Shown piece by piece: positions 1 to 48,022 of a stretch of DNA of 48,022 nt (positions within the stretch are counted from its first letter, which is position 1; each line of letters begins with the position of its first letter). The DNA is from Microcystis elabens FACHB-917 (GTDB taxonomy: Bacteria; Cyanobacteriota; Cyanobacteriia; PCC-6307; Cyanobiaceae). Location of the stretch: the NCBI RefSeq assembly GCF_014698445.1, contig NZ_JACJSZ010000023.1, positions 1 through 48,022 on the forward strand, given 5' to 3'. A model generated the notes under the pieces. That model was not told the DNA's origin. It did no database searches and saw only the letters and a program-made list of their open reading frames with translations. The translations under genes were made by a program, and so were the position numbers.

Positions 1-87
1 CTGCTCTGGGGCGCCACCCACAACCTCAACAAGTTATGGCGCTACCTGAAGCAACAACACCAACAGGAGGCGATGGCGATGGGGTGA
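1..87 (+). CDS. transposase, C-terminal fragment cut by the window edge
   Basis: The first 28 codons read in frame to a TGA at 85-87. The peptide contains LLWGATHNLNKLWRYLKQ, the kind of H-N-L-x-K-L-W-R tail that closes many DDE transposases of the IS1182/IS5-like group. The gene start lies upstream of the window, so catalytic residues cannot be seen. The same 28 codons occur, identical, at the other end on the opposite strand. Presence of a transposase end is clear; the family name is a weaker inference. Confidence 0.65.
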   Translation: MLWGATHNLNKLWRYLKQQHQQEAMAMG

Positions 88-95
88 GGGGAACC

Positions 96-122
96 AACCC
101 CGCCAAGCACCTTGGCGGGGTT
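96..122. terminator. perfect hairpin in the IS 3' region
   Basis: AACCCCGCCAAG at 96-107 pairs perfectly with CTTGGCGGGGTT at 111-122 around a three-base loop. It begins nine bases after the transposase stop, so it may end the transposase transcript, although there is no T run. In the right-hand copy the same place has lost part of this pairing. Confidence 0.4.
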
Positions 123-233
123 GCTCAAGCGCTCCTGGAGCAACGAATCCGGTAAAATCACGTTCAGCTGGCACACGAAATGTGCACGGCGGGGGAAAGC
201 GGCGGCGGCGACCGCGTTACGCGCAACTGGCTC

Positions 234-938
234 CTAGCCGCCGGCGGGGGTCTCCGGGGCCTGGCCGAGCAGACCCAGCTGCACGACAGCCTGGGGCGGC
301 ACCTCCAGCTTCACCGCCTCCCAGGGCGCCGGGTCCCAGGGGGCCATCAGGGGTTCCAGGGCCCGCAGAGCCGGGCCATCCACAGGCTCCAGCCAGGCCT
401 CCTCCAGGCCGTCGGGGATCACCACCGGCATGCGGTCGTGCACCCGGACCAGCAGATCGTTGGGGGCGGTGGTGAGCACGACGCAGGTCTCGAGCTCCCC
501 CCCGTCCGCCCCCAGCCAGCGGTCCCAGAGCCCCCCGAGCCAGAACGGGCGCCGGTCCCGCCGCCGGAACAGCCAGGGCTGCCTGACGGCACGACCGTCC
601 ACCATCCGCGGCTGCCATTCGTAGAAGCCGTCGGCAGGGATCAGGGCCCTGCGGTGACGCCAGGCCCCGCGGAAGGAGGGTTTCTCCGCCACCGTCTCGC
701 TGCGGGCGTTGATGGGGCGGCGGCGGGCCCGCGGATCGGGGCACCAGTCCGGCACCAGCCCCCAGAGGGCCAGGGCCACCTCCAGGCGGCCGTGCTCCTG
801 ACGCTGCAGCAGCACCGGCTCCCCCGGCCGCACCTGGGGCCGTGGGGCGTAATGGGCCTCCAGTCCCGGCGGCAGCGGGCCCTTCAGCCGCGGAAGCAGC
901 CGGTCGAGGCTGGTGGTGAGGGAATAGCGGCCGCACAT
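234..938 (-). CDS. SRAP-domain protein (HMCES/YedK family, abasic-site DNA repair)
   Basis: A 234-residue SRAP protein. Family members self-process to expose Cys2 and form a stable crosslink with abasic sites in single-stranded DNA, shielding them at replication forks. The sequence shows Cys2 in MCGRYSL right after the start Met, the NARSET motif at 77-82, the FYEW motif with its Glu at 107, and a VHDRMPV motif with His167, which together make the known active site. The start is fixed by the need for Cys2. Its stop codon (TAG, complement at 234-236) lies on the edge of the left insertion sequence, so the natural C-terminus may have been altered, but the SRAP core is complete. It faces away from ftsH and has its own promoter space of about 100 bases. 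Confidence 0.9.
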   Translation of the reverse strand: MCGRYSLTTSLDRLLPRLKGPLPPGLEAHYAPRPQVRPGEPVLLQRQEHGRLEVALALWGLVPDWCPDPRARRRPINARSETVAEKPSFRGAWRHRRALIPADGFYEWQPRMVDGRAVRQPWLFRRRDRRPFWLGGLWDRWLGADGGELETCVVLTTAPNDLLVRVHDRMPVVIPDGLEEAWLEPVDGPALRALEPLMAPWDPAPWEAVKLEVPPQAVVQLGLLGQAPETPAGG

Positions 939-1043
939 GGGAGCGAGGGGCCGGAGGGTGGGGCGTTCGGTTCTCCCGACCGGGGGTGGGAACGGCGGGT
1001 GGCGACCAGACCTAGCTTGGACCCATTCGACACTGCCCGCCGC

Positions 1044-2936
<1,893 letters not shown>

Positions 2937-2997
2937 GGAGCCGTAGGGGCTGTCATCCGACCTAGATTCCGGGCCCGACCCTTCTCCGATCCAGGTG

Positions 2998-4441
2998 ATG
3001 GCTGACCCGACAGCTTTGTCGGCTCCGGCACACCTGAAAACCCCAGGCTCCCGCTGGCTTCAGCCTGTCCTGACAGGCCTGCTGATCCTGTTCTGCCTGG
3101 CGATGGCGGGCAGGGGCCTGGGAAACCCCTACTCCTACTGGTCCGACGAGATCTGGTCGGTGGGCGCCAGCAGCACCGGCTGGGGTGGGCTGATGCGGGA
3201 CTGGCTGATCCCAGACACCCACCCGCCCCCTACCAGATCCTGCTCAAGCTCTGGATCGGGATCTTCGGCAACGGGGTACCCGCCACCCGCAGCCTCAGCT
3301 TCCTGATCGCGGCCCTCGGCCTGGTTGTCGCCGCCTGGTGCAGTTCAGGGCGAGGGGCCAGACGGCGTCTGGCCACAGTGGCCTTCCTGGGCACCAGCCC
3401 CTCCTTTCTCTTCTATGCCCAGGAAGCGCGCAGTTACGCCCTCTCCCTGACGCTCTCGACCCTGATGCTGGGCACCGCCCTGCTCCTTCGCCTGCGGACG
3501 GCAGGTCGCGAGAGCGACCTGCGCTGGGGGTTCCGGCTCGCCTGTGTGCTGCTGTCGCTGACGCACTACTTCTCGCTGCTGTTCTTGCTGGTGGTGCTGG
3601 CGGTGAGCGCCGCCGACGGACAGGTGCTTCGCCGCCGCTGGGAGGCGGCCGTTCTGGGGGTGATGCTGCTGCTGCCGCCCCTGGGCCATGCGCTGGCCAG
3701 CCCGATCGTCAACAAGCCCGACCGGGCCAGCTGGATCGAGGTGAAGCCGATCGTCGGCACCCTGGAGCAGTTCAGCCGCGGCCTGCTTCCCGTGCCGGAC
3801 CTGCGCCAGGGACAGCTGGCACCCCTGGACCTGATCAGCCTGGCTGTGGCGGTCTGCTGCGCCTTCGGCTCGGCCGGAGCCCTGCGCCGCTTCCTGATGG
3901 CGCCATCCCAGCAGCTGCCGGCAGCCCAGGGCGAGGCCCGTTTCCTGCTGCTGGTGATCGATCCGATCAAGCCGTTGAGCCAGGCGCGCTACCTCATCGT
4001 GGTGCTGCCCGCCGTGCCCTCGCCGTTCTGCTGGTGAGCGTACTTCTGCTGCAGCTGCGGATCGGCCTGAGGCTGCTGGCGGAGGAACAGGCGCCCCTGG
4101 TGAACTATCGGGCCATGGCGACCTTCGTCAACGGCACCGTTCTCTGCGCAGGCGGCTGCTGGAGCACCGGCTGGCGCGCCGACGCCCTCATGGGCACCTA
4201 TTTCCGAGCCGGCCAGCTGCGGGATCTCGAGGAGCGCGACCCAGCCGGCATCGCCCCCCAGCGGCAGCCGCTGCTGGCGTTCCACGGCAACAGGACGACG
4301 ATGAGGACTCTGGGTACCGCCCACCCGGAGATAACCAGCTGGGAAGCGCCGGGAACCTGGCGGTCAGCTCCGTTCATCCTGCTGCCCCGCACCAGCCCGG
4401 CGCAGCCGTCACGCCACGGCCTGCGCCCCTGTCCCCCTTGA
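2998..4441 (+). pseudogene. GT39-like polytopic membrane glycosyltransferase, broken by two frameshifts
   Basis: Three consecutive open frames together read as one polytopic protein. The first part (from ATG 2998) has a membrane segment and then YSYWSDEIWS, the Asp-Glu region typical of GT39/ArnT-like transferases. At the C run near 3225-3230 the reading passes into a second frame (YQILLKLWIGIFG and later FYAQEARSYAL, several membrane helices, PLSQARYLIVVLPAV). Near 4015 it passes again into a third frame (LLVSVLLLQLRIGLRLL to the stop at 4439-4441). Each switch is what a one-base deletion would give. The family would normally move a sugar from a polyprenyl phosphate donor outside the membrane. 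Both shifts sit in C-rich sequence, so sequencing error remains possible, but two in one gene favours a decayed gene. Confidence 0.75.
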
Positions 4442-4487
4442 CGTGGGGGGGGTCGATCTCGCATAAGGGTTCTTTGGGACGTGGGCC

Positions 4488-5450
4488 ATGGTGTCCCCCT
4501 CAGCCCCGCTCGCCGCCCTCAGGGGCCGCGATCTGCTCTCCTCGGCGGACCTCGACGGTCACCAGACCCTGGCCCTGCTGGAGCTGGCCCGCCAGCTGAA
4601 GAGCGGCGAGCGCCGCTTCGACCTGGCTGGCCGGGTGCTCGGGCTGATCTTCTCCAAGGCCTCCACCCGCACCCGGGTGAGCTTCATCGTCGCCATGGCG
4701 CGGCTGGGCGGCCAGACGATCGACCTCAACCCGGCCGTCACCCAGGTGGGCCGGGGCGAGCCGATCGCCGACACCGCCCGGGTGCTGAGCCGCTACTGCG
4801 ATGCCCTGGCGATCCGCACCTTCGCCCAGGAGGACCTGGTCGACTACGCCCACTGGGCCTCGATCCCGGTGATCAACGCCCTCACCGACCTGGAGCACCC
4901 CTGCCAGGCCCTGGCCGACGCCCTGACGATCCAGGAGCGCTTCGGCCATGGCCCCACCGAGCTGCACGGCCTCACCCTGGCCTACGTGGGCGACGGCAAC
5001 AACATGGCCCACTCGCTGATGCTGGTGGGGGCCCTGTTGGGGATGGACGTGCGCCTCGGCTGCCCCGACGGCTTCACCCCCAGCCCGGCGGTGGTGGAGC
5101 AGGCCCGGTCCCTCGCCGGCGGGCGCAGCGCGATCACGGTGCTGCAGGACCCGGTGGCGACGGCCCGGGGGGCCCACGTGCTTTACACCGACGTGTGGGC
5201 GTCGATGGGCCAGGAGGAGGAGCAGGCCCAGCGGGAGCAGGCCTTCACCGGCTGGTGCCTGGATGAAGACCTGCTGGCCGAGGCCGATCCGCGGGCGATC
5301 GTGCTGCATTGCCTGCCGGCCCACCGGGGTGAGGAGATCAGCGCCGGTGTGATCGAGGGGAGCGCCAGCCGGGTGTTCGACCAGGCGGAGAACCGCCTGC
5401 ACGTGCAGCAGGCCCTGCTCGCCACCCTGCTGGGGGGTGTCAGCGACTGA
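4488..5450 (+). CDS. argF: ornithine carbamoyltransferase
   Basis: A 320-residue enzyme that joins carbamoyl phosphate and ornithine to give citrulline in arginine synthesis, in the cytoplasm. The carbamoyl phosphate loop STRTR is at 59-63, HPCQ at 137-140, the DVWASMG segment at 235-241 and the ornithine/catalytic HCLPAHRG at 274-281. Length is normal for the family. ATG at 4488 begins the only sensible start; the gene stands about 45 bases after the broken glycosyltransferase and is followed closely by lexA on the same strand. The presence of the SMG loop and HCLP motif separates it from aspartate carbamoyltransferase. Confidence 0.96.
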   Translation: MVSPSAPLAALRGRDLLSSADLDGHQTLALLELARQLKSGERRFDLAGRVLGLIFSKASTRTRVSFIVAMARLGGQTIDLNPAVTQVGRGEPIADTARVLSRYCDALAIRTFAQEDLVDYAHWASIPVINALTDLEHPCQALADALTIQERFGHGPTELHGLTLAYVGDGNNMAHSLMLVGALLGMDVRLGCPDGFTPSPAVVEQARSLAGGRSAITVLQDPVATARGAHVLYTDVWASMGQEEEQAQREQAFTGWCLDEDLLAEADPRAIVLHCLPAHRGEEISAGVIEGSASRVFDQAENRLHVQQALLATLLGGVSD

Positions 5451-5515
5451 GCGCGCCAACGACGGGCGCAGACCCGGCTCTGGACAAAGCGCCCGTGGGA
5501 TGGCAGAAAGGGAGT

Positions 5516-5529
5516 GGTTCATCCGTACT
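5516..5529 (-). promoter_or_regulatory. possible cyanobacterial LexA (SOS) box
   Basis: On the minus strand this reads AGTACGGATGAACC, which agrees at 13 of 14 positions with the cyanobacterial LexA box RGTACNNNDGTWCB as I recall it. It lies four bases before the GTG at 5534, where an autoregulatory site of lexA would be expected. If the upstream ATG at 5495 were the true start the box would lie inside the gene. One match in GC-rich sequence can occur by chance. Confidence 0.4.
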
Positions 5530-5533
5530 GCCC

Positions 5534-6148
5534 GTGGTTGCCACCCACCAGGACCTCACCGAAGCCCAGCGGGAGCTCTACGACTGGCTCGCCGACTACA
5601 TCGGCCACCACCGCCACAGCCCTTCGATCCGCCAGATGATGGAGGCGATGGGCCTGCGCTCCCCGGCGCCGATCCAGAGCCGCCTGCGCCACCTGCAGCA
5701 GAAGGGCTGGATCACCTGGCAGGAGGGGCAGGCCCGCACGCTGCAGCTGCTCGGCGAGAGCCGCCCGGGCATCCCGGTGCTGGGGGCCGTGGCCGCCGGC
5801 GGCCTGGTGGAAACCTTCGACGACGTGCAGGAGCACCTTGATCTGGCCCCGGTGCTCGACACCCGCGGCCTGTTCGCCCTCACCGTCAACGGCGACTCGA
5901 TGGTGGACGCCCACATCGCCGACGGCGACGTGGTGCTGATGGAGCCGGTGGCCGACCCCTCCCGGCTGCGGGAGGGCACGATCGTGAGTGCCCTGGTGCC
6001 CGGCAGCGGCACCACCCTCAAGCACTTCCACCGCCAGGGGGCCCAGGTGCGGCTGGAGGCCGCCAATCCCGCCTACGCGCCGCTCCTGCTGCCCGCCGAC
6101 CAGGTGAGCGTTCAGGGCCGCCTGGTGGCGGTCTGGCGTCAGGTCTGA
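5534..6148 (+). CDS. lexA: LexA transcriptional repressor
   Basis: About 204 residues. LexA represses SOS genes and cuts itself when RecA is activated; in cyanobacteria it also has reported non-SOS roles. The N-terminal winged helix (ELYDWLADYI, SPSIRQMMEAMG, SPAPIQSRLRHL) is followed by a probable cleavage site at Ala88-Gly89 in VAAGG, the catalytic Ser122 in NGDSMVD and Lys163 in TLKHFHR (counted from GTG 5534). An ATG in frame at 5495 would add 13 residues. I prefer the GTG because family members begin a few residues before LTEAQRELYDWL and because of the box just upstream; no clear Shine-Dalgarno settles it. The downstream neighbour is tRNA-Ala. Confidence 0.93.
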   Translation: MVATHQDLTEAQRELYDWLADYIGHHRHSPSIRQMMEAMGLRSPAPIQSRLRHLQQKGWITWQEGQARTLQLLGESRPGIPVLGAVAAGGLVETFDDVQEHLDLAPVLDTRGLFALTVNGDSMVDAHIADGDVVLMEPVADPSRLREGTIVSALVPGSGTTLKHFHRQGAQVRLEAANPAYAPLLLPADQVSVQGRLVAVWRQV

Positions 6149-6176
6149 AGGGACCGGGCCCGCACCCCCCACGTTG

Positions 6177-6182
6177 TAAACT
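6177..6182 (+). promoter_or_regulatory. possible -10 element of tRNA-Ala
   Basis: TAAACT preceded by TG two bases upstream region (TTGTAAACT) lies about 31 bases before the mature tRNA, a usual distance for a -10 box. No convincing -35 element is seen. Confidence 0.3.
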
Positions 6183-6212
6183 CCTCAAGCACCGGATCAC
6201 CGGCGCACCAAT

Positions 6213-6285
6213 GGGGCCATAGCTCAGCTGGTAGAGCACCTGCATGGCATGCAGGGGGTCAGCGGTTCGAGTCCGCTTGGCTCCA
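6213..6285 (+). tRNA. tRNA-Ala(GGC)
   Basis: A 73-base cloverleaf. The acceptor arm GGGGCCA pairs with TGGCTCC (one G-U pair), the D arm contains AGCTCAGCTGGTAGAGC, the anticodon stem CCTGC/GCAGG encloses a seven-base loop ATGGCAT with anticodon GGC, and the T arm contains GGTTCGAGTCC. The discriminator base is A; CCA is not encoded. Anticodon GGC reads GCC/GCU alanine codons, which are heavily used in this GC-rich genome. It is the boundary between the lexA side and the accessory region. Confidence 0.97.
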
Positions 6286-6293
6286 TCCCGTCA

Positions 6294-6325
6294 GACTCCT
6301 TGTGTAGCAAGGGGTCTCGTTTGTT
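6294..6325 (+). terminator. probable terminator after tRNA-Ala
   Basis: GACTCCTTG at 6294-6302 pairs with CAAGGGGTC at 6308-6316 (one G-U pair) around a five-base loop, followed by the T-rich TCGTTTGTTG. It begins nine bases after the tRNA. The T tract is weak, so strength is uncertain. Confidence 0.55.
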
Positions 6326-6362
6326 GGTCAGGGGGCCGCGGGCACGCCCTCCGGGACCGAAA

Positions 6363-6446
6363 AGCGCAAAATCAAGCGCAACAATGAGGCAAGCGACGAC
6401 CCGCCCCGGGAGCTCGTCCAGTTATGCGCTAGCTAGCGCAAAATCA
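6363..6446. repeat. 12-base direct repeat AGCGCAAAATCA, two copies
   Basis: AGCGCAAAATCA occurs exactly at 6363-6374 and 6435-6446 in the 200-base stretch between the tRNA terminator and abiEii, a stretch with no convincing gene. The second copy overlaps the palindrome at 6425-6440. The role is unknown; a regulator or recombinase site is possible. Confidence 0.6.
6425..6440. repeat. perfect 16-base palindrome TGCGCTAGCTAGCGCA
   Basis: The sequence equals its own reverse complement over 16 bases. It sits between tRNA-Ala and the end of the abiEii gene. It is too symmetrical, with no loop, to be a good terminator and is more like a protein-binding or recombination site. Confidence 0.6.
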
Positions 6447-6487
6447 TTGGCCCCTGAATGAGTCTCGATCGGTGCCGCCGCGTCTGC

Positions 6488-7549
6488 TCAGGCGAGTGAC
6501 CACGCGATGGCATTGCACTGCGCCTCAAGCTGGCTGATCCGCTCCAGCAACTCGGCGAAGCTCGGGATCTCGCCTCGCAGCATCCCCGAGTCGGTCATGG
6601 CCTGAAAATCCGCCTCCAGGGCCTGCCGGGCTTCATCGGTCGGCACCAGCTGCAGGTTGCGGCTGAGGGCGTGGAGGTAGTCGATGGGCTGCTCATCGGC
6701 ATCCCTGGCACGCCAGAAATCCTCCTTGTGCTGGGCCACCTCCTCGCAGAGGGGGCGGTCTCGAACGGCGGCCTCCGCGATACCTGCCTGGGCCAGGCGA
6801 TCGAGGTCGTACCAGTGCCGCGAGTAGCGGTCACCCTCGCCGCTGCCCCAGCGGCCCTTCCGGCATGAAACATGGATCGCCGCGGCCTTCTCCAGGAACG
6901 TGCGCTTCGGGTCCATCACCAGTGGCCTGGCCGTCGGAAAGTCGAGCATGGCCAGGTGGGTCGCCGCCTCGCAGGTGATGGGCATCAGCCCATGGGGTTG
7001 ACCGGTGGAATGAGCACCGAACTCCAGCAGCACCGTGGGCCTGACATAGCCATGGGTGCCTTCAGGGGCCCGGATCAGCGGTGGGTAGCGGAGAACGATG
7101 GTGGTCGGCAGCCGGCGCCCTGGTTCCGTCGCTTGCAGTGTCAGCTCCACCGGCTGGCCGGTGGCCACGACAGCCCCCTGAAGCAGCGGCAGGGGCATCT
7201 CCTGGACCCACTGCCTGAGCCTCCTGTCGGCCGTTCTGCGGCGCTTGTCGGCCTGGCTTGGATTGGCGGCGGGCGCCAGGACAACCTCCGGCCAGAGGCG
7301 CTGAATGTTCAGCGTGAGGTCGACGTCCTCCGAAAAGCGATCGATGAGCCCATGGGCCTTGGAGAGCGAGGTGCCGCCCTTGAAGGTGAGGCTCTGCAGG
7401 AGCTGCTGGTCTGTCCCAAGGATCTGCAGCGCCCAGACCACCCAGATGTCCTTCTCCAGCAGGTAGGCAGGCCAGCCGGATTCGGCCGCAGCCACCGCCA
7501 GGGCTTCCTTTTGGTCCTCTGCGGAAAGAGCGAACCAGACCTCAGCCAC
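6488..7549 (-). CDS. abiEii: AbiEii-type nucleotidyltransferase toxin
   Basis: A 353-residue protein of the AbiEii/AbiGii toxin family (DUF1814), DNA polymerase beta-like nucleotidyltransferases whose studied members block growth by adding nucleotides to targets such as tRNA ends. The first catalytic motif FKGGTSLSK is at 57-64 with the metal-binding acidic pair in SEDVDL at 73-78; the later family motif RHWYDLDRL is at 244-252. The gene overlaps the last 8 bases of the upstream antitoxin gene, the usual arrangement for AbiE. Such systems are type IV toxin-antitoxins that can act as abortive-infection phage defence. The reading frame is full length and all visible motifs are kept, so it appears functional. 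Confidence 0.9.
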   Translation of the reverse strand: MAEVWFALSAEDQKEALAVAAAESGWPAYLLEKDIWVVWALQILGTDQQLLQSLTFKGGTSLSKAHGLIDRFSEDVDLTLNIQRLWPEVVLAPAANPSQADKRRRTADRRLRQWVQEMPLPLLQGAVVATGQPVELTLQATEPGRRLPTTIVLRYPPLIRAPEGTHGYVRPTVLLEFGAHSTGQPHGLMPITCEAATHLAMLDFPTARPLVMDPKRTFLEKAAAIHVSCRKGRWGSGEGDRYSRHWYDLDRLAQAGIAEAAVRDRPLCEEVAQHKEDFWRARDADEQPIDYLHALSRNLQLVPTDEARQALEADFQAMTDSGMLRGEIPSFAELLERISQLEAQCNAIAWSLA

Positions 7550-8228
7550 GAACCTCCAGAGACTGCTGATCTTGTTCGTTGAGCAGCTCCGCCAGCCACA
7601 AGGGCAGCTCAGCGCTGACGGAAAGCAGAGCCTCCCACTCCTGAGGAGGCAGCACGGTTCGGAGTTGCGGCAGGGCTGCTGAGGCCTGATCTGGGCCGAG
7701 CCAGGTCAGGGCGCGGATCGCCTGGCCGGCAGGGCGATCGGCCAGCAGGAAGTTCCAGGCGGCTGCAGGGCGGATGGTGACCTGCTGCCTGCCGAAGACG
7801 TAGCGCTTCTGAGTCCTGGTGCGGGCCAGGAAGGTCTGCTCCACGGGCATCTGGGTGGTGAGGCCCAGGGCATTGGCCGCAGCGGCGCCGCTGCTGACTA
7901 ACTGCTGAGCACCCTCCTCATTGAGCTGGGCGATCACCACCTCCGGCGCCGGAGGTCTTGTCCCGAAGCGGCTGCTGATGGGCAGGGCGTAGCGGCCGCG
8001 GGTGATCTTCACGAGTTGGCCGCGGGCCGCCAGGCGGCGCAGGGCCTGGTCCACTGCATCGCGCTTGCCGAACGCCAGGAACTGCTTGGCCGCCAGCAGG
8101 GATCCCTCCGGGCGCTTGCAGGCAGCTTCCAGGATCCGCTCGCTCAGCACGGCCTTCTCGCTGGGAACAGCCCTCTTGCTGGGAACAGCCCTCTTGCTGG
8201 GAACAGCCCTCTTGTTGGGAACAGCCAT
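7542..8228 (-). CDS. abiEi: AbiEi-type antitoxin with a repetitive N-terminus
   Basis: A 228-residue protein ahead of, and overlapping, the toxin gene. Residues about 30-80 form a winged helix (DAVDQALRRLAARGQLVKITRGRYAL), followed by a C-terminal region characteristic of AbiEi/DUF6088 antitoxins. Characterised AbiEi proteins bind inverted repeats in their own promoter and neutralise AbiEii. The first 30 residues are odd: RAVPSK or close variants repeated about four times, coded by an exact 18-base tandem repeat. The ATG at 8228 is preceded by GGAGG 12 bases upstream. Because no other Met lies before the helix domain the repeat must be translated if this start is used. Confidence 0.85.
   Translation of the reverse strand: MAVPNKRAVPSKRAVPSKRAVPSEKAVLSERILEAACKRPEGSLLAAKQFLAFGKRDAVDQALRRLAARGQLVKITRGRYALPISSRFGTRPPAPEVVIAQLNEEGAQQLVSSGAAAANALGLTTQMPVEQTFLARTRTQKRYVFGRQQVTIRPAAAWNFLLADRPAGQAIRALTWLGPDQASAALPQLRTVLPPQEWEALLSVSAELPLWLAELLNEQDQQSLEVRG
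8161..8226. repeat. 18-base in-frame tandem repeat in the antitoxin gene
   Basis: The unit CTGGGAACAGCCCTCTTG stands exactly three times in a row (8161-8178, 8179-8196, 8197-8214) with a partial fourth unit at 8215-8226. A more diverged unit may precede it at 8143-8160. Each unit adds six residues, so changes in copy number keep the frame. Confidence 0.95.
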
Positions 8229-8260
8229 GGCGACTGCACACCTCCAGTTGTGTCCTGTTA

Positions 8261-8288
8261 TGTCAGAAGCCTACGCGAGTTTCTGACA
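8261..8288. promoter_or_regulatory. inverted repeat upstream of abiEi, probable operator
   Basis: TGTCAGAA at 8261-8268 and TTCTGACA at 8281-8288 are perfect inverted copies separated by 12 bases, about 33 bases before the abiEi start. AbiEi antitoxins are known to repress their own operon by binding inverted repeats in the promoter, so this is the natural candidate site. Binding itself is inferred. Confidence 0.6.
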
Positions 8289-8766
8289 CTCTGTCCACAA
8301 AGCCCTTGCCATCGCGGCCGAAACGACCGGTGCTCATGGCTGCGCTGACGACTCGCTTCGGTCGACGGCGGCCGTCCTCCGCTCCGGGGCCGGTGATGGG
8401 GGTGGTGGGCTGAGCTGCTCTCCCGCGGCTGCGGTGGCGCGGCAGCTTTCAGCCGGGAGGGGCCTGGAGTGAAGCCAGGGGGGTATGCGCGCGAATGCAC
8501 GGCCGGATGTTCATTCCAGCCTGAATGGGGGCCTTCCTTCGATCACCTGCCGAGCCGCAAGCGCATGGCGCTGCTTTGCATAGATCCAATGCTGTGCAAC
8601 GGTCCTGCCTGCTCAACAGTTCATTGATGCTGATAAAATACGGACTGCGCCAAAGGCCCCGAGCCCATCGCCTGCGGCAACGTCATCCCCTGATCTCGCC
8701 ATCATTGCCGTGCTCTCACCAGCGGCATGATGCCCCGGTCAGTTGTCCCTCAAGGCAGCTGATTCC
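8289..8766. other. stretch with no gene recognised
   Basis: Between the AbiE promoter and the DUF2493 gene I find no frame with convincing protein character on either strand. Short open frames exist (a 24-codon minus-strand one ending in the operator and a few on the plus strand) but none matches a family I know. TGATAAAAT at 8631-8639 could be an extended -10 element for the downstream gene. Confidence 0.5.
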
Positions 8767-9291
8767 ATGGTTTTTTGTCATTCACCCGGGCCAGATTCAG
8801 GCCCTGCCCGCTCGCTTGTGATCGCAGCCGGCGGCGGCCGTGATCTGGCCTGGCCCCACCAGCGGGTCGCCGCTGAGCTGCTCGCCCGCAGCGGCGGCCG
8901 GCCGGTCCAGCGGCTGTTCCATGGCGGAGCCCGCGGCGCCGATGCCGCCATCGCCCGCGCCGCCCATCAGCTGGGCTGGTCGGCCATCGCTCTGCCTGCC
9001 GCATGGGAGCGCCATGGCCGGGCGGCCGGGCCGATTCGCAATCGGGAGCTGCTGGAGCGAGCCATCGCCGAGGCCCTGGCCCACACCTCACCGGTGCTGG
9101 CCACCTCCGTGCTGGTGCTCGCCTTCCCCGGCGGCACCGGCACCGCATCGCTGGTGCAGCAGGCCCGCCGCATGGCCTCCCGCTCACCCGTGCCGCTCGC
9201 CGTGGTGGAGGTCAGCCCGTCCGCCGGTCTCTGGGCCGTGCCCACTGCCGTCGCACCGATCTGTGCGCCTTGCCGATCCGCCTGCTCCTGA
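8767..9291 (+). CDS. DUF2493 / SLOG superfamily protein (YspA-like)
   Basis: About 174 residues. The DUF2493 pattern is clear: a first strand LVIAAGGGRDL, then HGGARGADAAIARAA at 52-66, LPAAWERHGRAAGPIRN ending at 92, and LAFPGGTGT at 118-126. This is a Rossmann-like SLOG domain, thought to bind nucleotides or nucleotide-derived ligands; relatives occur in phages, plasmids and defence or stress islands. The exact ligand is unknown. ATG 8767 gives a start about 16 residues before the first strand; an in-frame TTG at 8743 is less likely. It lies alone between the AbiE pair and phage-gene debris, in keeping with mobile origin. Confidence 0.82.
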   Translation: MVFCHSPGPDSGPARSLVIAAGGGRDLAWPHQRVAAELLARSGGRPVQRLFHGGARGADAAIARAAHQLGWSAIALPAAWERHGRAAGPIRNRELLERAIAEALAHTSPVLATSVLVLAFPGGTGTASLVQQARRMASRSPVPLAVVEVSPSAGLWAVPTAVAPICAPCRSACS

Positions 9292-9340
9292 AGCCTTCCG
9301 CGCCCATGGGCGCCCGCCGATCCATTTCCCACGCACCGCC

Positions 9341-9727
9341 ATGCCTGTTCTCACCCCCGTGCCCATCGATCTCTCCTCCCCCCGTGAGGCTGCCCCCTAC
9401 AGGGCCCACAGGGCCGGTCTGCTCGCTGCAGCGATCTGGTTCCCTCTGGCAGCTGGGCATCGAGGCCCAGGAACTCACCACCGCCATCGGCCTGCTCGCT
9501 GAGCAACTGGAGGCTGACGACGAGCACGCCCGCGCCCAGGCGCTCGCCGAGCTCGAGGCGGCCCTCCTTGCCGAGGAAGGCAACAGGAAAGCCCTCGCCG
9601 CCAAGGCCGATGCCACCTGCTGGGTGATCGAGCACCTGCGCGGCCAGGCCGCCTACCGCCAGCAGCAGGCCAAGCGCCTCACCGAGCTGTCGCGCTCCGA
9701 TGCCGGCCGGGCCGATGCGCTGGAGGG
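9341..9727 (+). pseudogene. Gp157-like phage protein remnant, frameshifted and truncated
   Basis: ATG 9341 opens a frame (MPVLTPVPIDLSSPREAAP) that must move by one base near 9390-9440 to reach LWQLGIEAQELTTAI and the following helical part LEAALLAEEGNRKAL, KADATCWVIEHLRGQ and QAKRLTELSRSDAG. The latter resembles the N-terminal helical half of siphovirus Gp157 family proteins, which are linked to phage resistance or recombination functions in Streptococcus phages. After RADALE at about 9727 the sequence turns abruptly into antisense abiEii, so the C-terminal half is missing. Decay is well supported; the Gp157 name is moderately supported. Confidence 0.5.
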
Positions 9728-9856
9728 GGCGGTCACGAATGGCCGCCTCCGCGATACCGGCACGGGCCCGGCGATCAAGGTGATATCAGTGCCGTGAATA
9801 GCGCTCGCCCTTGCGGCTGCCCCAGCGCCCCCGCCTGCAGGCGACATGGATGGCCA
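9728..9856 (-). pseudogene. fragment of a second abiEii-like toxin gene
   Basis: Read on the minus strand this codes AIHVACRRGRWGS, then RKGERYSRH, a TGA stop, then YHLDRRARAGIAEAAIRDRPL. It lines up residue for residue with positions 224-267 of the intact AbiEii in this window, the stop replacing the Trp of RHWYDLDRL (TGG to TGA). DNA similarity to 6750-6870 is also plain by eye, but with many differences, so it is an old or separately acquired homologue, not a recent copy. It joins the Gp157-like remnant on one side and a perfect palindrome on the other. Confidence 0.85.
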
Positions 9857-9888
9857 TCCTGACGGTCGCTGCGACCGTCAGGATGGCC
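9852..9888. repeat. perfect 17-base inverted repeat with 3-base loop
   Basis: GGCCATCCTGACGGTCG at 9852-9868 is followed after CTG by its exact reverse complement at 9872-9888. No T run follows, so it is not a standard terminator. It begins where homology to abiEii ends and overlaps the ATG at 9883 of the next possible gene. Confidence 0.9.
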
Positions 9889-10305
9889 GGATCCCCTGCC
9901 CGTTTCCCCTTGATCACCCGCTCCCCCCGGGCCCCATGGCGGGGACATCGGGCCGCCGGCTTCGCGGCAGGCCTGGCGCTTCTCAGCGTCCAGGCTGTCG
10001 TCCCGTCCATCGGCCGGGCGCAGGGGATCGCGGAACCGGACAGCGGCTCCCTTGCACCCATCGATCGCGAGGTCTTCCGGCAGCAGTACGGCCAGGAAAG
10101 CCTGTTCCGGCTGCGGCTGGGGGTGGAGGCGGCCGATCAGCCGGCCAAGGCCGGCGTCGGCACCGCTCCCCAGGCCTGTCCTGCCGCCAGCTGGGCCGGC
10201 TCGCCGCAGAAACAGCGCTACGACAAGGCCCTGAGCGAGCGGAAGTACTTCGCCGCCGGTGAGGCCCTGGGGGAATGGCGGCGATTCTGCCCCGCCAGGC
10301 CCTGA
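9883..10305 (+). CDS. hypothetical exported protein
   Basis: About 140 residues, family not recognised. From ATG 9883 there is a charged start with several Arg, then a hydrophobic stretch AAGFAAGLALLSVQAVV and a possible signal peptidase site near GRAQG, so export is likely. The mature part is hydrophilic with two Cys (one in QACPAASW, one in RRFCPARP) and a helix-like KQRYDKALSERKYFAAGEAL. The start codon lies inside the right arm of a perfect palindrome, so translation could be affected by that hairpin, or the true start may be elsewhere. Codon pattern fits coding sequence better than the antisense frame. Confidence 0.5.
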   Translation: MAGSPARFPLITRSPRAPWRGHRAAGFAAGLALLSVQAVVPSIGRAQGIAEPDSGSLAPIDREVFRQQYGQESLFRLRLGVEAADQPAKAGVGTAPQACPAASWAGSPQKQRYDKALSERKYFAAGEALGEWRRFCPARP

Positions 10306-10476
10306 GTCACTCACTGGCCGCCACGACGGCATCGCGCCTTCGGTGCTGCTGCGCCGCTCCCGGATCGCCGGTTGCTGAGGCGACCGGCGCCCCTACCCGG
10401 GGTGGAGCGCTTCGCTACCGACAGGCCCCCCTTCGCAGACTTAGAGCAAAGCCAGCGTCCTTCCCCCCGCACGCCG

Positions 10477-11184
10477 ATGTCATCCTCCTTCAACCAGGCG
10501 GTCGAGGCCCTCACCGCCCAGGCCCAGAGCCTGATCGCCGCCACCACCTGCGAAGTCGACGCCCTGCGTGAGGAACTGGAACAGGAGCGCCGCTTCCGCC
10601 GCCACCTGGAGGCTGCTGCCGCCACCAAGGCCCATGAGGTGGCGGCCGAGCGGGAGGAGGCCCGGCTGGAACGGGAACGGCTGGCGGCCGAACTGGCCGA
10701 AGCCCTCGAGGGCCGGCGCCAGGCCGAGGCGGAGGTGGAGCGCTTCCACGAGGCCGTGCGCCAGCAGCTGGCCATCGCCGAAGCGGAGCAGGCGGCGCTG
10801 GAGGAGGCCGAGCGGGAGCGCGAGCGCCTGCATCAGGAAGCGATGGAACGGCGCCTGCAGGAGGCGGACCAGGCCGCTGCTGCCCGGGAAGCCGAGCTCC
10901 AGGAGGCCGCCGAACGGCAGCGTCTGGAGCTGCTGCAGGACCTGGAGCAGGAACAGCGGGCGCGCCAGAAGCTGGAGCGGCGCCTCTCGGGAGTGCGCCA
11001 GGCCGTGCTCGACCTGCTCGAACCCCCGGACGATGGGCAGGATGGCGGCGGCATGACCCTGGAGCGGAACGGGGCCGGCATGGAGGCCTGGGGAGAGTTC
11101 GCCGATGGGACGGGGCGTGTGGGCCTTCGCAAGATCCTGGTGCCCCGTACGGCCGGCCAGAGCTCGCAGCCGGCCCTCACCTGA
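10477..11184 (+). CDS. coiled-coil protein of unknown function
   Basis: About 235 residues, family not recognised. Residues roughly 20-190 are an almost continuous, Glu/Arg/Gln/Ala-rich heptad pattern (for example AEREEARLERERLAAELAEA, 20 residues) predicting a long coiled coil. The C-terminal 45 residues are Gly-rich and less regular. There is no signal peptide or membrane segment, so it is probably cytoplasmic. ATG 10477 begins MSSSFNQAVEAL just before the first heptads. It precedes two MscS-type channel genes on the same strand with a gap of about 90 bases, but a functional link is not shown. Confidence 0.7.
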   Translation: MSSSFNQAVEALTAQAQSLIAATTCEVDALREELEQERRFRRHLEAAAATKAHEVAAEREEARLERERLAAELAEALEGRRQAEAEVERFHEAVRQQLAIAEAEQAALEEAERERERLHQEAMERRLQEADQAAAAREAELQEAAERQRLELLQDLEQEQRARQKLERRLSGVRQAVLDLLEPPDDGQDGGGMTLERNGAGMEAWGEFADGTGRVGLRKILVPRTAGQSSQPALT

Positions 11185-11272
11185 CGGCCAACCGCCCGCG
11201 CGACGGGCAGGCCGCCACCCGGCACGACGGGTGAAAGGATCGGCGTCAAGCTGGTCGCAACCCCCGCCCGCC

Positions 11273-12913
11273 ATGCCCATCCAGCCCACCCTGGCGACGC
11301 GCCGAGGGACGAGTTGCGGCCCCGGCCCTCGCCCCCGGGGTCGCCTGGTGGTCCTGGCGGTCCTGGCCGTACTGCTGGTGGTGGCACCCTTCCACGGTGC
11401 CAGGGCCCAGGCCCGGCCGGAGATCCCGGCATTTCTGGAGCTGGATGGCCACCGGCTGTTCGAGGTCACCGCCTCGAAGGACTACTCGGCCAGACAACGG
11501 GTGGAGCGGGCCAACCGGCTGCTGCAGGACGTGGTGGCGTCGACGCAGCCCGGAAAGATCGGCGTCAGGGAGCTGAACAACCTGCCCGTGATCACCCTCG
11601 ATGACGAGGTGATCCTCACGGTCACCCGTCGGGACACACCCGAGGGCATGGCCATGGAGCGACAGGCCGATCTCTGGCGCCGGACCATCGCGGCGGCCAT
11701 CGCCCGGGGACGGGCCCAGCGTCAGCCCGCCTACGTGGCCAGGATGATTCCCGTGTCCCTTGGAATCCTGGGGCTGGCGTTCCTGTTGCAGCGGCTGCTG
11801 CGACTGGTGTGGCTCCGGCTCCTGCCTTCGGCCTTCACCCAGCCACTGGCCAGCGAGTCCGGCACGATCAGGCCGCTGCGGGGCATGGACTGGCTCCTGC
11901 ATGGGGTGCTGGTGGTGCTGCAGTTCGGGCTCTGGGTGGCGGCGGTCCGGGTGATCGCCGGCTTCTTTCCCGCCACCAGGCTGCTGATCGGCCGCCTGTT
12001 CGACGCGGTCACCGAAAGCCTGGGATCCCCGTTCCTGCCCCTGGGGGGACGCAGCTATTCGGTGCTGGACGCCGTCATCCTGGTGGCGCTCTTCCTGGTG
12101 CTGGTGCGCGGAGTGGCGTTCCTGACGGGGCTGCTGCGCACGCGGGTGCTGCAGCGCACGGGCATCGAACCGGGCTCCCAGGAAGCGATCGCCTTCCTGC
12201 TTCAGTACGGCCTTCTGTTCCTCGGCACCCTCGTGCTGCTGCAGCTGTGGGGCCTCAATCTCACCTCCCTCGCGCTATTCGCCAGCGTCCTGGGGGTGGG
12301 GGTGGGCCTCGGCCTGCAGGGCATCGCCAAGAACCTGATCAGCGGCCTGATCATCATGTTCGAGCGGCCCATTCAGGTGAACGATTTCGTCGAAGTGGGC
12401 GATCTGCAGGGAACCGTGACCCGCGTCAATCTGCGCAGCACCGAGGTGGTCACCCTCGACCGTATTTCGATCATCGTACCCAATGCGGAGTTTCTCGAAT
12501 CCCGCGTTATCAACTGGAGTCATGGCAGCCCGATCTCGCGCCTGAAGATTCCTGTGGGCGTGGCCTACGGCTCAGATTGCCAGCTGGTGCGTCAGGCCCT
12601 GCTGGAAGCCTGTGAGGGTTTCTCCGACATCCTTACGGCACCGCCGCCATCGGTATTCTTCACCGGCTTTGGAGACAGTTCCCTTGACTTTCAGCTGCTG
12701 GTCTGGATCAACCAACCCCGGCGTCAGTACGAGATCCGCAGTGAACTCAACTTCCGCATCGAAGCGATGCTGCGCCGTCACGACCTAACGATACCGTTCC
12801 CCCAGCGGGATCTGCACCTGCGCAACGAACGGATCGAGGTGGCCCTGCCAGCCGAGATCACCGACGCTCTGATCGGGCGCCTGTTCCCACCACCACGGGA
12901 AGAGAAAGCCTGA
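11273..12913 (+). CDS. MscS-family mechanosensitive channel with periplasmic N-terminal domain
   Basis: A 546-residue inner-membrane channel protein. An N-terminal hydrophobic signal (about 24-46, ending near ARAQA) leads into a periplasmic domain of roughly 110 residues, then several membrane helices, and the MscS core: pore helix region SVLGVGVGLGLQGIAKNLIS, then FERPIQVNDFVEVGDLQGTV and the beta-domain motif with RSTEVVTLDR and IIVPNAEFLESRVINWS. The Gly/Ala-rich pore helix and the VPNA signature are diagnostic. Such channels open under membrane tension to release osmolytes on osmotic downshock. ATG 11273 gives the signal-like N-terminus. It is followed after 56 bases by a second, different MscS-type gene. 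Confidence 0.9.
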   Translation: MPIQPTLATRRGTSCGPGPRPRGRLVVLAVLAVLLVVAPFHGARAQARPEIPAFLELDGHRLFEVTASKDYSARQRVERANRLLQDVVASTQPGKIGVRELNNLPVITLDDEVILTVTRRDTPEGMAMERQADLWRRTIAAAIARGRAQRQPAYVARMIPVSLGILGLAFLLQRLLRLVWLRLLPSAFTQPLASESGTIRPLRGMDWLLHGVLVVLQFGLWVAAVRVIAGFFPATRLLIGRLFDAVTESLGSPFLPLGGRSYSVLDAVILVALFLVLVRGVAFLTGLLRTRVLQRTGIEPGSQEAIAFLLQYGLLFLGTLVLLQLWGLNLTSLALFASVLGVGVGLGLQGIAKNLISGLIIMFERPIQVNDFVEVGDLQGTVTRVNLRSTEVVTLDRISIIVPNAEFLESRVINWSHGSPISRLKIPVGVAYGSDCQLVRQALLEACEGFSDILTAPPPSVFFTGFGDSSLDFQLLVWINQPRRQYEIRSELNFRIEAMLRRHDLTIPFPQRDLHLRNERIEVALPAEITDALIGRLFPPPREEKA

Positions 12914-12969
12914 GGCGCGTCGCTGCACCGACCACATGTGCAAAGGTGTCAGGAGCCGACCAAGAACCC

Positions 12970-14025
12970 ATGACGATCATCGGCGTCACGTTCCTCACGG
13001 CCACGACCCAGTTTCTGGCGGGATCGGCCGTCGTCTGGCTGGCGACGTCGCTGGCGAGGCGCATCCTGTCGCGGATCACCCGCCGCACCGCCAGCAGCAC
13101 CGACGACACCCTGCTGCGGCTGGTGATCGGCACCGTCGCCCCCCTCGGTTATCTGGCCATGTTCTTCTGGGGCTGGCAGACCGTCGTGAGGGGCTGGGAG
13201 GGCCTGTCGTTCGAGCAGGGACCGCAGCGGTTCGTAAGCGCTGCCGTTTTTCTGGTGGCGATCCTGCTTGTGGTGCGGCTGGTCAACAGAGCACTTCTGC
13301 TGCTGCTCAACCGGACCATGCAACGGCTGGGCCGCCATGAACAGCTGACCACCCTCGATGGGCTGGCCCCGATGATCCGCACGATCATCTGGATCATCGG
13401 CGCCCTGGTGTTCCTCCAGAACCAGGGGGTGGAACTGGGCGCCGTCTATGCCTCCCTGGCCGGCGCCGGCATCGGCCTTGGCCTGGCCTTGCGGGGCCCG
13501 TTCACCAACTTCATCAACTACATCACGATCCTGCTGGATGAGCCCTTCCGCATCGGTGACTTCATCGTTTTCGGTGACGTGCTCGGGCCGGTGGAAAGGG
13601 TTGGGCTGCGCTCTTCGATCATCCGCAGCCTGAGCGGTGAGCGGATCGTGATCAGCAACGAAGAGCTGCTGGTTCAGACCATCCGCAACTTCGGAGACCT
13701 GCCGCGGCGGCGGGTGGCCCACACCATCGGCGTGGTCTACCAGACGCCCGTGGAGAAGGTGGCCGCCATCCCCGATCTCGTGGCCGGGGTCGTCAACGCC
13801 CATCCCCCCGCCGAGTTCGACCGCTGCCACTTCACCGGCTTCGCCGACAGCGCCCTGGAATTCGAATTCGTGTTTTTCGTCCCTGATGGCGACATGGTGT
13901 TGTTTCTCGACCTGCAGCAGAAGATCAATCTCGGCATCCTGCGCCGTTTCGAAGAGCAGGCCATTACCTTCGCCTATCCCACCCAGACCCTCTACCTGGA
14001 GCGCGCCATGGCCCAGGCCGCCTGA
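12970..14025 (+). CDS. MscS-family mechanosensitive channel (second, short form)
   Basis: About 351 residues. Three or more membrane helices precede the MscS core: AVYASLAGAGIGLGLALRGP as the Gly/Ala pore helix, then LLDEPFRIGDFIVFGDVLGP, VGLRSSIIRSLSGERIVISN with NEEL in place of the usual PN-A, and a C-terminal domain ending LEFEFVFFV and ITFAYPTQTLYLERA, the usual family close. It lacks the periplasmic extension of its neighbour, and identity between the two is low outside the core, so they are not a recent duplication. AGGAG lies 15 bases before ATG 12970; a GTG at 12946 is possible but would add only eight residues. The two are probably co-transcribed. Confidence 0.88.
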   Translation: MTIIGVTFLTATTQFLAGSAVVWLATSLARRILSRITRRTASSTDDTLLRLVIGTVAPLGYLAMFFWGWQTVVRGWEGLSFEQGPQRFVSAAVFLVAILLVVRLVNRALLLLLNRTMQRLGRHEQLTTLDGLAPMIRTIIWIIGALVFLQNQGVELGAVYASLAGAGIGLGLALRGPFTNFINYITILLDEPFRIGDFIVFGDVLGPVERVGLRSSIIRSLSGERIVISNEELLVQTIRNFGDLPRRRVAHTIGVVYQTPVEKVAAIPDLVAGVVNAHPPAEFDRCHFTGFADSALEFEFVFFVPDGDMVLFLDLQQKINLGILRRFEEQAITFAYPTQTLYLERAMAQAA

Positions 14026-14049
14026 ATTTTTGCCGCCGTCCGGGGATCC

Positions 14050-15549
14050 TCAGAAGCGCCAGCGCCAGAGGCCCGCCATGGCCCCGATCCCCAGGAGGGG
14101 CCACTCTCCCCAGCGGTCGTACGGCGTCAGGACCGAGCGCTGCCGCACCGTGAGCAGTCCGGAGCCGGGACGGCCGGCCGGCAGCTGGTCTCCGATCCGC
14201 CCATGGGCATCGACCACCAGGCTGGGGCCCGTGTTGGCCGAGCTGATCAGCCAGCGGCCGGTCTCGATCGCCCGCAGCTGGGCCAGCGCCCGGAACTGCC
14301 CCTGCAGCATCGCCGGGTAGGGGTCCAGGTTGGCGGTCGCCAGCAGCCAGCGGGCCCCATCCCGGCTGGCGGCCGCCAGGGCGGCCCCATTGGAGATCTC
14401 GTAGCAGATGGCCACCGCCACCGGCCCACCCGGCCTGGGCAGCAGCCGGGAGGCCGGCCCGGGCTCGATCCCCCCCACCGCCGAGAGGCCGCTCCAGCGC
14501 CACAGCCCCGCCAGCGGCACCCACTCCCCGAGCGGCACCACCCGGTGCTTGTCGATCCAGCTGCCGGGAACCTGTTCGCCGGGGGCGAAGCGCAGCACGC
14601 TGCTGCGCTGTTCCAGGCCCTGCAGCCGGAAGCCGCCGCTGAGCACCTCCACGGCCGCGGGCTGGGGCAGGGGCTGGCCCAGGGCCAGGGCCCCCTCGGG
14701 CAGCAACAGCCCGGTGATCGCCTGGGGGGGGGGGCCGGGCTCCGGGACCAGGACCCGGCGCTGGGCGCCGGCCAGTTGCCGCAGCAGGCGCTGCCGCTGT
14801 TCGGGCAGGAACTTCCGGCGCGTCGGTGTGGCGGGCTGGAGCACCAGCCAGCGCTCCGTGACACCGCCCGGGGTGGCGCTGGTGGGGCCTCGATCCAGAA
14901 GCGCCAGGCCGAGCAGATGGGCGGCCAGCACCAGGGCCAGGGCCACCGCGACGCTGCGGCCGCGCCGGGCGCCCGCCGTGGCGCATCGCCACAGCCCCCA
15001 GCCGACCAGAAGCTGCACAGCGGCCAGCAGCCCCGCCCCTCCGATCGACGCCAGGCCGGCCAGGGCCCGGTCTCCGGGAAGGGTCGAGGCCCCCAGGCCC
15101 ATCCAGAACAGGGGACCTCGCGCGAGGGTCACTTCAGTGAAGCCCCAAAGGGCGGCCATGAGCACGGCGGTGCTGCCGTGACGGCCATCCAGACGCCACA
15201 CCAGCCAGGCCCAGGCGCCCACCAGGGCCGCTCCGGCCAGGCCGCAGGCCAGCCACAGCGCCAGGCAGATCGGCAGGCTCAGGGGGCCGGGCACGCCGAT
15301 CCAGTCGAGGGGATGGAGCCAGAGCAGCCAGCGGTGGCTCACCAGCACCGCCCCCAGCCCCCAGGCGCCGCCCGCGGCGGCGGCAGGGCCCGCGGGGCCG
15401 CGGGAGGGGGACAGCAGCCCCCAGAGGATGGCCAGGGCGGGCCAGAGCATCCAGGGCCAGCCCAGCGGCGGCAGGGCCAGCCCCGCTAGCAGGCCGGCCG
15501 CTGCGGCGGTGCCGGCAGCAACCCAGCCGGCACGCCGGTCATTGCCCAT
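14050..15549 (-). CDS. lnt: apolipoprotein N-acyltransferase
   Basis: About 499 residues. Lnt adds the third acyl chain to the N-terminal Cys of lipoproteins at the periplasmic face of the inner membrane. Six or so membrane helices fill the first 220 residues; a nitrilase domain follows with the probable Glu285 in LLLPEGALAL, Lys334 in DKHRVVPLGEWVP and nucleophile Cys382 in ICYEISN. One membrane helix closes the protein. A GTG at 15591 would add 14 residues; ATG 15549 begins MGNDRRAGW, just before the first helix, and is preferred though neither has a strong ribosome site. It is divergent from the phasin-like gene. Confidence 0.92.
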   Translation of the reverse strand: MGNDRRAGWVAAGTAAAAGLLAGLALPPLGWPWMLWPALAILWGLLSPSRGPAGPAAAAGGAWGLGAVLVSHRWLLWLHPLDWIGVPGPLSLPICLALWLACGLAGAALVGAWAWLVWRLDGRHGSTAVLMAALWGFTEVTLARGPLFWMGLGASTLPGDRALAGLASIGGAGLLAAVQLLVGWGLWRCATAGARRGRSVAVALALVLAAHLLGLALLDRGPTSATPGGVTERWLVLQPATPTRRKFLPEQRQRLLRQLAGAQRRVLVPEPGPPPQAITGLLLPEGALALGQPLPQPAAVEVLSGGFRLQGLEQRSSVLRFAPGEQVPGSWIDKHRVVPLGEWVPLAGLWRWSGLSAVGGIEPGPASRLLPRPGGPVAVAICYEISNGAALAAASRDGARWLLATANLDPYPAMLQGQFRALAQLRAIETGRWLISSANTGPSLVVDAHGRIGDQLPAGRPGSGLLTVRQRSVLTPYDRWGEWPLLGIGAMAGLWRWRF

Positions 15550-15617
15550 GGCCGCCGGGCCCCGGACGCGCCAAGGTCGAAGAAGAGTCACGCCGTTTCC
15601 CCAAGGAAATCTCTTTC

Positions 15618-15959
15618 ATGGACCAGGGCAATCTGCTGCAGATGCTGCTGCTGCGCGGCCTCGGCACCACCTCACTGGTGGCCGACCGGCTCAAGTACGT
15701 CAGCCAGGAATGGGTGAGCAGCGGCCGCCTCGATCCCAGCCACGCCTCCGCCCTGGTGGAGGACGTCCTGCGGGCACTGCGGGGCGAGACGCCCGAGGTG
15801 GAGCAGCAGGCCGAGCGCCAGCTGGAGCGCAACCGCGACCAGCTGCTGCAGGACCTGGGCCTGGCCCGGCAACGCGAGGTGGACGAGCTGCGCGGCCGCA
15901 TCGACCGGCTCGAGCAGGCCCTGCGCCAGCGCCAGAACAACGGCGAGAGCTTCGACTGA
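15618..15959 (+). CDS. phasin-like coiled-coil protein
   Basis: A 113-residue soluble helical protein. It begins [20 protein letters not shown], continues with [19 protein letters not shown] and ends in a coiled coil ([20 protein letters not shown]). This arrangement recalls short phasin-like proteins, which coat polyester granules or act as scaffolds, but the match is to overall shape and not to catalytic residues. No polyhydroxyalkanoate genes lie nearby in the window. Start at ATG 15618, eight or so bases after AAGGAAA. It lies between the divergent lnt gene and the FKBP gene. Confidence 0.6.
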
Positions 15960-15996
15960 TCGCACTGGCAGAATCCCCCCATCCGGGTTCCTCCGC

Positions 15997-16668
15997 ATGC
16001 GCGACATTCTGATCAGCTCGCTGGTCTGCGTGGCTTTCCTGATGCTGGCCTTCGTGAGTCAGCTGGTGTCGCCCTCCCAGGTGGAGGCCGCCGCGCCGAC
16101 CCCCGCCGAGGCCGGTGTCCAGCAGGCCCTGGCCCGTTCCGGCCCGGCCACCGCCCCGCGGGCGAACCCAAACGCAGCACCGCAGGCGAGCGAGGCCGTG
16201 GCCTCCCCCCTCGAGCTCGACCCCGACGTTCCCAACCCCACCCTGTTCACCATGGCTCCCGACTCATCCAGCGCCGACCTGGCCTCCAGCGGGGCCGCGG
16301 CCCTGGGCGCTGAGCTCGTCTCCCCCACCGAGCGCACCACCCCCAGCGGCCTGCGGATCACCGACCTGACCGTGGGCGAGGGCGCCGAGGCCAGGAGCGG
16401 TCAGACGGTGGTGGTCAATTACCGCGGCACCCTCACCAACGGCAAGGAGTTTGACAGCAGCTACGGCCGCGGCCCCTTCAGCTTTCCCCTCGGCGCCGGC
16501 CGGGTGATCCGCGGCTGGGACGAGGGCGTCGCCGGCATGAAGGTGGGCGGCAAGCGCAAGCTGGTCATCCCCCCCGATCTGGCCTACGGCGAACGGGGCG
16601 CCGGCGGCGTGATCCCCCCCAACGCCACCCTGGTGTTCGAGGTGGAGCTGCTGGAGATCAAGGGCTGA
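15997..16668 (+). CDS. FKBP-type peptidyl-prolyl cis-trans isomerase, exported
   Basis: A 223-residue protein. Residues 1-31 are a signal peptide or membrane anchor ([18 protein letters not shown]). A Pro/Ala/Ser-rich linker of about 80 residues leads to the FKBP domain (about 111-223): [40 protein letters not shown], and [20 protein letters not shown], ending in FEVELLEI. These contain the conserved Tyr, Phe, Asp, Val-Ile, Trp and Tyr positions of the FK506 pocket. It would assist folding in the periplasm or thylakoid lumen. The upstream gap from the phasin-like gene is 37 bases. Confidence 0.93.
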
Positions 16669-16712
16669 GCCTGGCCCCCCGGACGAGCGGCCAGGATTCG
16701 GGTGACGATCGT

Positions 16713-16718
16713 TACACT
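16713..16718 (+). promoter_or_regulatory. possible -10 element of sodB
   Basis: TACACT (within CGTTACACTAACG) lies about 25 bases before the sodB start codon and would give a short leader. No clear -35 sequence is present 17 bases upstream. Confidence 0.35.
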
Positions 16719-16742
16719 AACGCGTAATCTCAACCCCCTCCC

Positions 16743-17342
16743 ATGGCTCACCAGTTGCCCGAACTGCCCTACGGCCTCGACGCACTCGAGCCACACATCT
16801 CCCGCTCAACCCTCGAGTTCCACCACGGCAAGCACCACGCCGCCTACGTCACCAACCTGAACAAGCTGATCGAAGGGGGCGAGCTTGAGGGCAAGAGCCT
16901 TGAGGATGTGATCCTGGCGGTCGCCGGTGACGCCTCCAAGGCAGGCGTGTTCAACAACGCCTCCCAGGTCTGGAACCACAGCTTCTACTGGCAGTGCATG
17001 AAGCCCGGCGGCGGCGGCGCCCCCACCGGTGCGCTGGCCGAGAAGATCGCCGCCGACTTCGGCAGCTTCGAGGCCTTCGTCGAGCAGTTCAAGACCGCCG
17101 GCGCCACCCAGTTCGGCAGCGGCTGGGCCTGGCTGGTGCTCGATGGGGGCACCCTGAAGGTCACCAAGACCGCCAACGCCGATCTGCCCCTGGCCCACGG
17201 TCAGAAGGCCCTGCTCACCATGGATGTATGGGAGCACGCCTACTACCTCGACTACCAGAACCGCCGTCCCGACTACATGACCACCTACCTCGACAAGCTG
17301 GTCAACTGGGATTTCGTCGCCGCCAACCTGGCCGCCACCTGA
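16743..17342 (+). CDS. sodB: superoxide dismutase, Fe type
   Basis: A 199-residue enzyme that converts superoxide to oxygen and peroxide in the cytoplasm. Metal ligands are visible: His27 in FHHGKHH, His79 in QVWNHSFYW, and Asp161 and His165 in DVWEHAYYLDYQN. The QVWNHSFYW context and ATQFGSGWAWL are of the Fe-containing type, as usual for picocyanobacterial cytosolic SODs that do not use the Ni enzyme. ATG 16743 starts directly with MAHQLPELPY, the conserved N-terminus. The gene has a plausible -10 box upstream and a strong terminator downstream, so it is probably monocistronic. Confidence 0.95.
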   Translation: MAHQLPELPYGLDALEPHISRSTLEFHHGKHHAAYVTNLNKLIEGGELEGKSLEDVILAVAGDASKAGVFNNASQVWNHSFYWQCMKPGGGGAPTGALAEKIAADFGSFEAFVEQFKTAGATQFGSGWAWLVLDGGTLKVTKTANADLPLAHGQKALLTMDVWEHAYYLDYQNRRPDYMTTYLDKLVNWDFVAANLAAT

Positions 17343-17365
17343 GGTCCTCCTCGGCTGCAGGCACC

Positions 17366-17394
17366 AGCCCCCGGGAATCCCGGGGGCTTTTTTT
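17366..17394 (+). terminator. Rho-independent terminator of sodB
   Basis: AGCCCCCGGG (17366-17375) and CCCGGGGGCT (17379-17388) form a perfect 10-base stem with an AAT loop, followed by seven T residues. The complement of the queA stop codon lies in this T tract, so the convergent gene ends here as well, but the T run serves only the plus strand. Confidence 0.95.
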
Positions 17395-18529
17395 ATGACG
17401 GCAGCGCCCCTGGCAGCACCGCCTCCGGCGCGATCCACATGGCATCGCCGTAGGAGAAGAAGCGGTACTGGCGCTCGATCGCCTCGGTGTAGAGGTCCAG
17501 CAGGCGCTCCCGGCCGATCAGGGCACTCACCAGCAGCAGCAGCGAGCTCTTGGGCAGGTGGAAGTTGGTGAGCAGGCCCTGCACCACGGCGAAGCGGTAG
17601 CCGGGCTGGATCACCAGGTTCACCGGGCCGGTGTGGGGGCGGAGCTCGCCGCCGTGCAGCTGGGCCACGGCCTCCAGGCTGCGCACTGAGGTGGTGCCGA
17701 TGGCGATCACCCTGCCGCCCGCCGCCCGGCAGGCCGCCACCGCCTCCACCAGCGCCGGGCTCACCTCCACCCATTCGCTGTGGAGCTCCAGGGCGCTCAG
17801 GTCCTCCGTTTCGATCGGCCGGAACGTGCCCAGGCCCACGTGCAAGGTGGTGGTGGCCACCCCGACACCCCGCTCCCGGATCGCCGCCAGCAGCTCGTCG
17901 CTGAGGTGCAGGCCTGCGGTGGGGGCGGCCACGGCGCCGGGACGGGCGGCGTAGCGGGTCTGGTAGCGCTCGTTGTCGCTGGCGTCATGTTCGTGGATGT
18001 AGGGCGGCAGGGGGATGGCGCCGTACTGCACCAGCAGGGGCTCGAGGGCCGCCGCATCGGCGCAGTCCGGCGGGAACTGCACGATGCGGCCACCGGTGGC
18101 CGGGTCGCTTCCCACCACCTCCACCGTGAGCGGCGGCTGGCCGCCGGCCACCACCTCCAGGCGGTCGCCGGGCTTGAGCTTCTTGGCGGGCCGCGCCAGG
18201 CACAGCCACTGGCCCGCTCCGCCCGGCCAGGGCTCGAGCACCAGCAGTTCCACCGCACCGCCGCCGGGCCGCCGCGCCTGGAGCCGGGCCCGCAGCACCC
18301 GGGTGTCGTTCACCACCAGCAGATCGCCGGGCAGGAGTTCATGCTGCAGAGCCCAGGCGCTGAGGTGGCGGGCATGGGGGGCAGGGCCGGCCCCCGCCGG
18401 ATCGACCACCAGCAGCCGCGCGGCGTGACGGGGCTCCACCGGCCGCTGGGCGATCCGCTCCGGCGGCAGGACGAAGTCGTAGCTGGACAGACGCAGGTCG
18501 GCGGGGTCCGGCACGGCGGGGGTGACCAC
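17393..18529 (-). CDS. queA: S-adenosylmethionine:tRNA ribosyltransferase-isomerase
   Basis: A 378-residue enzyme that transfers and rearranges the ribose of AdoMet onto 7-aminomethyl-7-deazaguanine in tRNA, giving epoxyqueuosine. Family landmarks include [17 protein letters not shown] near the start, [10 protein letters not shown], the PLPPYI segment, [30 protein letters not shown] and the C-terminal [19 protein letters not shown]. Length is typical. ATG at 18529 starts [14 protein letters not shown]. It is encoded opposite sodB and ends convergently with it; 16 bases separate its start from the stop of the E2 gene upstream, suggesting they are one operon. Confidence 0.95.
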
Positions 18530-18545
18530 GCGGAAGCGAGGCGCC

Positions 18546-19910
18546 CTAGAGGGCCAGGCTCTCGGGACGGTTCTCGATCAGGTCGGCCAGATCCTTGAGG
18601 AAGGCCGCCGCATGGGTGCCGTAGATGACGCGGTGGTCGGCGGTGAGGTTGACCTGCATCTGGCGCCGCACGGCGATCGAGCCGTCCTTGAGGGCGGCCA
18701 CCACCGGCCGGGAGGCGGCGACCGCCAGGATGGCGCCGGTGCCCGGGGGCAGGATCGCGTCGAAGCGGTCGACCCCGAACATGCCCAGGTTGGAGAGGGT
18801 GAAGGTGCCGGTGGTGTACTCCTCGGGCTTGAGCTGCTTGGAGCGGGAGCGGGCCACCAGGTCGGCCCAGTTGCGGGAGAGGGAATAGAGGTCGGTGCGG
18901 TCGGCGCCGACCAGCACCGGAGTGATCAGGCCGCCGTCGTCCATGGCAACGGCTACCGCCACGTTGACGGCGGCCGGGTAGGTCATGCCCGCGTCGCTGG
19001 CCGACGCATTCACCTGGGGATGGCGGGCCAGGGTGACGCCCACGGCCTTGGCCAGCAGGGCCGTCATCGTGACGCCCTTGGCCTTCACCTGCTTGTAGAA
19101 GGCGTCGAGCCGGTCGGTGGTGATCGTGTAGCCGACGTGGAAGCTGGGGACCGCCAGGCTGGCGTTCATGTTGCGGACGACCGCCTGCTGCAGGGTGTTG
19201 AAGGCCACCGTCTCGCCGGCGCGGCCGAAGGCCTGGCCGGCGGGGGCGGAGGGAGCGGCAGGGGCGGCCGCCGCGCCATTGCCGGCCGGGGCGGCCATGG
19301 CCGGAGCTGAGCCTTCGGCCACCCGCGGCACGCTGACGGGCTGGCCGGTGGCCTGCTCCACGTCCTCGGCCTGGATGCGGCCATGGGGGCCGCTGCCCCG
19401 CACGGAGCCGAGATCGACGCCGAGCTGGGCCGCCAGCTTGCGGGCCCGCGGGGTGGCCACCACCCGGCCATCGGTGGCGGCGGCGGCGACCGCCACCGGT
19501 GCCGGGGCGGGCGAGGGAGCCGGTGCCGCCGGGGCCGGAGCGGGCGCGGCTGAAGCGGGAGCCGGTGCAGCGAGAGCCGGTGCAGGGGTGGGAGCAGGGG
19601 CGGAGGGTGGGGCCGCCGCCGCCGCGGCGGGGGCCGGGGCCGCCGCCCTGGCCGCCGCGATCTCCGCCTCGCTCTCCACGATCAGGCCGATCGTCTCGCC
19701 CACCGGCGCGGTGCTGCCCGCCTCCATCAGCACGGCTGCCAGGAAACCCTCCTGGAAGGCCTCCACATCCATGTCCGCCTTGTCGGACTCCACCACGAGC
19801 ACGGACTCGCCCCGTTCCACCCGATCACCAGGTTTCTTGAGCCACTCCACGATCTTGCCCTCCGTCATCGTGGAGCTGAGGGCCGGCATGAAGATTTCGT
19901 GGGTGGCCAA
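18546..19910 (-). CDS. pyruvate dehydrogenase E2, dihydrolipoamide acetyltransferase
   Basis: A 454-residue core subunit of the pyruvate dehydrogenase complex, which moves the acetyl group from E1 to CoA. One lipoyl domain (1-80) carries the lipoylated Lys44 in [12 protein letters not shown] long Ala/Pro linker (about 88-165) leads to the E1/E3-binding peripheral domain ([16 protein letters not shown] to GRIQAEDVE) and the catalytic domain (from about 230) ending with [18 protein letters not shown]. The HRxxxG form, with Tyr-Gly in place of the common Asp-Gly, is the type I know from chloroplast and cyanobacterial E2. LipB, which supplies octanoyl groups for lipoylation, is encoded nearby on the same strand. 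Confidence 0.94.
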
Positions 19911-19953
19911 CGGGGACGCCTCTGGGGTGGGGGGATTTTAGGTGGCGGCAGGA

Positions 19954-20397
19954 TCAGCCCCCCTCGATCGCCTCGATCACCCCGTCCCTCACCAGCACCG
20001 ACACCTGCAGCTTCTGGACCAGGTTGTCGCCCACCTGGACATCGCAGAAGCTCTCGATCTGCCCCTGCTCCACCACCTGTTCCATCTCCAGTTCCCGCAC
20101 CTGGCGCTGCTGCTCGAGCACCTGCCGCTTCTGCTCCTCGAACTCGGCGCGCTTGGCCGCCACCTGCTGCTGCACCGAACCCACCTGCTCCTGCACCCGG
20201 GGGTCGAGGGGGTTGGCGCTCTGGCGGCGGATCTCATCGATCAGCCGCTGGCCTTCCTGCTCCAGCTGGGCCAGCTGCTGGTCGAAATTGGTGAGGGCGT
20301 TGCTGAGCTCCCGCTCGGCATCCTCCTTCCAGCGCGGCGTCACAACGGCCCGCACCGTGATCGATCGCTTGATGTTGAGGCTGGTGCCATCGGCCAT
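19954..20397 (-). CDS. YlqD-family protein
   Basis: A 147-residue protein matching the YlqD family in layout: a short N-terminal strand NIKRSITVRAVVTPRWKEDA, a long coiled coil in the middle (QQLAQLEQEGQRLIDEIRRQ and VLEQQRQVRELEMEQVVEQG), then a small C-terminal beta unit (CDVQVGDNLVQKLQVSVLVR and DGVIEAIEG). The function of the family is not known. It lies 43 bases upstream of the E2 gene on the same strand and 47 bases downstream of the fatty-acid ligase, within a run of minus-strand genes from lipB to queA. Confidence 0.8.
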   Translation of the reverse strand: MADGTSLNIKRSITVRAVVTPRWKEDAERELSNALTNFDQQLAQLEQEGQRLIDEIRRQSANPLDPRVQEQVGSVQQQVAAKRAEFEEQKRQVLEQQRQVRELEMEQVVEQGQIESFCDVQVGDNLVQKLQVSVLVRDGVIEAIEGG

Positions 20398-20444
20398 GGG
20401 ACTGCAGGTGCAGGGCTCAGGCTGTCAGGCGACGGGGGATCCGG

Positions 20445-22406
20445 TCAACCATGGGACCCGCCCTCGCCGTAGAGCGCGGCGATGGCGGCCCGGTCCCGGT
20501 CGGCGATCCGGTCACGGCGCTGCTTGAGGGTCTGGGTGAGCAGGCCGTTGTCGATGCTGAAGGGCTCCACCAGGGCCACGGCGCCGAGCCGCTCGTCGGC
20601 CCGGGAGCCCGGACGGGCCGCCAGCAGGCGGTTGCACTCGCGGCAGAGGGCCCGCAGCAGGGCCGGATCGGCGCCCGAGATGGGATCCCCCGGGGCGGGG
20701 CAGGGCAGCTTCGCTTCGGCGGCGAAGGACTGCAACGCCTCCGCCTTCGGCACCACCAGGGCACCGAGCTGCTTGCGGTCCTGGCCCACCAGCATGACCT
20801 GCTCCACCAGCGGCGAGGCCACCAGGGCCTCCTCCAGAGGACCGGGCTCGATGTTCTCGCCGCTGCTCAGCACGATCGTGTCCTTGGCGCGGCCGGTCAG
20901 CACCAGGGTTCCATCGGCCAGCAGCAGGCCCAGGTCGCCGGTGTCGAACCAGCCCTCGCCATTGAGCACCTTCGCCGTGGCCTCGGGCTTGTTGTGGTAG
21001 CTGGCCATCACCTGGGGTCCCCGGGCCAGCACCAGCCCCCGCTCACCGACGGCCAGCGGCGCGCGGCTGGCCGGATCCACCACCTTCAGGGCCGTCTCCG
21101 GCAGGGGCTGGCCGGCGCTGCCGCGCCGGTTGCTCCAGGGACGCCGGCAGGCCAGCACCGGGCTGGTCTCGGTGAGGCCGTAGCCCACCAGCAGCTCGAT
21201 CCCCACGGCCTCGAAGAAGCCGTCGACATGGATGGCCAGGGCGCCGCCGCCACTGATGGCGGTGCGCAGCCGGCCCCCCACCAGCTGGGCGCGCACCTTC
21301 GGCCACAGGAGGGCACCGGCCACCCCATGCAGCGGCCAGAGCAGCAGGGCGCCGGCGGCCGCCACGAGCCGATCGGCCGCCGCTTCCGGCTTCAGGGTGA
21401 GATCGAGGGCCGTCCGGCGCCGCCGGTGGAAACCCCGGCTGACGGCAAGGGCCCGGCGCAGCAGACGCTGGCGGGAGGCGGGCATGGCGGCCAGGGCGTC
21501 CTCGAAGCCGGAGAGCAGGGCCTCCCACAGCCGCGGCACGCTGATCAGGTACTGGGGCCTGACCTTCTGCAGGTCGGAGCGCAGCTGCTTGAGGGTGGTG
21601 TAGGTCTGGCGGCAGCCGCAGCTGAGCAGGAAGTACTCGGCGGTGCGTTCATAGGCATGCCAGATCGGCAGCACCGACAGCACGTGATCGCCGGGGCTCG
21701 GCGACACCGCCACCCCCAGGGTGCGCAGCTGGTGCAGGAGGTTGGCGTGGCTGAGGGGCACCCCCTTGGGCTGGCCGGTGGTGCCGGAGGTGTACAGCAG
21801 CGTGGCCAGGCGCCCGGGTCCGCCCGTGGGGACGGGCGGCAGGGGGCTGGAGCCGCCGCGCTCCAGCAGGTCGTCCCAAGTGAGACAGGGCAGCGGCAGG
21901 GGAACGGCCGGGGCCTCCCCCTCCAGCAGCACGATGAAGCGCAGCCGGGCCAGGGCCGGCCCGTCGAGGGCCAGCCGCTCCAGCAGGGCCGCGGACTCGA
22001 GCACCGCCCCCACCGCGCCGGCGTCCTCAAGGATGTAGCGCAGCTCCTCGGCCGGCGCCGCGCTGCCCCGCACGGCATCGGCCGCACCGGCCCGCATCAG
22101 CCCCTGGTCGGCCACCAGCCAGCGGGGACCGTTCTCCGCGAACAGGGCCACCACGTCGCCGGCCCCCACCCCCAGTTCGGCGAAGGCCGCCGCCGCCCGG
22201 TCGATGGCCTGGCGCAGCTCGCCGTAGCGCAGCGTCTCCGGATGGCGGCTGTGGGGGGCCTCCAGCGCCACCTGCGGTCCATGGCGGCGCTCCAGTTCCG
22301 GCCAGAGCCCCTCCAGTCCCTCGAGCCGGCTCCAGTCGACGCGGGCGGCGAGGGCGCGGCGGTCCTGGGCGCTGCCGCTCCAGTGGATCTCGGCTCTGGC
22401 GGTCAT
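20445..22406 (-). CDS. long-chain fatty acid CoA/ACP ligase (AMP-forming)
   Basis: A 653-residue member of the adenylate-forming family. The phosphate-binding motif YTSGTTGQPKG is at about 205-215, with WHAYERTAEYFLL, GGGALAIHVDGFFEAVGIEL, GYGLTETSPVLACRR, GWFDTGDLG and the hinge LTGRAKDTIVLSSGENIEP following in order. The sequence character is that of cyanobacterial acyl-ACP synthetase (Aas) and plant long-chain acyl-CoA ligases; in cyanobacteria the single ligase recycles free fatty acids onto ACP. Which thioester acceptor is used cannot be read from sequence alone. ATG 22406 gives MTARAEIHWSG; the open frame upstream runs into the LipB gene out of phase and is not coding. Confidence 0.92.
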   Translation of the reverse strand: MTARAEIHWSGSAQDRRALAARVDWSRLEGLEGLWPELERRHGPQVALEAPHSRHPETLRYGELRQAIDRAAAAFAELGVGAGDVVALFAENGPRWLVADQGLMRAGAADAVRGSAAPAEELRYILEDAGAVGAVLESAALLERLALDGPALARLRFIVLLEGEAPAVPLPLPCLTWDDLLERGGSSPLPPVPTGGPGRLATLLYTSGTTGQPKGVPLSHANLLHQLRTLGVAVSPSPGDHVLSVLPIWHAYERTAEYFLLSCGCRQTYTTLKQLRSDLQKVRPQYLISVPRLWEALLSGFEDALAAMPASRQRLLRRALAVSRGFHRRRRTALDLTLKPEAAADRLVAAAGALLLWPLHGVAGALLWPKVRAQLVGGRLRTAISGGGALAIHVDGFFEAVGIELLVGYGLTETSPVLACRRPWSNRRGSAGQPLPETALKVVDPASRAPLAVGERGLVLARGPQVMASYHNKPEATAKVLNGEGWFDTGDLGLLLADGTLVLTGRAKDTIVLSSGENIEPGPLEEALVASPLVEQVMLVGQDRKQLGALVVPKAEALQSFAAEAKLPCPAPGDPISGADPALLRALCRECNRLLAARPGSRADERLGAVALVEPFSIDNGLLTQTLKQRRDRIADRDRAAIAALYGEGGSHG

Positions 22407-22432
22407 GGGCGGCCGGCGGGGAGAACGGGAGG

Positions 22433-23149
22433 TCAGGATTCTCCCAGCCCCGGCCGGTCTCCGGCCTCCCCCAGGCCGGCCAGTCCCTCCTGTGGACCCG
22501 GCGGCCGCAGGGCCAGGGAGAAGCGTCGGGCGAAGGCGGCCAGCAGCAGCGGCGCCACCTGCCCGGGGGTGAGGTCGGGCCGCCAGTCCGCCAGCCGTCC
22601 CACCGGGCGGCCGGTGAGACCGCAGGGAACGATCGCCCCGAAGCCGTCCAGCGGGCAGTCGACGTTCAGGGCCAGGCCGTGCTGGCTGATCCAGCGGCGG
22701 GCGCCGACCCCGATCGCCGCCAGCTTGCGGCCCTCCAGCCAGACCCCGGTGAGGCCCTCGATGCGCTCCCCCTCCAGCCCCAGCTCCCGCAGCACCGCCA
22801 GCACCACGTCCTCGAGGGCCCGCAGGTAGAGGTGCAGGTCGCCGCCGTGGCGCTGCAGATCGAGCACCGGATAGAGCACCAGCTGGCCGGGCAGGTGGTG
22901 GGTCACCTCGCCGCCCCGGTCGATGCGGTGCAGCGGCAGGGGCGGGTGAGCCGGATCGAAGCCGAGGTGCCCCAGGCTCGCCCCCCGGCCCAGGGTGTAG
23001 CAGGGGGTGTGCTGCAGCAGCAGCAGGGCATCGGGGGCGGCGGGATCCTCGAGACGGCGCCGCTGCAGCAGCCGCTGCCATTCCCAGGCCACCGCAAAGG
23101 GGACGGGAGCCGGGGCTTCAAAAAGAATTGCGGGAGTATTGGGGGCCAT
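22433..23149 (-). CDS. lipB: octanoyl-ACP:protein octanoyltransferase
   Basis: A 238-residue enzyme that moves octanoate from ACP to lipoyl domains, the first step of lipoate assembly. The family signature [12 protein letters not shown] is at 78-89, the catalytic pair is Lys142 in GRKLAAIG and Cys176 in [11 protein letters not shown], and [10 protein letters not shown] lies between. The His-Leu after THH differs from the more usual YHGPGQ but leaves the glycines. The last 20 residues are an unconserved tail. ATG 23149 fits the family start. It lies upstream of the fatty-acid ligase, YlqD and E2 genes on the same strand, so substrate and product enzymes of lipoylation are grouped. Confidence 0.94.
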
Positions 23150-23177
23150 GCAGCCGGGTTCCTACCTTGAGGTTGTC

Positions 23178-23201
23178 CCAGAGCCAGAATTCCTCTGGAG
23201 G
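23178..23201 (+). promoter_or_regulatory. leader hairpin covering the hpf ribosome-binding site
   Basis: CCAGAG at 23178-23183 can pair with CTCTGG at 23193-23198; an alternative pairs CCAGA at 23184-23188 with TCTGG at 23194-23198. Both overlap the start of GGAGG at 23197-23201, the Shine-Dalgarno of hpf 11 bases before its ATG. Long or regulated leaders are known for cyanobacterial lrtA; control here is inferred. Confidence 0.4.
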
Positions 23202-23212
23202 CAGGCACCCGA

Positions 23213-23800
23213 ATGAAACTGCTGATCCACGGCCGCAATCTCGACGTCACACCGGCGATCAGGGAGTACACCGAAACCAAACTCAATCGCGCCATCAGCC
23301 ACTTCGATGGCATCGTCAAGGAAGCCGACGTGCATCTGTCGGTGGCCCGCAATCCCCGTGTGCCGCAGCAGACAGCGGAAGTCACGGTCTTCGCCAACGG
23401 GGTGGTGATCCGTGCCCAGGAACGAAGCGAGAACCTCTACGCCAGCATCGACCTGGTGGCCACCAAGCTCAGCCGCCAGCTGACCCGCTACAAGGACCGG
23501 CTCCAGGAGCGCAGCCAGGGTCCGGTGCACCGCTCCGCCGCCGCCGAGGAAGCGGGAGCGGCCTCCCTGCCCAGCCCTGGGGGCTCCCTCACCGATGGCC
23601 TCGAGCCCGCCGTGCCCCACCGCGGCGTGCGCCGCAAGTACTTCGCCATGCCGGCGATGGACCTGGAGGAAGCCCTGCATCAGCTGGATCTGATCGATCA
23701 CGATTTCTACATGTTCCGCGATGCGGCCACCGGCCAGATCCAGGTGGTCTATCGCCGCAACCATGGCGGATTCGGCGTCATCCAGGCCCGTGACACCTGA
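23213..23800 (+). CDS. hpf: ribosome hibernation promoting factor, long form (LrtA)
   Basis: A 195-residue protein. The N-terminal HPF/RaiA domain (MKLLIHGRNLDVTPAIREYT, with later ASIDLVATKLSRQLTRYKDR) is followed by a linker and the C-terminal dimerisation domain of long HPFs (RRKYFAMPAMDLEEALHQLD, then DHDFYMFRDAATGQIQVVYR and RRNHGGFGVI). Long HPF ties ribosomes into inactive 100S dimers in slow growth; in cyanobacteria the gene is known as lrtA and responds to light and dark. GGAGG lies 11 bases before ATG 23213. Its 3' end overlaps the start of deoC. Confidence 0.96.
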   Translation: MKLLIHGRNLDVTPAIREYTETKLNRAISHFDGIVKEADVHLSVARNPRVPQQTAEVTVFANGVVIRAQERSENLYASIDLVATKLSRQLTRYKDRLQERSQGPVHRSAAAEEAGAASLPSPGGSLTDGLEPAVPHRGVRRKYFAMPAMDLEEALHQLDLIDHDFYMFRDAATGQIQVVYRRNHGGFGVIQARDT

Positions 23801-24467
23801 GCGGGAGCCCGCACGGCCCGACCTCGCCTCCCTGATCGACCATGCCCTGCTGGACCCCCACCGGGGCCGGGAGGCCATCCTGCGCTGCTGCGATGAGGCC
23901 CGCCATTTCGGCTTCGGCGGGGTGTGCCTGGCCTCCCGCTGGCTGGCGGTGGCCCGTGAGCGGCTGCCGGTCGACGGAGCCGTGAAGCTGATCGCCGTGG
24001 TGGGCTTCCCCTTCGGGGCCATCCCGGCACCGATCAAGCGGGCCGAGGCGGAGTGGGCCGCCGCCGCCGGTGCCGACGAGCTCGACGTGGTGCCCGATTT
24101 CGGCGCCCTGGCCGATGGCGACGGCGCCGCCGTGCTCGACGACCTGGCGGCCATCACCGACCTGGGCCTGCCGGTCAAGGTGATTCTGGAGATGGGCCGC
24201 CTCGACCCCGAGGCCCTGGCGCTGCTGGTCGAGATCAGCATCGATGCCGGTGTCCGCTTCCTCAAGACCGGCAGCGGCTTCGGCCCACCGGTGACCCCGG
24301 AGCAGGTGAGCCGGCTGGTGGCCCTGGCCAGGGGCCGGGCGGCGGTGAAGGCCGCCGGCGGCATCGCCGACCTCGACCAGGCGCTGGCCCTGGTGGCCGC
24401 CGGTGCCGGCCGGCTCGGCACCAGCCGGGGTGTGGCTCTGATGCAGGCGCTGCGCGCCGGTGCCTGA
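23790..24467 (+). CDS. deoC: deoxyribose-phosphate aldolase
   Basis: About 225 residues. DeoC splits 2-deoxyribose-5-phosphate to glyceraldehyde-3-phosphate and acetaldehyde in nucleoside breakdown. The TIM barrel markers are present: LIDHALL near 15-21, Asp99 in ELDVV, the Schiff-base Lys159 in RFLKTGSGF and Lys187 in AVKAAGGI. The GTG at 23790 overlaps the last 11 bases of hpf, and its stop overlaps recO, so the three are coupled in translation. No ATG gives a better start: the domain begins at DLASLIDHALL, ten residues into this reading. Confidence 0.93.
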   Translation: MTPEREPARPDLASLIDHALLDPHRGREAILRCCDEARHFGFGGVCLASRWLAVARERLPVDGAVKLIAVVGFPFGAIPAPIKRAEAEWAAAAGADELDVVPDFGALADGDGAAVLDDLAAITDLGLPVKVILEMGRLDPEALALLVEISIDAGVRFLKTGSGFGPPVTPEQVSRLVALARGRAAVKAAGGIADLDQALALVAAGAGRLGTSRGVALMQALRAGA

Positions 24468-25266
24468 GCAGCCCCTGGAGGGCCTGGCCCTCACCTGTCG
24501 CCCCCTGGGGGAGCACGACCGGCTGCTCACCCTGCTCAGCGAGGGGGAAGGTCTGACCCGGCTGGCGGTGCCGGGGGCCCGCCGGCCCAGGAGCAGCCTG
24601 GCGGCGGCGGTGCCCCTGGCCCATCTGCGGCTCCAGGTGGGGGGCCGCAGCGGCCTGCGGCGGGTGCGGCAGCTGCGGGTCTTGCGCAACTACAGCGGCC
24701 TGGCCCAGCGCCTCGAGACCCTGGCCGCCGCCCAGGCGCTGGCCGAGCTGTGTCTGAAGCTCGTGCCCGGGGAGACACCCGCCCCGGGGGTGCTCGCCGA
24801 CCTGCTGCTCCAGCTCGGGCGCCTGGAGGCGGTGGTGACGGAGAGGGCCGAGCGGGTGGAAGCCCTGGCGGTGGCGGTGCAGGGCAGCGTCCATCTGCTG
24901 GCCCTGGGGGGCTTCGCCCTTCCCCTGCAGCACTGCGTCCGCAGCGGCGCACCGCTTCTGCCGCCGATCGGCGACTGGTCGTGGCGCTGCAGCCTGCTGC
25001 CCGGCGAGGGGCTGGCGATCGGGTCGATCCCAGGGGCCCGGGTGATGCTCAATCCCTCCGAACTGGCCCTGCTGCAGCGGCTGACCCGCCCCGCCCCACC
25101 CCGGAACCGCGACGGGCGGCTGATGGGGCCGGAAACGGTCTGGTTGCACCTGCTTGACCTGGTGGAGGCCTGGTGCAGCGAGCAACTCGGTCAGAGACCG
25201 CGAGCCTTCAGACTGCTCCGGACCGCCTGCAATCCAATGCCCTCCCATCCGTCCGAGCCAGCATGA
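24460..25266 (+). CDS. recO: DNA repair protein RecO
   Basis: A 268-residue protein that loads RecA on SSB-coated DNA with RecR in the RecF pathway. The N-terminal OB-fold reads LEGLALTCRPLGEHDRLLTL and RLAVPGARRPRSSLAAAV, as in other RecO proteins (the usual opening being a leading strand then a turn before DRLL). The rest is helical, with LLPGEGLAIG and a C-terminal tail. The four-Cys zinc site found in many RecO proteins is not seen, which is common in cyanobacteria-like sequences. Start GTG 24460 overlaps deoC by 8 bases and the stop overlaps the MFS start by 4. Confidence 0.88.
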   Translation: MPEQPLEGLALTCRPLGEHDRLLTLLSEGEGLTRLAVPGARRPRSSLAAAVPLAHLRLQVGGRSGLRRVRQLRVLRNYSGLAQRLETLAAAQALAELCLKLVPGETPAPGVLADLLLQLGRLEAVVTERAERVEALAVAVQGSVHLLALGGFALPLQHCVRSGAPLLPPIGDWSWRCSLLPGEGLAIGSIPGARVMLNPSELALLQRLTRPAPPRNRDGRLMGPETVWLHLLDLVEAWCSEQLGQRPRAFRLLRTACNPMPSHPSEPA

Positions 25267-26603
25267 GCCCGAGCGGCAAGACCGAGAGGGGACTGGTCGG
25301 CGTCCTGGCCCTGCCGGGGTTCCAGCGACTCTGGATCGGCCAGGTGTTCTCCCAGCTGGCGGACAAGTTCTACATCGTGCTGATGGTGTTCCTGATCGCC
25401 CAGTACTGGGTGACGGACTCGCCGCAGAACAACCCCGCCCTCGCCGAGGCGGCCGCGGCCATCCGGATGGGCTTCGAGACAAGGGCCCAGATGATCACCC
25501 TGCTGGCCACCGGCATCTACGTGGCCAACACCATCCCGGCCATGCTGCTGGGGACGGTGGCCGGGGTCTGGGCCGACCGCTGGCCGAAGCGCACCGTGAT
25601 GGTGGCCTCCAACGGCCTGAGGGCCGCTCTGGTGATGCTGGCCCCCCTGTGCCTGCTGCCGGGCCCGGTGTGGCTGGGGTTGAGCTGGGGCTACTGGGCC
25701 CTGGTGGCCATGACCTTCTGCGAGTCGGTGCTCACCCAGTTCTTCGCCCCGGCGGAGCAGGCGGCCATCCCCCTGCTGGTGAGCAGCCCCCAGCTGCTCG
25801 CCGCCAATTCCGTCTATCAGGCCACCAGCATGGCGGCCACCATCGTCGGTTTCGCCCTGGGCGACCCGATCCTGCGCCTGCTGCGCACCCTGCTGGCCCA
25901 GGTGGGCATCCCCGGCGGCGAATTCGTGCTGCTGCCCCTTTGCTACGGCGCCGCGGCCGTGGCCATCGCCGGGATCGTGATCCCCGAACCGCCGCGGGTG
26001 CCGCGTTCGATCTCCGTCTGGGAGGAGATCGGTGAAGGGGTGCAGGTGCTGCGGGAGCGGCCCAACGTGCGCAGCGCCATGATCCAGCTGGTGCTGCTCT
26101 ACAGCCTGCTGGCGGCCCTCTACGTGCTGGCGATCAGCCTGGCGGCGGCGATCGGCGGGCTCGGTCCCACCCGTTTCGGCGTGCTGCTGGCGATGAGCGG
26201 GGTGGGCCTGGCCCTGGGGGCCCTGGCCATGGCCCAGCTGGGCGAACGCTTCAGCCGCCGCGGCCTGGCCAGCGCGGGGCTCGGCACCATCGCCTGGTGC
26301 CTGGTGCTGCTGGGTCAGCTGCGGGGCCACCTGGTGTTCACCCTGCTGCTCTGCGGCCTGCTGGGGGTGGGAGCGGCCCTGCTGGCGATCCCCGCCCAGA
26401 CCACCATCCAGGAAGACACCCCGGAGAACCAGCGCGGCCGGGTGTTCGGCCTGCAGAACAACCTGATCAACATCGCCCTCAGCCTGCCCCTGGTGCTGGC
26501 GGGCACCGTGGTGAGCCGCTACGGGCTGCTGCCCGTGCTCTGGGGTCTGGCGGCCATCGCCGCCATCGCCGCCCTGAGCGAACGCCCCTGGCGCCGCAGC
26601 TGA
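25263..26603 (+). CDS. MFS transporter
   Basis: About 446 residues with roughly 11-12 membrane helices. The family signature between helices 2 and 3 reads GTVAGVWADRWPKRTVMVAS, and a second loop has QLGERFSRRGLASAGL. The sequence type is that of the drug/metabolite efflux branch (MFS_3-like), with LPGFQRLWIGQVFSQLADKF at the start; the substrate is unknown. ATG 25263 overlaps the recO stop codon (ATGA), consistent with coupling. An open frame begins at 25173 inside recO but is unlikely to be used. Confidence 0.88.
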   Translation: MSPSGKTERGLVGVLALPGFQRLWIGQVFSQLADKFYIVLMVFLIAQYWVTDSPQNNPALAEAAAAIRMGFETRAQMITLLATGIYVANTIPAMLLGTVAGVWADRWPKRTVMVASNGLRAALVMLAPLCLLPGPVWLGLSWGYWALVAMTFCESVLTQFFAPAEQAAIPLLVSSPQLLAANSVYQATSMAATIVGFALGDPILRLLRTLLAQVGIPGGEFVLLPLCYGAAAVAIAGIVIPEPPRVPRSISVWEEIGEGVQVLRERPNVRSAMIQLVLLYSLLAALYVLAISLAAAIGGLGPTRFGVLLAMSGVGLALGALAMAQLGERFSRRGLASAGLGTIAWCLVLLGQLRGHLVFTLLLCGLLGVGAALLAIPAQTTIQEDTPENQRGRVFGLQNNLINIALSLPLVLAGTVVSRYGLLPVLWGLAAIAAIAALSERPWRRS

Positions 26604-26654
26604 AGGCCCGCCCAGCGCTGCTACATTCCGCTGTTGCATGGGGCCATACAGGTG

Positions 26655-27839
26655 ATGCACATTGCCTGGCTGGGAAAGAAATCTCCGTTCTGCGGCAACG
26701 TCACCTACGGCCTCAGCACCACCGAAGCCCTGCGGCGGCGCGGCCATGCGGTGAGTTTCATTCACTTCGACACGCCCACCCCCTCCCTGGGGCGGCCGGA
26801 TCCCGGGGGCGGCGAGGCGGAGGCGTCGGGGAAGCCGGAGACCAACCCCGAGGTGGCCCTTCCCTACCTGGTCAAGTCGCAGGTCTACACGATCCCGTCC
26901 CCGGGGGCCCAGCGGGAGCTGCGGGAGTCCCTGGAGCGGCTGCAGCCCGATCTGGTGCACGCCAGCCTCACCCTCTCCCCCCTCGACTTCCGCCTGCCCG
27001 ACCTGTGCCAGCAGCTGGGTCTGCCCCTGGTCGCCACGTTCCATCCCCCCTTCGACGCCGGGCTGCGCAACCTCACCGCCGGCACCCAGCAGCTCACCTA
27101 CCAGCTGTATGCCCCCTCCCTGGCGAAGTTCGACCGGGTGATCGTCTTCTCCGAGCTGCAGGCCGAGGTATTGGTGCGGCTGGGGGTGCGGCGCGAGCGG
27201 CTGGCGGTGATCCCCAACGGCGTCGACACCGACACCTGGGCCCCGGCCGCCCCGGGCGGTGAACCCGAGCTGGCCCAGCTGCGTCTCCGGATGGGCGGCC
27301 GTCGCGTCTTCCTCTACATGGGGCGCGTGGCCACCGAGAAGAACGTCGAGGCCCTGCTGAAGGCCTGGCGCCTGGTGCGCCCCCAGGGCTGTGTGCTGGT
27401 GATCGTGGGCGACGGACCGCTGCGCCCCTCGCTGCAGAGCGGCACGGAGTCGGACGTGATCTGGTGGGGCTACGAGGCCAGCCGTGCCCGACGGGTGGCG
27501 CTGCTGCAGCTCGCCGAGGTGTTCCTGCTGCCCTCCCTAGTGGAGGGGCTCTCCCTGGCCCTGCTGGAGGCCATGGCCTGCGGCACCGCCTGCGTGGCTA
27601 CCGATGCCGGCGCCGACGGGGAGGTGCTGGAGGGGGGGGCCGGCATCGTGATCAGCACCCAGGGCGTCACCACCCAGCTGCGCACCCTCCTGCCGGTGCT
27701 GCGCGACCAGCCGGTGCTCACGGCCGAGCTGGGGCGCCGGGCTCGCCAGCGGGCCATGGAGCGTTACACCCTCCCCGGAAACATCGATGCGCTGGAGCGG
27801 CTCTACGGCGACCTCTGCCCGCAGCCGGTGGCGGTCTGA
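26655..27839 (+). CDS. GT4-family glycosyltransferase
   Basis: About 394 residues with the GT-B layout: an N-terminal acceptor half starting MHIAWLGKKSPFCGNVTYGL and a C-terminal donor half beginning near RRVFLYMGRVATEKNVEAL, with VIVGDGPLRPSL and LPSLVEGLSLALLEAMACG. The Glu pair of the latter (E-x7-E type) is the nucleotide-sugar binding mark of GT4. Substrates are unknown. An ATG at 26655, just after GGTG, is chosen; a GTG three bases earlier is equivalent. It stands about 50 bases downstream of the MFS gene on the same strand. Confidence 0.88.
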   Translation: MHIAWLGKKSPFCGNVTYGLSTTEALRRRGHAVSFIHFDTPTPSLGRPDPGGGEAEASGKPETNPEVALPYLVKSQVYTIPSPGAQRELRESLERLQPDLVHASLTLSPLDFRLPDLCQQLGLPLVATFHPPFDAGLRNLTAGTQQLTYQLYAPSLAKFDRVIVFSELQAEVLVRLGVRRERLAVIPNGVDTDTWAPAAPGGEPELAQLRLRMGGRRVFLYMGRVATEKNVEALLKAWRLVRPQGCVLVIVGDGPLRPSLQSGTESDVIWWGYEASRARRVALLQLAEVFLLPSLVEGLSLALLEAMACGTACVATDAGADGEVLEGGAGIVISTQGVTTQLRTLLPVLRDQPVLTAELGRRARQRAMERYTLPGNIDALERLYGDLCPQPVAV

Positions 27840-27892
27840 GCGACGGGCCCAGCCCTGTCGCGGCGCTGCCGATCGGCGGGGATGGCGTCAAG

Positions 27893-28351
27893 ATGAGGCG
27901 AGGTACCGGGAGCGATGAACTCACTCCTTCCCCCCAGGTCGTCGTCGGCTCCGACGGGACGGTTGCCGCCCGGCCCACCGTGTCCATCGTCGACGATGAC
28001 CCCCATATCTGGGCGATGGTGGCCGAGGAGCTGGCGGACTCCGGCTGCGAGGTGGTGGCCCTGACCAACGGGAAGGAGCTTGGGGCCATGCTGGCCGGGG
28101 GAGGCATCGATCTGGTCCTCCTCGACGTGCAGATGCATGACTGCGACGGCATCGAGTGCCTGCGCGAGCTGCGTGGAGGGGGGTGCACCGTCCCGGTGGT
28201 CATCTTCACCTCCCTCAACGACCCGGAACGGCGCCGCCAGGCCCGTGAGGCCGGGGCCGACGACTACGTGCTCAAGCACCAGCTCCTCGACAGGCTGCCC
28301 GACCTGCTGGAACGGCTGCTGCCCAGGAGGCGCGAGAGCCACCGCCTGTGA
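27893..28351 (+). CDS. single-domain response regulator
   Basis: About 152 residues. A receiver domain is clear: VSIVDDDPHIW with the acidic pair, LVLLDVQMHDCDG with the phospho-acceptor Asp, VVIFTSLND with the conserved Thr, and ADDYVLKHQLLDRLP with the Lys. No output domain follows, so it works through protein contact or phosphotransfer. ATG 27893 adds about 30 weakly ordered residues before the domain; later starts are possible. The stop codon overlaps the GTG of the histidine kinase, so the two are one operon, but the kinase is frameshifted. Confidence 0.85.
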   Translation: MRRGTGSDELTPSPQVVVGSDGTVAARPTVSIVDDDPHIWAMVAEELADSGCEVVALTNGKELGAMLAGGGIDLVLLDVQMHDCDGIECLRELRGGGCTVPVVIFTSLNDPERRRQAREAGADDYVLKHQLLDRLPDLLERLLPRRRESHRL

Positions 28352-29846
28352 CCACCCACCCACCGCCGGCCCCTCCGACCGGGGCCCCTCACCGGGGCTG
28401 GCGACAGCGTCTGTTCGGAAGCCTGCTGGGCCAGCTCCGACTGGCGGCCTTCAGCTCCGTCCTCCAGGGGTTCAGCGCCGCCTCCGCCTTCACCCTCTTC
28501 ATCAACCGGGACTGCCTGCTGCATCACCGGCACCATGGTGAGCGGCTGGCGGCGGGCTCGCTGTCCGACGCGCTCGATCGGCTCGTCGGCGATCCCTCCG
28601 CCGCCCACACCGACCACCTGCGCGGGGAGCTGGAGCGCCGCAGTGACCAGGAGCGATTCTTCTGGGTGCGGCACGGAGATGGCTCCCTGGTGCTGCCCAG
28701 GCCCGGCGCCGGCGAGGCCGCGGCCCTTCCCGGCCTGGTCGGACAGGCCATGGACGCGCACGGCAGAGCCTGGTCTGTCCGATCCTTCACGCCCCTGCTG
28801 ATCGGCACGGATCGCCGCCTGGTGAGGGATCCGCAGGGCAACAGCTTTCTCACCTACACCCTGCACCGCTCCCCCGGAGGCAGTCAGCTCTGGGTCGCCG
28901 AGGACATCAGCAGCAATGTCGCCAGCCTGCGCAGCATGCTGCTGGGGCTGGCGGTGGTGTGGATCCTGATCCTGGTGTTCACCCTGGTGGCGATCTCCGT
29001 GCTCACCCGCCGCCTGCTCCAGCCGCTGCGGGATCTCCATCGCATGGCCGCCGGCGTCACCACCGAAAGCCTGGCCAGCAGCCATCTCAAGCTCGACATG
29101 GCGCCCCTGGAGGTGGAGGAGCTCGCCCAGTCCTTCAACGGCCTGCTCGACCGGCTGGCCATGGCCTGGAGCCAGCAGCGGCACTTTGTGGGGATCGTCT
29201 CCCATGAGCTTCGCAATCCCCTGATGATCATCGGCGGCTACCTGCGGCGCCTGCAGCGCCGCGGCCAGAACCTGGATCCGGAGCAGATGCGCGCCCTCGC
29301 CACCACCGAGGCCGAGACCCATCGCATCACCCGCATGCTCAACGACCTGCTGGATCTTTCCCGCAGCGAGTCGGGCCAACTGCAGATGGTGCTGGCCCCG
29401 GTGGCGGTGGATGAGGTGCTGACCACCGCCTGCGACCTGGCCCGGAGCCAGCTGTCACGCCCGCTGCTGCTCACCCTGCCGGAGGAGGCCGCCGAGGGGC
29501 CGATCCGTGCGGTGGCCGAGAGCGATCGCCTCCAGCAGGTGCTGCTGAACCTGATCGAGAACGCCGACAAGTACTCGCCGGCGGGTCGACCGATCAGCTT
29601 CGAGCTGACGGCGGACGGCGACGATCTCTGCATCACCGGCCGGGACCAGGGCATCGGCATCCCGCCGGAGGACGTGCCCAAGGTGTTCGATCGCTTCCAC
29701 CGCGGCCGCAATGCCATCGAGCATGAGCGGGCCTCGGGCTGTCGGTGGTCAAACTGCTGGTGGAGGCCATGGGGGGCTCCATCGACGTCGACAGCGAGAT
29801 CGGCGTGGGAAGCCGGTTCCACATCCACCTGCCGGCGGCCCCGTAA
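28348..29846 (+). pseudogene. sensor histidine kinase, frameshifted in its G2 box
   Basis: Starts at a GTG that overlaps the response-regulator stop. The first frame codes an N-terminal membrane segment near 30-50, an extracytoplasmic sensor of about 150 residues, a second membrane segment (LGLAVVWILILVFTLVAISV), a HAMP domain, the phospho-acceptor H box FVGIVSHELRNPL, the N box LLNLIENADKYSP and the G1 box RDQGIGIPP with F box VFDRFHRGRN. At 29727-29739 the frame changes: [16 protein letters not shown] and the end ([14 protein letters not shown]) are read one base off, to TAA at 29844-29846. Without the shift it would be a complete kinase of about 500 residues. As it stands the ATP lid is cut and the frame runs on antisense to the next gene. 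Confidence 0.85.
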
Positions 29847-29853
29847 CCGCCGC

Positions 29854-31737
29854 TCAGTAACGCTCCGGTCGGGAGTCCTGCCAGTCGGGGGCGAACCCCT
29901 TCTGGCGCAGCAGGGCCACGGCCTCCTCCAGGCGCCGGCGGTCGAGCCGCCAGAGGCGATAGATGCCGGCGCGGGCGAGCTCGCTGGCGCCGAGATGGCG
30001 CCAGAACGGGGCTCGGGCGGTGGTCTGATCGATCACCACCAGCACGGTGGGCTGCTCCTGGGGGGTGCTGGGCCGCTGGCCCGCCCGCCGTTCCCGCCGC
30101 AACCGGTCCGCCAGGTTGAGGGGACCCTCCACGCCGATGCCCTCATAGAGCACCACCCGCCGGCCGTAGTAGTGCAGGGAGGGCTTGAGCACCCCCACCA
30201 TCGCCACCGGCTCCTGGGGACGGCCCTCGCGCTGCAGCGCCGCCGCCATGCGACGCACAGGCTCACCCCGCAGGCGATCGCCCACGCTCCACAGCGGCAC
30301 CAGGGCCCCCGGCACGAACAGGACCAGGGGCAGCTGCAGGGCCAGCAGTCGCAGCGGCGGACGGCGGCGGCGGGTGATCCAGCCCAGCAGGGCGGCCAGC
30401 AACCAGCAGGCAGCCACCACGGGTGCCAGGGGACTGCCCCGGAGTTCCTCCGCCAGCATGGGCATCTCTGGATCCTGGATCAGCGGCAGCCAGAGGGGAG
30501 CCGCCAGGAACACCAGGCCCAGCCCGCACGCCAGCAGCAGGCTGAGGCCCCAGGCCCAGCGGTCCCAGCGCCGGCTCCCTGCGCCGGACCAGGCCGTCCG
30601 GGCCGCCAGGGCGATCAGCAGGCCGGCGGCGGGGGTGGCCGGCAGCCAGTAGCTCGGCAGCTTGGTGGCGGCGGCGGTGAAGAACAGCAGGACCGCCAGG
30701 AGCCAGCAGGCGGCGAAACGGGCCAGGGAGGCGGCGGGGGGCTGGGGCCAGGTGGGGCACCAGGAGCGGCGCAGCGGTCCGATCGCCCGGGCCAGCCCCA
30801 CGAGCAGCAGTGGGGAGGCGGGCAGGCTGGCCACCAGCATCACCGGAACGAAGAACCACCAGGGCTGCAGGTGGCGGTTCACCACTTCGGTGAAGCGCTG
30901 GAGGTTGTGGTAGCCGAAGAAGCTGTCCCAGAAGGGCCGGCCCTCGCTGATCAGGGCCAGCACGTACCACGGGCCCGCCACCAGGGCGGTGAGCACCAGG
31001 CCCCGCAGCGGCCGCAGCCGCCGCCACAACCCGGCGATGTCGGCCTGGAGCCAGCCGAACAGCAGCAGGGTGAGGCCCAGAAGCACCACCGCCACCGGCC
31101 CCTTGGCCAGGACGGCCAGCCCGAGCACGGGCCACGGCAGCCACCAGCGCCGACTCGGATCGGCATAGGCCTGCCAGCAGAGCAGCAGCGCCAGGGCCAC
31201 CAGGCCGCTGAACAGGGAATCGCTCACCGCCGTGCGCCCCCAGGCGAGCACCAGGGGCGACAGGCTGAAGGCGAGTGCCGCGGTCAGGGCCGTCAGGCCC
31301 GGGCGCTCCAGCGCCGCTGCCGATGGGTGGCCGGCGGAGTCTGAGGCGGAGGCGGAGGCGGAGGCGGGCTGGGGCTGGGGCTGGGGCCAGCGCAGCAGGG
31401 TGTCGGCCAGGGCCAGCATGACGCCGATGGCGGCCAGGGCGGACGGGAAACGGGCGGCCCAGGTTCCGAGGGGGTTCCAGTGCGGCTGGCCGGGCAGGGC
31501 GTAGACAAGGCCCATCAGCCAGTACACGAGCGGCGGCTTGTCGTAGCGGGGCAGGCCGTTGACGCGGGGGATCAGCCAGTCACCCGTCTCCACCATGGCC
31601 CGCGCCGAGGCCGCGAACAGGGGCGGCGTCTCGTCCACCAGTCCGGTGCTGCCCAGCTGCCAGGCGAACAGCGCCAGGCCGAGGACCAGGGTGATCAGCA
31701 GCAGCCGGCGGCGCTGGCGGCGGGGCAGGGCGGGCAA
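29854..31737 (-). CDS. GT39-like polytopic membrane glycosyltransferase
   Basis: A 627-residue protein with about 12 membrane helices. The first loop contains GSTGLVDETPPLFA with Asp35-Glu36, the catalytic/metal site region of ArnT and protein O-mannosyltransferase relatives, then PRYDKPPLVYWLMGL, which matches the ArnT pattern YxKPPxxYW. Enzymes of this family move a sugar from a polyprenyl-phosphate donor to lipid or protein outside the cytoplasmic membrane. A loop after the third helix carries Pro-Gln and Ala-Ser repeats coded by hexanucleotide tandem repeats. The last 130 residues form a soluble domain. It is a full-length relative of the broken gene at 2998-4441, though not a close copy. 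Confidence 0.88.
   Translation of the reverse strand: MPALPRRQRRRLLLITLVLGLALFAWQLGSTGLVDETPPLFAASARAMVETGDWLIPRVNGLPRYDKPPLVYWLMGLVYALPGQPHWNPLGTWAARFPSALAAIGVMLALADTLLRWPQPQPQPASASASASDSAGHPSAAALERPGLTALTAALAFSLSPLVLAWGRTAVSDSLFSGLVALALLLCWQAYADPSRRWWLPWPVLGLAVLAKGPVAVVLLGLTLLLFGWLQADIAGLWRRLRPLRGLVLTALVAGPWYVLALISEGRPFWDSFFGYHNLQRFTEVVNRHLQPWWFFVPVMLVASLPASPLLLVGLARAIGPLRRSWCPTWPQPPAASLARFAACWLLAVLLFFTAAATKLPSYWLPATPAAGLLIALAARTAWSGAGSRRWDRWAWGLSLLLACGLGLVFLAAPLWLPLIQDPEMPMLAEELRGSPLAPVVAACWLLAALLGWITRRRRPPLRLLALQLPLVLFVPGALVPLWSVGDRLRGEPVRRMAAALQREGRPQEPVAMVGVLKPSLHYYGRRVVLYEGIGVEGPLNLADRLRRERRAGQRPSTPQEQPTVLVVIDQTTARAPFWRHLGASELARAGIYRLWRLDRRRLEEAVALLRQKGFAPDWQDSRPERY
31343..31384. repeat. 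two adjoining hexanucleotide tandem repeats inside the GT39 gene
   Basis: GAGGCG is repeated four times at 31343-31366 and GGCTGG three times at 31367-31384. On the coding (minus) strand they give a Pro-Gln stretch then an Ala-Ser stretch in a loop. Units of six bases keep the frame if the number changes. Confidence 0.9.
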
Positions 31738-31762
31738 ACCGGCTGGGCGAGTCGGAGGGAAC

Positions 31763-33028
31763 CTATCGCTCCCCCGCCGTTCGCTCCAGTGTCGTGGCCC
31801 CGGCCATCAGCCGGTCCACGAGCTCCAGCTGCCGCGGCAGGCAGACCCGGTTCAGATCGAAGCGCTCCACCACCGTCCGCCGAGCCTCCCGCCGCAGCCC
31901 GGCGTGACCGGCGGGGTCGGCCAGCACCGCCGCCAGCCGCTCGGCCAGGGCCCGGTGATCGAAGAAATCCACCAGCAGGCCGTTGCGGCCGTCCTCGATC
32001 ACGTCCTGCACCGGGGGGGTGGCCGAGCCGATCACCAGGGCCCCGCAGCTCATCGCCTCCAGAAGGCTCCAGCTGAGCACGAAGGGAACGGTGAGATAGA
32101 CGTGGCAGGCCGTGACCCGGAACAGCTCATGCAGCACCGGATGGGGCACCCGGCCGACGAAATGGACGCGGCGCCGGTCGAGGCTGTCGCCCAGCTCCCG
32201 CAGCATCGCCTCCTTCCAGCTGCCGCCGCCGGGGGGCGCGCTGCCGTAGCTCACCCCATCCCCACCCACGATCACGACGTGGGCACCGGGCCTGAGCCGC
32301 TGCAACCCGGGCAGCATGCGCATGAAGGTGTGGAAGCCGCGGTAGGGCTCCAGGTTGCGGGCCACGAAGCTCACCACCTCATCGCCGGGACCGAAACCGA
32401 GCCCGGCGCGCTGCAGCTGCAGGCGGGCGGGGCCCTGGGGGCTGATCGCCGCCGTGTCGATCCCCTCATGGATCACGCTGAGCCGCTGGCGGTAGGGGGC
32501 CGGCACGGTGCTGGCCTGCCAGGGGGTGGGGGCCAGCCCCCAGTCCAGGTCCTGGAGGGCCAGCAGCTGGGGGGCCCGCCGCAGGCGCAGGCGGGCCCGG
32601 GGGCGCCAGTCAGCGTCGGCGAACTCCGGGTCGAAGCCCACGTCGCCACCCACCAGCTGGTAGACGAACTCCACCTGGTGCAGGACCGGCACCGCCGGCA
32701 GGAGATCCTTCACCACCAGCAGTTCCCCCCAGCCCGGATGGCCGATCACCAGATCGGGCCGCAGGCCTTCGTTCAGGAGCGACTCCAGGCAGCTTGCCAC
32801 CGCCTCGGCCCGCAGGATCTTGGTCTGGAAATCGGCCGCCCAGGGGTGGCAGGGAGGCACCCCTCCGGGTGGCCGAGGCTGGTAGCGGTGCAGCGGGATG
32901 CCGGCAAGGGGCTGGCTGGTGGGGCCGCCGATGGCCACCACCCGGTCGCCGCGGGCCAGCAGGGCCGGCGCCATGTGCCGGTACTGGCCGGGAAAGTTCT
33001 GGTGGACGAAGAGGACCGTGCGGCTCAT
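31763..33028 (-). CDS. GT4-family glycosyltransferase
   Basis: A 421-residue GT-B protein. It begins MSRTVLFVHQNFPGQYRHMA, a start shared by a group of bacterial GT4 enzymes, and the donor half has VVSFVARNLEPYRGFHTFMR, VIVGGDGVSYGSAPPGGGSW and VPFVLSWSLLEAMSCGALVI with the Glu of the GT4 motif. Substrates are unknown; relatives are found in surface polysaccharide clusters. ATG 33028 overlaps the stop of the upstream EamA exporter (ATGA), so these genes are coupled. With the GT39 gene that follows it forms a minus-strand run of envelope-sugar genes. Confidence 0.87.
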   Translation of the reverse strand: MSRTVLFVHQNFPGQYRHMAPALLARGDRVVAIGGPTSQPLAGIPLHRYQPRPPGGVPPCHPWAADFQTKILRAEAVASCLESLLNEGLRPDLVIGHPGWGELLVVKDLLPAVPVLHQVEFVYQLVGGDVGFDPEFADADWRPRARLRLRRAPQLLALQDLDWGLAPTPWQASTVPAPYRQRLSVIHEGIDTAAISPQGPARLQLQRAGLGFGPGDEVVSFVARNLEPYRGFHTFMRMLPGLQRLRPGAHVVIVGGDGVSYGSAPPGGGSWKEAMLRELGDSLDRRRVHFVGRVPHPVLHELFRVTACHVYLTVPFVLSWSLLEAMSCGALVIGSATPPVQDVIEDGRNGLLVDFFDHRALAERLAAVLADPAGHAGLRREARRTVVERFDLNRVCLPRQLELVDRLMAGATTLERTAGER

Positions 33029-33987
33029 GGCGGCACCGGCTCCGAGTGCCCCTCCACCTGCCAGAGACGGCCGCGCTGGTTGATCAGCAGCACCGACAGC
33101 AGGGCCAGCACCGCCCCCAGCCACTGCAGCGGACCCAGCCGCTCGTCGAGCAGCAGCACCCCGCAGAGCACTGCGAACACCGGCGTCAGGAAGGTGAGGG
33201 CGGTGAAGCCGGTGAGGTCGCCGCTGCTGGCGAACCAGAAGAAGAGGCCGTAGGCCAGGGCACTGCCCAGCAGGGCCGCGTAGGCCATCAGGCCCCACTC
33301 CAGCGGGCTCCAGTGGGGCCAGAAGTTCACCGTTTCCGGGCGCAGCAGCGCCTCGCCGCCGGCCACCAGCACCAGAGGCATGCCCCCCAGGAGCATGTGC
33401 CAGCCGGTCACGGCGACCGGATCGCTGCGGCGGGTGGCGTAGCGGCAGAGCACGGTGCCCAGCGCCATCGCCGCCGCGGCCCCCAGCATCCAGGCTTCGC
33501 CGTGGCTCCAGGCCTGCCCCTGGAGCGCCGGTGGCCCCTGCAGCCACCAGTGCCGCAACACATCCCCTGGCAGGCCCAGGCAGAGGATGCCCAACAGGCC
33601 GATGAGCAGGCCCAGCCACCCCACCGGGTTGATCGCCTCGCCGAACAGGGTGCGGGCCAGCAGGGCCACCAGAAGGGGCTGGGAATCGATCAGCACCGAC
33701 CCCAGGCCCGCCCCGGTCTGGCCCAGCCCCCGGGCCAGGAGCCCCTGGAACAGGCTGCCGTCAACGGCGGCGAACAGCAGCAGCCAGGGCCAGTCGAGCG
33801 GGTCGATGCGCCAGGAACGTCCCAGCAGGCGGGCCGCCAGCAGCAGCACCAGCCCGGCCGGCAGCAGCCGCAGGCTGGCCAGCATGGCCGGCGATGCCCC
33901 CGGCAGCAGCGGCTTCATCGCCGCCATCGCCGTGCCCCAGAGGGCGAAGGGCAGGAGCATCAACACCCAGCGCAGGGTCCGGGGCAT
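33025..33987 (-). CDS. EamA/DMT-family transporter
   Basis: A 320-residue protein with about ten membrane helices arranged as two EamA repeats. The first starts RWVLMLLPFALWGTAMAAMK and includes LLPAGLVLLLAARLLG; the second has AMALGTVLCRYATRRSDPVA and ALTFLTPVFAVLCGVLLLDE, the Glu of the latter being typical of the family. EamA proteins export metabolites or act as exchangers; the substrate is not readable. ATG 33987 (MPRTLRW) is chosen because it places the first helix next to the start. It is transcribed away from sppA. Confidence 0.9.
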   Translation of the reverse strand: MPRTLRWVLMLLPFALWGTAMAAMKPLLPGASPAMLASLRLLPAGLVLLLAARLLGRSWRIDPLDWPWLLLFAAVDGSLFQGLLARGLGQTGAGLGSVLIDSQPLLVALLARTLFGEAINPVGWLGLLIGLLGILCLGLPGDVLRHWWLQGPPALQGQAWSHGEAWMLGAAAAMALGTVLCRYATRRSDPVAVTGWHMLLGGMPLVLVAGGEALLRPETVNFWPHWSPLEWGLMAYAALLGSALAYGLFFWFASSGDLTGFTALTFLTPVFAVLCGVLLLDERLGPLQWLGAVLALLSVLLINQRGRLWQVEGHSEPVPP

Positions 33988-34084
33988 GGGGTGTGCGTCC
34001 TGGGGCGGCGGTGAAGGAACGGAAGGCGGCGGGCAGGCCCCTCCGGGCCTTCTTTTTAAGATCCAGCCACCGCGCATCTCCACA

Positions 34085-34897
34085 ATGCCCTGGCCCTGGT
34101 GCCGCAAGTCCCGACGAACCCTGGCGCGCATCGCCATCGAGGGGCCGATCGCCGGGGGCACCCGCGTCCGGGTGCTGAAGGCGATCGAACAGGTGCGGCA
34201 GCGGGAGTGCCCCGCTCTGCTGCTGCGCATCGACAGCCCCGGCGGCACCGTCGGCGACAGCCAGGAGATCCATGCGGCGCTGATGCGGTTGCGGGAGAAG
34301 GGCTGCCGCGTGGTGGCCAGCTTCGGCAACATCTCCGCCTCCGGCGGCGTCTACGTGGGGGTGGCGGCGGAGAAGATCGTCGCCAATCCCGGCACCATCA
34401 CCGGCTCCATCGGGGTGATTCTGCGGGGCAACGATCTCTCGCGGCTGCTGAAACGGATCGGCATCCGCTTCGAGACCGTAAAGAGCGGGCTCTTCAAGGA
34501 CATCCTGTCCCCCGACCGCGCCCTCTCCGAAGCGGAACGGCAGCTGCTGCAGGAGCTGATCGACGCCAGCTACGGCCAGTTCGTCGCCGCCGTCGCCGCG
34601 GGCCGGGGCCTGGAGCCGGAGGCGGTGCGTGCCTTCGCCGACGGCCGTGTCTTCAGCGGCGCCCAGGCCCTGGAGCACGGCCTGGTGGATGTGCTCGGCG
34701 ACGAGGAGACGGCCCGCCGCCTGGCGGCGGAGCTGGCCGGGCTGGATCCGGAGAAGACGCGGCCGGTCAGCTTCGGCAGGCCGCCCCGGAAACTGCTGGG
34801 GCTGCTGCCGGGCAGCACCCTGTTGCGACAGGTCTCCCAGTCCCTGAGCCTGGAGCTGGCCTGGAGCGGCCAGCCCCTCTGGCTCCATCGCCCCTGA
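34085..34897 (+). CDS. sppA: signal peptide peptidase SppA, short form
   Basis: A 270-residue serine protease of the ClpP/crotonase fold that degrades leftover signal peptides in the membrane. IEGPIAGGTRVRVLKAIEQV starts the domain; the nucleophile is probably Ser86 in NISASGGVYV and the general base Lys138 in KSGLFKDILS, the 52-residue spacing equal to that of the Bacillus enzyme. LLLRIDSPGGT is the usual preceding strand. The protein is short, without the N-terminal duplicated half of the E. coli form, and with only a weak N-terminal membrane anchor (MPWPWCRKSRR), so membrane attachment is uncertain. It is followed four bases later by aroH. Confidence 0.9.
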   Translation: MPWPWCRKSRRTLARIAIEGPIAGGTRVRVLKAIEQVRQRECPALLLRIDSPGGTVGDSQEIHAALMRLREKGCRVVASFGNISASGGVYVGVAAEKIVANPGTITGSIGVILRGNDLSRLLKRIGIRFETVKSGLFKDILSPDRALSEAERQLLQELIDASYGQFVAAVAAGRGLEPEAVRAFADGRVFSGAQALEHGLVDVLGDEETARRLAAELAGLDPEKTRPVSFGRPPRKLLGLLPGSTLLRQVSQSLSLELAWSGQPLWLHRP

Positions 34898-34901
34898 CGC
34901 C

Positions 34902-35318
34902 ATGAACCCTGGTCTCGAGCTGAGGGCCCTGCGGGGAGCCACCACCGCCAGTGCCAACACCGGCGAAGCGATCGCGGAGGCCGTGGCCGAACTGATCGAG
35001 GAGTTGCTGCAGCGCAACGACCTGGCCGGGGACCGGGTGCTGTCGGTGACCTTCTCGGTGACCGCCGATCTGGATGCCTGCTTCCCGGCCGCCATCGCCC
35101 GCCGCCGGGCCGACTGGGGCCGTGTCGCCCTGCTGGACTGCCAGCAGATGGCGGTGGCCGGCGACCTGCCCCGCTGCATCCGGCTGCTGGCCCACGCCTG
35201 GCTCGATGCCGGCCGGGAGGTGGTGCACCCCTATCTGCGGGAGGCGGTGCGGCTGCGGCCCGACCGGGCCGATCCGCCCCATGCGCCGACTCCAGCCAGC
35301 TCCCCCGCCGACCACTGA
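34902..35318 (+). CDS. aroH: chorismate mutase, AroH type
   Basis: A 138-residue enzyme that turns chorismate into prephenate for tyrosine and phenylalanine synthesis. It matches the monofunctional AroH fold of Bacillus and cyanobacteria: LRALRGATTASANTGEAIAE with the catalytic Arg early on, LLQRNDLAGDRVLSVTFSVT and ADLDACFPAAIAR, then LLDCQQMAVAGDLPRCIRLL. The C-terminal HPYLREAVRLRPD is the usual tail, extended here by about 18 unconserved residues rich in Pro. ATG 34902 gives a normal start. It is close behind sppA and about 40 bases ahead of the DUF2808 gene. Confidence 0.92.
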   Translation: MNPGLELRALRGATTASANTGEAIAEAVAELIEELLQRNDLAGDRVLSVTFSVTADLDACFPAAIARRRADWGRVALLDCQQMAVAGDLPRCIRLLAHAWLDAGREVVHPYLREAVRLRPDRADPPHAPTPASSPADH

Positions 35319-35356
35319 ACGCGCGCCAGGTACATCTCCCTGTTGAGACTTTCTTC

Positions 35357-35992
35357 ATGACTTCCCCCCCAGCCATGCCTTCCCCTCAGCGTGAGCGGTT
35401 CCATCCCGGGGGCCTGATCGGCCGCCTGGGCGGCGCCGGCCTCGGCGCGCTGGCCCTCGCCCTCGCCACCCACCTCTCCCCGCTCGCCCCCGCCCCCTCC
35501 CTGGCCCAGGGCACCCCCGGCCTGATGGAGTTCCGCTGGGAGAACAACAGGGACTACCGCAAGCTCTACTTCTTCACGACCGACACCACCCGCATGCAGC
35601 GGGCGGAGTACTACCTGATGCTGCGGCCCAAGGACCGCAAGACGGCGATCCTCAAGCTGAGCATCAGCGTTCCCAGCCACTTCGACAGCACGATCGATCC
35701 CAAGCAGGTCAAGCTCTGCCGGATGAGTGAGGGCGGGATGCTCAAGCGCACCCGCTGCCTCGAAACCATTCCCGCCACGATCGAGGTGTCGGAGAACGGG
35801 CGATCGATCGAGATCTTTCCGGAAACCCCTGTCTCCGACAAGGACACCATCGGGGTCTACATGAACGTGTTCAACCCGTTCAACGCCGGGATGTACCAGT
35901 TCAATGCCCTGGCCCAGGCCCCGGGCGACATCCCTGTCTCGGGCTATCTGGGCAGCTGGCTGATCCAGATCGTTCCCAACAACACCAACTGA
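35357..35992 (+). CDS. DUF2808 exported protein
   Basis: A 211-residue protein belonging to DUF2808, known almost only from cyanobacteria and of unknown function. A signal peptide is likely (hydrophobic GLGALALALATHL, with a cleavage site near SLAQG at about 50). The mature domain has the family features: MEFRWENNRDYRKLYFFTTD, TRMQRAEYYLMLRPKDRKTA, FDSTIDPKQVKLCRMSEGGM, two Cys (in KLCRM and TRCLET), and TIGVYMNVFNPFNAGMYQFN, closing with LGSWLIQI. It sits directly before the rpmH-rnpA cluster. Confidence 0.88.
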   Translation: MTSPPAMPSPQRERFHPGGLIGRLGGAGLGALALALATHLSPLAPAPSLAQGTPGLMEFRWENNRDYRKLYFFTTDTTRMQRAEYYLMLRPKDRKTAILKLSISVPSHFDSTIDPKQVKLCRMSEGGMLKRTRCLETIPATIEVSENGRSIEIFPETPVSDKDTIGVYMNVFNPFNAGMYQFNALAQAPGDIPVSGYLGSWLIQIVPNNTN

Positions 35993-36020
35993 TAGGGTGG
36001 CTGACTGAGCCGACTGCAGC

Positions 36021-36158
36021 ATGACGAAGCGCACACTGGAAGGAACGAGCCGCAAACGCAAGCGCGTGTCCGGTTTCCGGGTGCGGATGCGCACCCACAC
36101 GGGCCGCCGTGTGATCCGCACCCGCCGTCGCCGCGGCCGGGCCCGCCTGGCCGTCTGA
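36021..36158 (+). CDS. rpmH: 50S ribosomal protein L34
   Basis: A 45-residue, strongly basic protein. It begins [20 protein letters not shown] and goes on [20 protein letters not shown], matching bacterial and chloroplast L34 apart from the cyanobacterial TLEGT in place of TYQPS. It joins the large ribosomal subunit at the exit-tunnel side. It stands 18 bases before rnpA, the order found in most bacteria, and is followed by the PH-domain, yidC, yceD and ycf46-like genes as usual in picocyanobacteria. Confidence 0.95.
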
Positions 36159-36176
36159 GGGCGGCCGGGAAGGTCC

Positions 36177-36593
36177 GTGGCCCTGCCGCAGCAGCACCGG
36201 CTGAAGGGCCGAAGGCTCTTCGATCGTCTGTATCGCCAGGGGCGTCGCTATCAGGGGCCGGGGCTGCTGCTCCGGGTCCTGGCGGCGGACGCGTCCCTGC
36301 TGCCTCCCGGGACTCCCTCCACCGCCAGCCCCTGGCGCTGCGGGATCGTGGTGAGCAGCAAGGTGAGCAAGCTGGCGGTGCGCCGCAACCGCCTGCGTCG
36401 TCTCCTTCACGACCATCTGCGGCGCCACCCGCCCTCCCCGGACCAGCCCCTGTGGCTGCTCATCACCCTCAAGCCCGGCTGCCTCGAGCGCAGCGAGGCC
36501 CAGCTGCTGGGAGAATGCTCTCAACTGCTGCGCCAGGCAGGATTGCTCCTTGACCCCGGAGGACAGGGTGGAGAACAAACTCGAGATCAATGA
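36177..36593 (+). CDS. rnpA: ribonuclease P protein component
   Basis: A 138-residue basic protein that supports RNase P RNA in cutting tRNA 5' leaders. It begins MALPQQHRLKGRRLFDRLYR at a GTG (36177). The family RNR motif is present in KLAVRRNRLRRLLHDHLRRH, and WLLITLKPGCLERS is the conserved strand before the last helix. The tail from about 120 is unconserved and overlaps the start of the PH-domain gene by 26 bases. It is co-transcribed with rpmH. Confidence 0.92.
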   Translation: MALPQQHRLKGRRLFDRLYRQGRRYQGPGLLLRVLAADASLLPPGTPSTASPWRCGIVVSSKVSKLAVRRNRLRRLLHDHLRRHPPSPDQPLWLLITLKPGCLERSEAQLLGECSQLLRQAGLLLDPGGQGGEQTRDQ

Positions 36594-37014
36594 AACGGTC
36601 TTCTACGAGGGCGGTCCCGCCCGGGGCGACCTGATCCTCAACCTGCTGTTCGGCCTCACCCTGATCGGCATCCCCTTCGCCGTGGGGGCCATCGTCCGGG
36701 CCCTGTGGCTGCGCTTCCGCATCACCAGCCGACGCATCAGCGTCAGCGGCGGCTGGCTCGGCCGCGACCGCACCCAGGTCGTCTACAGCCAGATCCGCGA
36801 GGTCCGCTCCGTGCCGCGGGGCTTCGGCGCCTGGGGCGACATGGTGGTGGTGCTCAACGACGGCGCCAAGCTCGAGATGCGGGCCGTGCCCCGCTTCCGG
36901 GAGCTCGAGGCCTACATCGAGGAGCGGCGGCAGAGCCGCGGCACGCCCGCCGCCCGCTCCCCCGGGGCCGACGGCCCTGCGGGCTTCGCCCCCCCGGCCC
37001 GTGAAAGCGCCTGA
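36568..37014 (+). CDS. bacterial PH-domain membrane protein
   Basis: About 148 residues. After a short start (VENKLEINETVFYEGGPARG) come one or two membrane segments (DLILNLLFGLTLIGIPFAVG) and a bacterial PH (YdbS-like) domain: LRFRITSRRISVSGGWLGRD then QVVYSQIREVRSVPRGFGAW and DMVVVLNDGAKLEMRAVPRF. The last 25 residues are Pro/Arg-rich. GGAGG 5 bases before GTG 36568 decides that start over the earlier TTG at 36550. The function is unknown; its fixed place between rnpA and yidC in picocyanobacteria suggests a role at the membrane insertion site. Confidence 0.82.
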   Translation: MENKLEINETVFYEGGPARGDLILNLLFGLTLIGIPFAVGAIVRALWLRFRITSRRISVSGGWLGRDRTQVVYSQIREVRSVPRGFGAWGDMVVVLNDGAKLEMRAVPRFRELEAYIEERRQSRGTPAARSPGADGPAGFAPPARESA

Positions 37015-37089
37015 CCACCCGACCCCCATCCGGTCTCCCCGGTCGGGCACACTGGCAGCCGAGATTCCCCACCCCAGCGCACCCCTGCC

Positions 37090-38229
37090 GTGATCGGCTA
37101 CATCTCCGACAACCTGCTGCTCCCGATCCTTGATTTCTTCTACGGATTGGTTCCGAGCTATGGGCTCGCGATCGTGGCCCTCACCGTGGTCATCCGCCTG
37201 GCCCTGTTTCCGCTGAGCGCCGGCTCGATCCGCAGCGCCCGGCGCATGCGCATCGCCCAGCCGGTGATGCAGCAGCGCCAGGCGGAGATCAAGGCCAAGT
37301 ACGCCAACAACCCCCAGAAGCAGCAGGAGGAGCTGGGCAGCCTGATGAAGGAGTTCGGCAGTCCCCTCTCGGGCTGTCTGCCGCTGCTGGTGCAGATGCC
37401 GATCCTCTTCGCCCTGTTCGCCACCCTGCGGGGGTCCCCCTTCGCCGACGTCCCCTACGCGATCAACCTCAAGGTGCTCCCGGCCGAGGAGATCGCGGCG
37501 GTAGAGGCCAAGCCTTTCAACAGCGCCAGCCACTCGATCTTCATCAGCGAAACCGAGCACGTGCCGGTAATCGCCAGCCTCGAGGGCGGCACCAAGCTCG
37601 GCGTCGGTGACAGCACCCAGGTCAAGCTGCACGGCAAGGACGGCACCAGCTTCGCCTCCCTGCTCGGCACCGTGGAGCACGGAGACAGCTTCACCCCCAG
37701 CTGGGTGGTGACCAAGGGCGAGAGCGTGGTGCAGGTGGACGACCAGGGCAAGATCACGGCCCTGGCTCCCGGCGATGCCACCGTCGAGGCCCGGATCCCC
37801 GGTCTGGCGGCCCGCAGCGGCTTCCTGTTCATCAAGGCCCTGGGCCAGGTGGGCTTCTACACCGATGGCGCCGTCAACTGGGACATCGCCATCCTGGTGG
37901 GGGCCTTCGGCGCCACCCTGTTCGCCTCCCAGCTCCTCTCGGGCATGGGGATGCCCCCGAACCCCCAGCAGGCGACCGCCAACAAGATCACCCCGGTGAT
38001 GATCACCGCCATGTTTCTGTTCTTCCCGCTGCCGGCGGGGGTGCTGCTCTACATGGTTGTGGCCAACGTGTTCCAGGGGGTCCAGACCTTCCTGCTCACC
38101 CGTGAGGCCCTGCCCGACAACCTCCAGGCGATCCTCGACAAGCAGCTGGCCCAGCAGCCGGCCACCGCCACGGCCGGCGGAGGCAGCGCTGGCGGTCGCC
38201 TGCCGTTCGAGCCCAAGACGAAGAAATGA
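37090..38229 (+). CDS. yidC: membrane protein insertase YidC/Alb3, with an inserted Ig-like domain
   Basis: A 379-residue insertase (GTG start) that puts membrane proteins, including photosynthetic ones, into plasma or thylakoid membranes. The five-helix core is complete: first helix [40 protein letters not shown] as the cytoplasmic hairpin, [19 protein letters not shown], then after an insert [19 protein letters not shown] and [20 protein letters not shown]. Between helices 2 and 3 lies an extracytoplasmic insert of about 100 residues (about 145-255) whose end [20 protein letters not shown] is very like a bacterial Ig-like (BIG2) domain. The stop overlaps yceD by 4 bases. Confidence 0.93.
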
Positions 38230-38714
38230 CCCGGCTGCAGCCGCTGCCCCTGCAGGAGTTGCGGCTGCTGGGCGAGGGCTGCACCTGGCCGGTCGAGCAG
38301 TCCATCGCCGGCCTCGCCAGCCTCACCCCCGTCCGCGGCCACGTGCGGGCTCTCCACCACGGCACGGTGCTGGAGGTGGAGGGCAGGGCGGATACGATCA
38401 TCACCCTCTGCTGCGACCGCTGCCTGCAGACCTACAACCACGCCCTGAGCGCCACTGCCCGGGAGCTGCTGGAGATCAAGGTCGCCGGTCCGGAGGAGGA
38501 GGAGGTGCTGTTCGCCGCGGAAGATCCCGTGGAGTGCCTCGATCCCGGCGGCAGCTTCGATCCGGAGCGCTGGCTGTTCGAGCAGCTCAGCCTGCAGCTG
38601 CCCCTGGTCAACCGCTGCGGTCCCGACTGCCCCGGCCCGCCGCTGCCCGCGGACGACGCCAGCGGCAACGGGGGCGGGGATCCCCGCTGGGCGGCCCTCC
38701 GCTCCCTGCGCTGA
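38226..38714 (+). CDS. YceD/DUF177 family protein
   Basis: A 162-residue protein of the DUF177 family, linked in bacteria and plastids to accumulation of 23S rRNA. The characteristic Cys arrangement is present: [20 protein letters not shown] with a CxxC, and [10 protein letters not shown] near the end forming a second pair, suggesting zinc binding. ATG 38226 overlaps the yidC stop (ATGA). It lies with rpmH and rnpA in a ribosome-related cluster, in agreement with the rRNA role proposed for the family. Confidence 0.85.
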
Positions 38715-38717
38715 GCC

Positions 38718-40208
38718 ATGGCCCATGACCTGGCCGACCAGCTGGATCTTCTGATCCGCTCCCGCACGCCGATCCTCTGGATCCGCAGCCTTGAGGAGGA
38801 GCGGGTGGAGGGCCTGCTGGAGCGGGCCGCCCAGCGCCTGGGGGGCCGCACCCTGCTGCGCTGGGACTTCATCGGCGGGCTGAGCGGGACCCCGGGCCTG
38901 GAGGGGCAGGCGGTGCGGCAGCCGATGGCGGCCCTCGGCGCCCTCGACGGACTGCCGGCCGAGCAGGGGGCGATCCTGCTGCTGAAGGACTTCCACCGCT
39001 ACGCCGACGATCCCGGCGTCTGCCGGCGCCTGCGCAACCTGGCCGCGAGCCTGCGGCAGGTGCCCCACACCCTGGTGATCAGCGCCCCGGAATGGCAGCT
39101 GCCGCGGGAGCTGGAGGACAGCGTCACCCTGCTGGAGCTGCCCCTGCCCGAGGCCGGAGAGATCGGCCGCCTGCTGCGGGCCATCGCCGAGGCCAGCGGC
39201 CAGCCCCTGGAGCCGGGGGTGCTCGAGCAGCTCACCGCCGCCTGCCACGGGCTGAGCGAGCAGCGGGTGCGCCAGCTGGCGGCCCGGGCCCTGGCCCGGC
39301 GGGGGCAGCTGGGGCTCGAGGACCTGGCGGAGGTGCTGGAGGAGAAGCGCCAGGCCATCGCCCGCAGCGAACTGCTGGAGTACTGCCCCACCGAGGCCAC
39401 CCCGGCGGACATCGGCGGCCTGGAGACGCTGAAGCACTGGCTGGAACAGCGCCACCGGGCCTTCGGCGAGGAGGCCCAGCGCTACGGTCTGCCCCTGCCC
39501 CGGGGGGTGCTGCTGATCGGCCCCCAGGGCACCGGCAAGTCGCTCACCGCCAAGGCGATCGCCCACAGCTGGGCCATGCCCCTGCTGCGCCTCGATGTGG
39601 GCCGCCTGTTTGCCGGCCTGGTGGGAGCCAGCGAGGCGCGCACCCGGGAGATGATCCAGCGAGCCGAGGCCATGGCCCCCTGCGTGCTCTGGATCGACGA
39701 GATCGACAAGGGCTTCGGCGGCGGCGACGGCCGCAGCGACGGCGGCACCAGCCAGCGGGTGCTGGCCAGCCTGCTCACCTGGATGGCGGAGAAGAGCAGC
39801 GCCGTGTTCGTGGTGGCCACCGCCAATGCCGTGGAGCGTCTGCCGGCGGAACTGCTGCGCAAGGGTCGCTTCGACGAGATCTTCCTGCTGGAGCTGCCCG
39901 ATGCCGAGGAACGCCGGGCGATCCTGGATCTGCAGCTGCGGCGGCGGCGGCCCCGGCACGCCATCCCCCTCGATGTGCTGGTGGACCGCACCGCCGATTT
40001 CTCCGGCGCCGAACTGGAGCAGACCGTGATCGAGGCCATGCACCTGGCCTTCGGCGAAGGCCGCGAGCTCGGCGAGGCCGACCTGATCGCCGCCGCCAGT
40101 CAGGTGGTGCCCCTGTCGCGCACGGCCCGGGAGCAGCTGGAGGCCCTGCGCAGCTGGGCCAGCAGCGGCCGGGCGCGGCCGGCTTCGGGAGCCGGGAGGG
40201 GCTCCTGA
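38718..40208 (+). CDS. Ycf46-like AAA ATPase
   Basis: A 496-residue soluble ATPase matching chloroplast-encoded Ycf46. An N-terminal domain of about 220 residues (HDLADQLDLLIRSRTPILWI, LLKDFHRYADDP) precedes one AAA module with Walker A GPQGTGKS at 268-275, Walker B VLWIDEIDKGF, arginine-finger region LLRKGRFDEIFLLELPD and a C-terminal helical part LDVLVDRTADFSGAELEQTV. The start lies three bases after the yceD stop. The family has been connected to inorganic carbon use in cyanobacteria, but the precise role is not set. Confidence 0.9.
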   Translation: MAHDLADQLDLLIRSRTPILWIRSLEEERVEGLLERAAQRLGGRTLLRWDFIGGLSGTPGLEGQAVRQPMAALGALDGLPAEQGAILLLKDFHRYADDPGVCRRLRNLAASLRQVPHTLVISAPEWQLPRELEDSVTLLELPLPEAGEIGRLLRAIAEASGQPLEPGVLEQLTAACHGLSEQRVRQLAARALARRGQLGLEDLAEVLEEKRQAIARSELLEYCPTEATPADIGGLETLKHWLEQRHRAFGEEAQRYGLPLPRGVLLIGPQGTGKSLTAKAIAHSWAMPLLRLDVGRLFAGLVGASEARTREMIQRAEAMAPCVLWIDEIDKGFGGGDGRSDGGTSQRVLASLLTWMAEKSSAVFVVATANAVERLPAELLRKGRFDEIFLLELPDAEERRAILDLQLRRRRPRHAIPLDVLVDRTADFSGAELEQTVIEAMHLAFGEGRELGEADLIAAASQVVPLSRTAREQLEALRSWASSGRARPASGAGRGS

Positions 40209-40365
40209 GACGAATCGGCACGAAAGTGGAAGCCTTTCCATGCATCGATGCGGCCCGATGTAACGACTTCATGAAGAACAACCACGCCTGGTAACAGCTT
40301 GGTTGGGGTGACGGTAACGAACGATTCATCGCCCGTAGCGTCAGGCCAACCATCGTGACGAAGCC

Positions 40366-40554
40366 GTGACCCCGAGCCCCAGCCCCCGCTCCGGCAGCGA
40401 ACTCACCTCCCACCTTGCCGTGGCCAGCCTTGGGGCCGGCGTGATCACCACCCTGGCGGTGGCCCAGGGCCAGAGCCCCCTGACGGCCCTTGGCATCACC
40501 CTGTTCTCGGCCGTGGCGGCCGTGGTGGTGGGCCAGGTGATCGCCAGCAACTGA
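40366..40554 (+). CDS. small membrane protein of unknown function
   Basis: A 62-residue peptide from a GTG at 40366. A short hydrophilic, Ser/Pro-rich start is followed by two hydrophobic stretches (LAVASLGAGVITTLAVAQG and ALGITLFSAVAAVVVGQVI) with a short loop, so a two-pass membrane protein is likely. I do not recognise a family with certainty. It is isolated: about 157 bases without any clear gene lie upstream and 80 bases downstream before the SGNH hydrolase gene. Coding is supported by the clean hydrophobic pattern rather than by homology. Confidence 0.55.
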   Translation: MTPSPSPRSGSELTSHLAVASLGAGVITTLAVAQGQSPLTALGITLFSAVAAVVVGQVIASN

Positions 40555-40633
40555 TGGATCGGAAGGTGTGATCCAAACCGCAAGGACTTCTGCGCTTTAC
40601 CGGTAGGCTTCCGGCGATCACGTAGATGCGGGC

Positions 40634-41875
40634 ATGGGTACTGTTCTGCCATGGCTTGGTGTGGCCGTCGCTGCCACGGCGCTGCTGCAGCCCCTGCCCG
40701 CCCAGGCGCGGATCGCCAGGCTTGAGAGCCTCTTCGTGATCGGCGACAGCGTCCTGGATGGTGGCAACGCCGGCCTGAGAACCCAGATGCAATCAGGTGG
40801 CTCGGTGGTCTTTCCGCAACCGCCCTATGCCGATGGACGGTTCAGCAACGGCCCGACGGCGGTGGAGTATCTCTGGAATCGGTTCCATCCGAAGGATCCG
40901 TTCTTCAGTGCCGGCAGCCCGCTCGCACCCTTCCGGCCATCCCTGGCTGGGGGCACCAACTACGCCATCGGCGGCGCCACCACAGGCGTCGCCAACAACA
41001 ACGGCGTATCGCCGGTCCTGGGTCCGGTGATCCCTGGCTACTTCGAGAACCTTGGCAATGCCTGGCAGCGGGATGCCTTCATTGCAGCAGCACCGGCCTT
41101 CAATCCGGCCACATCCTTGTTCGTGATTCAGCTGTTTCCCAATGACGTTCTCTATACCCAGACCACCGCTGCGCTGAGCCAGTCCGCAGGATTGCTGGCC
41201 GGCAGTTTCGACGGCGCTCTCCTGCCTGGGCCCCCGACGGTTCAGCCCCCGCCACCCTCTGTCGAGGGGCAGGTGTTTCAACAGGTCATCAGCAACGCCG
41301 TCAACAACGTCGTGGCGACGGCGGTTGACTTCCATCAGCGGGGTGCCCGCAACATTCTGGTGTTCAACTCCCCGGATCTGGGGCGGCTCCCGGGCGCAGG
41401 CCCTCCGGGCGGGCCTCAGGCACAGACGCTCAGCCTCCTGTCCAACGTCTTCAATGCCGCGATCGAGAGTGCACTGAATCAGGTCCGCCCGATCCTGGCC
41501 GGATCCAGCCTGACGCTGTACGACTTCAACGCCGTGACCAACCGGATCTACGCCGACCCCGGCGCCTTCGGCCTGGATGACTCTATGGTGCCCTGCATCC
41601 GCGACATCGCCTGCCTGAGCGATCCCCAGACGGCCGCCCGGCGCCTGTTCTGGGACGATCTCCATCCCACCACGGCCGTCCATCAGCGTGTCGGGCTGGC
41701 ACTCCACGGCGAGGTGACCGCGCCGGTTCCTGCCCCGCTGCCTGTCGTCGGCCTCGGGGTGGCCTTCGGCTACAGCCGCCGGTTGCGCGCGCGGATCAAC
41801 CGCCGGAAGCGTTCAGGCGCCGGCCGGCGGGAAGCCACTGCCATGCTGCCTGTACGCCACCCAGACCCCGCTTGA
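40634..41875 (+). CDS. SGNH/GDSL-type lipase or esterase, exported
   Basis: A 413-residue hydrolase. A signal peptide covers about 1-25 (LGVAVAATALLQPLPAQA). Block I FVIGDSVLDGGN has the nucleophile Ser39; NYAIGGATTGVAN supplies the Gly block and FPNDVLYTQ the Asn; WDDLHPTTAVHQ the Asp and His pair. The family is that of autotransporter-lipase-like GDSL esterases. Near the end APLPVVGLGVAFGYSRRLRA closely resembles the cyanobacterial PEP-CTERM sorting signal (Pro-rich, hydrophobic, then Arg), but another 25 residues follow, so sorting is uncertain. Its stop overlaps the TTG of the next gene. Confidence 0.87.
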   Translation: MGTVLPWLGVAVAATALLQPLPAQARIARLESLFVIGDSVLDGGNAGLRTQMQSGGSVVFPQPPYADGRFSNGPTAVEYLWNRFHPKDPFFSAGSPLAPFRPSLAGGTNYAIGGATTGVANNNGVSPVLGPVIPGYFENLGNAWQRDAFIAAAPAFNPATSLFVIQLFPNDVLYTQTTAALSQSAGLLAGSFDGALLPGPPTVQPPPPSVEGQVFQQVISNAVNNVVATAVDFHQRGARNILVFNSPDLGRLPGAGPPGGPQAQTLSLLSNVFNAAIESALNQVRPILAGSSLTLYDFNAVTNRIYADPGAFGLDDSMVPCIRDIACLSDPQTAARRLFWDDLHPTTAVHQRVGLALHGEVTAPVPAPLPVVGLGVAFGYSRRLRARINRRKRSGAGRREATAMLPVRHPDPA

Positions 41876-43101
41876 GCAACGACCTTGGGCCACGCCCAGA
41901 GGCCAACTCCTCAGTCCCCTTGCGGGATCTGATGCCCGCCCTGGCCAACAAGACCTACTTCAACTACGGCGGCCAGGGCCCCCTGCCCTCCCCATCGCTG
42001 GCGGCGATCAGCGAGGCCTTCGCCACCATCCAGGACCTGGGCCCCTTCAGCGACGATGTCTGGCCCCACGTGAACCGCACCGTTTCCGGGCTCAGGCAGC
42101 GGCTGGCGGCCTGGTTCGGGGTGGCCGCCGAGCGGGTGGCCTTCACCGAGAACGTCACCTCCGGATGCATGCTGCCCCTGTGGGGCCTGCCCTGGGAGCC
42201 TGGCGACGAGCTGCTCGTCAGCGACGCCGAGCACTACGGGGTGGTGGCGGCCCTTGAGGAGCTGGCCCGGCGCCACCGGCTGCGGATCACCTCCCTGGCG
42301 GTGGCCGATCTCAGGGGTGACCGGGACGCCACGGCGGCCGCAGTGGACGAGCGGCTGGAGGCCGCCCTGACCCCCCGCACCCGGCTGGTGGTGCTCTCCC
42401 ACCTGCTCTGGAACACCGGCCAACAGATGCCGATCACGGCGGTGGCGAGCCGGCTCGCCGGCCATCCCCACCACCCCTGGCTGCTGGTGGATGCGGCCCA
42501 GTCGCTGGGGAGCCTGCCGGTGGCCGAGGCGGCGGCCGCCGCCGACATCTATGCCTGCACCGGCCACAAGTGGTGCTGCGGGCCGGAAGGTCTTGGGGCG
42601 GTGGCCCTCTCCGAGCGGCTGCTGGAGGCCAGCAGCCCCACCCTCATCGGCTGGCGCACCCTGGAACATGACGGACCCGGCGCCGGCGGCTACCACCGCG
42701 ACGCCCGTCGCTTTGAGGTGGCCACCTCCTGCACGCCTCTGTTCGCCGGGCTGGACCGTTCCCTGCAACTGCTGGAGGCCGAGGGCAATGCCCAGGCGCG
42801 GCTGATGGCGATACGGGAGCGTAGCCGCCGGCTTTGGGATGGCCTGAGGCAGATTCAGGGGGTGCGGACCCTGCTGGCGGTGTCTCCGCCAGCAGGACTG
42901 GTCAGCTTCACGATGACGGGCCCGACGGGGGTCGATCTGGAGCCCGCGGCCATCGTCAGGCGGCTGGGGAATCAGGGAATCTGGCTGAGAACCCTGCAAT
43001 CACCGGCGTGCATCAGGGCCTGCACCCATCTCGTCACCACGCCTGAGGAGGCGGGGCGCCTTCTGGATCACCTGTCTTCAGTGGCGAAGACGGCCTTGTA
43101 G
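41872..43101 (+). CDS. class V aminotransferase-fold PLP enzyme, C-S lyase/cysteine desulfurase-like
   Basis: About 409 residues from a TTG at 41872 that overlaps the SGNH gene. The fold marks are [20 protein letters not shown], the cofactor-binding [16 protein letters not shown], the Asp207 of [14 protein letters not shown] and the PLP Lys233 in [15 protein letters not shown]. The resemblance is to the L-cysteine/cystine C-S lyase (C-DES) of Synechocystis and to SufS-like desulfurases; no desulfurase active Cys loop is seen, so lyase is the better guess. An ATG at 41932 would remove the first 20 residues. Its 3' end overlaps the 3' end of aqpZ by 34 bases. Confidence 0.82.
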
Positions 43102-43808
43102 AAGAAGCCAGCCAGCAGGGCACCGACAATCGGAGCCAGCCAGAACAACCAGAGCTGGCCGATCGCCTCACCACCCACCCACAGGGCGACGCCGGTGCTG
43201 CGGGCAGGGTTCACCGAGGTGTTGGTGACCGGGATGCTGATCAGGTGGATCAGGGTAAGGGCAAGGCCGATGGGGACACCGGCGATGGCGGCGAGCTCCT
43301 GTTTGTGGGTGGCCCCCAGGATCACCAGCAGAAAGATGAAGGTCAGGATCACCTCGATCACCAGGGCTGAGAACAGGCCGTAACCACCCGGGGAGTGGGC
43401 ACCGAAACCATTCGTGGCAAGTGGATTGCTGCCCACAAGCTCAAAACCGGGACGGCCGCTCGCCACCAGCTTGATCACACCCCCGGCGATGACGGCACCG
43501 ATCACCTGCGCAGCGATGTAGGGGAGAAGACCGGATCCGGGAAACTTGCCTCCCGCCCAGAGGCCGAAGCTCACGGCCGGATTGATGTGGCAGCCGGAGA
43601 TATGGCCGATGGCATAGACAGCCGTGAGCAGGGTGAGGCCGAAAGCCAGAGAGACGCCGAGAAAACCGAGGCCGAGGGGGTTGGCCGCCGGGTTGTCATA
43701 GGGGAAGACGGCGGCCAGCACGGCGCTGCCGCAACCACCAAGGACAAGCCAGAACGTACCGATCAATTCCGCCAGGAACTTCTTCGCCAGAGGTGTGGTT
43801 ATGGCCAT
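43068..43808 (-). CDS. aqpZ: aquaporin Z
   Basis: About 246 residues with six membrane helices and two half-helix loops. The two NPA boxes are HINPAVSFG and SVNPARSTG, and the narrow-pore residues match water-selective aquaporins (Phe in the first helix region and the His in the second half, with Arg following the second NPA). It would speed water passage across the plasma membrane in osmotic change, as shown for AqpZ of Synechocystis. ATG 43808 ([11 protein letters not shown]) is preferred over one at 43835. Its end runs 34 bases into the convergent aminotransferase-fold gene. Confidence 0.93.
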
Positions 43809-43898
43809 GGTTGATGAAGCGTCAGCAGGCAACACGGATGAAAACTACATCCTTGGGGTCCCCCACCCGGTGCATTGACCACAACATGGGAACAGACC

Positions 43899-45428
43899 TC
43901 ATCGGGCCGCCCTGGCCTGGAGGGCCCGGGCAGCCTCCTCCCGATCGTCGAAGTGCACCTTGGTGGTGCCGAGGATCTGGTAGTCCTCATGGCCCTTGCC
44001 GGCGATCAGCACCAGGTCCTCCGGTGCCGCCGCGGCGATGGCGGCGGCGATCGCCGCCGCCCGGTCCCCTTCCACCACCAGCTCGGTGCCGGCGGGGATG
44101 CCCGCCACCACGTCATCGAGGATCCGCTGGGCATCCTCGGTGCGGGGGTTGTCGGAGGTCACCACCACCGCATCGGCCAGGCGGGCGGCGATCGCCGCCA
44201 TCTGGGGGCGCTTGGTGCGGTCCCGGTCGCCGCCGCAGCCGAACACGCAGATCAGCCGCCCCTGACTGAACGGCCGGCAGGCGGCCAGGGCATTGGCAAG
44301 GCCGTCGGGGGTATGGGCGTAATCGACCAGCACCGACGGCAGGGGAGCCCCCGCCGGCCCGCCGACCCGCTCCATGCGTCCCGGCACGCCCCGGAAGCTG
44401 GCCAGCCCGTCGAGCAGCGGCGGCAGGGCCAGACCCTGCTGCAGCAAGGCCCCCACCGCCTCCAGCAGGTTCATCAGGTTGAAGCGCCCCACCAGGGGCG
44501 AGCGGAAGGCCCCGTCCCCGAGCGGGCTGTGCAGACGGCCGCCCACCCCGTCGGCGGCCATCACCAGCTCGCTGATGTGCAGGTCCGCCTCCGGATCCTG
44601 GAGGGAAGCGCGCCAGCAGGGGGCCCCGCCGGATCCCTGGCCGGCCGCCGCCAGCCGCTCCGCGAGGCGGACCCCCCAGGGATCATCCACGTTGACCACG
44701 GCACCCCCCTCGAGCAACTCGGGGGCGAACAGCTGGGCCTTGGCCGCGAAGTAGGCCTCCATCGACGGGTGGTAGTCGAGGTGGTCCTGGGTGAGGTTGG
44801 TGAACACCGCCCCGGCGAAACGGCAGCCGGCAACCCGCTGCTGGTCGAGGGCATGGGAGCTCACCTCCATGGCGGCGATGCTGCTGCCGGCCGCCACCGC
44901 ATGGGCCAGGTCGGCCTGCAGCAGGTCAGCGAAGGCGGTGGTATGGGTGGCCGTGGCGCTGTAGCCAGGCCAGCGGTTCTGCAGGGTGCCGAACAGGGCG
45001 GAAGGGTGGCCCGCCGCCGCCGCCAGATGCTCGATCAGGTAAGTGGTGGTGGTCTTGCCGTTCGTGCCGGTGACGCCGATCAGCGCCAGTCGCCGGCTGG
45101 GCTGGCCCCAGAACTCCGCCGCCAGCCGGCCGGCCCAATGGGCCACCGGGGGCTCCACCACCAGCACCGGATCGCCGGGGGCCGGGGGCCGGGCCGCGGC
45201 TGCCGCCGGCCCGATCACCGCCGCCACCGCGCCGGCGGCGAGCACCTCGGGCCAGAAGCTGCCGCCATCCACCGCCGTGCCGGGTGACCCCACGAACAGG
45301 GTGCCCGGACCGACCCGGCGGGAATCGCAGCTGACGCCGCTGACCACGGCCTGGGCAAGGGCGCCCGTGGGGTCGGGGAGCGGCGGCAGGCCTACCTGGT
45401 GCAGGAGCGGCTGAAGCAGCGGTGACAT
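43899..45428 (-). CDS. murE: UDP-MurNAc-tripeptide synthetase
   Basis: About 509 residues. MurE adds the third amino acid (meso-diaminopimelate in cyanobacteria) to UDP-MurNAc-dipeptide. Present in order: the UDP-binding N-terminal part ([14 protein letters not shown]), the ATP loop [54 protein letters not shown] with the carbamoylated Lys, and [19 protein letters not shown], whose DNPR motif selects diaminopimelate. ATG 45428 (MSPLLQPLL) is chosen; a start at 45473 would add 15 residues. It is the last gene of a short minus-strand run after yidD and the glutaredoxin-like gene. Confidence 0.95.
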
Positions 45429-45483
45429 GGCGGCGCCGGCGGCGTCCGGCGGGACGAAGCTGGCGCCTGTCATAGCGTGATGT

Positions 45484-45750
45484 TCAGCGGACCCCCTGCC
45501 TGATCAGCCAGGCCTGCAGCTGGGCTCCCGCCAGCCGGGGCGACACTCGGGGAAGTTCCCGCAGGGGGCCGCCCGTGGTAGCCGCTACCGCCAGCACCGG
45601 CACGGCCAGCCCGTAGCGCTCCTGCAGGGCCGGATCGGTGTCCACATCGATCACCTGCAGGGGCTGGGGGGGAACCAGCGCCCCCAGCTTCTCCTCGAGG
45701 CCCTCGCAGAGGCAGCAGCCGCGGCGGGAGAAGAGCAGCAGGTCCTGCAT
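45484..45750 (-). CDS. glutaredoxin-like (DUF836) protein
   Basis: An 88-residue thioredoxin-fold protein. It starts [20 protein letters not shown] with a Cys12-x-x-Cys15 redox pair after the first strand, followed by [20 protein letters not shown] and a cis-Pro turn in [10 protein letters not shown], as in the DUF836 glutaredoxin-like family. The substrate is not known. The start codon shares bases with the yidD stop (TGATG in the coding direction), so it is coupled to yidD; murE follows 55 bases downstream. Confidence 0.88.
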
Positions 45751-46082
45751 CAGTCCGGAACCGGGTCGCAGCCGCAGGGGGTGAAGGGATGGCAGCGGCA
45801 GATCCGCTTCACCGTCAGCCAGCCGCCCCGCCAGGGCCCATGGCGGCCGATCGCCTCCAGGCCGTAGGCGCTGCAGCTGGGGATGAAGCGGCAGCGGGGA
45901 CCCAGCAGGGGGGAGATCCAGCGTCGGTAGGCGCCGATCAGGGTCAGCAGCAGGGCGGCCGCGGCGGCCGAGAGGGGGGAGACCGGAGCGGCCGGTAGAA
46001 CGCCCTGGAGAGGACTGGGACCGTCTCCCCCTAAGGTGGGTGGTTGGCGCAGCACGCGCAGGCCTGCGAATTCCTCCAGCAT
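45750..46082 (-). CDS. yidD: membrane protein insertion efficiency factor YidD
   Basis: About 110 residues. The conserved domain is in the last 75: [20 protein letters not shown], then [20 protein letters not shown] and [16 protein letters not shown], with the full set of Cys. YidD helps YidC insert membrane proteins. The N-terminus is uncertain: ATG 46082 gives about 35 extra residues before the domain, and no other start codon lies nearer, so a rarer start or a longer natural form is possible. The 5' part is close to, and divergent from, rpsD. Confidence 0.88.
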
Positions 46083-46147
46083 GCCGCAGCCGCGAGCCGC
46101 CCCGTCTGGCCCCAGGGCCGCAACGTCCACCTTCGTCTCCTTCCCTT

Positions 46148-46756
46148 ATGTCTCGCTACCGCGGCCCTCGCCTGAGGATCACGCGGCGCTTGGGGGACCT
46201 TCCCGGTCTCACCCGTAAGGCCGCCAAACGGTCTTACCCCCCCGGTCAGCACGGCCAAGCCCGTCGCAAGCGCTCCGAATACGCGATCCGTCTCGAAGAA
46301 AAGCAGAAACTGCGTTTCAACTACGGCATTTCCGAACGTCAGCTGGTGCGCTACGTGAAGAAAGCCCGTGCCCAGGAGGGTTCCACCGGAACCAACCTGC
46401 TCAAGCTGCTCGAGAACCGACTCGACAACGTCTGTTTCCGCCTCGGCCTCGGTCCCACCGTTCCCGGCGCCCGCCAGCTGGTGAACCATGGCCACGTCAC
46501 CGTGAACGGCCGGGTGGTGGACATCCCCAGCTATCAGTGCAAGGCCGGCGACGTCGTCGCCATCCGCGAGCGCAAGTGCAGCAAGGCCCTGGCCGAAGCC
46601 AACCTGGCCTTCCCCGGCCTGGCCAACATCCCGCCCCACCTCGAGTTCGACAAAGCCAAGATGACCGCCAAGGTGAGCGGCCGCATCGAGCGCGAGTGGG
46701 TCGCCCTCGAGATCAACGAACTGCTGGTGGTGGAGTTCTACAGCCGCAAGGTCTGA
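46148..46756 (+). CDS. rpsD: 30S ribosomal protein S4
   Basis: A 202-residue primary rRNA-binding protein of the small subunit. It starts [20 protein letters not shown], the cyanobacterial/plastid form without the N-terminal zinc site, and has the S4 RNA-binding domain [20 protein letters not shown] to [20 protein letters not shown], ending [16 protein letters not shown]. It stands alone here, divergent from yidD, with its own terminator 27 bases downstream. Confidence 0.97.
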
Positions 46757-46782
46757 GCCGCTTCCCCATCCGAACCCTTCCC

Positions 46783-46809
46783 AGCCCCCGCCCACCAGCG
46801 GGGGCTTTT
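46783..46809 (+). terminator. Rho-independent terminator of rpsD
   Basis: AGCCCCCGC at 46783-46791 and GCGGGGGCT at 46798-46806 form a perfect nine-base stem with a CCACCA loop, followed by TTT. It lies 27 bases after the rpsD stop codon. Confidence 0.9.
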
Positions 46810-46844
46810 CGCGACCTATGATCTCGAGCTATCAGAAAGAGAGC

Positions 46845-47756
46845 ATGGACAAACGAATTGTCCTGGTCGCCAATCTTCCCTGTTCCGCAGGCACCTACCT
46901 CTTTCACTACATTGCTAAAGCCCTGGACGAGAACGCCTGGCTCACCGGCGAAACCAACCCTTACTCCTACAATCCACCGACAACCTACTTCCCTGAAGAT
47001 CCCTTGCATAGGGTTCGCACCTTGGAGCTGTTCACCCGAGAAGAGGCTCTTCAAGAGTACAAACGACGACTTGGGTTGCTCGTCGACAGCTTCTTGGCCC
47101 ACCAGGATGCTTCCGTCCTGATGATCCGCGACCACAGCTTTGGCGAGGGCTGGAGATTCCGGCATTTCCCTGATGGCTCAGCCGCACCCAGCCTGGTCGA
47201 GATTCTTGATGACCGACAGATTCCCCATACCTGCTTTTTCACCCATCGCGATCCCTTCGACACTTGGCTCGCCATGCGCCGCTCCTTCTCTTCGATGGCG
47301 AACGTCTTTCAAAGGCTCGATGACTACGCGGACTTTTACTTCAATAGCTGGTTAGCCTGGAGCCGCCATAGCCATCCGCTGATCAACCTGCACATCGAGA
47401 CCCTCGCCATGCATGAGCAGCGGGAAAGGAACCGGATCCGTTCCTCCGTGCTTGGCGACGCCGCCGCATCCCGTCTGGAAGCGGCGGAACATCCGATCCA
47501 GATCTCCCGCGCCGAGATGGGGTCCGGGGCCAGTGGCCGCAGAGCCGAACGCCCACGGCTCATGAAGCGCCACCCCTTCACCACCGAGGTCTTTCGCGAA
47601 GCCACGCACTCACCATCGCTGCACAGATTGCGCCAGGCCCTGGGCTATGGCGACCCCATCGCCATGACGACGGGGACGAGGATCTCCTGCCTGACCCAGG
47701 ATCTGAAGTCCGTCGCGCGTCGCCTCAAGCAGGGAGTCACGTCAGGGATGCGTTGA
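46845..47756 (+). CDS. sulfotransferase-like protein
   Basis: About 303 residues. The start MDKRIVLVANLPCSAGTYLF is like the phosphosulfate loop of PAPS-dependent sulfotransferases, and FFTHRDPFDTWLAMRRSFSS resembles their second cofactor site (Arg and Ser contacts to the 3'-phosphate). Acceptor unknown. An ATG 27 bases earlier (46818) is in frame but would start only nine bases after the rpsD terminator; AGAGAG before ATG 46845 favours the shorter form. The gene is visibly less GC-rich than its neighbours and lies between the rpsD terminator and an insertion sequence, so it may have come by transfer. The family call is moderate because the loop is not canonical. Confidence 0.6.
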   Translation: MDKRIVLVANLPCSAGTYLFHYIAKALDENAWLTGETNPYSYNPPTTYFPEDPLHRVRTLELFTREEALQEYKRRLGLLVDSFLAHQDASVLMIRDHSFGEGWRFRHFPDGSAAPSLVEILDDRQIPHTCFFTHRDPFDTWLAMRRSFSSMANVFQRLDDYADFYFNSWLAWSRHSHPLINLHIETLAMHEQRERNRIRSSVLGDAAASRLEAAEHPIQISRAEMGSGASGRRAERPRLMKRHPFTTEVFREATHSPSLHRLRQALGYGDPIAMTTGTRISCLTQDLKSVARRLKQGVTSGMR

Positions 47757-47787
47757 GGCCCGCGGCCGTCCGCATCCGCTGCCGCCA

Positions 47788-48022
47788 GGAGCCAGTTGCG
47801 CGTAACACGGTAGCTGCCGCCGCTTTCCCCCGCCGTGCACATTTCGTGTGCCAGCTGGAAGAGTTTTTACCGGATTCGTTGCTCCAGGAGCTGCTGCCGC
47901 ACCCCCGCCAGGGGGCTTGGTGGGGTTGGTTCCCCTCACCCCATCGCCATCGCCTCCTGTTGGTGTTGTTGCTTCAGGTAGCGCCATAACTTGTTGAGGT
48001 TGTGGGTGGCGCCCCAGAGCAG
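47788..48022 (-). mobile_element. 3' end of an insertion sequence (right copy)
   Basis: The reverse complement of this 235-base stretch aligns end to end with bases 1-235. The outer 101 bases (47922-48022) are identical to the left copy; inward of that point differences are frequent, including loss of the perfect hairpin. The boundary at about 47788 is where common sequence stops, 31 bases past the stop codon of the sulfotransferase-like gene. Both copies point into the window. Confidence 0.8.
47936..48022 (-). CDS. transposase, C-terminal fragment cut by the window edge
   Basis: This is the same last 28 codons and stop as at 1-87, on the opposite strand, identical in sequence. The rest of the gene lies beyond the window. 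See the left-hand copy for the reasons for an IS1182/IS5-like assignment, which is only moderately sure. Confidence 0.65.
   Translation of the reverse strand: MLWGATHNLNKLWRYLKQQHQQEAMAMG

Follow-up and report, generated by a model that had tools for sequence, protein, structure and literature searches.

A remnant of a second abiEii lineage at a tRNA-Ala island of Microcystis elabens FACHB-917

Results

The window, by which we mean the whole stretch of DNA analysed, comprises 48,022 nt of contig NZ_JACJSZ010000023.1 (assembly GCF_014698445.1) from the freshwater picocyanobacterium Microcystis elabens FACHB-917, whose genome is available as 121 contigs; all coordinates given below are window positions. 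A tRNA-Ala(GGC) gene detected by ARAGORN (6212..6288, plus strand) stands behind lexA and, by comparison with empty sites, is the landing site and left border of an island. Beyond it lies an intact abiE operon on the minus strand, composed of a toxin gene, abiEii (6488..7549, 353 aa; PF08843, E 1.1e-29; PADLOC AbiEii, E 4.6e-91), and an antitoxin gene, abiEi (7542..8228, 228 aa; PF19570 (DUF6088), E 4.5e-18; PADLOC AbiEi, E 1.6e-51; 19.6 bits against PF13338 (AbiEi_4), under its cut-off of 25), which overlap by 8 bp. This resident pair (6488-8228), recognised by the Pfam and PADLOC models of AbiEii and the PADLOC model of AbiEi, is organized like the AbiE type IV toxin-antitoxin system as presented by Dy et al. 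(2014, PMC3985639). Short repeats (AVPSKRAVPSKRAVPSEK) occupy the N-terminal end of abiEi (about 8150-8228) and apparently differ from those of relatives, G018 and G034 among them. The operon is followed on the plus strand by a YspA/YpsA-like SLOG (YAcAr) gene (8743..9291; PF10686, E 1.1e-6) and by the remnant of a Gp157-like gene (9341..9726); next come a fragment of a second abiEii on the minus strand (9723..9855), hereafter the fossil, and the native right flank (9870..10305, plus strand), which carries a 140-aa open frame from 9883 with no Pfam match.

Comparisons were made with a genus set of 42 genomes and a family set of 400, both including the genome under study. Metagenome bins are among the genomes compared, and G023 may be mixed, since it has two lexA/tRNA loci.

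The fossil aligned by blastn with positions 6749-6881 of the intact abiEii over 133 bp, ungapped and at 81.2% identity (E 2.1e-31), a value that excludes chance similarity. A protein search with abiEii that covered all 42 genus genomes (E 1e-5 or better) placed, in the genome under study, residues 223-267 at 9723-9857 of the minus strand at 76% identity (E 4e-17), with a single TGA inside, and tblastn on the window placed residues 224-267 at 9854-9723. The initial annotation, made from the letters alone, had described about 43 codons matching residues 224-267 and a stop in place of the Trp of RHWYDL; we count 44 codons, and the stop is indeed there, as a TGA at 9786..9788 (minus strand, codon 9788-9786). 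The minus-strand translation reads AIHVACRRGRWGSRKGERYSRH, the stop, then YHLDRRARAGIAEAAIRDRPL. Homology extends to 15 abiEii genes (PF08843), to which the fossil is 75-92% identical over 126-133 bp, again ungapped.

In the alignment with these 15 genes, six changes are private to the fossil, one silent and five that are either nonsense (W to stop) or missense (G to R, E to K, D to H, L to R). All five altering changes fall on residues that are identical in all 15 genes, the resident one included, which shows decay after function had been lost. An intact AbiEii frame with nucleotidyltransferase motifs I and II is absent: codons 224-267 alone remain, with the TGA and four missense changes, and the two motifs, which are N-terminal in AbiEii as described in PMC3985639, lie outside the fossil. 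The same source reports that a D192A change in motif IV (+DxxD) abolished toxicity; RHWYD, which we infer to be the equivalent of that motif, contains both the TGA and the D to H change of the fossil. The best reading is that the fossil does nothing and is functionless debris.

A DNA search of the genome with 9700-9900 (E up to 0.001) returned the segment itself, the resident abiEii and its own inverted repeat, and no further copy. Within the window tblastn found no further abiEii piece of a second system, nor is there a second abiEi, the abiEi proteins of the window, of G269 and of G063 matching the resident abiEi alone. An abiEi gene adjoins abiEii in the resident pair and not at the fossil.

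Among the best two candidates of each of the 400 family genomes, those closest to the fossil are in G019 (92%), G269, which belongs to another genus (90%), G063 (89%) and G024 (86%). The resident copy (81%) belongs to a group at 80-82% that comes next, followed by three genes at 75-78%. A tree was calculated on 133 columns from the fossil and the 15 abiEii genes, of which that of G019 is truncated and that of G217 has a TAG outside the compared stretch; a sixteenth gene, from G001 (60% at the protein level), gave no DNA match and was left out. The fossil grouped with G019, with a modest ultrafast bootstrap of 81 on these 133 columns. Forcing it to be sister to the resident gene was rejected (AU p 0.002, KH 0.003, SH 0.006). 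Its inclusion in the clade of the resident gene, G031 and G033 was rejected weakly, as the AU test gave p 0.040 and neither KH (0.069) nor SH (0.146) rejects it. The fossil differs from the resident copy at 25 positions, and 17 of these 25 differences are common to the fossil and G019. The G019 relative is a truncated abiEii (residues 124-353) about 1.9 kb from the tRNA, and sits beside the same lexA/tRNA-Ala pair. These comparisons support the view that the fossil is a decayed abiEii of a lineage other than that of the copy 3 kb away, in agreement with the initial annotation, which had held the two to be too different for a recent duplication.

The resident operon itself shows a mosaic pattern. 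Over 6488-8154, 199 informative sites were counted, 96 following G014, G023, G060 and G201 and 103 following G031 and G033, after 17 further sites that fit neither group had been dropped. These sites form 59 runs. In 10,000 shuffles, which assume independent sites, the mean was 100.3 and the minimum 72; the test does not single out the recombinant among the three parties. With this caveat, the pattern suggests recombination among the AbiE lineages of this group, independently of the fossil. The lineage of G014, G023, G060 and G201 is one that resides at tRNA-Ala.

On its left side, the fossil meets a gene that is broken twice. The Gp157-like piece (9351-9797) aligned with positions 4-80 of the 162 of the Siphovirus Gp157 profile (PF05565) at 21.9 bits, under the cut-off of 28.6, whereas an intact relative in G060 fits nearly the whole length (positions 4-161, 84 bits) and is followed by a Rad52-family gene; the window copy, in contrast, is truncated and frameshifted. 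Between 9341 and 9440, a length difference of one base puts its start out of frame with its body, so that the gene was broken independently of the cut. The cut itself is seen by comparison with eight related loci, in which the gene extends beyond the equivalent of 9726: six reach a common C-terminal end, one (L048, in G019) ends earlier, and in one (L060, in G010) the contig ends first. The order abiE, YAcAr, Gp157-like is identical in G060, G023, G024, G063 and G269. Several genomes of the genus, for example G020, G024, G029 and G063, hold several copies of the Gp157-like gene (window 8330-9726).

The alignments of the Gp157-like gene and of abiEii overlap by the four bases GAGG (9723..9726), so the piece is joined directly to the cut gene, as first described. 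When 9300-10000 was searched against 60 genomes, including that of FACHB-917, Gp157-like DNA matches ended at 9726 (query position 427) or earlier and fossil matches began at query position 424 or later. Four weak matches cross 9726: G014:C45 (71%, to 9734), G013:C17 (to 9730), G033:C112 (to 9728) and G006:C39 (9699-9772, 74%, E 0.006), the last two being near chance level. In the family survey, matches of G013, G301 and G324 passed 9726 by 4-7 bases. The joint was found in none of the 41 other genus genomes (best 13 candidates of each) and in none of the 399 other family genomes (best two of each), and no identical arrangement was thus seen elsewhere. The earlier description of the two genes as fused stands to the extent that two broken genes abut at a 4-bp microhomology; nothing indicates a new gene.

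The right joint, at the border between fossil and native flank, carries a perfect inverted repeat (9852..9888) with 18-bp arms (9852-9869 and 9871-9888) and one base between them. The start codon of the flank frame falls within the right arm, which resembles the sequence at the equivalent place in empty sites; the left arm is therefore probably an inverted copy of the right one. The sequence GGATGGCC is present both at 9848-9855 and at 9881-9888. RNA of 9840-9920 is predicted to fold at -43.5 kcal/mol (z -5.7 versus shuffles). The predicted stem includes the point where the 140-aa frame starts, and may possibly lower translation of that frame.

The limits of the island were drawn from DNA matches to genomes with a near-empty site. 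The right flank follows the lexA/tRNA side after only 93 bp in G007, 104 bp in G005 and 89 bp in G025. In the same order, the left side matched from 4016, 4009 and 4331 to 6286, and the right side from 9867, 9875 and 9859. Because the two borders are 89-104 bp apart in these three genomes, 6289 to about 9869 is an island of defence genes at the tRNA-Ala(GGC) beside lexA, and the fossil its right edge.

The site was then placed in the genus. We located lexA in 40 of the 42 genomes, that of FACHB-917 included, and tRNA-Ala(GGC) within the stretch behind it in 39 of 39 other genomes. Both borders are on one contig in ten genomes; the interval is 0.09-0.18 kb in four of them (G007, G005, G025, G008) and 2.9-45.8 kb in the other six (G002, G024, G022, G017, G012, G064). 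A repeat of the tRNA 3' half precedes the right flank by about 0.1 kb in three genomes (G022, G012, G064) and by about 2 kb in G017. In G014, two such repeats follow each other behind an intact abiE (L150, G014:C28, 3007-3052 and 10966-11014 of the oriented locus); tandem accretion therefore occurs at the tRNA-Ala site, where G014 apparently has islands in tandem. Between 5400 and 11000, the window has no repeat of the tRNA 3' end besides the tRNA itself: the right end of its island and the native intergenic DNA are lost. No integrase was recognised by Pfam among the four main frames of the island. G060 presents at the same tRNA, in order, abiEii, abiEi, YAcAr, the Gp157-like gene and the Rad52-family gene; farther along come a DUF499/HmaC-like ATPase, a DUF7680 protein and a GmrSD_N-domain protein. 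The window corresponds to the first part of this arrangement, and its island would once have had the rest.

Beside tRNA-Ala, a complete abiEii was seen in 3 of the 39 other genus genomes (G014, G023, G060) and fragments only in 6 (G009, G015, G018, G019, G033, G034). None was seen in the remaining 30, in stretches of at most about 12 kb, many of which end with their contig; four of the 30 (G004, G036, G035, G032) reach less than 0.7 kb past the tRNA and carry little weight. Nowhere in the stretches examined in the 39 genomes is there a tandem pair of abiE copies. The genomes whose lexA region is nearest to that of the window have no abiE at this site, so that a longer AbiE history in this lineage is not directly seen. 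The idea that the toxin is lost first and the antitoxin kept is unsupported by the six decayed loci: G034 alone has abiEi in one piece (residues 5-228); the gene is broken in G018 and G033, runs off the contig in G015, and was not detected at the loci of G009 and G019. The abiEii piece of G034 (residues 237-257) is too short for assignment to a lineage. Elsewhere abiE lies near tRNA-Met at L114 (G122), L052 (G031) and L051 (G033), and near tRNA-Arg at L118 (G217), so that more than one tRNA adjoins abiE of the same family.

Discussion

The fossil represents a second abiEii lineage, and most likely derives from an older element that was displaced from the tRNA by a later insertion and then eroded. 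We give a probability of roughly 60% to its being what is left of an older AbiE element that occupied the same integration site, distal to the present island. An AbiE toxin-antitoxin element would first have stood downstream of lexA and tRNA-Ala(GGC). Insertion at the 3' end of the tRNA is expected to push earlier elements away from it, and the younger abiE/YAcAr/Gp157 island would in this manner have come to adjoin the tRNA, with the older element on its distal side. The latter would since have been worn down to 44 toxin codons between the island and the native flank. Two breaks would account for its borders: one that joined the cut Gp157-like gene to abiEii through the 4-bp microhomology, and another that took away the remainder of the older element, together with the native intergenic DNA and any attachment repeat on the right, leaving the 18-bp fold-back copy of the flank. 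The truncated G019 gene, 92% identical and at the same lexA/tRNA-Ala pair, speaks for a former resident; the mere 133 bp left, and the absence from the window of a second abiEi and of a right tRNA repeat, speak against it. Consequently, of the proposal in the initial annotation that two AbiE systems have been at this site over time, the second lineage holds, whereas a whole second system, of which 44 codons and no abiEi are left, is likely only.

The main competitor, which we consider distinctly less probable, is that the fossil is filler DNA, a stray piece of an abiEii near the G019/G269 lineage, either foreign or present only transiently, that was copied or ligated into the broken island end during its repair, with no second system ever resident. 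Such a capture would leave the same picture. The fossil is short, lies between two microhomologies (GAGG and GGATGGCC) and adjoins a fold-back repeat, as template-switch repair can leave, and neither another part of a second system in the window nor another DNA match to the stretch in the genome accompanies it. However, its orientation is that of the resident gene, as expected of a tandem element, abiEii fragments lie beside tRNA-Ala in six of the 39 other genus genomes, and private changes concentrated at otherwise invariant residues indicate decay after loss of function.

It is rather improbable that the fossil came in together with the YAcAr/Gp157 island, joined beforehand to its right end. 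It does adjoin that module directly, at the Gp157-like gene, and three nearer relatives (G063, G024, G269) have abiE loci linked to the same module, but no other copy was seen in which the module runs on into abiEii: DNA matches stop at about 9726, and those that cross it are weak. Descent by duplication from the resident abiEii, as the shared genome, the shared orientation and the 81% identity might suggest, is very improbable in view of the differences common to G019, and the tree tests reject it. A functional chimeric gene is just as improbable: the frame 9003-9797 is open for 264 codons across the joint from a far upstream start, but the Gp157-like body does not share the frame of its start and lacks the C-terminal part of the family, and no second example exists among the best candidates of 41 genus and 399 family genomes, which also disposes of a conserved chimera.

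There is also a broader and more tentative proposal, to which we give less than even odds. The lexA/tRNA-Ala(GGC) site of Cyanobium-like picocyanobacteria might be a long-lived AbiE arena, where repeated arrivals form mosaics and a newcomer makes the older system dispensable, so that its toxin erodes. Replacement could perhaps come about if the newer antitoxin also neutralised the older toxin; the absence of cross-talk among three AbiE systems of one Serratia strain, as stated in PMC7725324, counts against this.

The locus recalls the defence islands described at integration hotspots (PMC10121019, PMC10250203), as far as these accounts present variable sets of defence genes between conserved borders, for which G060 is comparable. 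It differs from them in the small size of the island, in the loss of the right end and in the remnant that stems from a second lineage of one and the same system. An AbiEii gene receives mention on a coastal Synechococcus scaffold (PMC10696648). Titles and abstract beginnings yielded no account of this site or of a dead AbiE beside a tRNA in picocyanobacteria, although one may have been published elsewhere.

Conclusions

As a rule, the turnover of defence systems is deduced from their presence or absence in different strains. Here, one genome retains the trace of a second lineage beside an intact AbiE, at a mapped site that is empty, occupied or decayed in its relatives. The fossil alone does not change our understanding of AbiE, and is a good small example of defence turnover, otherwise ordinary. 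It offers a small testable case of replacement within a family, including the question of whether the antitoxins of one lineage silence the toxins of another. If the lexA/tRNA-Ala(GGC) site is truly an AbiE arena, the fossil would be direct evidence of replacement inside one defence family.
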